Assembly: GCA_902597725.1 (NCBI GenBank)
Contig: CACJYQ010000007.1
Span: 1 to 46,166 of the forward strand
From: an uncultured Pelagibacteraceae bacterium
GTDB taxonomy: Bacteria > Pseudomonadota > Alphaproteobacteria > Pelagibacterales > Pelagibacteraceae
DNA length: 46,166 nucleotides
Reading direction: 5' to 3'
The position numbers and the translations under genes are program-made. Below are positions 1 to 46,166 of this stretch, piece by piece (the stretch's first letter is position 1; each line of letters opens with the position of its first letter). The notes under the pieces are model-generated. The model ran no database searches. It had not been told where the DNA came from and worked only from the letters and a program-made list of their open reading frames with translations.

Positions 1-1088
1 CCTAAAATAGCAACTTCAGGATAGTTTATAATTGGGGTAAAAAAAGATCCCCCAATTCCCCCTAGGCTAGTTATCGTCATAGAACCTCCGAATAACTCTT
101 TTTTATCAATTTTAAGATCTCTACATTGCTGACTGATTTTTTTTAATTCTGTGCTTATTAAAGAAATATTTTTATTATCTGCATTTCTTAATTTAGGAAC
201 CATCAAACCATGTGGTGTATCCACTGCTATGCCAACATGATAATACTTTTTAACAGTCATTTTACCGTTTTCAATTTGATCGATTGAGGTATTAAAATTT
301 GGAAACTTTTTTAATGATGTTGTTAATGCTTTCACGATGAAAGCCAATGGTGTAATTTTTTTTTTTTCACCAGTATATATGTCCGTAAGAGAAGTTCTAA
401 ATTCCTCTAATTCGGTTATATCAGCTTCATCATGATTGGTTACATGAGGAATTTTTGTCCAAGAGTTCATTAAATATTTAGACGACAACTTTTTCACTCT
501 GGGAATGTCTTTAATATTTACTTCTCCAAAATCTGAGTGGGAATATTCTAGTTCAATTTTTTGGTCAGTTGTATTTTGATCTTTGAAACTTTTATCAGAT
601 TTAGTTGCAACAAATAATTTTACATCACTCTCGGTAACCCTGCCTTGTCTTTCACTACCTGGAACTTTATTGATATTAACTCCAAGTTCTCTCGCAAATT
701 TTCTAACTTTTGGTGAAGCAGAAGCTTTTGTAGAAAAATCTTTAACTATTATATTTTCAGACTCATTGGTTTTTTTTACATCATTTTTTTTTATTTCTTT
801 TGGTAATTGAGTTTTTGGTAATTCTTGAGCACTTGTTTCTTTTATTTCTTTCTCACTTTCAATTTCAATAATTTTATCACCTTCCGATACCTTATCTCCA
901 ATTTTAACATTCAAAGAAATTATGGTCCCATCATCAGAAGATGGTATTTCAACACTTGATTTATCACTTTCTATTGTTATCAGTGGATCATTTTTTTTTA
1001 TTTTTTGACCTTTTTTAATTAAAACTTCGATGACTTCCACATCTTTGAATTCACCAATATTTGGAACTTTTATATCTTTCTTTGACAT
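1..1088 (-). CDS. aceF: Pyruvate dehydrogenase E2 (dihydrolipoamide acetyltransferase), C-terminus cut by window edge
   Basis: Reading from the ATG at 1088 down to base 1 gives about 362 open codons. The product opens with a lipoyl domain (roughly residues 3-78, lipoyl-lysine in the DKSS motif at about K43). A charged linker follows, then a peripheral subunit-binding domain (about 128-163, ASPKVRKFAREL) and the start of the acyltransferase core from about 200. The catalytic HxxxDG motif near the C-terminus lies outside the window. E2 moves acetyl groups from E1 to CoA in the pyruvate dehydrogenase complex. The start codon shares one base with the aceE stop (TAATG), which indicates translational coupling. 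The subunit-binding domain and neighbouring E1 favour pyruvate over 2-oxoglutarate dehydrogenase. Confidence 0.93.
   Translation of the reverse strand, partial: MSKKDIKVPNIGEFKDVEVIEVLIKKGQKIKKNDPLITIESDKSSVEIPSSDDGTIISLNVKIGDKVSEGDKIIEIESEKEIKETSAQELPKTQLPKEIKKNDVKKTNESENIIVKDFSTKASASPKVRKFARELGVNINKVPGSERQGRVTESDVKLFVATKSDKSFKDQNTTDQKIELEYSHSDFGEVNIKDIPRVKKLSSKYLMNSWTKIPHVTNHDEADITELEEFRTSLTDIYTGEKKKITPLAFIVKALTTSLKKFPNFNTSIDQIENGKMTVKKYYHVGIAVDTPHGLMVPKLRNADNKNISLISTELKKISQQCRDLKIDKKELFGGSMTITSLGGIGGSFFTPIINYPEVAIL
943..974. repeat. 32-bp exact repeat, copy 1 (aceF lipoyl coding)
   Basis: These 32 bases are identical to 3984-4015 and encode the residues around the lipoylated lysine in aceF. 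The similarity decays outside this core but the flanking lipoyl codons remain alike. It reflects a duplicated lipoyl domain rather than a mobile repeat. Confidence 0.8.
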
Positions 1089-4000
1089 TATAATTTCGTC
1101 GGCATTGGTTTATCTTTATCAATTTGATACTTCTTTATTGCCTCTTGAGCATATTTAGATGCAATTAATTGTTCTTTAGCTAATACACTTAGTCCGTATG
1201 CAACGACATGTTCTTTATCAACCTCAAAGAACTTCCTCAAATTTTTTCTGGTATCACTTCGACCGAATCCATCTGTTCCTAACGAGTAAAAGCTCTTGTT
1301 AATATAAGGTCTAATTTGGTCTGAATTCATCCTCATATAATCTGATGCAGCCAAAATTGGACCTTCAGTTTTGCCTAAACAGCTTTCAACATATGATTTT
1401 TTCGGTTCTTTTTCAGGATTTAATAAATTATACCTTTCTACCTCTAAGCCATCTCTTCTTAATTCATTGAAACTTGTTACGCTCCAAACTTCACTATCAA
1501 TTTGATATTCCTTTTGTAGAATCTCCGCACCAGCTATCATTTCTCTTAAGATTGTGCCTGATCCTAGAAATTGAATTTTGGTTTTTTTATATTTATTAAA
1601 TTCTTTAATTTTATACATTCCTTTTAAAATGCCTTCTTCACATGATTTTTCAGTTGGCATAGCAGGATGAGGGTAATTCTCGTTCATTGTTGTAATATAA
1701 TAAAAAATATTTTCTTTCTTCTCATGCATTCTTTTCAATCCTTCTCTAAAGATTGTTGCTAGTTCATAATGAAATGTTGGATCATAAGACTTACAGTTTG
1801 GAATAGTTGATGCCATTAAATGACTATGTCCATCTTGGTGCTGTAAACCTTCTCCCGCTAATGTTGTTCTCCCAGCAGTAGCGCCAATTAAAAACCCTCT
1901 TGACTGACTGTCTGCTCCTGCCCAAGCAAAATCACCTATTCTTTGAAAACCAAACATTGAGTAAAAAAGATAGATAGGAATCATTTCAATATCATGATTT
2001 GTGTATGAAGTGCCTGCAGCAATCCATGAAGACATTGCACCTGCCTCATTAATTCCTTCCTCCAAAACTTGTCCACTTTTTTCCTCTCTATATGAACTTA
2101 ATTGTGCTGAATCCTCAGGTTCATATTTTTGTCCCTCGTGAGCATAAATACCAATTTTTTGAAAAAAACCCTCCATACCAAATGTTCTCGCCTCATCAGG
2201 AATGATTGGTACTAATCTTGAGGCAACATTTTTATCTCTCAGAAGATTAGTAAGCATTCTTACTAATGCCATAGTAGTCGACATTTCTTTTTTACCTGTA
2301 GACTCTTTCATATTGTCAAAAATATTTTTCGGAGGGGCTTTAATGGGTTTTGCATAAGTAGTTCTCTCTGGGATAAATCCTCCTAATTGAAGTCTTCTTT
2401 CTTTGATATATTTTATTTCAGGTGAGTTTTGGTCTGGCTTATAATACTCAATATTTTGCACCTGTTTATCAGTTAAAGGAACATCAAACCTGTCTCTGTA
2501 ATACATCAAATCGTCTATATCTAATTTTTTAGTTTGATGTGTAGTATTCACACTCTCACCACTCTTGCCCATCCCATATCCCTTTATGGTCTTGGCAATC
2601 ACAACTGTTGGGCTTCCAATATTCTTTGAGGCTTTATCATAAGCTGCAAAAACTTTGTGAGGATCATGTCCACCTCTATTCAATCTCCATATATCTTTGT
2701 CTGAAAGGCTTGAGATTAACTCTTTAGTTTCAGGATATTTGCCAAAAAACTTTTCTCGCACATAAGCTCCATCTCTTGCTTTCATCGCTTGATATTCTCC
2801 ATCGACAGTTTCATTCATAACTTTAATTAAATGGCCAGTTTTATCGTTAGCCAACAACGGATCCCAATAAGAACCCCAAATTACTTTGATAACATTCCAT
2901 CCAGCTCCCCTAAAAATGCCCTCTAGTTCTTGTATGATTTTTCCATTACCCCTTACAGGCCCGTCCAATCTTTGAAGGTTACAATTGATCACAAATATTA
3001 GGTTATCTAATTTTTCTCTAGCTGCTAAACCAATTGCTCCTAAAGACTCCGGTTCATCCATTTCCCCATCTCCTAAGAAAGCCCACACTTTTCGTCCTTC
3101 ATCTTTGATAAGACCTCTGTTAATTAAATATTTCATGTATCTTGCTTGATAAATAGCCAACATTGGTCCTAAACCCATGGAAACTGTGGGAAATTGCCAA
3201 AATTTTGGCATCAGCCAAGGATGTGGGTAGGATGATAAACCTCCTGGATTAACTTCTTGTCTAAAACTATCTAATTGTTTTTCATTAAGTCTTCCCTCAA
3301 GAAATGCTCTCGCGTACATACCTGGAGCGCTATGTCCTTGAAAATAAATTAAGTCTCCTCCAAATTTATTGTTTTTTGCTCTCCAAAAATGATTCATTCC
3401 TACGTCATAAAGCGTAGCCGCAGATGCAAATGTTCCAATATGTCCTCCAAGTTCAGGAAATTTTTTATTTGCGCGAACTACCATTGCTGCGGAATTCCAT
3501 CTTATCAATGACCGGATTCTTCTCTCAATATTTTGATCACCATTTGATTTTTTCTCTTCATTTACTGGAATTGTATTTATATAGGGTGTGTTTTGTGTGT
3601 AGGGAATATTTGCACCCTCCATATAAGCTTTATTGATTAATTCCTTAATTAAATAATGGGCTCTTTGATTTCCATCTTTTTCAATTACTGCAGTGAGTGA
3701 TTCTAACCATTCACTAGTTTCTAATGGATCAATATCGCTGTCATTAACTACTTGAATTATTTCTGGTTTTTTTCTCTCAATATTATTTGTATGGATGATT
3801 TGCTCTTGTTTTTTTTCTAATGATTTTTCTGCTTCTTTAATCAAATTTTCGGTGTCTTTTGGAATAATTTTTGTTTTAGAATATTCTTCATTTGACCCTA
3901 AAATATTCAAAATTAAATCACCTTTTGAAACTTTATCACCTACTTTAACTTTTATTGTCTCGATTATGCCTGATAACGTTGAAGGTATTTCAACACTTGA

Positions 4001-4126
4001 TTTATCACTTTCTATAGTAACTACTGGATCATTCTTGGCAATTTTTTGCCCTTCTTTGACAAGCAATTCAATGACCTCTACATTTTCAAAGTCACCTATA
4101 TCAGGAACTAATAGTTTTTCGCTCAT
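1088..4126 (-). CDS. aceE: Pyruvate dehydrogenase E1, homodimeric type, with N-terminal lipoyl domain
   Basis: This 1012-residue protein is larger than the usual AceE of about 890 because residues 1-76 form a lipoyl domain with the lysine in an ESDKSS motif (K42). A charged linker runs to about residue 165. The rest is a complete thiamine-diphosphate E1, with the GDGEMDEPES motif and downstream N residues for Mg-ThDP binding, and RGGHDPHK and GLQHQDGHSH segments typical of AceE. It decarboxylates pyruvate and reductively acetylates lipoyl groups. The ATG at 4126 begins the lipoyl fold directly, so the fusion is in frame with no frameshift. It is followed by aceF with a one-base overlap. A lipoyl domain on E1 is unusual, since extra lipoyl domains are more often on E2 or E3. 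Confidence 0.95.
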   Translation of the reverse strand: MSEKLLVPDIGDFENVEVIELLVKEGQKIAKNDPVVTIESDKSSVEIPSTLSGIIETIKVKVGDKVSKGDLILNILGSNEEYSKTKIIPKDTENLIKEAEKSLEKKQEQIIHTNNIERKKPEIIQVVNDSDIDPLETSEWLESLTAVIEKDGNQRAHYLIKELINKAYMEGANIPYTQNTPYINTIPVNEEKKSNGDQNIERRIRSLIRWNSAAMVVRANKKFPELGGHIGTFASAATLYDVGMNHFWRAKNNKFGGDLIYFQGHSAPGMYARAFLEGRLNEKQLDSFRQEVNPGGLSSYPHPWLMPKFWQFPTVSMGLGPMLAIYQARYMKYLINRGLIKDEGRKVWAFLGDGEMDEPESLGAIGLAAREKLDNLIFVINCNLQRLDGPVRGNGKIIQELEGIFRGAGWNVIKVIWGSYWDPLLANDKTGHLIKVMNETVDGEYQAMKARDGAYVREKFFGKYPETKELISSLSDKDIWRLNRGGHDPHKVFAAYDKASKNIGSPTVVIAKTIKGYGMGKSGESVNTTHQTKKLDIDDLMYYRDRFDVPLTDKQVQNIEYYKPDQNSPEIKYIKERRLQLGGFIPERTTYAKPIKAPPKNIFDNMKESTGKKEMSTTMALVRMLTNLLRDKNVASRLVPIIPDEARTFGMEGFFQKIGIYAHEGQKYEPEDSAQLSSYREEKSGQVLEEGINEAGAMSSWIAAGTSYTNHDIEMIPIYLFYSMFGFQRIGDFAWAGADSQSRGFLIGATAGRTTLAGEGLQHQDGHSHLMASTIPNCKSYDPTFHYELATIFREGLKRMHEKKENIFYYITTMNENYPHPAMPTEKSCEEGILKGMYKIKEFNKYKKTKIQFLGSGTILREMIAGAEILQKEYQIDSEVWSVTSFNELRRDGLEVERYNLLNPEKEPKKSYVESCLGKTEGPILAASDYMRMNSDQIRPYINKSFYSLGTDGFGRSDTRKNLRKFFEVDKEHVVAYGLSVLAKEQLIASKYAQEAIKKYQIDKDKPMPTKL
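3984..4015. repeat. 32-bp exact repeat, copy 2 (aceE lipoyl coding)
   Basis: This is the partner of 943-974, lying in the N-terminal lipoyl domain fused to aceE, in the same orientation and reading frame. Exact identity over 32 bases, with synonymous differences nearby, suggests recent duplication or gene conversion between the two domains. Confidence 0.8.
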
Positions 4127-4225
4127 TTAATATTTAGATCTTATACACTATATAATTTTACTTAATTGCTAATTTTAACACATTCTGCTCAATTTTTTGA
4201 CACTCTTCTGAAGTATCCTTTAAAA

Positions 4226-4336
4226 ATGATTAAAAAGTTATTAAATACACTCTTGCAACCAAAAGAAAGTGCTTACATTGATGCTAAAATTTGGATACAA
4301 AAAATTCTACTTGAAGAGAAGTTTAAAAAAAATTAA
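4226..4336 (+). CDS. Possible 36-residue protein, unknown function
   Basis: An ATG at 4226 opens 36 codons ending in TAA, filling the space between the divergent aceE start and the end of the convergent thiolase gene. The product begins MIKKLLNTLLQPKE and ends with a lysine-rich EEKFKKN. It contains alternating hydrophobic and charged residues that could form an amphipathic helix, with no clear membrane segment. A GAAG about 12 bases upstream could serve as a weak ribosome binding site. A TTGACA at 4197 with TAAAAA at 4221 would start transcription inside the ORF, which argues against that promoter driving it. I recognise no family. It may be real or chance in an AT-rich gap. Confidence 0.35.
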   Translation: MIKKLLNTLLQPKESAYIDAKIWIQKILLEEKFKKN

Positions 4337-4339
4337 TTC

Positions 4340-5515
4340 TTAAATTTTCTCAACACATACGGCTATGCCCATTCCGCCACCTATACATAGTGTAGCGCAA
4401 CCTTTATTCTTTTTCTGTTTTATCATTTCATGAATGAGAGTGACTAATATTCTAGCACCTGATGCTCCAATAGGATGACCTAATGCTATAGCTCCTCCAT
4501 TAACATTAACTTTATTCTCATCAATATTCAACTCACGTATTACTGCAATGCTTTGAGCAGCAAAAGCTTCATTAATTTCAAAAAGATCTACATCATTTAA
4601 ATTCCATTTTGCTTTTTTGACTGCTTCACGTACAGCTTCAATTGGTCCAAGACCCATCAAAGTGGGATCAACTCCAACTGAAGCCCATGAGATTATCTTT
4701 ACCAAAGGTTGAATTGATTTTTTTTTAGCTTCTTTTAAAGTTGTCAATAATAAAGCTGCAGCCCCATCATTAATTCCTGATGAGTTTCCAGGTGTCACAG
4801 TTCCATCTTTAAGAAATACTGCTTTCAGCTTCTCTAAATCTGATTTGGTAATATCTTTTCTTGGATGTTCATCTTTATCAAGATTGATACCAGGTTGATT
4901 TATTTTAATTAATTCTTGCTCAAATCTATTAGTGTTAATTGCAATTTCTGTTTTTTTTTGAGAATTTAATGCAAAATCATCTTGATCGGCTCTTGAAATA
5001 TTAAATTTCTTTGCAATGTTTTCAGCGGTTACACCCATATGATAATTATTAAACGCATCTATTAGCCCGTCATTTATCATTGTATCTATCAAATGTTTTT
5101 CTGAAATTTTTTTATTATCCCGATAAAAAATTGAATGTGGGGCTAATGACATATTTTCTTGGCCACCAGAAATTACACTTTTTACTTCTCCTAATTTAAT
5201 TGATTGATAAGCTGAAATTACGGCTCGGAGACCAGAACCACAAACTTGATTTACTAAGTGGGCTGGTTTAGAAATATTTATACCTGCATTTATCGCAGCC
5301 TGTCTTGCAGGATTTTGGCCTCCACCAGCTGTGAGTACTTGGCCCATAATTACCTCATCAATATCATTTTTACTTAACTTACTTTTTCTTAAAATTTCCC
5401 TAATTACAATTGATCCCAACTTATCAGCACTTAATCCCTTAAGAGACCCTTTATAAGCTCCAATTGGAGTTCTAATAGCTTCTACAATTACAACTTCATT
5501 CATTGAATTATTCAT
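4340..5515 (-). CDS. phaA: Acetyl-CoA C-acetyltransferase (thiolase)
   Basis: The 391-residue product is a full-length biosynthetic-type thiolase that condenses two acetyl-CoA to acetoacetyl-CoA, or runs in reverse in degradation. The nucleophilic cysteine is in VNQVCGSGLR (about C92). The active-site histidine is in GGAIALGHPIGASG, and the second cysteine is in the C-terminal CIGGGMG. The ATG at 5515 gives MNNSMNEVV; an internal ATG four codons later is equally acceptable. It is read away from tRNA-Arg and stands alone, with no phaB, phaC or fadB neighbour in view, so whether it serves polymer synthesis, ketone metabolism or amino-acid breakdown cannot be decided here. The symbol atoB would be equally valid. 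Confidence 0.93.
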   Translation of the reverse strand: MNNSMNEVVIVEAIRTPIGAYKGSLKGLSADKLGSIVIREILRKSKLSKNDIDEVIMGQVLTAGGGQNPARQAAINAGINISKPAHLVNQVCGSGLRAVISAYQSIKLGEVKSVISGGQENMSLAPHSIFYRDNKKISEKHLIDTMINDGLIDAFNNYHMGVTAENIAKKFNISRADQDDFALNSQKKTEIAINTNRFEQELIKINQPGINLDKDEHPRKDITKSDLEKLKAVFLKDGTVTPGNSSGINDGAAALLLTTLKEAKKKSIQPLVKIISWASVGVDPTLMGLGPIEAVREAVKKAKWNLNDVDLFEINEAFAAQSIAVIRELNIDENKVNVNGGAIALGHPIGASGARILVTLIHEMIKQKKNKGCATLCIGGGMGIAVCVEKI

Positions 5516-5538
5516 AATAATTTAAATTTGTCTTATCA

Positions 5539-5567
5539 TTAAAATACACTAAAAAATGATATACAAT
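5539..5567 (+). promoter_or_regulatory. Candidate promoter for tRNA-Arg
   Basis: TTAAAA at 5539-5544 and TACAAT at 5562-5567 are separated by 17 bases. The predicted transcription start is near 5574, about 14 bases before the tRNA. The -35 is weak, so the call rests mainly on spacing and position. Confidence 0.35.
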
Positions 5568-5587
5568 AATAAATAAAATTTAAAAAT

Positions 5588-5664
5588 GCGCCTGTAGCTC
5601 AACTGGATAGAGCGCTTGGCTACGGACCAGGAGGTTCTGGGTTCGACTCCTAGCAGGCGCACCA
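5588..5664 (+). tRNA. tRNA-Arg (anticodon ACG)
   Basis: A complete cloverleaf is visible. The acceptor stem GCGCCTG pairs with CAGGCGC, and the anticodon stem CTTGG pairs with CCAGG around the loop CTACGGA, giving anticodon ACG. The T loop is GTTCGACTC, followed by discriminator A and an encoded CCA at 5662-5664. In bacteria A34 of this tRNA is normally deaminated to inosine by TadA so that it reads CGU, CGC and CGA. Confidence 0.97.
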
Positions 5665-5679
5665 TTATTAAGATAAATT

Positions 5680-5778
5680 ATGTTGAAATGGTTGATAAAA
5701 TCTTCTCTTCAAATGTCTGTTATTTATTTTTTCATAATTATTCTTATAATTTTAATTATTTTAACTTTTATACTTTAA
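5680..5778 (+). CDS. Possible 32-residue single-pass membrane peptide
   Basis: An ATG at 5680 opens 32 codons ending in TAA at 5776-5778, between tRNA-Arg and the thioesterase gene (start 5785). The product has a short polar N-terminus (MLKWLIKSS) followed by about 20 consecutive hydrophobic residues, mainly Ile, Leu and Phe, that would span a membrane once. It would be cotranscribed with the thioesterase, only six bases apart. There is no strong ribosome binding site, and AT-rich DNA easily yields hydrophobic ORFs. I recognise no family. Confidence 0.4.
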   Translation: MLKWLIKSSLQMSVIYFFIIILIILIILTFIL

Positions 5779-5784
5779 CAAATT

Positions 5785-6189
5785 ATGTCTAATTCATTTG
5801 AACAAATAAGTTTAAAGCATGGTTTTATGAAACATAATGGTGGTGTTATGTTTAGAAATATCTCTGAAAGTGAATATGAATTCAAGTCAGTTATTAATGA
5901 AAACCATTTAAATGCAGCTGGAATAACTCATGGAGGATACTTAGCAGCTTTAATAGATGCTGGAGCTGGAACAGCAGCACATCGTAGTTCCCAAAATGCA
6001 CCATGCGTAACAATTTCATTAGATCTTAAATATATCGGTGCTTCAAAAATTGGTGATGAGATTATAGGGCATGTAAAAATTTTAAAAAAAACAAAAACTT
6101 TGGTATTTTTATTTTGTGAATTAAAATGTAATGACAAGATAATCACATCTGCTTCTGGAGTTTGGAAAATTCTTAAGATAAAGTCTTAA
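5785..6189 (+). CDS. PaaI-type hotdog-fold thioesterase
   Basis: The 134-residue protein has the single-domain hotdog architecture of the PaaI/4HBT thioesterases. The signature helix region HGGYLAALIDAGAGTAAH (about residues 50-67) contains the conserved HGG and the acidic residue on the central helix. These enzymes hydrolyse acyl-CoA thioesters in the cytoplasm, often phenylacetyl-CoA or aromatic or medium-chain acyl groups. The substrate cannot be inferred from sequence alone. It follows tRNA-Arg and a tiny membrane ORF and is followed by a 173-base gap before the helicase gene. Length and motif are ordinary for the family. Confidence 0.85.
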   Translation: MSNSFEQISLKHGFMKHNGGVMFRNISESEYEFKSVINENHLNAAGITHGGYLAALIDAGAGTAAHRSSQNAPCVTISLDLKYIGASKIGDEIIGHVKILKKTKTLVFLFCELKCNDKIITSASGVWKILKIKS

Positions 6190-6362
6190 GACTTTGTGTT
6201 TGCTGGTAATTTGGACAATAAATCATATTATGTTAAACTTAATTTTTAAGAATTTGAAATGAGAACTTTTAATAGAACGATTCGGTCATGTTTTAGTCTA
6301 TTTTTGTTCTTTACGAGTAACTACATCTTGTAGGTAATATATTAAACATACCAAAGATAGAA

Positions 6363-8840
6363 ATGAATAAAAATAAAATTACAGCGGTGCTTGGTCCAAC
6401 AAATACTGGCAAAACCCATTTAGCAATAGAAACAATGCTCTCTTTTGATACTGGGATGATCGGTTTTCCATTGAGACTTTTAGCTAGAGAAGTCTATGAC
6501 AAAGTTATTAAAAAAACTAGATATGATGAAGTTGCTTTAATAACCGGTGAAGAAAAAATTATACCTTCAAATGCAAAATATTTTTTGTGCACAGTAGAGT
6601 CAATGCCAATAGATAAAGATTTAGAATTTGTAGGTGTTGATGAGATTCAAATGTGTGCAGACCATGAACGAGGTCATATTTTTACAGATAGGTTGCTTAA
6701 TATGAGAGGAAGTAAACTTACAATGTTTATGGGATCCAATACAATCAAAGGAATAGTTTCAAAATTAAATGATGATATAGAATTCATTGATAGAAAAAGA
6801 TTATCTAAACTCACTTATTCAGGTCACAAAAAAATTTCACGCATTAATAGAAAAACAGCAATTATAGCTTTTTCAACAGAAGAAGTTTATGCAATAGCAG
6901 AATTAATACGAAGACAAAAAGGTGGAGCCGCAATAGTTATGGGATCTTTAAGTCCAAAAACAAGGAATGCGCAAGTAGACTTATACCAATCAGGTGATGT
7001 TGATTTTTTGGTAGCAACTGATGCAATTGGAATGGGTATAAATATGGATTTAGATCAAGTGTATTTTTCAAATCTAAAAAAGTTTGATGGAAAAAAATTA
7101 AGGAAACTAAATTTATCAGAGATAGGACAAATTGCTGGAAGAGCAGGTAGGTATCTCAATGATGGTAATTTTGGTATCACAGGCGATTGTAAGGAAATTA
7201 CAGCTGAAGAGGTTGAACTTTTAGAGAATCATAAATTTGAAAATATTAAAACTTTATTTTGGAGGAATTCAGATTTAAATTTTAACAATCCCACTTCGTT
7301 ATTAAAATCGCTTGAAGAAAAGCCAAATAAAGAATGGCTTAGAAAGATTCATGAATGTGAAGATGAGAAAGTTTTAAAGTATTTCCTAAAAAAACTGGAC
7401 CTATATAGTTTGCCAAATACAAAGGAAACACTGACGCTGCTATGGGAATGCTGTCAAATTCCAGACTTTGTAAAAAAAACCTACGGAAATCATTTAGATG
7501 TCGTTGAAAAAGTATTCAATTTTTTAAACAGTGATAAGGAGAAAATATCCGATAATTTTATGCATTTACAGCTTATGAAACTAGATAAATTAGAGGGAAA
7601 TGTAGACTCTTTAGCGAATAGAATTGCAAATGTGCGAACTTGGTCATATGTTTCAAATAAAAACAATTGGGTTGAAAACCAAAATTACTGGATTGAAAAA
7701 ACTAAATTCTTAGAGGATAAACTTTCAGATAGACTTCATGAAGAACTTACAAAAACATTTATTGATAAAAGAGCAAGTGTACTTGCTAGAGGTTTAAAAC
7801 AAGATATGGAATTTGATACTAAAATTTTAGAAAATAATAATGTTATGATTGATGATCAGTTTATAGGTAAAATAAATGGACTTAAATTAGAGCTTGATTT
7901 TAAAAAAGGAGCTTTAGAGACTGACATTAAATCTCTTAAAAAAGCTGCAAGAAAGACTATAGGACCAGAATTAGAAAAGAGAATCCAAATTGTAATTGAT
8001 ACAGGTTTAGTTGAATTAAAAAACGACTCTAAGATTTATTGGAATAATGCGACGATTGGTAAGTTAATTCCTGGTAAAGATTATCTAAGCCCTAACATAG
8101 AATTATTGGTGGATGACATGCTGGAGCAAAATCAAAAAAGTAAATTAACCGCTTTTTTAGAAAAATGGTTAAAGAATAAAATTTCAACAGTTTTAAAAAG
8201 TCTATATGATTTAAAAGATCTAAAGGATAAGAACTCCTCAATAAAAGCCTTAGCTTATCAACTTTATGAAAATAATGGTGTGATTAAGAGAGATAAGGTG
8301 TCCGAGTATTTAAAGAAATTAGACCAAAACGATAGAAAAATTTTAAGAGACCTGGGCGTAAAATTTGGTAGGTACCATGTTTTTTTATTTAAATTGATAA
8401 AACCAGAGCCTGTTTCATTAAGAACTCTTTTGTGGAAAAATCATAATCAAAAATACTTTAATTTAGAACCTCCAACTTTTGGTTTAAATTTTATAAATGA
8501 TTACAAAATTCAAAATAAAAACTTTATGTTACTTTGCGGATTTGAAAAATTTAATAATTTCTATATTAGAATAGATATTTTAGAGAGATTGTTTATGCAA
8601 ATAATAAATTCAGACACAAAGGATATGAAAGAAGTAAAGATGATACCAGAAATGTTAAATTTATTGGGATGTAATAAAGATGATTTTAAACAATTGCTAA
8701 AAGCTATGAATTATAAGATTTTGGAAAAAAATAATGAGGTTTTCTTTAAATATATTCCAAAGAAGAAGATTAAGTTGCAAAATAAAGAGAATTTCAAAGA
8801 AAATCCTTTTGGTGTTCTTAAAAATTTAAATCTTAATTAA
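6363..8840 (+). CDS. SUV3-like superfamily 2 RNA helicase
   Basis: This 825-residue protein begins with an ATPase core. Motif I is GPTNTGKTH (residues 11-19), the Walker B equivalent is VDEIQM near residue 91, and motif VI is QIAGRAGRY near residue 260. It resembles mitochondrial SUV3 and its alphaproteobacterial homologues, which unwind RNA and in mitochondria partner an RNA-degrading enzyme. The rest, about 550 residues, is helical and lysine-rich with no domain I can name. It heads a tight plus-strand cluster (TerB-like, fdxA, carD), and helicase-fdxA-carD is a recurring alphaproteobacterial order. The ATG at 6363 lies just before the motif I strand, so the start is well placed. Its partner nuclease is not evident here. 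Confidence 0.88.
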   Translation: MNKNKITAVLGPTNTGKTHLAIETMLSFDTGMIGFPLRLLAREVYDKVIKKTRYDEVALITGEEKIIPSNAKYFLCTVESMPIDKDLEFVGVDEIQMCADHERGHIFTDRLLNMRGSKLTMFMGSNTIKGIVSKLNDDIEFIDRKRLSKLTYSGHKKISRINRKTAIIAFSTEEVYAIAELIRRQKGGAAIVMGSLSPKTRNAQVDLYQSGDVDFLVATDAIGMGINMDLDQVYFSNLKKFDGKKLRKLNLSEIGQIAGRAGRYLNDGNFGITGDCKEITAEEVELLENHKFENIKTLFWRNSDLNFNNPTSLLKSLEEKPNKEWLRKIHECEDEKVLKYFLKKLDLYSLPNTKETLTLLWECCQIPDFVKKTYGNHLDVVEKVFNFLNSDKEKISDNFMHLQLMKLDKLEGNVDSLANRIANVRTWSYVSNKNNWVENQNYWIEKTKFLEDKLSDRLHEELTKTFIDKRASVLARGLKQDMEFDTKILENNNVMIDDQFIGKINGLKLELDFKKGALETDIKSLKKAARKTIGPELEKRIQIVIDTGLVELKNDSKIYWNNATIGKLIPGKDYLSPNIELLVDDMLEQNQKSKLTAFLEKWLKNKISTVLKSLYDLKDLKDKNSSIKALAYQLYENNGVIKRDKVSEYLKKLDQNDRKILRDLGVKFGRYHVFLFKLIKPEPVSLRTLLWKNHNQKYFNLEPPTFGLNFINDYKIQNKNFMLLCGFEKFNNFYIRIDILERLFMQIINSDTKDMKEVKMIPEMLNLLGCNKDDFKQLLKAMNYKILEKNNEVFFKYIPKKKIKLQNKENFKENPFGVLKNLNLN

Positions 8841-8844
8841 AAGT

Positions 8845-9270
8845 ATGTTTTTTAAAAAAGATAAGAACGAAAATAATGATCTATCTAAAGTAGCTGCACT
8901 TTTGATTCACGCTGCGAAAATTGATGAAAACTTTTCAAAAAGTGAAGAAGCTATTATAAAACAAGCTCTTTTACAAATAGGTGCAAGTAATGAAAATTTA
9001 GAAAGTATATTTTTAAATGGAAAAAAAATTGAGGAAAACTCAAATCAAATTTTAGAATTTACAAAAGAAGTAAAAAACATGGAAGAAAAAGATAAAGTAA
9101 AGATAGTTGAGACACTTTGGAGAATAATTTACTCAAACGATGAAGCAGATATTTATGAGACAAGTTTAATGAGAAGACTAGCTGGGCTATTATATATTGA
9201 CAATAAATTAATGGGCGATATTAAAGAAAAAATTAAAAGTAAATCTGATCATGACTTACATAGTAAATGA
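8845..9270 (+). CDS. TerB-like helical protein
   Basis: The 141-residue product resembles the TerB family. An N-terminal stretch [19 protein letters not shown] and a later segment [22 protein letters not shown] match the paired acidic helical repeats (D/E-x-x-x-x-x-E) of the fold. The molecular role of stand-alone TerB proteins is poorly defined, and some sit at membranes or bind metal ions. It starts four bases after the helicase and overlaps fdxA by 20 bases, so it is in one operon. In several alphaproteobacteria I recall an S4-type RNA-binding gene at this position instead. Confidence 0.75.
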
Positions 9271-9577
9271 TAAATGTATTAAGTGTAAATTAATGGACTG
9301 TGTAGAAGTTTGTCCTGTAGATTGTTTCTATGAAGGAAAAAATATGCTTGTAATTAAACCTGATGAGTGTATAGATTGTGGCGTTTGTGAACCAGAATGT
9401 CCTGTTGATGCGATTAAAGCTGATACAGAACCTGGTAGCGAAAAGTGGTTAGAAATCAATAAGCAATATTCTGAAATCTGGCCCAATATAAGTGAAAAAA
9501 AAGATCCACCTTCGGATAATGAAAAATATAAGAATGAGCAAAATAAGTTTGAAAAGTATTTTAAAGAAAACCTTTAA
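9251..9577 (+). CDS. fdxA: 7Fe-8S ferredoxin FdxA
   Basis: The 108-residue protein carries two cluster motifs. Cysteines 9, 17 and 21 have the spacing for a 3Fe-4S cluster, and C25 together with C40, C43, C46 and C50 (CxxCxxCxxxCP) fits a 4Fe-4S cluster. The C-terminal tail with [14 protein letters not shown] is characteristic of the FdxA family of alphaproteobacterial seven-iron ferredoxins, soluble electron carriers of low potential. Translation starts at the ATG at 9251, inside the end of the TerB-like gene. Its own end is overlapped by the carD start. Electron donors and acceptors are not indicated by the context. Confidence 0.93.
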
Positions 9578-10403
9578 AAAAAAATCAAAAACTCAAAAAT
9601 TAAAAAAGATCGCTAAAACTAAAAAGCCTAAATTAAGACAGACTAAAAAAACAAAAAAAATTAAAAAAATTACTAAAGCAACTACAAAACTCTCAAAAAA
9701 ATTAATAAAAAAAGCTGAGAAGAAAAATGAAACTCAATCAGAAAGCTTAAGAATTCCAAAAAATAACGAGCTAAAGCCCGAAATAAAAAAAGTTAAAAAA
9801 CAAAGTACTGAAAAAAGAGAATACAAAATTAAAGACTATGTAGTTTATCCTAAGCACGGAGTTGGCCAAATAACTGAGTTTAAGAAAATAAACATTGGAG
9901 GAATTGACGTAGAAACCTACATAATAAAATTTGAGAAAGATAAAGCCAATGGAATGGTGCCAGTAAATAAACAATCTAATTTGCGTCCACTTTCTACAAT
10001 TAATCAAGTAAACAAAAGTATATCAATTTTAAAAAGCAAACCCAAAATTAAAAGATCTATGTGGAGTAGAAGAGCTCAGGAATATGAAGCTAAGATTTCA
10101 TCTGGAAAAATTTATGAACTTGCTGAAGTAGTAAGAGATTTGAACAAAGGTGACGATATAATGATTGATCAATCTTATAGTGAAAGACAGCTTTTTGAAA
10201 AAGCTTATGAAAGAATTATTTCTGAGTTTCAAATAGTTCTAAATGTCTCAAAAGAAGAAACACAAAAGAAATTAGATAAAGCCCTAAAAAGAAATCTTAA
10301 TAAAGATGTAAGCGAAGAAGATAAAACTCCTAAAACATCAAATAATAATAATTTACCTGTTGAAGAGTCAATTTCAGATGTTGAAGAGCAAATTGAGGAT
10401 TAA
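9519..10403 (+). CDS. carD: CarD-family transcription regulator with long lysine-rich N-terminal tail
   Basis: The C-terminal two thirds form a CarD/CdnL protein: an RNA-polymerase-interacting beta fold starting at [17 protein letters not shown] and a helical DNA-binding part containing the conserved [14 protein letters not shown] and LAEVVRDL segments. CarD stabilises open promoter complexes, often at rRNA and stress genes. About 100 residues precede this domain, mostly lysine with Thr, Ala and Ile, resembling a histone H1 tail. The C-terminus is acidic ([13 protein letters not shown]). Usual CarD proteins are about 160-170 residues. The start is uncertain: GTG 9492, ATG 9519 and ATG 9534 are all in frame and overlap fdxA. 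None has a strong ribosome binding site. Confidence 0.85.
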
Positions 10404-10404
10404 A

Positions 10405-10446
10405 AAAAAACGCCTCCCACACAAAAAGTTATGAGAAGCGTTTTTT
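10405..10446. terminator. Bidirectional intrinsic terminator between carD and the basic micro-protein gene
   Basis: The arms AAAAAACGC at 10405-10413 and GCGTTTTTT at 10438-10446 pair, extended inward by CTC/GAG around a loop. A-runs on the left and T-runs on the right give a U-tract on both strands, so it can end carD (plus) and the micro-protein gene (minus). Confidence 0.75.
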
Positions 10447-10464
10447 ATAAAGAATACTAAGTTA

Positions 10465-10542
10465 TTATCTTCTTCTTCTTTTTTTAGCTTTTTTCTTAGC
10501 TTTTTTCTTAGCCTTCTTTGCTTTTTTTCTTCTCTTAGGCAT
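10465..10542 (-). CDS. 25-residue Lys/Arg/Ala micro-protein
   Basis: An ATG at 10542 opens 25 codons ending in TAA at 10465. After Met-Pro every residue is Lys, Arg or Ala: alternating KKA/KKKA units end in four arginines. A strong ribosome binding site (AAGGGAGC) sits about seven bases before the ATG, a clear promoter lies upstream and a terminator lies just downstream, so this looks like an independent transcription unit. No protein fold is expected; such a peptide would bind nucleic acid or the ribosome by charge. By analogy it could act like a histone H1-type tail, a nucleoid compaction peptide or a small ribosomal protein such as THX. These roles are inference, and I recognise no named family. 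It is convergent with carD, whose product has a similar lysine-rich tail. Confidence 0.72.
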   Translation of the reverse strand: MPKRRKKAKKAKKKAKKKAKKRRRR

Positions 10543-10565
10543 CTTTAGCTCCCTTTTTTAGTTAA

Positions 10566-10584
10566 ACGAATCAAAATGATTCGT
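10566..10584. promoter_or_regulatory. Perfect inverted repeat in the 5' leader of the micro-protein gene
   Basis: ACGAATCA at 10566-10573 and TGATTCGT at 10577-10584 are exact inverted copies around AAA. On the minus strand the repeat lies between the predicted transcription start (about 10588) and the ribosome binding site. It could be a 5' stabilising hairpin in RNA or a dimeric protein operator in DNA. Confidence 0.6.
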
Positions 10585-10594
10585 AATTAACTTA

Positions 10595-10623
10595 TTTTTA
10601 TTTTTTTATACACGTTATGTCAA
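10595..10623 (-). promoter_or_regulatory. Promoter of the basic micro-protein gene
   Basis: On the minus strand a perfect TTGACA (10623-10618) is followed after 17 bases by TAAAAA (10600-10595). The predicted start near 10588 leaves a leader of about 46 bases containing the inverted repeat and a strong GGGAGC ribosome binding site. Confidence 0.6.
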
Positions 10624-10741
10624 TTCTTTAATTAAAGTTAAAAAAAGAAAAATAATTTTTAAATAAAATAAAATTTTATATTTTTTGAAACTGTAAAAAA
10701 GTTAATGTTTATGCGCTTAATAATCAAATATTTTTAATAAA

Positions 10742-12442
10742 TTAATAAAGTTTTTCTAACTCATCTTTATATTTTTCTAAAATTTTTTTTCTTTTTAATT
10801 TTAAAGTTGGAGTTAACATTCCATTTTCAATTGAAAATTCTTCTTCAATTAATTTAAATTTCTTAACTTTTTCTACTAATGATAAAGTTTTATTTAAATT
10901 TTCTAAAAAAATTTCAATTTCTTTTCTATTTTCAGTGCTTTCAGAAACAATTAGCGCAACTAAATAAGTTTTTTTGTCTCCATAAACAAAACTTTGTTTA
11001 ATTTTTTCGTTTAAACATAATAAATTTTCAATTTTAGATGGTGATATATTATCTCCTCCAAGACTAACTATTATTTCTTTCTTTCTATCAGTAATTTTTA
11101 AATTTCCTTCTCTTGTGATCTCTCCTATATCACCGGTGTGCAACCAGCCATTCTTTATGACATCATCTGTCTCTTTTTTCATATTCCAATATCCAAGCAT
11201 TACATTTTCGCCTTTAACTAAAATTTCACCATCCTCCGCAATATTTACTTGGTTTGTTTTGAATGGAGGTCCTACTGTTTCAATCTTGATTTTTCCTGGA
11301 ATATTGCAACTTACTACAGGCGAGGCTTCTGTTAAACCATACCCTTGTAAAGTTGGCAACCCTATAGCATTCAAAAATTCACCAATCTTTTGATCTAGGG
11401 CACCACCCCCAGATACAAAGGCTTTTAGTTTTCCACCGAACTGATTTTTTATCTTTTTTCTTACTAGTTTTTCACAAAAAAAATTAACTAATTTTTCTCT
11501 TAATGTTAAATTCTGATTATTTAATTTTTTGATACCAAGGGAGATAGTGGATAATATCAGTTTTTTCTTAAACCCTTTTTGTTTTGAAAAATTCATTGAA
11601 ATTTTACTATACAAATTTTGATAAAATCTTGGGACAGCTGTCATAATCGTAGGTTTTGCAATAGACATATTGGATAATAACTTCTCTAGACTTTCGGCGT
11701 AATAAATTTTTGCACCAAGCGAAATTTGAACAAATTGAACTGCATGTTCGTATGAGTGAGATAACGGTAACCATGTTAAAAAGATAGGCTCACTATCCTG
11801 AACTAATTGATTTAATATTTCTTGAGCTCCCTCACAATTTGATAAAATTCCTCCATGACTAAGCATTACTCCTTTGGGATTACCAGTCGTTCCAGATGTA
11901 TAAATTATACAAGCAAGATCTTTTCTTCCAAGATTTTGATTAAAACCTATCTGAGGATTTGATTCATTTTTTTTTAAATATGCATCGAATATATTTTCTA
12001 TATTCTCAACTTTTTCATTTATGTTTTCAAAAGATAAAACTTTTATCTCCTCTGAAATAAATTTTTTAATTTTTTTTAATTGGGTTTCATTAGAGACGAA
12101 ACAAATTTTTGGCTTACAATCATTAATGATGTATTCATAATCTTTCTCTGAATAAGTTGTAAATAATGGCACCGTTACTCCACCTGCATTCATAATTGAT
12201 ATGTCAGAGATAAGCCACTCTGGTCGATTTTCAGATAATAGGATACATCGGTCTCCTTCAGCTAAGTTTGCTCTCAAGTATTCAGATAAAATTTGAATTT
12301 TTAAAGCAACTTGTTCCCAAGTAACAAAATCTTTTTCATTTTCTTTTAACCATTTTAAAAATGGTTTTTTAGCAACTGAGTTAATTTCTTTATACTTTGT
12401 AAAAAAAAGTTCCACTAAACTGTTTATTCTACTTAATTGCAT
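10742..12442 (-). CDS. Long-chain acyl-CoA synthetase (AMP-forming)
   Basis: The 566-residue protein is a complete adenylate-forming enzyme that activates fatty acids to acyl-CoA through an acyl-AMP. Visible motifs are the phosphate-binding loop IIYTSGTTGNPKG, the adenine-binding GYGLTEASPV, the ribose-binding Asp in GWLHTGDIGEI and the hinge DRKKEIIVSLGGDNISP. The order and the TLKLKRKKILEKY C-terminus match the FadD15/long-chain group of bacterial synthetases rather than acetyl-CoA synthetase. It probably acts at the inner membrane surface. It starts just after tRNA-Leu on the same strand, with only four bases between the mature tRNA end and its ATG, so tRNA processing would define the 5' end of any shared transcript. 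Confidence 0.92.
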   Translation of the reverse strand: MQLSRINSLVELFFTKYKEINSVAKKPFLKWLKENEKDFVTWEQVALKIQILSEYLRANLAEGDRCILLSENRPEWLISDISIMNAGGVTVPLFTTYSEKDYEYIINDCKPKICFVSNETQLKKIKKFISEEIKVLSFENINEKVENIENIFDAYLKKNESNPQIGFNQNLGRKDLACIIYTSGTTGNPKGVMLSHGGILSNCEGAQEILNQLVQDSEPIFLTWLPLSHSYEHAVQFVQISLGAKIYYAESLEKLLSNMSIAKPTIMTAVPRFYQNLYSKISMNFSKQKGFKKKLILSTISLGIKKLNNQNLTLREKLVNFFCEKLVRKKIKNQFGGKLKAFVSGGGALDQKIGEFLNAIGLPTLQGYGLTEASPVVSCNIPGKIKIETVGPPFKTNQVNIAEDGEILVKGENVMLGYWNMKKETDDVIKNGWLHTGDIGEITREGNLKITDRKKEIIVSLGGDNISPSKIENLLCLNEKIKQSFVYGDKKTYLVALIVSESTENRKEIEIFLENLNKTLSLVEKVKKFKLIEEEFSIENGMLTPTLKLKRKKILEKYKDELEKLY

Positions 12443-12446
12443 AATT

Positions 12447-12531
12447 TGGTGGGCGAAGAGAGAATCGAACTCTCACTTCTTGCGAAACACGATTTTGAGT
12501 CGTGCGCGTCTACCAGTTCCGCCATTCGCCC
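12447..12531 (-). tRNA. tRNA-Leu (anticodon CAA)
   Basis: Read on the minus strand, GGGCGAA pairs with TTCGCCC in the acceptor stem. The anticodon stem CACGA/TCGTG encloses CTCAAAA, giving CAA for UUG. A long variable arm typical of class II tRNAs is present. The T loop is GTTCGATTC, and discriminator A plus an encoded CCA end at 12447. Confidence 0.97.
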
Positions 12532-12589
12532 TGATTGTTTAATAATTTATTAAATAGTATAAGAACTAAAATTATATTAAAACCAAAAA

Positions 12590-13195
12590 ATGTTTAAAAA
12601 TCTTTACAAAAAATGTTTAGATTTGGCGGGTCACAAAAGTTCTAAATATTACTTAGCGATTGTGTCATTTGTTGAAAGTTCATTTTTTCCTATTCCTCCT
12701 GACGTTATGGTTATTCCAATGGTAATATCCAAAAAAACTGATTTTAAAAAAATTTTTCTTGTAGCAACAATATTTTCAGTTTTAGGTGGTATGTTTGGTT
12801 ATGTAATTGGAGCATTCTTTTTCGAATTTGGATCACAAATTATGAATTTTTATGGTTATGAGGATAAACTATATACTTTAAAAGAAAGCTTGATAATAAA
12901 TGAGGGTTTTTTCGCTTGGCTAGGGATTCTTTTTTTAGCAGGTTTTACCCCTCTTCCTTATAAAGTTTTTACAATCGCAAGTGGTCTCATAGGATTTAAT
13001 TTTTTAATTTTTGTTTTGATAAGTTTAATTTCTAGAGGGTTAAGATTTTTTTTAGTGTCATATTTATCTTATAAGTTTGGAGATTTGTTTAATGAATTCA
13101 TGGATGAACATGGGTCAAAATGGTTTACGATTATTGGAATATTAATTGTTATTGTTGGAATACTAATTTATCTGATTTTTAAATCTAATGTTTAA
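12590..13195 (+). CDS. yqaA: YqaA-type membrane protein (VTT/SNARE-associated family)
   Basis: This 201-residue protein has about five hydrophobic segments and the family features of YqaA, a relative of DedA: FVESSFFPIPPDVM near residue 30, a GYVIGAFFFEFG segment, and the re-entrant-like LAGFTPLPYKVFTIASG near residue 118. DedA-related proteins are linked to lipid translocation and membrane homeostasis, but a precise role for YqaA is not established. It is the first gene of a three-gene plus-strand operon and overlaps dsbB by eight bases. It begins 58 bases after the divergently transcribed tRNA-Leu. The start at 12590 places MFKNLYKKCLDLAG before the first hydrophobic stretch, as in homologues. 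Confidence 0.88.
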   Translation: MFKNLYKKCLDLAGHKSSKYYLAIVSFVESSFFPIPPDVMVIPMVISKKTDFKKIFLVATIFSVLGGMFGYVIGAFFFEFGSQIMNFYGYEDKLYTLKESLIINEGFFAWLGILFLAGFTPLPYKVFTIASGLIGFNFLIFVLISLISRGLRFFLVSYLSYKFGDLFNEFMDEHGSKWFTIIGILIVIVGILIYLIFKSNV

Positions 13196-13673
13196 TTTAA
13201 AAGCTGAATTTTATTTAAAAATAATTTTTCTATTTAGCTTTATTGCTTTAATATCAGCTTTTTTTATAGAGTATGTCCTTGGGCATCAGCCTTGCAATTT
13301 ATGTTTGATAGAGAGGGTCCCTTATGTGTTAAGCATCATGATAATAATGACAATCTTTTTCATTAAAAAAAATCATAAATTCTTAGTCTTATTATTAATC
13401 ATAACTTTTGTTTTCTCTTTTACAATTTCATTTTATCATTATGGAATTGAACAAGGTTTTTTTCAGGAATCATCTGTTTGTGGAGTAAAGAATTTAGGTG
13501 AAGGTTTATCCAAAGAAGATTTGCTCAAACAATTAAGTGAGAAAACAATAAGCTGTAGAGATGTGACATTTAGGATTTTTGGATTATCTCTTACAAGTAT
13601 TAATATTGTAATTAGCTTATTGTTTATTATAACCCTTTTAAATATTTTTAATAAATATGAAAAAAACAGATAA
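13188..13673 (+). CDS. dsbB: Disulfide bond formation protein DsbB
   Basis: The 161-residue protein has four predicted transmembrane helices and two periplasmic cysteine pairs. C36-x-x-C39 is in PCNLCLIERVPY after the first helix, and C98 (SSVCGV) and C123 (ISCRD) are in the long loop between helices three and four. DsbB reoxidises DsbA and passes electrons to ubiquinone in the inner membrane. No dsbA is seen in this window. It overlaps yqaA upstream by eight bases and coq7 downstream by 17 bases. The pairing with a ubiquinone-synthesis gene recurs in alphaproteobacteria and fits its quinone substrate. Confidence 0.92.
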   Translation: MFNLKAEFYLKIIFLFSFIALISAFFIEYVLGHQPCNLCLIERVPYVLSIMIIMTIFFIKKNHKFLVLLLIITFVFSFTISFYHYGIEQGFFQESSVCGVKNLGEGLSKEDLLKQLSEKTISCRDVTFRIFGLSLTSINIVISLLFIITLLNIFNKYEKNR

Positions 13674-14187
13674 AAGAGTGCAAGAGTTTATTAGAGTTGA
13701 TCATGCTGGTGAGAGAGGCGCAGTAAAAATCTATGAAGGTCAATTGTTAGCTTTAAATACTATTGTAAAAAATGAAAATTTGAAAAAAACAATTGAAGAT
13801 ATGAAAGAACATGAAATAGAACATTGTCAATTTTTTGAAAAAGAAATAAAAAAAAGAAATATTGAACCTACAAAGTTTTTACCTTTATGGGATTTATTAG
13901 GAGTTGGTTTAGGATTTGGCTCTACATTATTAGGTAAGAAAGCTGCAATGCTATGTACGGCATCTGTTGAAGAGGTAATTGATAAACATTATTTAGATCA
14001 AATTAATCACTTAGGCCCTGAAGAGGAAGAATTAAAAAAGAAAATAACAAAATTTAGGCAAGACGAATTAGATCATAAGGACATTGCCTATGAGGAGGGT
14101 GCAACAAAAAAAGGATTTTACGCTATAATGGATAAAATAATCAAAACTGGATCTAAATTGGCTATAAACATTTCAGAAAAAATTTAA
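13657..14187 (+). CDS. coq7: Demethoxyubiquinone hydroxylase Coq7
   Basis: This 176-residue protein belongs to the di-iron Coq7 family, which adds the last ring hydroxyl in ubiquinone synthesis at the membrane. Iron-ligand motifs are visible: RVDHAGERGAVKIYEGQ (first Glu), MKEHEIEHCQFFE (ExxH), ASVEEVIDKHY (third Glu) and FRQDELDHKDIAYEEG (final ExxH type). The N-terminus is short, with no targeting peptide, and the length is normal for the bacterial enzyme. It ends the yqaA-dsbB-coq7 operon and converges on the HNH gene with only three bases between stops. Activity requires oxygen, consistent with an aerobic organism. Confidence 0.95.
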   Translation: MKKTDKRVQEFIRVDHAGERGAVKIYEGQLLALNTIVKNENLKKTIEDMKEHEIEHCQFFEKEIKKRNIEPTKFLPLWDLLGVGLGFGSTLLGKKAAMLCTASVEEVIDKHYLDQINHLGPEEEELKKKITKFRQDELDHKDIAYEEGATKKGFYAIMDKIIKTGSKLAINISEKI

Positions 14188-14190
14188 TTT

Positions 14191-14763
14191 TTAAGCTTCT
14201 AGCTCAACATCCCAATATAAATAGTCCATCCAACTTTTATGTAAATAATTTGGGGGGAAATTCTTTCCATTTCTATGTAAATCTTCAGTTGATGGTTGAT
14301 AAGGATACTGATTGAGTTTCATTCCTGAAGATTTTAATAATTTTCCACCCTTTTTTACATTACATGCTGAACATGCTGTAACTACATTATCCCAATGTGT
14401 TTCTCCACCTTTAGATCTTGGTAAAAGATGGTCAAAAGTTAATTCCTCTCCGCTTCCACAGTATTGACAAGAAAATTTATCCCTTAGAAAAACATTAAAT
14501 CTTGTAAAACTTGGTTGAGATTGCGGGACTATATAATCCTTCAGAGCAATAACGCTTGGAAGCTGCATTTTGAATGATGGACTTCTTACAATTCTATCAT
14601 AACTACTCACTATAATAACTCGATCTAAAAAAACTGACTTTACTGTATCTTGCCAAGACCATAATGATAAAGGGTAATAACTTAAAGGTCTATAATCTGC
14701 ATTTAAAACTAACGCAGGGCATTTTTCTAATGATACATTTTGTTCAATAAAATTATTCACCAC
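14191..14763 (-). CDS. HNH endonuclease family protein
   Basis: The 190-residue product contains a C-terminal HNH domain with zinc-binding CQYC and CSAC pairs and the catalytic core LTFDHLLPRSKGGETHWDNVV (His of FDH, Asn of WDN), at about residues 98-145. The N-terminal 90 residues (VLNADYRPLSYYPLSLWSW) match a widely conserved alphaproteobacterial chromosomal HNH family rather than homing endonucleases or restriction enzymes. Its target is not known. It is a single gene between the coq7 operon (convergent) and the esterase (same strand, 42 bases upstream). No methylase or mobile element adjoins it, so a restriction role is unlikely. Confidence 0.87.
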   Translation of the reverse strand: MVNNFIEQNVSLEKCPALVLNADYRPLSYYPLSLWSWQDTVKSVFLDRVIIVSSYDRIVRSPSFKMQLPSVIALKDYIVPQSQPSFTRFNVFLRDKFSCQYCGSGEELTFDHLLPRSKGGETHWDNVVTACSACNVKKGGKLLKSSGMKLNQYPYQPSTEDLHRNGKNFPPNYLHKSWMDYLYWDVELEA

Positions 14764-14805
14764 TTAATTTTAGCTTAAATAAAAAATGATTTCAATATTT
14801 AGCAC

Positions 14806-15459
14806 TCATTTTATTTTTTTTAAAATATAATTTAATGCTATACTGGAGGCTTCCATAGGAATATGATGGTCGCAATTTTTAATTAAATGGGTCTCTATTT
14901 CAATATTAGATCTAATAAAGAAATCTTTTGCCTCTAACATATAGTTAGGTGAGACAACTTGATCGGAATCACCATGAATTAGTAGGAAACTTGTTGAAGT
15001 TTTCTTTCTTTGTTTAAGATCCTCTTGATTAATGATCTTCCCAGAAAAACCTACTACACAACAAAATTTATTTTCAGATGTAAGCCCTAAATTAATTGAC
15101 ATCATACATCCTTGACTAAAACCAGACAAGCAAATCTTATCATTTTCTAAGTTATATTTAATTTTTATTTCATCTATAAATTTTTTAAGTTTTTTTTCTG
15201 CCTTGATTGATTGTTCTAAAATATAATTTGGATCATCTTTTGTTAGATCAAACCATTGATAGCCAGATGGATTTATTGGACAGGGTTCATGACCATTTGG
15301 ACAAAGAAATATTGTATTAGCAAGATGCCTTTTCCAATTTAATGATAGCATGCTTATGTCCTTACCATCACCTCCATAACCATGTAGTAAAATGACTGCA
15401 TTATCAATTTTTACATCTTTTTCTGGTTTTATAATGGTTGTATCAAGGCAAAATGTCAT
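14806..15459 (-). CDS. Phospholipase/carboxylesterase-type alpha/beta hydrolase
   Basis: The 217-residue protein has the compact alpha/beta-hydrolase fold of the YpfH/carboxylesterase group. The oxyanion region is ILLHGYGGDG (near residue 25), the nucleophile elbow is GFSQG with Ser at about 115, the acid is in IHGDSDQVV (about D164 or D166) and the histidine is in NCDHHIP (about 198). It has no signal peptide, so it is cytoplasmic. Relatives hydrolyse short-chain esters, lysophospholipids or acyl-protein thioesters, and the actual substrate is not deducible. It is read away from the HIG1-type gene across 49 bases and precedes the HNH gene on the same strand. Confidence 0.88.
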   Translation of the reverse strand: MTFCLDTTIIKPEKDVKIDNAVILLHGYGGDGKDISMLSLNWKRHLANTIFLCPNGHEPCPINPSGYQWFDLTKDDPNYILEQSIKAEKKLKKFIDEIKIKYNLENDKICLSGFSQGCMMSINLGLTSENKFCCVVGFSGKIINQEDLKQRKKTSTSFLLIHGDSDQVVSPNYMLEAKDFFIRSNIEIETHLIKNCDHHIPMEASSIALNYILKKIK

Positions 15460-15508
15460 AGTAATTGATTTATGTTTTTTTATCTATAAAACACCCTACT
15501 ATAGATTT

Positions 15509-15712
15509 ATGATTTCTGGAATATTAGTTAAAGTTTTATCTATTATCTTATTAGTTGCAGTTGGTTTAGTTTTAATTCTTGGTATTGGAACTTTATTTAA
15601 AGGTGGAGAAACAAGTAAAAAATACTCTAATAAATTAATGCAATTAAGAGTCTTACTACAATTTATAGCAATTATAGCCCTAGTAGCTTTTGCATATTTT
15701 TTTAAAAATTAG
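15509..15712 (+). CDS. HIG1-domain twin-transmembrane protein
   Basis: The 67-residue product starts at the ATG at 15509; the open frame continues upstream to 15392, but that part lies antisense within the esterase gene and is not family-like. Two hydrophobic helices flank a polar loop with GTLFKGGETSKKYSNKLMQLRVLLQ, matching the HIG1 (hypoxia-induced gene 1) family. Mitochondrial HIG1 proteins associate with respiratory supercomplexes and cytochrome oxidase, and a similar role in bacteria is plausible but inferred. It ends by overlapping the stop region of the convergent tlpA-like gene by four bases. Confidence 0.85.
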   Translation: MISGILVKVLSIILLVAVGLVLILGIGTLFKGGETSKKYSNKLMQLRVLLQFIAIIALVAFAYFFKN

Positions 15713-16218
15713 TTATAATTACTCAACCAATTTATAAATTTCTCATCAATGAAGTCAATTGATCCAATTATTCTTGCAAACTCAAGTCCTTCTTTATTAA
15801 AAAAAATAGTTGTGGGAAGACCTCTTAATTTAAATTTCTTAGCCAGTGTGTTGGGTGAGTCAAAATATATTTCTAAGTTTTTTATCTCTAATTCTTTAAA
15901 GAATGTCAGAGATTTTTCCTTGGTATCCTTGCCAATGTTTATAGGGAATATCTTAAGATTATCTAAATTAGAATTTTCGTTCAGTAAATCTAAAGAAGGC
16001 ATTTCATCCTTGCATGGAGCGCACCAGGTTGCCCAAAAATTCAATATAACTAGATTTCCCTTATAATCATTTAAGTTCATTTCTTTATTTTTAATGTCTA
16101 AAAACGTTATATCGCTGTAACTTTTTAGCTCTTTATTAATGACTAAATTTTTTATATCGATTACTTCACTGGCAAGAGAATTTGATAGCATTAAAATAAA
16201 AATTATTAATAATCTCAT
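15709..16218 (-). CDS. tlpA: TlpA-like periplasmic thiol:disulfide oxidoreductase
   Basis: The 169-residue protein begins with a hydrophobic signal sequence ending near residue 17 (LSNSLAS). It continues as a thioredoxin fold with the redox motif WATWCAPC (C66 and C69) and the cis-proline region LRGLPTTIFF. This fits TlpA/ResA proteins, which keep cysteines reduced in the periplasm, for example during cytochrome c or oxidase maturation. It is divergent from argH across only 24 bases. A tlpA-like gene opposite argH-lysA is a common alphaproteobacterial arrangement. No cytochrome maturation gene is nearby, so the client protein is unknown. Confidence 0.88.
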   Translation of the reverse strand: MRLLIIFILMLSNSLASEVIDIKNLVINKELKSYSDITFLDIKNKEMNLNDYKGNLVILNFWATWCAPCKDEMPSLDLLNENSNLDNLKIFPINIGKDTKEKSLTFFKELEIKNLEIYFDSPNTLAKKFKLRGLPTTIFFNKEGLEFARIIGSIDFIDEKFINWLSNYN

Positions 16219-16242
16219 GTTAAAAAGGTATAATTAATTATC

Positions 16243-17635
16243 ATGGTAAAAAATAAAAACAACCAGACAATATGGAATACAAGAATTAAAAAAAATTCCT
16301 CTAATTTCTCACAAAAAATAGGTAGCTCTATTGATGTAGATAAAAGACTTTATAAAGAAGATATAAATGGTTCTATTGCTCATGTGGAAATGCTATTTAA
16401 ACAAAAAATTATTTCTTTTAGAATAAAGAATAAAATTATTTACGGATTAAGAAAAATTGAAAAGGAAATAACTAATAAAAAGTTTGAATTTAACAAAAAA
16501 TATGAGGATATACATATAAATATTGAAAAACGATTATTTCAAATAATTGGTGAAGAAGCTGGGTATGTTCACACCGCAAGATCTAGAAACGACCAAGTAA
16601 TAACTGACTTTAAAATCTGGATTAAATCTGCAAACCATAAAATTCGTATGATGTTAAATAAAGTGATTATTAATTCAATCAATTTAGCTGAAAAAAATGT
16701 AGATACTATTATGCCAGGTTTTACTCATTTAAAAAATGCGCAAGCAGTTTCGTTTGCACACTATCTAATGGCATATGTGGAAATGTTTAAAAGAGACGAG
16801 GAAAGATTTAAGAGTAATCTAAACAGTTTAAATGAAAATCCTTTAGGTGTTGCTGCATTAACTGGAACTTCATTCAATATTGACAGAAATTTTACAACAA
16901 GAAAACTTGGTTTCGAAAGACCTACAAATAATTCGATCGATACTGTAGCAGATAGAGACTTTGTTTTGGATTTTCTTTACAGTGTTTCCGTTTGTTCATT
17001 ACATTTATCAAGAATTGCTGAGGAATTAATTATCTGGAATTCTGATGGTTTTAATTTGATAAACCTCACAGATAAAGTAGTTACCGGTTCCTCAATAATG
17101 CCACAAAAAAAAAATCCTGACCTCTTAGAGTATCTAAGAGGAAAATCAGGAACTACTTTTGGTAATTTATTTTCAATGCTTACCATATTAAAAGGATTGC
17201 CTCTTTCGTATTTTAAAGACCTTCAAGATGATAAAGAAATTATTTTTTAAATCTTATGATGTACTTTTTGAAAGTTTAAAAATATTTAGTGAAATTCTTA
17301 AAAATGTAAGTCCTAATAAAAAAAGAATGCTCGAACTAGCACATTCAGGATACATCACCGCAACAGATTTAGCTGATTATCTTGTTAAAAATAATTCGAT
17401 GTCTTTTAGAGAAGCTTATCAAAAAACAGCTTTGCTAGTGAATTTAGCTGAAAAAAAAAAGAAAAAACTAGATGAGTTATCTTTTGAAGACCTAAAAAGG
17501 ATTGAACCAAAATTAACAAATGATGTACTAAAAGTGTTTGATTTAAAGAATTCTGTTAATTCCAAAAAATCTTATGGTGGAACATCTTTTGATAATATCA
17601 AAAAGATGATAAGGAAATATAAAAAGTTAAGATGA
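16243..17635 (+). pseudogene. argH: Argininosuccinate lyase, interrupted by one-base frameshift
   Basis: Two adjacent reading frames together encode a complete ArgH, which cleaves argininosuccinate to arginine and fumarate. Frame 1 (16243-17250) holds the N-terminal and catalytic regions, including SRNDQVITDF and the signature GSSIMPQKKNPD. It stops right after KDLQDDKEIIF at a run of six T (17243-17248). The next frame supplies FKSYDVLFESLKIF onward to 17635. Removing one T would give a 463-residue enzyme, close to the family length of about 457. No other damage is seen and both halves are well conserved. Either the genome carries a real or slippage-tolerated insertion, or the base is a sequencing error. 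It heads argH-lptM-lysA. Confidence 0.85.
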
Positions 17636-17766
17636 TTAAAAAAATTACATTTGTTATTATAGTTAGTTGTATTTTAATTTCTTGTGGAAAGAAAGGTGAT
17701 CCTGAATATAAATCTTCAAATAAAGAAATTAGAGTATCGAAAATTATAATTAACAAAATTTCATGA
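17632..17766 (+). CDS. lptM: Small LptM-like lipoprotein
   Basis: A 44-residue ORF is joined to argH by an ATGA overlap and to lysA by another ATGA overlap (17763-17766). It has a lysine-containing start, a hydrophobic stretch and a lipobox LISC with the lipidated cysteine at residue 18, followed by GKKGDPEY. This matches the CGxKGPL-type motif of LptM (formerly YifL), a lipoprotein shown in E. coli to assist maturation of the LptD outer-membrane LPS translocon. The argH-lptM-lysA order is common in alphaproteobacteria. The motif here reads GKKGDP rather than GxKGPL, a small deviation. Its size makes it easy to overlook. Confidence 0.8.
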   Translation: MIKKITFVIIVSCILISCGKKGDPEYKSSNKEIRVSKIIINKIS

Positions 17767-18977
17767 AATACATAAACAAAAGACTGACAGTAGAAAAGGT
17801 CAATTTTCAGAGAATTGCTAAAAAGTTTGGAACACCTTTTTATTTTTACTCTTTTTCAAAATTAAAAGAAAATGTAAATAAATTTAAAGATAATTTTAAA
17901 TCTTTTTCACCTTTAATCTGTTTTGCAGTTAAATCTAATACCAATGTTAATTTAATTAAAGAAATTAAAAAATTTGGATTAGGAGCCGACGTGGTTTCTT
18001 TAGGTGAGCTTATGATAGCCTTAAAGGCGGGAATAAAACCCAATAAAATAGTATTTTCTGGAGTTGGAAAAACTTCTAGCGAATTAAATTTTGCAATTAG
18101 TAAAAAAATATTACTTATAAATGCAGAATCTTTGAGTGAAATAATTGAAATAAATAGAATTGCAAAATTAAAAAATAAAAAAGTTAGAGTTGGAGTTAGA
18201 CTTAATCCTAACACAGATGCAAAAACACTTAATCAAATCTCTACTGGAAAAAAAGAGAATAAATTTGGAGTAAATAAAAATACATTTCGTAAAATTATAG
18301 ATTTTTGTAAAAATTCAAAAAATATAGACTTAAAATGCTTGAGTGTTCATATAGGAAGCCAAATTTTAGATCATAAACCCTATGGAAAAATGCTTAAAGT
18401 TGTTAGCGACATCCTAGATAAAACTAATCATCGATTTGAATTTATCGATTTAGGTGGAGGTATGGGTATTAGTTATTCTGATAAAAATAAGACACTCGAT
18501 TATAAAAAGTATAACGCTGCAATAAATAATTTTCTTAAGAAACATAAAGTAAAAATTATATTTGAACCTGGTAGATCTATTATTGGCAACACTGGTCTGT
18601 TAATAAGCAAAGTTATTTATATTAAAGATAGTGGTAGAAAAAAATTTATAATTTTAGATGCTGCCATGAATGATCTAATGAGACCCGCGCTATATGGAGC
18701 AATTCATAGGATATTGCCGATAATAAAATCTAATAAGATGTCAAATAAAACTTATGAATTTGTTGGTCCAATTTGTGAAAGTACCGACAAATTTATAACA
18801 TTAAAAAAATTTCAAAAATTAAAAGAAAAAGATTTAATAGCTATATGTGATGTTGGCGCTTATGGTATGTCTTTAAGCTCTAATTACAATATCAGACCTA
18901 AACCAATAGAATTGTTAGTTAATGGTTCGAAAATTAATGTAATTAGAAAAAGACAAAAGCATACGGAAATAATCTAG
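17763..18977 (+). CDS. lysA: Diaminopimelate decarboxylase
   Basis: The 404-residue protein is a fold-type III PLP enzyme that converts meso-diaminopimelate to lysine, the last step of lysine synthesis. The PLP lysine is in CFAVKSNTN (near residue 58). Phosphate- and substrate-binding motifs include SVHIGSQI, FIDLGGGMGI, EPGRSIIGNTG, the CESTD segment that contributes a dimer-partner cysteine, and CDVGAYGMSLSSNYN near the C-terminus. Length is within the family range (about 415). Translation is coupled to the lipoprotein gene by ATGA. A short gap of 11 bases separates it from plsC. Confidence 0.95.
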   Translation: MKYINKRLTVEKVNFQRIAKKFGTPFYFYSFSKLKENVNKFKDNFKSFSPLICFAVKSNTNVNLIKEIKKFGLGADVVSLGELMIALKAGIKPNKIVFSGVGKTSSELNFAISKKILLINAESLSEIIEINRIAKLKNKKVRVGVRLNPNTDAKTLNQISTGKKENKFGVNKNTFRKIIDFCKNSKNIDLKCLSVHIGSQILDHKPYGKMLKVVSDILDKTNHRFEFIDLGGGMGISYSDKNKTLDYKKYNAAINNFLKKHKVKIIFEPGRSIIGNTGLLISKVIYIKDSGRKKFIILDAAMNDLMRPALYGAIHRILPIIKSNKMSNKTYEFVGPICESTDKFITLKKFQKLKEKDLIAICDVGAYGMSLSSNYNIRPKPIELLVNGSKINVIRKRQKHTEII

Positions 18978-18988
18978 CTTTTCATAAA

Positions 18989-19690
18989 ATGTTAAGAAAC
19001 TTTATATTTTCATTATTTTTTTTTACTGGAATTATTATTATTTCAATATTTTTTTTACCCTCATTTTTCTTACCTAAACAAGTAGTATCATTAGGTGGCA
19101 GGTTAATGGGACACTGGACAGGTTTTTGTCTAAAATTTTTTCTTTCAACGAAAATTATAATAAAAGGAACTGAAAATATCATAAAAGATGAAAAATTTTT
19201 TATAGCAGCATCACATCAATCAATGTTTGAAACTTTTTTTCTACAAACTTTATTTAACTCACCAGTATTTATTCTTAAAAAAGAATTGCTTCTTATACCA
19301 ATATTTGGATGGTATCTAAAAAAAATTGGATCTATTTCAATTAAAAGAGGTCAAATAACAAAAGATAATCTTAATTTTTACGATGAAATTTCAAGTATAG
19401 TTAGAAGTTCAGATAGACCTCTGATAATTTTTCCTCAAGGAACTAGAGTTTTGCCAAATGAACGACCACCCTTTAAAAAAGGAGCATCTAGAATTTATGA
19501 GAAACTTAAAATTGCATGTCAGCCAATCGCGATTAATTCTGGATATGTCTGGCCTAAGTCAGGGCAAAAAATTACCAATAGAACTATAACTATATCCATA
19601 TTGTCACGTATTAATAATAATTTAGATAAAGAGATATTTCTCAAAACTTTAGAGGACAAAATCTACTCAGAGTTGGATTTAATTAATTAG
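18989..19690 (+). CDS. plsC: 1-acyl-sn-glycerol-3-phosphate acyltransferase
   Basis: The 233-residue membrane-associated enzyme has an N-terminal hydrophobic anchor (about residues 5-28) followed by the PlsC domain. Motif I is HQSMFE (H76 to E81), a variant with Glu in place of the usual Asp of HxxxxD that also occurs in many alphaproteobacterial homologues. Motif II-type sequence is ISIKRG and motif III is FPQGTR. It makes phosphatidic acid from lysophosphatidic acid and acyl-ACP or acyl-CoA. It lies 11 bases after lysA and its stop overlaps the dnaN stop by four bases (convergent), leaving no room for a terminator. A lyso-ornithine-lipid acyltransferase is a less likely alternative. Confidence 0.87.
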   Translation: MLRNFIFSLFFFTGIIIISIFFLPSFFLPKQVVSLGGRLMGHWTGFCLKFFLSTKIIIKGTENIIKDEKFFIAASHQSMFETFFLQTLFNSPVFILKKELLLIPIFGWYLKKIGSISIKRGQITKDNLNFYDEISSIVRSSDRPLIIFPQGTRVLPNERPPFKKGASRIYEKLKIACQPIAINSGYVWPKSGQKITNRTITISILSRINNNLDKEIFLKTLEDKIYSELDLIN

Positions 19691-20799
19691 CCTTTCATTG
19701 GCATAACTACATATATGCTGTCGAAATCACTTGGGTCCTTTATCAAAGCTGGAGACCCTGTGTCATTAAAAAATAATTCTATTTTATCTCCCTCAAGCTG
19801 CGATGCTACATCGATTAAATATCTAGAATTAAAACTTATTTCTAAATCATAATTAAATTTTACATTAAGAGTTTCATTACCATCCCCGCTATTTGTATTG
19901 TTAACAGATAGGTTCAAGTTATCTTGAGATAATTGGAACTTTACGCCATCTTTTTTATCTAAAGAGACAGATGCTACTCTATCGATAGATCCTAAAAATG
20001 GTTTTAGATCAGTCTCTAATTTTTTCTGATTATTTTTAGGAATCACTTGTATGTAATTTGGAAATTTACCGTCAATTAATTTTGAAATTAAAATACTATT
20101 AGTTAATTCAAACTTTATTTTTGATTTTAAATTTGATATTTTTATATCTCCATCGTAACTATCAAGTAAATTGCAAAGTTGAAAAATAGTTTTCTTTGGA
20201 AGAATTATCGGATCAAAGTTTATCTTTTCATTTATCCTAATTTTAGATATTGACATCCTATGACTATCAGTTGCAACAGCTGTAAGATAAACCTTATCCT
20301 CAACCTCAGTTTGATGTAAATATATACCACTCAGGTAGTGTCTCGTTTCGTCATTAGAGATTGAAAATTTACACTTATTTAACAGTTTTAGAAAATGTTT
20401 TGAATTAATTGTAAAATCATTTTGATTAAAATTTTCATCAGTCAACGGAAACTCTGAAGAACTTATACAATTCAAATTAAATATTGATTGTTCCGACTCA
20501 AGCTGAAGTTTACTATCATTATTCATAGATAGATTTATTTTTTTGTCTGAAGAGAACTTTCTTACAATATCAAACATTATGGATGAAGAAGTGGTCGTTT
20601 TTCCCTCCTCGAAAATTTCAACATTATTTATTTGATGAATAAAAATTAAATCTAAATCTGTTGCAGTAATTGTTAGTTTTGAATTACCAGCATCTAATAA
20701 AACATTTGATAATATTGGAAGAGTGCTTCTTTTTTCAATTACCCCCTGACAATAACTTAAGGCTTCTTGAAGATCTTTTTGATTAACACTAAATTTCAT
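19687..20799 (-). CDS. dnaN: DNA polymerase III sliding clamp (beta subunit)
   Basis: The 370-residue protein is a full-length beta clamp, with three successive clamp domains and conserved segments EKRSTLPILSNVLLDA near the start, ETRHYLSGIYLH at the domain 1/2 junction and the C-terminal hydrophobic-cleft motif YVVMPMKG. It encircles DNA as a dimer and holds the replicative polymerase. Its start overlaps the end of dnaA by 11 bases on the same strand, so the dnaA-dnaN operon arrangement common near bacterial origins is retained. No recF follows; the next gene, plsC, is convergent. Confidence 0.97.
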   Translation of the reverse strand: MKFSVNQKDLQEALSYCQGVIEKRSTLPILSNVLLDAGNSKLTITATDLDLIFIHQINNVEIFEEGKTTTSSSIMFDIVRKFSSDKKINLSMNNDSKLQLESEQSIFNLNCISSSEFPLTDENFNQNDFTINSKHFLKLLNKCKFSISNDETRHYLSGIYLHQTEVEDKVYLTAVATDSHRMSISKIRINEKINFDPIILPKKTIFQLCNLLDSYDGDIKISNLKSKIKFELTNSILISKLIDGKFPNYIQVIPKNNQKKLETDLKPFLGSIDRVASVSLDKKDGVKFQLSQDNLNLSVNNTNSGDGNETLNVKFNYDLEISFNSRYLIDVASQLEGDKIELFFNDTGSPALIKDPSDFDSIYVVMPMKG

Positions 20800-22195
20800 T
20801 TTCTCTGTTATAAAGTATGATATTTTTTAATTTATTAATATTATCCTTCATGTCCGAGTTTTTTTCCTTCAATTGCTCAATAGTTTTGACTGAATGAATT
20901 ATTGTCGTGTGATCGCGATTAGAAAATTCTCTTCCAATTTCAGGCAAAGACTTTGTGGTTAAAAGTTTAGTTAAATAAATAGCTGTTTGTCTAGGTCTAA
21001 CCAGATATCTAGACCTTCTCGAGGATAACATTTCATTTTTACTAATCTTAAAAAATTTACAAACAATAGTTTGGATTGCGTCTATTGTTACAGTATTTTC
21101 ATTTAAATTTAGTAAATCTTTTAAAATAACTTTAGTTTCAGCTAAGCTCGGTAATTTATTATAAATTCTAGAAAAAGAGACAATTCGATTTATGGCTCCA
21201 ACTAATTCTCTCACATTTGTTGTTATCTTTGTACTTATAAAATCTTTGATTTCCTCTGAAATATCTAATTTGCCTGAATGTAAGCTCATCAACTCATCAA
21301 TTTTATGATCAAGAATTTTTTTTCTAAGATCATACTCAGGTTTTTGAATATCTACCACTAATCCACCAGAAAAACGTGATTTAATTCTCTCTTGAATTCT
21401 AATTAGCTTATTTGGAGGTCTATCAGCAGATACAATGATTTGTGAACCTTTTTCTAAAAGAGCGTTAAAAGTATGAAAAAACTCTTCTTGCATAGCCTCT
21501 TTTCCATTCATAAATTGAATGTCATCTATTAATAATACATCAGTGTTTCTAAAATACTCTTTAAATTTAACCATATCATTAGATTTTATTGATTTTACAA
21601 ATTGGTACATAAATCGCTCGGCAGAAATAAACATTACTTTTTTATTTTTATTCATTTCATGTCCAATTGAATTTAATAAATGTGTTTTTCCAAGTCCAAC
21701 ACCACCGTAAACATAAAGTGGATTATAATATGAAATGTTTTCTGAAACTTTTAAAGAGGCTTCAAAAGCAATCTTATTACTTGAACCAATTAAAAAATTT
21801 TCAAATCTCTTATTTGGGTCTATTCGATTGTATTGAAGGTATGAGTCTGTGATAAATGAAATATTCTTTACATCACTAACTTTGTTCTGTTCAATTGAAC
21901 TGGAAAAATTATTGTTTTTGTTTTCAATAATTTTAAATTCTATTCTTATAATTTCTTTTTTATGTTTTTTTATAGTCTGTAAGATCTGATCTAAATATCT
22001 TGAAGTGATCCAATCACGAATAAATCTTGTAGGAACTGCAAGCAAAATATAATTATTAAATTCCTCAAATAACCCAATCTTTTTAATCCAACTTTCATAA
22101 ACATCTGTACCAAGTTTTATTTTTAAATCAGATTGTATTAATGACCAATCTAAACTAGTTTTATCAAAATTTTTGTTTGTATAAGTTTTGCTCAT
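20789..22195 (-). CDS. dnaA: Replication initiator DnaA
   Basis: The 468-residue initiator has the DnaB/DnaA-interacting N-terminal domain (SLIQSDLKIKLG...YESWIKK), a variable linker around residue 100-125 and the AAA+ ATPase with Walker A GGVGLGKTH and Walker B VLLIDDIQF. The sensor/arginine region follows, then the C-terminal DNA-binding domain with signature RPRQTAIYL and NRDHTTIIHS. It opens the origin by binding DnaA boxes. Dimensions are normal. It is preceded by rpsT on the same strand, with a 271-base gap that holds a candidate promoter, and followed immediately by dnaN. The start ATG at 22195 has GGAGAGAG nearby upstream, a good ribosome binding site. Confidence 0.97.
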   Translation of the reverse strand: MSKTYTNKNFDKTSLDWSLIQSDLKIKLGTDVYESWIKKIGLFEEFNNYILLAVPTRFIRDWITSRYLDQILQTIKKHKKEIIRIEFKIIENKNNNFSSSIEQNKVSDVKNISFITDSYLQYNRIDPNKRFENFLIGSSNKIAFEASLKVSENISYYNPLYVYGGVGLGKTHLLNSIGHEMNKNKKVMFISAERFMYQFVKSIKSNDMVKFKEYFRNTDVLLIDDIQFMNGKEAMQEEFFHTFNALLEKGSQIIVSADRPPNKLIRIQERIKSRFSGGLVVDIQKPEYDLRKKILDHKIDELMSLHSGKLDISEEIKDFISTKITTNVRELVGAINRIVSFSRIYNKLPSLAETKVILKDLLNLNENTVTIDAIQTIVCKFFKISKNEMLSSRRSRYLVRPRQTAIYLTKLLTTKSLPEIGREFSNRDHTTIIHSVKTIEQLKEKNSDMKDNINKLKNIILYNRENEI

Positions 22196-22385
22196 TTTTT
22201 TGGAGAGAGTCCAGTTACATCATTTATAGTTCTTAATGCAACAAATTATTTTCTTTAATCAAAAAAAAATAAAATCTGGGATTGTGCAAAAAAATTTTTT
22301 CAAAAATTCTTTGACAATTTTTTTTTTTGTGTATTAAAAAATAAATAAAATTTATAATTGAATTAAATATAATATTTTTTTACTT

Positions 22386-22412
22386 ATTCTAAATATTGTA
22401 ATATTATGTCAA
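22386..22412 (-). promoter_or_regulatory. Candidate dnaA promoter in the 271-base rpsT-dnaA gap
   Basis: On the minus strand a perfect TTGACA (22412-22407) is followed after 15 bases by TAGAAT (22391-22386). It would give a leader of about 185 bases. The spacer is short, so this is tentative. The gap (22196-22466) is extremely AT-rich with A/T runs, and I found no cluster of TTATCCACA-like DnaA boxes in it. Confidence 0.4.
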
Positions 22413-22438
22413 TAGCTCATATATAATGCGTATTCTTA

Positions 22439-22453
22439 AAGTTGAATCAACTT
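22439..22453. repeat. 15-bp inverted repeat downstream of rpsT
   Basis: AAGTTGA and TCAACTT flank a single A. The repeat lies 14 bases after the rpsT stop and upstream of the candidate dnaA promoter. No U-tract follows on the minus strand, so it is not a classic terminator; it could be a protein site or a weak RNA hairpin. Confidence 0.45.
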
Positions 22454-22466
22454 GAGGTATAAACGA

Positions 22467-22727
22467 TTATAATGACGCTATTTTTTTTGTAATTCTTGAA
22501 ATATTTCTAGATGCGTTTTGTTTTTTTATAATTCCAGTTTTTGCAACTTTCATAAGTTCTGAATTCAACTTAGGTAAGAATTTTAAAGCTTCTTTTTTCT
22601 CTTTACTTTCAATTAGAGCGTTCATCTTCTTTAATGCGTTCTTATATTTACTTTTTCTAGCTTTATTAACGACTGTCTGCTTTGATATTCGTCTTATTCT
22701 TTTGATTGCTGATTTTGTATTGGCCAT
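22467..22727 (-). CDS. rpsT: 30S ribosomal protein S20
   Basis: The 86-residue basic protein matches S20: MANTKSAIKRIRRISKQ at the start, a central KSKYKNALKKMNALI helix and a C-terminal RNISRITKKIASL. S20 binds 16S rRNA early in 30S assembly. The position between mutM and dnaA, all on one strand, is common in alphaproteobacteria. It starts 48 bases after the mutM stop and may share the mutM transcript or have its own promoter. Size and sequence are ordinary. Confidence 0.96.
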   Translation of the reverse strand: MANTKSAIKRIRRISKQTVVNKARKSKYKNALKKMNALIESKEKKEALKFLPKLNSELMKVAKTGIIKKQNASRNISRITKKIASL

Positions 22728-22775
22728 TATTTTGCAGGGGTATAGCTTCTTAAATAGGTATGGTCAATAATATAT

Positions 22776-23642
22776 TTATATTTTTTGGCATTTTTTACAC
22801 AAAAAAGTAGATCTATTTGATTGATTAATTTTGTAAATTTTACCAAAGCAGCCTGATCTTTTACAATTTAAATTATTTCTACCGTAGACTTGGAATTCTT
22901 TTTGAAAATGACCAGTATTACCTCTTGTATTTTTAAAATCTCTTATTGTTGAGCCTCCTTTTCTTATTGCATTAAGCAAAATTTTTTTTGAATTAAGAAT
23001 TAATTCATTACATTGAGATTTATTTAATTTTTTTGCAGCTTTAAGTGGATGAATTTTAGATAAATAAAGAATTTCACTTGCATAAATGTTTCCTATTCCT
23101 GAAACAAATCTTTGATCTATCAAAAAATTTTTTATACTTTTATTTTTACCTTCAAAATATTTAATCATGTATTTTGAATTAAATTTTTTATCAAAAGGTT
23201 CTGGACCATAATTTTGAAATCTTTTGTCTAAATTATATTTATTTAAAATCAATTGAAAAAAACCGAATCTTCTTGGATCATTATAAATCATTCTTAAATC
23301 TTTAAAAAAAAACTCGATATGATTGTGTTTTTTAGGTAAATTTGGTGAGCTATAAAAACTAGCATTTGAAAATAAATGATTTTTTTTATTTTTCACTATA
23401 TGAATAGTTCCGGACATTCCAAGATGAATGATACAAAAGCTGTGATTTTCAAGTTCTATTACCAAATACTTAGAAAATCTACTAATGTTTGAGATATATT
23501 TATTCTTTAAATAGTGCTCAAATGATGATTTTACTTTAAATCTCAAATTTCTATTTCTTACTGAAACTTTTATTATTTTTTTTCCCTTTATATTTTTTGT
23601 AAGTGATTGTCTTACAATTTCTACTTCTGGTAATTCTGGCAT
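22776..23642 (-). CDS. mutM: Formamidopyrimidine-DNA glycosylase
   Basis: The 288-residue protein removes oxidised purines such as 8-oxoguanine and nicks the abasic site. The catalytic N-terminus is MPELPEVE, where Pro2 is the nucleophile and Glu3 the acid. Further features are a Lys in the beta-hairpin region near 57, the helix-two-turn-helix segment DQRFVSGIGNIYASEIL and a C-terminal zinc finger with C-x4-C (CKRSGC) and C-x2-C (CKKC). Length is near the usual 270. It is divergent from ubiE across 33 bases. A perfect TATAAT is placed so that its transcript would begin at or next to the ATG. Confidence 0.95.
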   Translation of the reverse strand: MPELPEVEIVRQSLTKNIKGKKIIKVSVRNRNLRFKVKSSFEHYLKNKYISNISRFSKYLVIELENHSFCIIHLGMSGTIHIVKNKKNHLFSNASFYSSPNLPKKHNHIEFFFKDLRMIYNDPRRFGFFQLILNKYNLDKRFQNYGPEPFDKKFNSKYMIKYFEGKNKSIKNFLIDQRFVSGIGNIYASEILYLSKIHPLKAAKKLNKSQCNELILNSKKILLNAIRKGGSTIRDFKNTRGNTGHFQKEFQVYGRNNLNCKRSGCFGKIYKINQSNRSTFLCKKCQKI

Positions 23643-23647
23643 TTGAT

Positions 23648-23666
23648 ATTATATTACACTTATAAT
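23648..23666. promoter_or_regulatory. Divergent promoters for mutM and ubiE
   Basis: The 33-base gap contains two perfect -10 hexamers: TATAAT on the minus strand (23653-23648) toward mutM and TATAAT on the plus strand (23661-23666) toward ubiE. Predicted starts fall at about 23641 and 23673, within a few bases of the two ATG codons (23642 and 23676). No good -35 is visible for either. Confidence 0.5.
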
Positions 23667-23675
23667 TAATTAAAA

Positions 23676-24380
23676 ATGCAACAATATCTTCAAAATAAAA
23701 AAGGATTGGTTCAGGGAGTATTTGATCAAGTTTTTGATAAATATGATTTGATGAACGACTTTATGTCGCTTGGAGTTCATAGACTTTGGAAAAGAAATTT
23801 AATTAATATGATGAGTCCATCGAAAAATCAAAATTTAATTGATGTTGCGTGCGGTACGGGTGATATTGGAAAACTTTTTCTAGATAGCACCGATGACAAC
23901 AATAATATAACTTGTGTTGATCCTAATAAAGGAATGATCAAAAAAGGTAAGGCCAAGTTAATAAATTACAAAAATATCAGTTGGGTAATTTCTAAGGCTG
24001 AAAAGCTTCCTTTAAAGGAAAATTCATTTGATTTTTACACCATAAGTTTTGGCTTGAGAAATACAAAAAATTTAAACAAAGTTCTATCTGAAGCTTACAG
24101 AGTATTGAAGCCTGGTGGAAGATTTTTATGTTTAGAATTTTCTAAAATACAAAATGAAAATTTTGAGTATATTTACAAACAATATTCAAAACTGATACCT
24201 TTGGTTGGTAAATATATAGTCGGTAATAAAGAACCTTATGAATATTTAATAAAAAGTATCGAGGAATTTGTTAACCAAGATGAATTATTAGAGTTAATGA
24301 TTAGTAACAATTTTAAAAAATGTAATTATAGAAATCTAACTAACGGTATAGTTTCGATTCATAGTGGTTGGAAAATTTAA
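23676..24380 (+). CDS. ubiE: Ubiquinone/menaquinone C-methyltransferase
   Basis: The 234-residue SAM-dependent enzyme C-methylates the benzoquinol ring in ubiquinone synthesis. Family markers include VFDQVFDKYDLMNDFMSLGVHRLWKR at the N-terminus, the SAM-binding DVACGTGDIG, an acidic residue after the second strand (CVDPNKGM), the YxISFGLRN motif and LKPGGRFLCLEFS. It leads a plus-strand operon with ubiB (one-base overlap), coaBC, dut, a MoeB-like gene and an SH3 gene. With coq7 also in the window, ubiquinone rather than menaquinone is the likely product. Confidence 0.95.
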   Translation: MQQYLQNKKGLVQGVFDQVFDKYDLMNDFMSLGVHRLWKRNLINMMSPSKNQNLIDVACGTGDIGKLFLDSTDDNNNITCVDPNKGMIKKGKAKLINYKNISWVISKAEKLPLKENSFDFYTISFGLRNTKNLNKVLSEAYRVLKPGGRFLCLEFSKIQNENFEYIYKQYSKLIPLVGKYIVGNKEPYEYLIKSIEEFVNQDELLELMISNNFKKCNYRNLTNGIVSIHSGWKI

Positions 24381-25948
24381 TGTTTAAAAGATTAATCACT
24401 TTATTTAAAATTGGTAGAAAAGTAGCAAAATCTGACATATTAAACATAGTCTCAAAATTTCATAAACCGCCATTTTCAATAAAAGTTCTATTCAAAATTT
24501 TATCGATATCACTTTCCTCAAAAAAAAAAGTAGGTGAATATAAAAGTGAAGGTGAACGTTTATCTGACTCATTGGAGTCCTTGGGTACAACTTTTATTAA
24601 ACTTGGGCAGTTTCTTGCAACACGACCAGATATTATTGGAGAAGAACTCTCAAAAAAACTTGAAAATCTTCAAGACAAACTCCCACCATTTTCATTAATT
24701 GAAGCTAAAGAGATAATAAAAAATGATTTAGGTTTAGATACATATAATTCAATTATAGACTTGAGTGAACCAGTGGCTGCCGCATCGATAGCACAGGTTC
24801 ATAAAGCACAAATAGATGATAATGGGACTATTAAAGATGTAGCAATAAAAATTTTACGTCCAAATATTAAAAAAATCTTTAATGAAGAGATAGATGCAAT
24901 GATGCTATTTGCTTTTCTAATTGAGTCTTTCATCAAAAAAACTAAAAGATTAAAATTAGTCGAGGTAGTTTTCTTATTAAAGGAGATAACTAACCTTGAG
25001 ATGGACCTCAGATTCGAAGCTGCAGCTGCAAATGAATACGCAGAAAACACAAAAAATGATGTTGGATTTAGGATTCCACAAATTTATTGGAACTTTACAA
25101 GTGAAAATGTGATGACATTAGATTGGGTTGATGGAATTTCTATTAGAGAAACTGAGGAGCTGAAAAGAAGAAATTTAGATACTGAGAAAATTGCGAATGA
25201 CATTATACAAAATTTTCTAAGGCATGCTGTGCGAGATGGATTTTTTCATGCAGATATGCATCAAGGGAATATATTTATAGATGATAATGGTCATATAGTT
25301 CCAATTGATTTTGGAATAATGGGAAGACTTGATAAAATGAGCAAAAAATTTTTGGCAGAAATATTATTTGGTTTTATCCAAAGAGATTATCGTAAAGTAG
25401 CAGAGGTACATTTAGTTGCTGGGCTCGTACCTAAAGAAGTTCCAATAGATGATCTTGCTCAAGCTTTAAGATCTATCGGGGAGCCAATTTTCGGTCAAAC
25501 GGTTAAAGATATTTCTGGTGGAAAATTATTAAAACAATTATTTGATGTTACCGAAAAATTTAACATGCAAACACAACCTCAACTTCTTATGCTGCAAAAA
25601 ACAATGGTTGTTGTGGAGGGGGTAGCTAGAAAATTAAATCCTAATACAAATATTTGGACTACATCTAAACCTGTTCTAGAAAATTGGTTAAGAGAAACAA
25701 AAGATCCTATAACCACATTTAATGAGACAATTCAAAGTACCTCAGAAGTTATTAAAAGATTACCAGAATTCCCCGAAATAATGGATAAAGCTAACCAAGC
25801 TCTAACATATTTAGCTAGTGGTCAAATTCCGCAAAATTCTAACTCTTATAATGCTTTGAATACAAAAAAATCAGAAATGACTGCTTTCAGAAATCAATCT
25901 ATTATTGGTTTTTTAGTCCTTGTAATTTTTGGCCTATTGGTATTTTAA
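24380..25948 (+). CDS. ubiB: UbiB-family atypical kinase for ubiquinone synthesis
   Basis: The product starts best at the ATG at 24380, which shares one base with the ubiE stop (TAATG), giving 522 residues; a TTG at 24368 is in frame but less likely. It has the UbiB/ABC1/ADCK fold: the KxGQ motif (TFIKLGQFLATRPD), the alanine-rich loop PVAAASIAQVHKA, the catalytic region DGFFHADMHQGN and the DFG-like PIDFGIMG, with two C-terminal hydrophobic helices. UbiB is an ATPase that supports ubiquinone synthesis at the membrane, perhaps by releasing lipid intermediates. It is cotranscribed with ubiE. Confidence 0.94.
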   Translation: MFKRLITLFKIGRKVAKSDILNIVSKFHKPPFSIKVLFKILSISLSSKKKVGEYKSEGERLSDSLESLGTTFIKLGQFLATRPDIIGEELSKKLENLQDKLPPFSLIEAKEIIKNDLGLDTYNSIIDLSEPVAAASIAQVHKAQIDDNGTIKDVAIKILRPNIKKIFNEEIDAMMLFAFLIESFIKKTKRLKLVEVVFLLKEITNLEMDLRFEAAAANEYAENTKNDVGFRIPQIYWNFTSENVMTLDWVDGISIRETEELKRRNLDTEKIANDIIQNFLRHAVRDGFFHADMHQGNIFIDDNGHIVPIDFGIMGRLDKMSKKFLAEILFGFIQRDYRKVAEVHLVAGLVPKEVPIDDLAQALRSIGEPIFGQTVKDISGGKLLKQLFDVTEKFNMQTQPQLLMLQKTMVVVEGVARKLNPNTNIWTTSKPVLENWLRETKDPITTFNETIQSTSEVIKRLPEFPEIMDKANQALTYLASGQIPQNSNSYNALNTKKSEMTAFRNQSIIGFLVLVIFGLLVF

Positions 25949-25956
25949 TTCATACG

Positions 25957-27156
25957 ATGAATAACTTGGATAATAAAAAAATTTTATTAATAATTTGTGG
26001 AGGTATAGCCGCATATAAAAGCCTTGAATTAATAAGACTTTTAAAAAAAGATGGTGTAAGTATAAAAACAATTCTTACTAAAAGTGGTGCTGAATTTGTA
26101 ACACCTCTTTCAATTGCTTCGTTATCTCAATCTAAAGTTTATCAGGATCTTTTTAGTATAGAAAATGAAGCAGAAATGGATCACATTAGTCTTTCAAGAT
26201 GGGCGGACCTCATCTTAATTGCACCTGCAACAGCTAATACAATATCTAAACTTGCTAATGGAATTTCAGATGATTTAGCTTCAACTGTTGCTCTTGCGTC
26301 AAATAAAAAAATTTTTATTGCGCCTGCTATGAATATTAGAATGTGGGAGCACAAGTCTACAAAGCAAAATATAGCGAAACTTAAGGACTATAACTATGAA
26401 TTAATTGGTCCTGAAATCGGAGATATGGCATGTGGAGAATATGGTGAAGGAAAAATGTCAGAACCGAAAGAGATAATAAATAAGCTAAAAATTTATTTCA
26501 AAAATTTAAAAATAAAAAATAAATTAAAGGCAATCGTTACTGCAGGACCAACTAAGGAGTACATTGATCCTGTAAGATATATATCTAATAAATCCAGTGG
26601 TAAACAAGGCTATGAAATTGCAAAATCATTATCAAAAAAAGGTTTTGAGACAACTTTAATTTCAGGCCCAACAAATTTAGAAATAAATAATGGTATTAAT
26701 TTGATAAGGGTTGAAACGGCTGAGGAAATGTTTCAATCAACACTTAAAAGTTTACCAGCTGATGTTGCAATATTTTCAGCAGCAGTGTGTGACTATAAAG
26801 CTAAAGAAACTTCAAAAATTAAGATAAAAAAACAAGATGAAATTAATTTAGAGTTGGAGAAAAATGTAGATATTCTTGATTATGTCTCAAATCATAATTC
26901 TTTAAGACCAAAACTTGTTGTGGGCTTCGCTGCTGAGACGAATGATTTAGAAAACTATGCTAATAAAAAACTAAGTGAAAAAAACTGTGACTGGATAGTT
27001 GCAAATGATGTATCTAATGAGTCAATTGGTTTTGACTCAGATTTTAATGAGGTATCAATTTTTTATAAAGATAAAAAAGTAGACAGACTTAAATATAAAT
27101 CTAAGTCACAAATATCAGATGAATTAGTTGAAAAAATCATTGATCATTTAAACTAA
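25957..27156 (+). CDS. coaBC: Bifunctional phosphopantothenoylcysteine decarboxylase/synthetase
   Basis: The 399-residue protein fuses two steps of CoA synthesis. The N-terminal CoaC flavoprotein decarboxylase (about 1-185) has GGIAAYKSLELIRLL, the APAMNIRMW motif with the catalytic Asn and the substrate clamp GDMACGEYGEGKM containing the active cysteine. The C-terminal CoaB synthetase (about 190-399) has TAGPTKEYIDPVRYISNKSSGKQG, KxKKQDE and GFAAETND. Start and length are typical. It sits between ubiB (eight-base gap) and dut (one-base overlap), an order seen widely in proteobacteria. Confidence 0.96.
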   Translation: MNNLDNKKILLIICGGIAAYKSLELIRLLKKDGVSIKTILTKSGAEFVTPLSIASLSQSKVYQDLFSIENEAEMDHISLSRWADLILIAPATANTISKLANGISDDLASTVALASNKKIFIAPAMNIRMWEHKSTKQNIAKLKDYNYELIGPEIGDMACGEYGEGKMSEPKEIINKLKIYFKNLKIKNKLKAIVTAGPTKEYIDPVRYISNKSSGKQGYEIAKSLSKKGFETTLISGPTNLEINNGINLIRVETAEEMFQSTLKSLPADVAIFSAAVCDYKAKETSKIKIKKQDEINLELEKNVDILDYVSNHNSLRPKLVVGFAAETNDLENYANKKLSEKNCDWIVANDVSNESIGFDSDFNEVSIFYKDKKVDRLKYKSKSQISDELVEKIIDHLN

Positions 27157-27593
27157 TGATTAAAGTTTTAATAAAAAAATTAGAACCTTCTGTAAAATTA
27201 CCATCATATAAGACTAAGGGCGCATCTGGTATGGACCTGATGGCATATATAGGTAAATCAATTGAATTAAAGCCAGGAGAGTCATGCCTAGTACCAACTG
27301 GATTATCAGTTGCATTTCCTGAACAATATGAAATTCAAATTAGACCAAGGTCAGGATTAGCAGCAAAAAATAATATTAGTGTTTTAAATACACCTGGTAC
27401 AATTGATAGTGATTATAGAGGAGAAATAAAAGTTATTTTATTTAATCATGGTAACAAAAACTTTAAAATCAATAACAATGATAGAATTGCTCAAATGATT
27501 TTAACTCCAGTTATAAAAATGAATTTAGAGGAAACTAATGAACTTCCAGAAACAACAAGAGGTGAGGGAGGTTTTGGTTCAACTGGTAAATGA
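27156..27593 (+). CDS. dut: dUTP diphosphatase
   Basis: The 145-residue trimeric dUTPase hydrolyses dUTP to dUMP, preventing uracil incorporation. All five family motifs are present: GMDLMAY, the PRSGLA segment, the uracil-pocket hairpin GTIDSDYRGEI, RIAQMIL and the C-terminal glycine-rich arm RGEGGFGSTG. It starts within the coaBC stop (TAATG overlap) and ends in an ATGA overlap with the next gene, so it lies in the middle of a coupled operon. Length is standard. Confidence 0.97.
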   Translation: MIKVLIKKLEPSVKLPSYKTKGASGMDLMAYIGKSIELKPGESCLVPTGLSVAFPEQYEIQIRPRSGLAAKNNISVLNTPGTIDSDYRGEIKVILFNHGNKNFKINNNDRIAQMILTPVIKMNLEETNELPETTRGEGGFGSTGK

Positions 27594-28327
27594 GAGAAAA
27601 TCTAAACAAATCTCAAATTGAAAGATTTTCAAGACAATTAGTTTTAAAGGATGTAGGTTCAAGAGGTCAAAAAAAAATTTTGTCATCTAAAATTTTAATC
27701 GTTGGTGTTGGGGGTTTAGGCTGTCCTGCTGCAGAAAATCTAGTGAGAGCTGGTGTTGGAACAATTGGCCTTATCGATAATGACATCATCAACCTTTCTA
27801 ACATACATAGACAAAGTTTATACACTTCTAAAGATATTAAAAAATTAAAAGTTAGTGTAGCTGCTAAAAAACTTAAAGAGATAAATCCATCAACAAAAAT
27901 TAAAACTTACAAATCAAGACTCAATGAAAAAAATATAAAAAATATTATTAAAAATTATGAAATAATAATTGATGGATCAGATAATTTTAAAACCAAATTT
28001 TTAATTAATGATTACTGTATAAAATTAAAAAAAAAATTAGTGACGGGTGCAATCAGCAAATTTGACGGTCATGTATTTACATTTAATTTTAAAGACAGAA
28101 AAACAGCTTCTTTAAAAAATTTCTACCAAGAAAATGAGATTTCAGATGATGACCTTAATTGTGAATTTGAGGGAGTTCTTGGCACAACTGCTTCAATTGT
28201 GGGAACAACCCAAGCTAATGAGGCATTGAAAATGATCATGGAGATTGGGCAAAACCTAAAAAATCAAATACTAATAATAGATCTTTTAAATCTCAATTTT
28301 AGAAAAGTTAAATTTAAAAAAAAATAA
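27590..28327 (+). CDS. MoeB/ThiF-type adenylyltransferase lacking zinc cysteines
   Basis: The 245-residue protein has the E1-like fold that adenylates the C-terminal glycine of a small sulfur carrier (MoaD or ThiS type). The nucleotide loop is GVGGLGCPAAENLVRAGVG, followed by DNDIINLSNIHRQ with the arginine finger. The conserved cysteine is in LNCEFEGVLG (about C201). The two CxxC zinc pairs of E. coli MoeB and ThiF are absent; only three cysteines remain in the protein. No moaD or thiS adjoins, so the pathway (molybdopterin, thiamine or another carrier) is undecided. It overlaps dut by four bases. Confidence 0.87.
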   Translation: MRENLNKSQIERFSRQLVLKDVGSRGQKKILSSKILIVGVGGLGCPAAENLVRAGVGTIGLIDNDIINLSNIHRQSLYTSKDIKKLKVSVAAKKLKEINPSTKIKTYKSRLNEKNIKNIIKNYEIIIDGSDNFKTKFLINDYCIKLKKKLVTGAISKFDGHVFTFNFKDRKTASLKNFYQENEISDDDLNCEFEGVLGTTASIVGTTQANEALKMIMEIGQNLKNQILIIDLLNLNFRKVKFKKK

Positions 28328-28343
28328 TGTACTGACTAAAATA

Positions 28344-28784
28344 ATGAAAATTTTATATCTTTTAATTTTATTCTGTATTTTTTTTCCATCTAACGTTTTT
28401 TCTAATGAAACTTTTCTTTCGTTAAAAAAAGATAAGGTAAATGTAAGATATGGTCCAGGATTCGAGTATCCTATAAAATATATCTATAAAAAAATTAACT
28501 TACCCATAAAGCAAATTGATAAAAAAGAAAATTTTAGGAGAATTATTGATCTCAAAAATAATAGCGGATGGATACATGTATCTCAACTCAAGAAAGTAAA
28601 TTCCATTATACCTAAAACAGATAAAATCTTATTCAGTAAACCAACAAATTTTTCAAAGCCTTTAGCAAAAATAGAAAAGGGTAGAGTTTTGTTGATTCAA
28701 AATTGTAACCAAAACTGGTGTAAGATAAAAACTGCTAATTTTAAAGGTTGGATCAAAGTAGAAAACTCTTGGGGTCTTAATTGA
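28344..28784 (+). CDS. Exported protein with bacterial SH3-like domains
   Basis: The 146-residue product has a clear signal peptide (hydrophobic residues 3-17, cleavage near VFSNE). Two SH3-like segments follow: VNVRYGPGFEYPIKYIY with GWIHVSQL, and a shorter repeat containing KIEKGRVLLIQNCNQNWCKI with GWIKVENSWG. This is the DUF1058/SH3_4 type common in alphaproteobacteria, thought to act in the periplasm, perhaps on cell-wall peptides. The function is not established. It begins 16 bases after the MoeB-like gene and is the last gene of the plus-strand run. Confidence 0.85.
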   Translation: MKILYLLILFCIFFPSNVFSNETFLSLKKDKVNVRYGPGFEYPIKYIYKKINLPIKQIDKKENFRRIIDLKNNSGWIHVSQLKKVNSIIPKTDKILFSKPTNFSKPLAKIEKGRVLLIQNCNQNWCKIKTANFKGWIKVENSWGLN

Positions 28785-28814
28785 TCTTAATCACCCTTAT
28801 ATAATTTATGTAAA

Positions 28815-28994
28815 CTATTTTTGTTGTTCACAAACATCCTTAATTACTGGAGCGTTGGCACAGTCTAAACATTTTGTTTTCTGGACAATGCAACCATCAT
28901 CAAGGACTTCAACATCAACAATTTTATCACACTTGGAACAAGTTGAAGAAATTGTTAGTCCACATTTTTTACAATTATAATTTTCTGTTTGCAT
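28815..28994 (-). CDS. Small zinc-ribbon protein
   Basis: A 59-residue ORF from the ATG at 28994 to a TAG at 28815 contains eight cysteines. They are arranged as CKKC (8, 11), CSKC (19, 22), C35, CLDC (42, 45) and C55, so at least one and probably two zinc-binding sites are possible. The spacing resembles small zinc ribbons or rubredoxin-like knuckles. No catalytic domain is present. Such proteins may bind nucleic acid, protein or metal. I cannot name a family. It is last in the minus-strand series irr, katG, hydroxylase, DUF2061, and has two Fur-box-like direct repeats upstream. Eight cysteines in 59 codons is hard to explain as chance. Confidence 0.7.
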   Translation of the reverse strand: MQTENYNCKKCGLTISSTCSKCDKIVDVEVLDDGCIVQKTKCLDCANAPVIKDVCEQQK

Positions 28995-29040
28995 ATGAAA
29001 AAAATAATCATAAATAAACTTATTTCAAATATTATTTATG

Positions 29041-29088
29041 CGAATGATTATTATTAGCGTAGTTTTTTTGAGAATGATTACTAATTGC
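29041..29088. repeat. Two 18-bp direct repeats upstream of the zinc-ribbon gene
   Basis: CGAATGATTATTATTAGC (29041-29058) and AGAATGATTACTAATTGC (29071-29088) match at 14 of 18 positions and are offset by 30 bases, about three helical turns. The first also resembles a Fur box. They sit 47 and 77 bases upstream of the zinc-ribbon start. Confidence 0.5.
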
Positions 29089-29115
29089 TTTTTTTTTAGG
29101 GGATATTGAATCTTC

Positions 29116-29355
29116 TTATTTTTTTGACTTACTTGTCCACCATTTATCTAAAATAAAATACCAAATTGAATTTGCAATTGGTTCAACAATAGCATCGGTT
29201 AAAGCAATTTTAAAAGAAACATCTGCTACTATCATTAAAACTGTAATCGCAATTGCAAAATGTCCAATTGTATAAATTACAGTTCTAAGTAAGGAGCCTT
29301 TATTATTTTGATAAATATTTTGAGATGCTTGAAATATACCTTTAGTTATTTCCAT
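29116..29355 (-). CDS. DUF2061-like small membrane protein
   Basis: The 79-residue product resembles the DUF2061 family. An arginine-led first helix follows SLLRTVIYTIGHFAIAITVLMIV, and a second helix with the E-P-x-x-N pattern (TDAIVEPIANSIWYFILDKWW) ends in a Trp pair and lysines. Two transmembrane segments are predicted. The family's function is unknown. Its ATG shares one base with the stop of the upstream hydroxylase gene (TGATG), so the two are cotranslated. That coupling, just after katG, suggests a shared role, but what it is cannot be seen. Confidence 0.78.
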   Translation of the reverse strand: MEITKGIFQASQNIYQNNKGSLLRTVIYTIGHFAIAITVLMIVADVSFKIALTDAIVEPIANSIWYFILDKWWTSKSKK

Positions 29356-29951
29356 CAGTTTTTAAAAGGACTCTCAAGAACACACGCCACTAAGTGTATT
29401 CTAGCCTGTTCACCCCCATTAAAAAAATTATGATATTTTGTATTATTTGTGATCCAAACCTTCCCGTCTGCAGGTAAATGTTTAGCAACATTTTCTATGA
29501 CCATTGAACACCCTTTGTTTGTTATGATAGGCACATGAAGTCTGCATTCTGGATCTTTGTGCCAACTCAAAGTTGATCTAGGCTCTTTTAATAAAAGTCT
29601 TACTCTTCCCAATTTGAATCTTTTGCTTAGAACTTTGTAAACTTCTGCAAAGTATGTATTTTCAAATTCAGGAATTAATTGTGTATATTTAGACTCATCT
29701 ATATCAACATCTCTTGAAACCTCTTTTCCAGTTTCGTCTGCAATTGTCCAATATTTTCCTCTAATATTGCTCCCTTCAATTGATCCTTTATCGTTTGGGA
29801 TTTGATTTAGTGGAATTGCACCAAAATGTGTAACACCTGGTGAATTAAAATTTTTTAATTTCAAAATTTTATCTAAGTCTTCTTTTAACTTTGAAATGTC
29901 AAAATTTAAATTTGGAACTTCGTAAAAATCCTCAAAATTTGCTGTTGCCAT
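29355..29951 (-). CDS. Aspartyl/asparaginyl beta-hydroxylase-like dioxygenase
   Basis: The 198-residue protein matches the Asp/Asn beta-hydroxylase domain of the Fe(II)/2-oxoglutarate dioxygenases. The iron-binding His is in LSWHKDPECRLHVPI, the distal His is in YHNFFNGGEQARIHLVACV, and the Arg after it is the usual 2-oxoglutarate ligand. The second position of the classical facial triad is HKD rather than HxD/E with one spacer, as in the AspH family where the acid is missing or replaced. Substrate is unknown. It lies 28 bases downstream of katG and is coupled to the DUF2061-like gene. Confidence 0.82.
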   Translation of the reverse strand: MATANFEDFYEVPNLNFDISKLKEDLDKILKLKNFNSPGVTHFGAIPLNQIPNDKGSIEGSNIRGKYWTIADETGKEVSRDVDIDESKYTQLIPEFENTYFAEVYKVLSKRFKLGRVRLLLKEPRSTLSWHKDPECRLHVPIITNKGCSMVIENVAKHLPADGKVWITNNTKYHNFFNGGEQARIHLVACVLESPFKN

Positions 29952-29979
29952 ATAAATTTATCTTTTTTTCAAATTTAAT

Positions 29980-32217
29980 TTAATTTAATTTCAAATCAAA
30001 TCGATCAGAATTCATAACTTTGACCCATGCAGCTATAAAATCTTTAACAAATTTTTCACTTGAGTCCTCACAGGCATAGACTTCTGCAAGAGCTCTTAGT
30101 TGAGAATTTGAACCAAAAATCAAATCAACTCTTGTTGCTTTCCATTTTGTTTTTTGAGTTTTTCTATCTCTTCCTACAAATGTCTGTTCTGATTTGTCTT
30201 CCTCTTTCCATGTAGTATTCATATCCAATAGATTTACGAAGTAATCGTTAGTAAGAGAACCAGGTTTATTTGTAAAAACGCCATAATTTGAACCATCATA
30301 GTTAGTACTTAAAACTCTCATACCACCTATAAGTACAGTCATTTCTGGTGCGGTAAGACCCATTAGTTGTGCTTTATCAATCAATTTTTCCTCTGCTGAG
30401 ACATTTGAAGCCCCTCCATTCAGATAGTTTCTAAAACCATCTGCCTGAGGCTCAAGAAGTCCAAAAGAATGAATGTCAGTTTGATCTTGTCTTGCGTCAC
30501 CTCTACCTGCTGAAAATGGAACATTAAGTTTATAACCTGCCTTTTTAGCAGCCATCTCAATACCAACACCTCCTGCTAACACAATTAAGTCCGCCATTGA
30601 TACACTTTTCTTTTTATTATCAAATTGATCTTTAATTTTATTTAAAGCTTTTATTGTAACTGATAAGTTCTTAGGATTATTTACAGCCCAATTTTTTTGT
30701 GGTTCTAACATTATTCTTGCACCATTAGCACCACCTCTTTTATCTGATCCTCTAAAAGTTGAAGCTGATGCCCATGCAGTAGAAACTAAATCTGAAATTG
30801 ATATTTTTGATTTAGAGATTTTGTTTTTTAAATCTTTTATATCTTTTGATTTAAGTTTGTACTTTGGTTTATCAATTGGATCTTGCCAAATTAACTGCTC
30901 TTTCGGAACTTCACTACCCAAGTAGCAAACTCTTGGCCCCATATCTCTGTGAGTTAACTTAAACCACGCCCTAGCAAATGCATCATGAAACTCTTTAGGG
31001 TTTTGATGAAAATGCTTTGTAATTGGTCCATAGCTTGGGTCAACTTTCATTGATATATCTGTTGTTTGCATCATTGGTGGATGTAGCACACCTTTTTGGT
31101 GCGCGTCCGGAACCATTTTTATTTTTTGACCATTTTTCTTTGGAGTCCATTGATGAGCTCCAGCTGGACTTTTTGTTAATTCCCAATCATGACCGTATAA
31201 ACAATCTAAATAACCCATATCCCACTTAGTAGGATTTTGAGTCCAAGCACCTTCGATACCGCTGCTTATTGTGTCGACACCTTTTCCAGATTTATATCCA
31301 CTATTCCACCCAGTAGACTGATCTTGAAGTTTTGAAGCTTCTGGATCTGGACCTTTGTAAGACTCTGATGCTGCTCCGTGAGATTTTCCGAACGTATGTC
31401 CTCCAGCGACTAAAGCTGCTGTTTCATAATCGTTCATAGCCATTCTTCCAAATGTCTCTCTGATGTCATGTGCTGCTAGTAGTGGATCTGGATTTGCGTC
31501 TGGACCTTGTGGATTTACATAAATCAAGCCCATGTGAGAAGCACCTAATGGCTGCTCTAAATCTCTTTTTCCACTGTATCTCTCAACACCTAGCATCTCC
31601 TTTTCTGAGCCCCAATAAATGTCATCCTCAGGTTCCCAGATATCATCTCTACCTGCACCAAAACCAAAAGTTTTAAAACCCATTGAGTCTAATGCTACGT
31701 TTCCAACTAAAATAAATAAATCTGCCCATGAAATTTTTTTTCCATATTTTTTTTTGATTGGCCATAAAAGCAATCTTGCTTTATCTAAATTTACGTTATC
31801 TGGCCAAGAATTAAGTGGAGCAAATCTTTGATTGCCAGTACCAGCACCACCTCTGCCATCACCAGTCCTATAAGTTCCAGCAGCGTGCCAAGCTAATCGG
31901 ATAAATAAAGGACCATAATGACCATAGTCTGCGGGCCACCATTCTTGTGAATCTGTCATTAATTTTTTTAAATCTTTTTTTAACGCTTTGTAATTAAGTT
32001 TTTTAAATTCTTTTGCATAATTAAATTTTTTATCCATAGGGTTTGATAAATTAGAATGCTGACTAAGAATTTTTAGATTTAAACTATTTGGCCAGAAGTC
32101 TCTTACTGTTTGACCTCTTCCTGCAGAAAACTTTGCAGGTGTTCCGGTTCCTGTAAAAGGACATTTGCTTAACTCATTTGCTTTAAAAGATTTATTTTTA
32201 AAATTTTCAGTGCTCAT
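29980..32217 (-). CDS. katG: Catalase-peroxidase
   Basis: The 745-residue haem enzyme destroys hydrogen peroxide. The distal site is [18 protein letters not shown], with the Arg-Trp-His set and the Trp of the Met-Tyr-Trp adduct. The Tyr of the adduct is in [10 protein letters not shown] and the proximal His is in [12 protein letters not shown]. The second, degenerate peroxidase domain is complete to the C-terminus. There is no signal peptide, so the enzyme is cytoplasmic. An Irr-type operator covers its promoter, and the Irr regulator is the next gene upstream. katG is patchily distributed in small-genome marine bacteria, so its presence here may be strain-variable. Confidence 0.97.
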
Positions 32218-32253
32218 TAGTATTTCCCCATGGTTTAATTGGACTTATTTCAG

Positions 32254-32280
32254 TTTATAATGGTTCTAAATAGCTGTCAA
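32254..32280 (-). promoter_or_regulatory. katG promoter with overlapping Irr-type operator (ICE)
   Basis: On the minus strand TTGACA (32280-32275) and TATAAA (32259-32254) are 15 bases apart. The plus-strand sequence 32254-32270 reads TTTATAA-TGG-TTCTAAA, one mismatch from the ICE consensus TTTAGAA-N3-TTCTAAA bound by Irr. The operator covers the spacer and -10, so bound Irr should repress katG. Confidence 0.65.
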
Positions 32281-32313
32281 TTGGTTAATAATGACGCTTA
32301 ATAAATTGCTAAA

Positions 32314-32712
32314 TTAATCTTCGAGTTTGACAAGAACTTCAATGGATTTGATTTTTTTACCATCAATTTTTCTTTTTATATTAATAGGTCCTACATCAGA
32401 GTTTTCTAAATCGATCAATTTACCATCTTTTAAATTATAAAAATGATGATGATCAGTAATGTTTGTGTCAAAATAAGTTTGGTTTGAATTTACAGAGATT
32501 TGCTTTAAATATCCTTTTTTTTCAAAAGCATGAACAGTATTATAAATTGTCGCTAGAGAGATTTTGTTGTGTATTTTATCTTTAATTTTTTGATTTAGTT
32601 CATTTATTGTAAAGTGAAATGTCTTTTCTGTATCAAACAGTACTTCACATATTTGAAGTCTTTGTTTAGTAGGCCTTAATCCAGAATTTCTTAATTTTTC
32701 TATATATTTCAC
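32314..32712 (-). CDS. irr: Irr-type Fur-family regulator
   Basis: The 132-residue protein has the Fur winged-helix domain (LRPTKQRLQICEVLF, ISLATIYNTVHAFEKKGYLKQI) and a short dimerisation domain. The HHH motif in TDHHHFYNL is typical of Irr, the haem-responsive iron regulator of alphaproteobacteria. It lacks the CxxC structural zinc pairs of classical Fur and PerR. Irr is active when iron is scarce and is destabilised or inactivated by haem. Context supports the call: irr-fabA-fabB-fabI is a known alphaproteobacterial order, and an ICE-like operator lies at katG just downstream. Confidence 0.85.
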   Translation of the reverse strand: MKYIEKLRNSGLRPTKQRLQICEVLFDTEKTFHFTINELNQKIKDKIHNKISLATIYNTVHAFEKKGYLKQISVNSNQTYFDTNITDHHHFYNLKDGKLIDLENSDVGPINIKRKIDGKKIKSIEVLVKLED

Positions 32713-32754
32713 TTTTTAAGCAAATTGTTGGTTAAAATTATCCCAAAGTGGTAT

Positions 32755-32769
32755 TATAATTATATTATA
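32755..32769. promoter_or_regulatory. Palindromic AT-rich operator/divergent promoter between irr and fabA
   Basis: TATAAT-TAT-ATTATA is a perfect inverted repeat in the 94-base divergent gap. It contains overlapping TATAAT hexamers on both strands. Toward fabA, TTAAAA (32732-32737) lies 17 bases before TATAAT (32755-32760). It is PerR-box-like and does not match the ICE consensus. Autoregulation is possible. Confidence 0.45.
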
Positions 32770-32806
32770 TAGTTCCAAAATCAAGTAAATAAGAGTACTC
32801 AATTTT

Positions 32807-33307
32807 ATGAAAAAAAACTCTTACTCATACGATGAGCTTATAAATTGTGGTGAGGGCAAATTATTTGGTCCTGGTAATGCTAAATTACCTCTTCCACCAA
32901 TGCTTATGTTTGATAGAATTACAGAAATTAATGATGACAAAGGAGCTTTTAAAAAAGGTTTATTAAAAGCTGAGTTAGATATTAAAAATGATCTTTGGTT
33001 TTTTAATTGTCATTTTAAGGAGGATCCTGTGATGCCAGGTTGTCTTGGACTTGATGCTATGTGGCAATTAGTTGGGTTTTATTTAGGTTGGATAGGAAAC
33101 CCTGGGAAAGGAAGAGCATTAGGTGTTGGGACAGTAAAATTCACAGGCGAAGTATTACAAGATGTTAAATTAGTGACATATGAAATTGATATGAAAAAAA
33201 TTATGTCTCCAGGTGGTACAACCGTCGGTCTTGCGAATGGAGTAGTTTTAGCTGATGGAAAAAAAATTTATTCAGCAGATAGTTTAAAAGTAGGATTATT
33301 TAAATAA
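32807..33307 (+). CDS. fabA: 3-hydroxydecanoyl-ACP dehydratase/isomerase
   Basis: The 166-residue hotdog enzyme dehydrates 3-hydroxydecanoyl-ACP and isomerises the trans-2 to the cis-3 double bond, starting unsaturated fatty acid synthesis. The catalytic His is H69 in [12 protein letters not shown] and the Asp is D83 in LGLDAMWQ, matching E. coli H70 and D84. Length is close to the usual 171. It is the first gene of fabA-fabB-fabI, divergent from irr, with a one-base TAATG overlap to fabB. Confidence 0.96.
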
Positions 33308-34518
33308 TGAGGAGAGTAGTAATCACAGGTTTGGGTATTGTTTCTTGTTTAGGTAATGATCAAGAAGAAGTTCATCAATCGCTTTTAAACTCAAAATCAG
33401 GAATTACTTTTTCTGAGGAATATAAAGAGCATAATCTAAAAAGCCATGTTCATGGTAAACCTAATATTAAACTTGAGGATCATGTAGATAGAAAAACTAT
33501 AAGATTCATGGGATCAGGCTCAGCTTATAATTATATTGCAATGAAAGAGGCAATTAAAGACTCAGGTTTAGAGGAAAATGAAGTTAGTAATTTCAAAACT
33601 GGAATTGTAATGGGTTCTGGAGGTCCTTCAATCGAAAATGTAATTTTGGCTGCAGATAAAACCAGAGCTAAAACTCCAAAATTAATGGGTCCATTTATTG
33701 TTCCACGAACAATGGCTAGTACTGCTTCTGCAACGCTTGCAGTACCTTTTAAAATCAAAGGAACAAACTATACAATGAGCTCTGCTTGTGCAACTAGTGG
33801 GCATTGTATTGGAAACTCTATGGAATTAATTCAAATGGGTAAACAGGATGTCGTATTCGCTGGTGGTAGTGAAGAAATTCATTGGGCAATGACTGCCATG
33901 TTTGATGCTATGACTGCTTTATCATCAAAATATAATGATACGCCAGAAACGGCTTCGAGAGCCTATGATAAAACTAGAGATGGATTTGTCATAGCTGGGG
34001 GTGGTGGAGTTTTGGTACTTGAAGAATACGAGCATGCTAAGGCTAGAGGAGCTAAAATTTATGCAGAATTAACTGGTTATGGCGCTACCTCTGATGGTTA
34101 TGATATGGTAGCACCATCAGGTGAAGGAGCTGTAAGATGTATGCAAATGGCAATGGCTACAGCAAAAAATAAAATTGATTACATCAATACTCATGGAACA
34201 TCTACACCGGTTGGAGATATCACAGAACTAAATGCAGTAAAAAATACCTTCGGAGAAAATATTCCAAAAATAAGTTCAACAAAATCTTTATCAGGTCATC
34301 CGTTGGGTGCAGCTTCTGTTCATGAGGCAATTTATTGTTTGATTATGATGAAAAATAATTTCATTGCAGGATCAGCAAACATTAACGATATAGATGAGGA
34401 AGCGAAAAAATTCCCAATAGTTGCAAAAACAGAAACTGGTGCAACTTTAAACACAGTTATGTCAAATAGTTTTGGTTTTGGTGGGACCAACGCAGCATTG
34501 ATTTTTGAGAAGGTCTAA
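33307..34518 (+). CDS. fabB: 3-oxoacyl-ACP synthase I
   Basis: The 403-residue condensing enzyme elongates acyl-ACPs, including the cis-3-decenoyl-ACP made by FabA. The catalytic triad is visible: the cysteine in [10 protein letters not shown] (C161), a histidine in [11 protein letters not shown] and a second in [12 protein letters not shown]. The C-terminal [15 protein letters not shown] is complete. Pairing with fabA identifies it as KAS I rather than KAS II. The ATG shares a base with the fabA stop, and fabI starts two bases after its end, so the three genes are one translationally coupled operon. Confidence 0.96.
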
Positions 34519-34520
34519 TT

Positions 34521-35306
34521 ATGAGTTTAATGAAAGGAAAAAAAGGATTAATAATGGGCGTTGCCAATGAGAGGTCTATTGCCTGGGGTATCTCTCAAAA
34601 ATTAGCTGAAGCAGGAGCTGAGTTAGCATTTACATATTTAGGTGATGCTCTTAAAAAAAGAGTAATACCTTTAGCAGAAAAATTAGATTCAAAAGTGACT
34701 TTTAGTTGTGATGTTGAAAAAAAAGAGGAAGTTGTAAAATTATTTGAAGATATTAAATCTCAATGGGGAGAAATTGATTTTGTTGTTCACGCAGTTGCTT
34801 TTTCAGATAAATCAGAATTATCTGGTGAATATTTAAATACTACCAGAGAAAACTTTTTAAGAAGTATGTTAATTTCTTGCTTTTCATTTACTGAAGTCGC
34901 TAGAGAAGCATCAAAAGTGATGAAAAGTGGTGGCAGTATGTTAACTTTGACTTACGAGTCCACTAAAGCTATTCCAAATTATAATGTGATGGGCGTCTGT
35001 AAATCTGCTCTTGAAGCGAGCGTTAAATACCTTGCAAGAGATTTAGGTACAAAAGGAGTAAGAGTAAATGCAATAAGTGCTGGGCCTATCAAAACACTAG
35101 CAGCATCAGCAATAGGAGATGCAAAATTTTTGTATAAATGGAACGAAGATCACTCTTTTTTAAAAAGAAACGTAGATATTCATGATGTTGGTAATTCAGC
35201 ATTGTATTTGCTTAGTGAGCTCGCGAATGGTGTAACAGGTGAAATCCACTATGTGGATGCCGGATATAATAAAGTTGGAATGCCAGATCCTAAAAATATA
35301 AGTTAA
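34521..35306 (+). CDS. fabI: Enoyl-ACP reductase (NADH)
   Basis: The 261-residue short-chain reductase reduces trans-2-enoyl-ACP in each elongation cycle. FabI-type features are the GVANERSIAWGIS nucleotide motif (the divergent glycine motif of FabI), the active-site Tyr-x6-Lys in YNVMGVCK and the VNAISAGPIKTLAASAI segment covering the substrate loop. It is the last gene of the fabA-fabB-fabI operon and is followed by a 9-base gap and then a convergent small ORF. It is the target family of triclosan. Confidence 0.96.
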   Translation: MSLMKGKKGLIMGVANERSIAWGISQKLAEAGAELAFTYLGDALKKRVIPLAEKLDSKVTFSCDVEKKEEVVKLFEDIKSQWGEIDFVVHAVAFSDKSELSGEYLNTTRENFLRSMLISCFSFTEVAREASKVMKSGGSMLTLTYESTKAIPNYNVMGVCKSALEASVKYLARDLGTKGVRVNAISAGPIKTLAASAIGDAKFLYKWNEDHSFLKRNVDIHDVGNSALYLLSELANGVTGEIHYVDAGYNKVGMPDPKNIS

Positions 35307-35315
35307 ATTTTAAAT

Positions 35316-35435
35316 TTAAAACCCACCTCGCCAATTACTTTTATCATTAAATTGGTCCTTTTCTTTTTTAGAAGTAGGCCTAAATAAATAATAAATCACA
35401 AATACTAAACAAACTAAAAATATAAATATCTCCAT
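35316..35435 (-). CDS. Possible 39-residue single-pass membrane protein after pnp
   Basis: The ATG at 35435 lies ten bases after the pnp stop on the same strand and opens 39 codons ending in TAA. The product has an N-terminal transmembrane helix (MEIFIFLVCLVFVIYYLF) followed by an RPTSKKEKDQ basic stretch and a polar tail ending in WRGGF, an Nin-Cout or reversed anchor with a cytoplasmic positive patch. Codon composition and the complete helix-plus-tail layout look coding rather than random. It would be translated by coupling to pnp. I recognise no family. It could tether an RNA-degradation component to the membrane, but that is speculation. Confidence 0.5.
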   Translation of the reverse strand: MEIFIFLVCLVFVIYYLFRPTSKKEKDQFNDKSNWRGGF

Positions 35436-35445
35436 AAATTTAAAT

Positions 35446-37518
35446 CTATTCAGCTACTTGTTTCATAGATAATTTAACTTTGCCTCTATCGAAACCAATT
35501 ACTTTAACTTTTACCTCGTCACCTTCTTTAACAACATCAGTAACCTTTGCAACTCTCTTGTCTGCAAGTTCTGAGATATGAACAAGACCATCTTGTTTTC
35601 CCAAGAAATTAACAAATGCACCAAACTCCATAATCTTCATTACTTTGCCTGAGTAAATTTTGTTTAATTCAGCTTTTGCGGTAATGTCTTTGATCATTTG
35701 CATTGCAATATTTCTAGACTCTTCGTCTGGAGCAGCAACTGTCACCACACCTTCATCATTTACATCTACTTTTGCACCTGATTTTTCAACAATTTCTCTA
35801 ATCGTTGCACCACCTTTTCCGATTACTGCGGCAATGTCTTTTTTATCAACATTAACTTGTTCCATTTTTGGAGTATGTTTTCCAACCTCAGATCTTGAAA
35901 CTGATAATGCTTTATTCATTTCTCCTAAGATATGAACTCTTCCATCTTTAGCTTGACTTAATGCCTGTTCCATAATTTCAAATGTAATACCTGTAATCTT
36001 GATATCCATTTGAAGAGATGTAATTCCATCTTTGGTTCCAGCTACCTTAAAATCCATATCACCTAAATGATCCTCATCACCTAAAATGTCTGATAGGACA
36101 CTAAAATCGTTACCCTCTTTAATTAATCCCATTGCAATACCAGCAACTGGCTCTTTAATTGGTACTCCAGCATCCATTAATGCTAAAGATGTTCCGCATA
36201 CAGTAGCCATTGAGGAAGAGCCATTAGACTCAGTAATTTCTGAAACTACTCTAAAAGTATAAGGAAATGATTCTTTTATTGGTAAAGAAGAATTAATTGC
36301 TCTCCATGCTAATTTACCATGACCAATTTCTCTTCTACCTGTTCCAATTCTTCCAGTTTCTCCGACTGAAAAAGGGGGGAAGTTGTAGTGCAGCATAAAT
36401 CTTTCTCTTTGTAATCCATCTAAACTTTCAATTCTTTGTTCATCATCAGATGTACCTAGGGTGGCAGTAACTATCGCTTGTGTTTCTCCTCTAGTAAATA
36501 AGGCTGAACCGTGAGTTCTTGGTAAAATTCCTACCTCACAAGATATAGGTCTAACATCAGATAATCCTCTACCATCAATTCTATTTTTATTTTTCAAAAT
36601 ATCTGTTCTAACTATAGTTTTTTCAATTTTTTTAAGCTCAGAATTTACATCTAGATCAGTGTAATTTTCATCCTCTTCGTAAAGTTTTTTAGCCTTATCG
36701 GTAATCTCAGAAATTTGATTTGATCTATCTTGTTTATCTCTTGTTGCAAAAGCTTTTTTAAGATCTTCAGTAAATGTTTCTTCAAGTTTTTTTTTAACTT
36801 CTGATAAATCTTTCTTTTCAACAACCCATTCAGATTTTCTACATTCTTTTGCAAGTTCTTCAATCATTTTAATTACAGGAACAAAACCTTCGTGACCAAA
36901 TTTAACTGCGTTTAACATTTCTTCCTCTGTCAAACCACTTGCTTCAGACTCAACCATAAGTACAGCATCTTTTGTACCTGCTACGACTAAATCTAATTTT
37001 GACTTTTCCAAATCACTCTTTGATGGATTTAAAACATACTTGCCATCAATATATCCAACTCTAGAAGCACCCACAGGACCCATAAATGGCATTCCTGATA
37101 TAGCTAGTGCTGCTGAAGAAGCTATAATTGATAAAATATCTGCCTCATTTTCTTTATCGTAAGAAATTACAGTTGGTAACAACTGAACTTCATTTTTAAA
37201 TTCATCAGGAAACAATGGTCTGATTGGTCTATCAATTAATCTAGAGATTAACGTCTCACTTTCAGTTGGTCTTGCTTCTCTTTTGAAATATCCACCTGGG
37301 ATTTTTCCAGCTGCATAATATTTTTCTTGATAATTTACAGATAATGGAAAGTAATCTACGTCTGGATTTACTTTCTTTGCCCCCACCACTGTTGCTAGTA
37401 CGACTGTTTCTCCACTTTTTGCAATTATTGCACCATCTGCCTGTCTTGCTATTTTACCTGTTTCTAAACTTATCTTTTTTCCTGCTACTTCAATTTCCTT
37501 TTTATATAATTTAAACAT
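35446..37518 (-). CDS. pnp: Polynucleotide phosphorylase
   Basis: The 690-residue exoribonuclease degrades RNA by phosphorolysis and belongs to the degradosome. It contains two RNase PH domains (the second with the phosphate-binding SSSMATVCG region and the catalytic [18 protein letters not shown]). A KH domain ([15 protein letters not shown]) follows, then a C-terminal S1 domain ([15 protein letters not shown]...[11 protein letters not shown]). It is slightly shorter than E. coli PNPase (711). It follows rpsO in the same order as in most bacteria. Just upstream, an out-of-frame 19-codon ORF overlaps its start. Confidence 0.97.
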
Positions 37519-37544
37519 TTCATTTCCATTTCGTTTCGTTCCAT
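37485..37544 (-). other. Upstream ORF overlapping the pnp start
   Basis: A 19-codon ORF starts at 37544 and ends with TAG at 37485, out of frame with pnp, so it overlaps the pnp ATG (37518). It has three in-frame ATGs. Its DNA is a GAAATGGAA-like purine-rich tract. It may affect pnp initiation or be accidental. Confidence 0.3.
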
Positions 37545-37566
37545 TTCGATCTATCTATCTTGACTT

Positions 37567-37815
37567 CTATTTTCTTAAATTCAATTTCGACAGTACATTT
37601 TTGTAAGAATCCATTTTATTTTTCTTTAGGTATTCTAACAATTTTTTTCTTCTATTAACAGCCCTCAACAATCCAACGGAAGAATGTTTATCTTTTTTGA
37701 ATTGCTTTATATGCTTTGAGAGATTTTCGATTTTTTCTGTTAACAAAGCAATCTGAATCTCAGACGATCCTGTATCCTTGTCATGCATTGCTAATTCTTG
37801 TATCTTTTTATTCAT
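37567..37815 (-). CDS. rpsO: 30S ribosomal protein S15
   Basis: The 82-residue protein matches S15 but lacks about seven N-terminal residues of the E. coli form (89). Conserved parts are DTGSSEIQIALLTEKI, the HIKQFKKDKHSSVGLL loop and LLRAVNRRKKLLEYLK. S15 binds the central domain of 16S rRNA and bridges to the large subunit. It lies 10 bases downstream of rbfA and 48 bases upstream of pnp. In many bacteria truB separates rbfA from rpsO, and it is not present here. Confidence 0.96.
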   Translation of the reverse strand: MNKKIQELAMHDKDTGSSEIQIALLTEKIENLSKHIKQFKKDKHSSVGLLRAVNRRKKLLEYLKKNKMDSYKNVLSKLNLRK

Positions 37816-37825
37816 GCTTTTCTTT

Positions 37826-38194
37826 CTATTTATTTGTTTGTTTAATTAAATTCTCTATTTTTTCTGCATACTCAAAAGACTCATCTTTTCTAAAGAGTAT
37901 TTTGGGTAAAAATTTCATAACTACTTTTTGCGATAAGATTTTTCTAATCAAAAATGAGTACTCTTTTAAAACATTAATTGTCTCATCGGCATCTTTTCCA
38001 CCTAATGGTAGAACGTATGCTTTCGCAATTTTTAAATCAGGGCTCATTCTAACTTCAGTAACTGTTATTGTATTCGTCTCTATATTCGGTAGTTTAGCTT
38101 CATTTCTTATAAAAATCATGCTTAAAGACTGTTTAATCATTTCTCCGACTCTTAGCTGTCTTTGAGTTACTGGTTTTCCAATTCTATCTGCCAT
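37826..38194 (-). CDS. rbfA: Ribosome-binding factor A
   Basis: The 122-residue protein has the RbfA KH-like fold, with ERIGEMIKQSLS-type N-terminal helix and the central ITVTEVRMSPDLKIAKAYVLPLGG signature. It helps mature the 30S subunit during 16S processing and cold adaptation. Its start shares one base with the infB stop, so the two are coupled. It is followed after ten bases by rpsO. Length is normal. Confidence 0.94.
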   Translation of the reverse strand: MADRIGKPVTQRQLRVGEMIKQSLSMIFIRNEAKLPNIETNTITVTEVRMSPDLKIAKAYVLPLGGKDADETINVLKEYSFLIRKILSQKVVMKFLPKILFRKDESFEYAEKIENLIKQTNK

Positions 38195-40365
38195 TAAATT
38201 GACCTCTCCGTAGATGTAGTACTAAATGCCTCTATAGTATCATTTTTTTGAAAATCCATATAATCTTTAACTGTAATCCCACATTCTTGACCACCACTAA
38301 CCTGTTTTACTTGATTTTTTTCTCTAAAAATTGACGAAACCTTTCCTGTATAAATAATAGTCCCATCTCTTATAATTCTCACATCTGATGAACTGCTAAT
38401 TTCACCCTCTGTAACTTTTGAACCAGCAACCTTACCTGCACCTGATACTTTGAATATCTCTAAAATTTGTGCAGTGCCAGTAATTTTTTCCTGAACATCA
38501 GGTGTTAATAGTCCGGACATTCTTTGCTTAATAAAATCTAAAACTTCATAAATAATATTATATGATGAGATTTTAATATTTTCATTTTCAGCAAGTTTTT
38601 TTGCTTCTTTACTAGGTTTAACATTAAAAGCTATTAAGACTGCATTTGAAGCCTTTGCCAATGTAACATCCGTCTCGGTTACCATACCAATATCGGCCAA
38701 AATTATTTTTGCTTTAACTTCTTCATGTTTTATCTGACTAATTGCATTTTTAATTGCTTCAGATGATCCATGAACATCAGATTTAATTATCATGTTAAGT
38801 TCTCTCGATGAATTGCTAGAGAATGCAGACTCTTGAGTTGCAAATGTCAGAGGATTTTTATTTTCTTTTTTTTCCTGAGCTCGAGACTCACTTAAAGTTT
38901 TTACCTCTTTTTCACTTTCAAATATGATAAAATCATCACCTGCTTTTGATGCACCATTTATTCCTAACACTTCTACAGGTGTAGATGGAAAAGCCCTGTC
39001 AATATTTTGACCTTTATCGTTTATTATTGCTCTTATTTTTCCCCATTTAATTCCGCTTACAAAAAAATCACTTTTTTTCAAAGTTCCAGATGTTACAATA
39101 ATACTAACAACCGGCCCTCTGCCAGGATCGATTTTTGACTCTAAAACTATACCTGTGGCTTTAGAATCATAATCTGTCTTGAGATCTAGTATTTCAGCTT
39201 GAAGAATTATTGACTCTACTAGTTTGTCTAAATTTTTTTTTGTTTTGGTTGAAATTTCTACCATTAAAGTGTCACCAGATAAATCTTCTGCAATTAATTC
39301 ATGCTCTAATAATTGATTTTTAATTTTTTTGGGATCAGCCTCAGGTAAATCACATTTATTAATTGCAACTACTATTGGCACATTAGCAGCTTTTGCGTGC
39401 TTTATTGACTCTATTGTTTGGGGTTTCACACCATCATCTGCAGCAACTACCAATACAACAACATCAGTTAATTTTGATCCCCTTGCTCTCATTTCTGTGA
39501 ATGCGGCATGGCCTGGGGTATCAATGAATGTCAATTTATTTCCTTGACTTTCAATTTGATAGGCACCTATGTGTTGAGTTATTCCTCCAAATTCTCCTGA
39601 CACAACATTTGCACTTCTTAAAACATCTAAAAGTGAAGTTTTACCATGATCAACATGGCCCATAACAGTGACTATTGGTGGCCTATTTTTTAAATTTTCA
39701 GATCTAGAGGATTTTATCTTTTGAATAATTTCCTCTGCTTTTTCCTCTCTTATTGGATTATGACCAAACTCTTTTACTAAAAATTCTGCTGTATCTGCTG
39801 CCAATGTTTGGTTTATTGTAACCGTTACTCCCATTCCAAAAAGATATTTAATTACATTGCTTGATTGCTCTGCCATTCTATTTGCTAGTTCACGCACTGT
39901 AATTGCTTCAGGAATATTGATATCTCTTTTGACAGGTTTTAAATCTTCTTGTCTATTTTCTTTATTTAAGTTTTTATTTTCTTTTTCTCTAGCTCTTTTT
40001 ACTGAAGCCAAGCTTCTTTCTCTTGCCTCTATTTCATCACTCAATGCTCTGGAAACTGTAAGTTTAACCTCTCTTTTTTTAGTACCCAGTTTTAGTTTCT
40101 TATCCTTTAAATTTCCCTCATCTTTTAGTCTTTTCGTAGCCCTTTGTTCTGCGAGTTTCCTTTTTTCAAAATCGTTGAATGTACCTTGTTTTTTTGTTGC
40201 GAAGATTGGTCTATCAGGTCTTGATGAAGTTCCTTTTTTTGCAAATTTATTTGTGTTTTTAGTTATTAAAATTGATTTGCTTCCACGTGGCTTGATCGAA
40301 TCAAAATTCTTTATGGGTTTTTTTGATTTTCCAGAAATTGTTAATTTTGTTTTTTTGTTTTCCAT
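38194..40365 (-). CDS. infB: Translation initiation factor IF-2
   Basis: The 723-residue GTPase places initiator tRNA on the 30S subunit. The first 150 residues are a Lys/Arg/Glu-rich linker with IF2-N-like sequence near [21 protein letters not shown]. The G domain has [12 protein letters not shown] (G1), DTPGHAAF (G3) and [10 protein letters not shown] (G4). C-terminal domains end with [16 protein letters not shown] and [16 protein letters not shown]. It sits 10 bases downstream of nusA and is coupled to rbfA. A ylxR gene, often found between nusA and infB, is absent. Confidence 0.97.
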
Positions 40366-40375
40366 ACCTCATTAC

Positions 40376-41929
40376 TCAATCTTTATAAACAATACTTCTT
40401 GCAGACATAATCAAAGCATCTGCCTCATCTTTTGATAATGCAAAATCCTCAAGATACCCTTCAATTTTTATTTTAGAACCCTTGATGACATCATATCCTC
40501 CAGTCAATTCATCTGATGCTAAGTCAGCAAAATCCTTCAATTTAAGAATTTTTTGCTCACCCAATGTAACTAACATACCAGGAGTTAAACCTTTTAAATT
40601 TATTAGAGACTCATCTAGTCCAAGCTCTTTTATTCTTTTTGAAATATCCTCTTGATCTTTTTCATGAAACTCTTTTGCTCTTTCAATTAAAGCTTTTGCT
40701 GTATCCTCCTCTATACCCTCAATTTTTAATAAGTTCTCAACAGAACTATCTTTAATGTCATCAATTGTTGAAAATCCTTCAGCGACTAATAATTGCCCTA
40801 AAGTTTCATCCAATTCTAGATTTTTAACAAAGTTCTCTGTTTTCTCTTTAAATTCTAATTGTCTTCTTTCAGAGTCCTCTTTATCAGTCATTATGTTGAT
40901 CTCATAATTAATAAGTTTAGTAGCTAATCTGACGTTTTGTCCTCTTCGCCCGATAGCTTTACTTAAATTTTCTTCGGTTAATATTACATCTAACTTTTTT
41001 CTCTCAGAATCAACGTTAACTCTTAAAACGTCAGCAGGTGAAAGTGAATTTGATACTAAAATAGCAGGATCTTCTGACCAATTGACTATATCAATTTTTT
41101 CACCTTGAAGCTCATTTACAACTGCTTGTACTCTCGAACCTCTCATACCAACACAAGCACCGACTGGGTCTAAAGACGCTTCAACTGCTTTAACACAAAT
41201 TTTTGCTCTGCTACCTGGATCTCTGGAAGAGGATTTTATTTCAATTAAACCGTCATATATTTCAGGAACTTCTTGAATGAAAAGTTTCTCCATAAATTTT
41301 GGGTGTGCTCTAGATAGAAAAATCTGTTGTCCTCTTTGCTCTCTTCTCACATCGAAACAATAAGCTTTAATTCTATCACCAGCTTTGATGATCTCTCTTG
41401 GTATTAGCTCATTTTTTTGAATAATTGCCTCTGTTCTTCCTAAATCTACAATTACATTACCGAATTCTAATCTTTTTACAATTCCACTTAATATTGTGTC
41501 CTTTTTATCAATATAATCATTGTATTGTTTATCACGCTCTGCTTCTCTAACGTTAGAATTTATTACTTGCTTTGCTATTTGTGCAGCAATTCTTCCAAAA
41601 TCAAAAGTTGGTAAAGGTTGTAATACTTCATCACCAATTGATTTTTCTTTATTGGACTTATCCAGATTTATTGCATCCTGTAACTTAATTTCTGTATTTG
41701 CGTTTTCGGGGTTTTCCGTAACAATTAATTTTCTAAAAATTTCTATATCTCCATTATCTCTATTTATAGAAACTTTTATCTCATTATCTTGACCAAATTT
41801 TGATTTTGCTGCTCTTGCTATTCCAGTCTCCATCGAATTGATAATTAATTCTTTATCGATAGACTTCTCAAGCGCAACTGCTTCAGCAATTCTAAGTAAT
41901 TCTAATTTGTCGGCTCTTTTATTTAACAT
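40376..41929 (-). CDS. nusA: Transcription termination/antitermination factor NusA
   Basis: The 517-residue factor starts best at the ATG at 41929 (MLNKRADKLELL); an in-frame start at 41968 would run through a terminator hairpin and gives no NusA-like sequence. Domains are the RNA-polymerase-binding N-terminal domain (about 1-130), S1 (DTILSGIVKRLEFGNVIVDL), two KH domains (GACVGMRGSRVQAV and KAIGRRGQNVRLA) and two acidic repeats at the C-terminus. It binds RNA polymerase and stimulates pausing and intrinsic termination. The ribosome binding site GGAG is at 41944-41941, directly after a terminator U-tract. infB follows after ten bases. Confidence 0.96.
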   Translation of the reverse strand: MLNKRADKLELLRIAEAVALEKSIDKELIINSMETGIARAAKSKFGQDNEIKVSINRDNGDIEIFRKLIVTENPENANTEIKLQDAINLDKSNKEKSIGDEVLQPLPTFDFGRIAAQIAKQVINSNVREAERDKQYNDYIDKKDTILSGIVKRLEFGNVIVDLGRTEAIIQKNELIPREIIKAGDRIKAYCFDVRREQRGQQIFLSRAHPKFMEKLFIQEVPEIYDGLIEIKSSSRDPGSRAKICVKAVEASLDPVGACVGMRGSRVQAVVNELQGEKIDIVNWSEDPAILVSNSLSPADVLRVNVDSERKKLDVILTEENLSKAIGRRGQNVRLATKLINYEINIMTDKEDSERRQLEFKEKTENFVKNLELDETLGQLLVAEGFSTIDDIKDSSVENLLKIEGIEEDTAKALIERAKEFHEKDQEDISKRIKELGLDESLINLKGLTPGMLVTLGEQKILKLKDFADLASDELTGGYDVIKGSKIKIEGYLEDFALSKDEADALIMSARSIVYKD

Positions 41930-41944
41930 TTTTTTGTTTGCTCC

Positions 41945-41971
41945 AAAAAAAAATGGGCATATGCCCATTTT
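41945..41971 (-). terminator. Intrinsic terminator directly ahead of nusA (possible attenuator)
   Basis: AAAATGGGCAT at 41950-41960 is perfectly repeated in inverted form through 41971, and nine T follow on the minus strand (41953-41945). The tract ends one base before the nusA GGAG ribosome binding site. It can terminate metK transcripts and also any transcript from the promoter at 41994-42021. Confidence 0.8.
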
Positions 41972-41993
41972 GTAAATTCAACAATGTTAGAGA

Positions 41994-42021
41994 AATATAA
42001 TAAAGTTTTTTTTTAATTCAA
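41994..42021 (-). promoter_or_regulatory. Candidate nusA promoter upstream of the terminator hairpin
   Basis: TTGAAT (42021-42016) and TATATT (41999-41994) are separated by 16 bases. The predicted start near 41987 would give a 58-base nusA leader containing the hairpin and U-tract, just downstream of the metK stop (42028). Confidence 0.5.
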
Positions 42022-42027
42022 CTTAAA

Positions 42028-43197
42028 CTATTTAGAAAAAATGCCTATTTTATCTATTTTTTCCCATGAAAATGAACCATCGTCTTCAGGTAATCTACCA
42101 AAATGACCATAGGCGGCTGTTTTTTCATAAATCGGTTTATTTAAATTTAACATTTCTCTTATTCCTCTTGGGCTTAAATCAAAATTTTCCTTAATTTTTT
42201 CAACTACAAATTTATTTTTATCTAGATCATTATCAAATAAGTTCACATAGATTGATAATGGTTTTGAAACACCAATTGCATATGCCAGCTGGATTAAACA
42301 CCTTTCTGAGATTTTTGAACCAACAACATTTTTAGCAATATATCTAGCTGCGTAGGCTGCTGATCGATCTACTTTTGTAGGATCTTTACCTGAAAATGCA
42401 CCACCTCCATGTGGTGCAGCTCCTCCATAAGTATCAACTATAATTTTTCTTCCAGTTAATCCGCAATCTCCATCAGGACCTCCAATAACAAAATTTCCTG
42501 TTGGATTAACATAAAATTCATCCTCATTAAAACCATCAATAAAATTTTTTGGTATAGACTTTAGCATATAAGGTCTCAACAGATCTTTAACCTGGGACTG
42601 ATTCACATCAGCAGAGTGCTGCGAAGAAATAACAACTGATTTTACCTTTGATGGCTTTCCATCAATATACTCAAACGTTACTTGGCTTTTGGAGTCTGGC
42701 TCAATATTTTTTAATTTTCCAGATTTTCTATCCTCTGCCATTAATCTTAAAATCTTATGAGAATAATGAATTGGTGCTGGCATTAATACATCAGTTTCAT
42801 TACAAGCATAACCAAACATAATTCCTTGATCACCAGCTCCTTCATCTTTATTACCAGATGAGTCCACGCCCATTGCAATATCAGCAGATTGGGAGTGTAA
42901 ATGACTTTCTATTTTTGTGGCTTCTTTCCAAGTAAAACCATCTTGATCATAACCTATATCTTTTATACAACCTCTAACCTTTTCAATTAATTCGTCCTTT
43001 TTAATTTCAGGGCCTCTTACTTCCCCTGCCATAACAACTTTATTAGTTGTTGTTAATGTTTCACAAGCTACTCTAGAATAGGGATCTCCTGAAATAAAAG
43101 TGTCAACAACCATATCAGAAATTCTGTCTGATACTTTATCAGGATGTCCCTCTGAAACTGACTCGCTTGTAAAAAGATAATTTTTTAAATCACTCAT
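42028..43197 (-). CDS. metK: S-adenosylmethionine synthetase
   Basis: The 389-residue enzyme makes SAM from methionine and ATP. Signatures are [20 protein letters not shown] at the start, [12 protein letters not shown] with the hexapeptide, the P-loop-like [19 protein letters not shown] and DLSPRGI near the C-terminus. Length is typical (about 384). It overlaps lnt by eight bases and is followed by the terminator just before nusA. No SAM riboswitch leader is possible in the overlap, so any control acts at a more upstream promoter. Confidence 0.97.
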
Positions 43198-44734
43198 TTT
43201 TAATTTTATTAAATGAAAATATTAATAAAATATACAATAAAATCATTAAACTAAAAATTTTATTTCCGTATTTTGAAAATATTGTTGGTTCTATTTTTTT
43301 TGTTTTAAATAAATCAATAAAACCAGATTGATTTAAATCAACTTGTTCTTCAACAACTCCTAAGGGATTAACAATTGCAGTAATTCCATTGTTTGCAGAC
43401 CTTAAAACATATTTACCACTTTCAATAGCTCTATAAATACTGTGCACAAAATGTTGATGAGGACCTATAGACTGACCAAACCAACCATCTTCGGAAATAT
43501 TTACAATAAAATCAAAATCTCTGTTATTAAAAATATTCCCGGTATAAATTATTTCATAACAAATAAGTGGCAATAGTCTTACTGAAAAATTAATTTTATT
43601 CACTTCTATTATATTTCTTTTTTCTCCTCTTGAATAAGATTGATAATTATTTGTGATTGTTTTTAATCCTATAAGGCTCAGCATTTTTTCAAAGGGTAAA
43701 AACTCACCAAATGGAACTAGATTTACTTTGTTGTATGAATTTAATATTTCAAGATTGTGATTATAAATTGTTAATGAATTATAATATTTAATAATTTGAC
43801 CTTCTTTTTTTATATCATTAATCCCGATTGATAATATGTGATTTTCATTAAATTCATTCTCAAATAAAAATTTATATTCCTTTAGTTGGTTTTTTGAAAT
43901 GTCTGGCAATATACCCTCAGGCCAAATAAAAATCGTTTTCTCATTTTTTTTTGGAGAACTGATTTTAATGAGATCATTGATTACTGAAATAGGATCGGTA
44001 TCGTTATAAAATCTATCAATACTAACATTTGAGCTTATAACTCTTAGTTTGTAATCTAATTTATTAGCCTGAATATTATTAAATTTTTCTAATCGTTGAG
44101 ATCCAAAGAAATAAAAAGATAAGGTTATTATGAGAAATAAAATACAAACAATAATTTCTTTTTTGTTATCTCTTAAAATTAAAAATGAAGTACTAGCAAA
44201 AAGAGAAATGCAAAAAAGATTAAAACTATAAGTGCCAATAATCGAGGTAATACTTAAAATTTCAATGTAATTAGAAAAACTATAAGCAATTAAATTCCAT
44301 GGAAACCCGGTCATTATTGTTCCTCTAATGAATTCAATTGTTCCAAATATTAAAGAAAAAAGAAAAAAGGAGCTTAAATTTTTCTTTGGCTTCAAATTTA
44401 AAAATAAAAATGAAGCTAAACCATAAAATAAAGCTAAAAAAGCTGGGATTAAAACTACACTCAGAGGAATCAAAAACTTAAAGTTTTCATCAAAAGTTAA
44501 TGATATCGAAATCCAATAAAGATTACTTGTAAAATATCCAAGTCCAAATAACCAACCATAGAGGAAAAATAACTTTTTGTTTTTACTTACCTTAGAGATT
44601 TTTATCAAAAGAATATAGAACAAACTAAAAGTTAAAAAATTAATTAGGATATAATTAAATGGGGGTAAGCTTAATGACGAAGAGGAACCTAATAAAATTA
44701 AAATAATTGATTCAATATAAATTTTTTTTTTCAA
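43190..44734 (-). CDS. lnt: Apolipoprotein N-acyltransferase
   Basis: The 514-residue inner-membrane protein adds the third acyl chain to lipoproteins in the periplasm. About seven hydrophobic segments in the first 210 residues are followed by a nitrilase-like domain with the catalytic triad visible: Glu in IWPEGILPD, Lys in [13 protein letters not shown] and Cys in [13 protein letters not shown]-terminal transmembrane helix ([15 protein letters not shown]) is present. It starts one base after the ybeY stop and overlaps metK by eight bases. phoH-ybeY-lnt is a common bacterial order. Confidence 0.95.
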
Positions 44735-44735
44735 A

Positions 44736-45197
44736 TTAATTTATTTTAGATTTTACATGCTTATATATAAAATTTTCTTCTCTTAACATTTTAAAATAAT
44801 CTTTATTCTTTGTGTGGTCAAAACCCAAAAGGTGAAGAAAACCATGAATAAAAATTTTAATAGTTTTTTGTTTAAATAACTCTAAATCCTGGGATTTAGG
44901 CTTATTTAAATAATTATAACTAATTATAATATCTCCCAAATACATATTTTTTGAAAATTTAATTTTTTTATTGAATGGAAAAGATAAAATATCGGTAGAT
45001 TTATTTTTATTTCTAAAATTTTTATTTAATTTTTTAATATTTTTATTATTAGAAAGTAGTAAGCTAAATAATACCTTTTTATTTGAAAATTGATATTTCT
45101 TTGGAAAAGCCCTACATATTTTTTTAAAAAAAATATCTGTATTTTTCAGTCTTTTCGACCACGCCTTCTCTTCAGAGAAGACACTAACATTAATCAT
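44736..45197 (-). CDS. ybeY: Endoribonuclease YbeY
   Basis: The 153-residue metalloprotein has the family zinc-binding motif HGFLHLLGFDH (about residues 115-125) and the NKSTDILSFPF segment. YbeY is needed for 16S rRNA 3'-end maturation and ribosome quality control. Sequence and length (155 in E. coli) are ordinary. The lysine- and phenylalanine-rich N-terminus is a composition effect of the low-GC genome. It overlaps phoH by eight bases upstream and precedes lnt. Confidence 0.94.
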   Translation of the reverse strand: MINVSVFSEEKAWSKRLKNTDIFFKKICRAFPKKYQFSNKKVLFSLLLSNNKNIKKLNKNFRNKNKSTDILSFPFNKKIKFSKNMYLGDIIISYNYLNKPKSQDLELFKQKTIKIFIHGFLHLLGFDHTKNKDYFKMLREENFIYKHVKSKIN

Positions 45198-46166
45198 TAT
45201 TTGAATATGCTTTTACTATTTTTGATACAAGTGGATGTCTAACTACATCTGAGTAATCAAAATCAACTATTGATATCTCTTTTAAATGTCCAAGTAGTTC
45301 TTTTGATCTTACCAATCCCGACATATTTTTGTTAGGTAAATCAATCTGGGTTGGATCTCCGTTAACTACAATTTTTGAATTTTCACCAATACGAGTAAGA
45401 AACATTTTGATCTGAGTATCAGTTGCATTTTGTGCTTCATCTAAAATTGCAAAGGAATTCTTAAGAGTTCGACCTCTCATAAAAGCTAATGGTGCTATTT
45501 CTATATCTCCAATTTCAATCATTCTTTGGATTTTTTCGAAATCAAAAAGGTCATATAAAGAATCATATAGCGGTCTTAAATAAGGGTCTACTTTCTCTTT
45601 CATATCACCAGGTAAAAATCCTAAACGCTCTCCAGCTTCAACCGCAGGTCTTGATAAAATTATTCTTTCAATCTTTTTCTCCAAAAGCATAGTTAAACCG
45701 ACTGCAACAGCTAAAAATGTCTTTCCTGTTCCTGCTGGTCCAGCAGAAATTACAATATCACTTTGTCTTAAAGCTCTGACATAATTCTTTTGTTTTTCAG
45801 ATCTAGGAATTATAGATTTTTTAGGAGTTTTAATTATATCAGTAACATTATTGTTTTTTATTTTTTCATTAATCATAAATTTGTCTACCGATGAAAGTAT
45901 ATCTTTATTTTCGATATTTCCATTATTAATAAATTGGTTAACTAAAAATTGAATCGCATTCTTTACCTTCTCATTTGTTTCTGGATCCGATTTTATAAGA
46001 ATAGAATTTCCCCTTGAATATAAACTACATTTGGTAATTTTTTCAAGTTCCTGTAAATTTTTATTAAATTCGCCAACAACACCCATTAACAAATCGTTAT
46101 CATGAAATATTACGCTTAAAGAGTTATTGTCCGAGTAAACAAACTTTATTGCCTGATCAATATTTT
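45190..46166 (-). CDS. ybeZ: PhoH-like ATPase (YbeZ), N-terminus cut by window edge
   Basis: The frame stays open through the right edge: 24 codons upstream of the first marked TTG at 46092 read NIDQAIKFVYSDNNS and FHDNDLLMGVVGEF, matching the PhoH N-terminal KH-like part. The true start therefore lies outside the window. Visible are the Walker A GPAGTGKT, AGERLGFLPGDMKEKVDPYL, the FMRGRTL segment and the Walker B/NATD region FAILDEAQNAT. PhoH-like proteins are ATPases that cooperate with YbeY in RNA metabolism. It overlaps ybeY by eight bases. Confidence 0.94.
   Translation of the reverse strand, partial: NIDQAIKFVYSDNNSLSVIFHDNDLLMGVVGEFNKNLQELEKITKCSLYSRGNSILIKSDPETNEKVKNAIQFLVNQFINNGNIENKDILSSVDKFMINEKIKNNNVTDIIKTPKKSIIPRSEKQKNYVRALRQSDIVISAGPAGTGKTFLAVAVGLTMLLEKKIERIILSRPAVEAGERLGFLPGDMKEKVDPYLRPLYDSLYDLFDFEKIQRMIEIGDIEIAPLAFMRGRTLKNSFAILDEAQNATDTQIKMFLTRIGENSKIVVNGDPTQIDLPNKNMSGLVRSKELLGHLKEISIVDFDYSDVVRHPLVSKIVKAYSNND

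Follow-up and report, generated by a model that had tools for sequence, protein, structure and literature searches.

The window analysed here, a 46,166-nt stretch of contig CACJYQ010000007.1, comes from an uncultured Pelagibacteraceae bacterium whose assembly comprises 0.82 Mb in 39 contigs and is 75% complete. At positions 10465..10542 the minus strand carries an ORF of 25 codons, running from an ATG at 10542 to a TAA ending at 10465. Its product, MPKRRKKAKKAKKKAKKKAKKRRRR, consists of Met and Pro followed by 13 Lys, 6 Arg and 4 Ala, with a side-chain net charge of +19. A previous sequence-only reading of the same DNA had described a 25-residue protein made exclusively of these three residue types after Met-Pro, with a charge near +20, and both this description and the coordinates are correct; it gave no strand, which is the minus one (the plus strand over 10465-10542 translates as LSSSSFF...). 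Within the window, this is the sole ATG-initiated ORF of 20-120 aa in which Lys and Arg make up at least 60% of the residues, and no such ORF appeared in any of 60 mononucleotide shuffles of the window. An alternative in-frame start further upstream (MIRLTKKRELK...) was rejected, being open at only 6 of 80 loci.

The small gene is convergent with carD (9492..10403, plus strand), which possesses the Pfam CarD_C and CarD_TRCF_RID domains and served as our synteny anchor; its exact start codon is uncertain. CarD had been credited with a similar Lys-rich tail, but the Lys-rich part of this protein is an N-terminal extension and its C-terminus is acidic. The extension spans roughly 100 residues (window 9492-9800) and overlaps the end of the upstream ORF 9251-9577, ferredoxin-like by eye; most CarD homologues of the class align only from about residue 83 or later. 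On the other side of the small gene, 4 nt separate the end of a tRNA-Leu gene (12447-12531, minus strand) from the first ATG of an acyl-CoA ligase ORF (10742-12442, minus strand); the ligase therefore probably starts at a later codon.

The signals of a complete transcription unit surround the 25-codon ORF. A consensus scan places a -35 hexamer TTGACA at 10618..10623 (minus strand, read from 10623 to 10618) and a predicted weak -10 element (TAAAAA / AAAAAT) at 10594..10600 of the same strand, 17-18 nt away; judging from this spacing, transcription would start near 10588. The Shine-Dalgarno sequence GGGAG (10549..10553, minus strand) lies 6 nt upstream of the ATG. Beyond the stop codon, a bidirectional intrinsic terminator (10402..10445), recognized by eye as a hairpin with a T-run, is predicted to be common to the small gene on the minus strand and carD on the plus strand. 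The consensus scan listed no terminators in this region, we think because the loop (about 14 nt) exceeds the limit of 8 set for the scan. Taken alone, such signals carry little weight, as the region contains 8 promoter-like sites versus 7.2 expected from shuffles, with the TTGACA promoter tying for best (10/12). It is their conservation that gives them weight.

A Lys/Arg-rich ORF convergent to carD was present at all 140 loci of the SAR11 order (Pelagibacterales) that we examined, 137 of them complete and 3 cut by contig ends. These loci combine two sets that share some genomes, namely the best 80 of 525 carD relatives from a named genome collection (ORF in 80/80, 78 of them complete and 2 truncated at a contig end) and 60 of the 102 genomes with a carD match among the 117 of the order (ORF in 60/60; 59 complete, 1 cut). 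The latter were hand-picked to spread over genera and include 10 from the sister family; overall, besides the genus of the window, 5 genera of its family and 4 of the sister family are represented. The complete rows, together with 7 loci from a search with the 25-mer, provided 127 distinct leader-plus-coding units. Of these, 106 were grouped with the genus of the window, 11 belong to other genera of the family and 10 to the sister family; for the 80 named records the grouping is assumed from carD identity (66-90%). Among these units, TTGACA is exact in 121 of 127 (2 of the remainder are cut short), GGAG stands directly before the ATG in all 127, and the 80 nt 3' of the stop codon fold at -18 to -29 kcal/mol, with at least five consecutive T in 126. 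The order-wide conservation of frame, promoter, ribosome binding site and terminator strongly supports a genuine gene forming a transcription unit of its own, as had been proposed from the sequence alone. The origin of the ORF as a chance low-complexity frame in A-rich DNA, which could be imagined given an A+T-rich genome and A-rich Lys codons, has a negligible probability and is already refuted by its presence at 140/140 loci and its absence from each of the 60 shuffles.

Similarity searches are nearly blind to this gene. With the 25-mer as query only 7 of 147 family genomes matched, owing to the score lost to low complexity, and synteny finds the gene in genomes that the query missed (G017, G026 and G035 among them). 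Searched against 142 genomes of the class, the 85-aa form produced two weak matches (E 0.006 and 0.009) and missed known positives (the own genome and G009), while a profile of 9 of the 10 sister-family proteins yielded no matches and missed the own genome as well, which makes it uninformative. Inspection of 20 carD loci from other orders of Alphaproteobacteria, hand-chosen from 79 carD-bearing genomes, revealed no orthologue at any of them; two ORFs of 15 and 17 aa near carD in other orders passed a loose filter and were judged unrelated by eye. The control region can also be searched directly. The pattern TTGACA-N30-38-CGAATCA, which joins the -35 hexamer to a conserved 7-mer of the leader, is present in 22 of 31 relatives, once in each, and 21 of these sites lead to a complete Lys/Arg ORF, the contig at the remaining one ending 7 bases into the ORF; the reversed pattern gave 3 matches in the same 31 relatives. 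Accordingly, the promoter-CGAATCA unit is specific to the small Lys/Arg gene in the relatives searched. In the class sample, 35 of 142 genomes (the own one among them) contained the pattern, at 44 places in all; the reversed control was found in 8 genomes, at 9 places. None of the 25 places inspected, out of 43 outside the order, lies upstream of a Lys/Arg-rich ORF. Absence of the gene outside the order is not proven by the carD neighbourhoods and the promoter pattern, which are the two weaker tests.

Loci chosen for an identical protein are unable to test selection, and substitutions were therefore counted on spanning trees over the distinct coding sequences (equal-length classes only; edges with >12 changes skipped; multi-base codon changes counted once). 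Of 80 substitutions, 53 were synonymous versus 27 non-synonymous, whereas the synonymous share expected from the codons of the window is 19-26% (P between 1e-20 and 5e-14; with 30% assumed, P 2.5e-11). These comparisons indicate that the minus-strand ORF is most probably translated, and they bear on the idea of a transcript that functions chiefly as a structured small RNA, the peptide being secondary. Conservation of the leader hairpin (see below) and terminator would suit such an RNA, as would the many synonymous sites frozen among near relatives, but the reading frame survives numerous in-frame changes of length, the substitutions are mostly synonymous, the ribosome binding site is found in 127/127 units, and no Rfam family reaches the gathering score at the locus. 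We therefore consider a primarily RNA-level function quite unlikely. Three sub-threshold Rfam matches (rhtB, ctRNA_pT181 and STnc430, best E 0.03) were dropped.

AAG is twice as frequent among the Lys codons of the distinct coding sequences (fraction 0.30) as in the long ORFs of the window (0.145), and the longest A-run averages 7.3, versus 9.2 when the Lys codons are permuted and 10.1 when they are drawn at the window rate; the window gene taken alone does not reach significance (0.38 and 0.07). AAG is frozen at many positions among orthologues, which shortens poly(A) runs. The placement of AAG is suggestive of selection against slippage or poly(A) runs.

The length of the protein is highly variable within the order. 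Complete forms measure 21-35 aa in the group of the window and 21-50 aa in other genera of the family (for example MAKRRKKAKKATKKKAKKATKKKGKKKKATKRRKKR), while those of the sister family reach 40-91 aa and begin with MEELKVIFAKA or a near variant, followed by AAPKKK / KRKPAKKK-like units. After Met, all rows outside the sister family (repeat genomes included) contain K 2056, R 687, A 645, P 108, T 86, S 5, G 1 and V 1, and across the 127 distinct units the charge lies between +17 and +50. The series shows short tandem repeats and changes of length that keep the frame, the repeats being weak in the 25-mer (KKKA repeats). Neither Pfam nor NCBIfam assigned a family to the 25-mer or to four chosen orthologues (36, 50, 85 and 91 aa), a test weakened by the low-complexity correction. 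By composition and repeat structure, the series appears to be H1-like in kind, assigned to no named family. The direction of the length change is unpolarised, a weak search having found no outgroup copy. In one sister-family genome two contigs end at the small gene, the first within it close to the start and the second shortly beyond carD; these ends fit an assembly break at a repeat-rich coding region, and short-read assemblies may lose long forms.

This variation matters for the choice between nucleoid and ribosome, both of which had been put forward as possible sites of action of a minimal peptide. The proteins eL41, bTHX and mycobacterial bL37 are tiny, basic and ribosomal, with about 25 residues, mostly Lys and Arg, and a fixed length and sequence, and a SAR11 counterpart would be a short Lys/Arg helix threaded into rRNA. 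Size and charge fit this picture, the ribosome binding site is strong, and the same 25-aa sequence recurs at 50 loci, not all of them from different genomes. A protein that ranges from 21 to 91 aa through gain and loss of repeats is, however, unlike a part held in a fixed rRNA pocket, and in a PDB sequence search the 25-mer found no match and the 85-aa form a single weak one (E 2.9, an L29 chain), biased composition weakening this test. The ribosomal half of the proposal is thus disfavoured by the free variation in length, and we rate it as improbable, though deserving of some attention; the nucleoid half fares better, given the H1-tail-like repeats of the longer orthologues.

Near the 5' end of the predicted transcript lies the inverted repeat CGAATCA-TTT-TGATTCG (10567..10583, minus strand), a predicted RNA hairpin that contains two GANTC sites (10568-10572 and 10578-10582); neither the conserved GANTC element nor the orthologue series featured in the sequence-only reading. 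The 7-mer CGAATCA (10577..10583, minus strand; reverse complement TGATTCG) is found in 126 of 127 distinct units, with CGAATCG in the last, and the spacing from TTGAC(A) to CGAATC is 32-36 nt in the 125 units reaching far enough upstream. In 7 of 31 relatives the exact palindrome was located, each time at a single place, as it was in the own (75% complete) genome. All 86 distinct leader segments are predicted to form a hairpin, with z scores that average -5.8 and run from -14.5 to -1.7 versus mononucleotide shuffles. For 75 of them, no more than 2 of 200 shuffles reached the longest perfect inverted repeat, the other 11 being less clear; as the segments are mutually related, these do not amount to 86 independent tests. 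Within the window's group, 95 of the 106 units have the arms CGAATCA..TGATTCG, while other genera possess stems of CGAATC..GATTTG or of a longer ATCACTTAA..TTAAGTGAT type, and both the arm spacing and the 3' arm vary by genus. Changes on both sides of a pair were seen at hairpin positions 0, 8, 9 and 12, in small numbers, and the 3' arm drifts with pairing retained. In 6 of the 86 segments, from three genera, the letters CGA are unpaired yet invariant, so that pairing alone does not seem to account for the conservation of the 7-mer. A role of the palindrome as the operator of a dimeric repressor was considered and is disfavoured by the varying distance between the 7-mer arms (2-4 nt) and a 3' arm that differs between genera.

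The second GANTC site is absent in 11/11 distinct units from other genera of the family. GANTC as such is depleted in the window (91 found versus 142 expected from dinucleotide shuffles), as has been reported for Alphaproteobacteria (PMC3973325), and the leader of the small gene retains two; TGATTCG occurs in the window at chance level (3 found versus 3.3 expected), two of the three copies being in this leader. According to a hypothesis from Caulobacter work, GcrA activates only methylated GANTC with the extended motif TGATTCG or YGAKTCK, although in the same account no such extension was found for Brevundimonas; it also cautions that short motifs precede many genes, adding that conservation across orthologues could point to regulation (PMC7987155). 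A CcrM homologue has been noted in SAR11 (PMC3973325), and GANTC methylation is reported in Pelagibacter, with a suggested role in the cell cycle (PMC9516812). In the relatives examined here, GcrA (PF07750) was detected in 26 of 31 genomes, 13 of 15 good ones, and the RAMA domain (PF18755) in 28 of 31, including 15 of 15 good ones, the own genome being positive for both; among 14 control genomes, PF07750 matched two, Caulobacter and, oddly, Sulfolobus, and PF18755 Caulobacter alone. Judging by the RAMA domain, SAR11 relatives thus appear to possess a CcrM-type protein. An extended GANTC conserved at the promoter region in nearly every unit suggests that synthesis of the small protein may be timed by CcrM and GcrA. 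The fit is not a textbook one, because CGAATCA would lie at about +4 if the predicted start is right, just downstream of it, rather than across the -35 and -10 elements; at ctrA P1, GcrA protection is described as spanning -35 to -10 (PMC3667746). The single GANTC of the 11 units from other genera, the result for Brevundimonas and the chance-level frequency of TGATTCG in the window also speak against a simple GcrA reading.

Taken together, we consider it fairly probable that the gene, vertically inherited in the SAR11 order, encodes a minimal H1-tail-like polycation that condenses or coats nucleic acid, most likely in the nucleoid, from a monocistronic, GANTC-bearing unit that is a candidate CcrM/GcrA target. 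The 25-residue chain, which leaves no room for a folded domain, would be disordered, or helical only when bound, and would work by charge, neutralising and bridging phosphate backbones so that the nucleic acid is condensed or coated. Its main target would most likely be the nucleoid, where it would act alongside HU, a family detected in 21 of the 21 relatives searched. Nucleoid condensation or coating is the best reading because the orthologues are H1-like, HU is found in all of these relatives and length is little constrained. A polycation also binds rRNA and other polyanions, and rRNA is the main rival target. The mRNA would start at the TTGACA promoter, a few nucleotides before the 5'-terminal hairpin, and end at the terminator common with carD. 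Stem-loops at 5' ends are known to stabilise messages, and the hairpin would probably protect this one, which also carries a strong ribosome binding site. The 25-mer may be abundant, in line with the high expression anticipated earlier. Methylation of CGAATCA/TGATTCG by CcrM and its recognition by GcrA would then time synthesis to replication.

A different polyanion could be involved, the protein serving as a tether or organiser of polyphosphate or PHB granules in the manner of the tails of AlgP and PhaF. In Pseudomonas, the Lys/Ala/Pro tail of AlgP is needed for the spacing of polyphosphate granules, and a role in tying granules to the nucleoid has been proposed for PhaF (PMC9239181). AlgP possesses a separate N-terminal domain that the short SAR11 form lacks, and all SAR11 carD loci examined have the small gene beside them, whereas only some SAR11 are reported to carry pha genes (PMC12113158); a granule-related function accordingly seems to us a distant prospect.

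Returning to the nucleoid, a bolder version may be offered tentatively, and we would not expect it to hold in full: the SAR11 chromosome would be packed by a bare H1 tail of 21-35 residues, pulsed once per cell cycle through a single promoter that CcrM and GcrA would gate at TGATTCG, a site conserved throughout the order and placed where transcription starts. If true, replication would be tied directly, by epigenetic means, to compaction of the nucleoid in cells that rank among the most abundant in the ocean. The single conserved promoter offers a test case for GcrA/CcrM control in SAR11, and chromosome packing in minimal cells becomes testable with a synthetic peptide. The gene is too short and biased for model-based annotation and its product would fall apart in tryptic proteomics, so that a possibly abundant protein may go uncounted. 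A literature search, with subscription journals and supplements largely outside its reach, retrieved no paper on a Lys-rich or H1-like small SAR11 protein among those listed; misannotated Pelagibacter coding regions are listed in the supplement of PMC2704228. What appears to be new is a bacterial protein of H1-like kind reduced to the bare tail and accompanied by an unusual control element, with a proposed function in nucleic-acid condensation.

Comparison with known systems places the gene as follows. With the GcrA/CcrM-controlled promoters of Caulobacter and Brevundimonas it shares the extended GANTC TGATTCG (YGAKTCK in the Caulobacter proposal) and the presence of GcrA and the RAMA domain in SAR11; it differs in that the SAR11 site falls just past the predicted start, inside a predicted RNA hairpin, and in that no such extension was found for Brevundimonas. 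The likeness to eL41, bTHX and bL37 is confined to a size of about 25 residues, mostly Lys and Arg, their length and sequence being fixed while those of the SAR11 proteins vary among genera together with the repeats. The C-terminal KPAA domains of AlgP and PhaF also consist of Lys/Ala/Pro repeats that have been likened to the H1 tail, but in AlgP the tail, with a 154-aa repeat region, follows a predicted helical domain of 124 aa (PMC9239181), whereas in SAR11 the tail is the whole protein. Chlamydial Hc2 (165-237 aa) and Bordetella BpH1 (182-206 aa) display H1-like repeats with in-frame length variation (PMC2848022). Like these proteins and chlamydial Hc1, the SAR11 series combines short Lys/Ala(/Pro/Thr)-rich repeats, in-frame repeat gain and loss, and high positive charge; unlike Hc2 and BpH1, its members are 21-91 aa long, the shortest nearly repeat-free, and are devoid of a folded or dimerising domain. 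To our knowledge, the 25-mer would be about the smallest H1-like protein.
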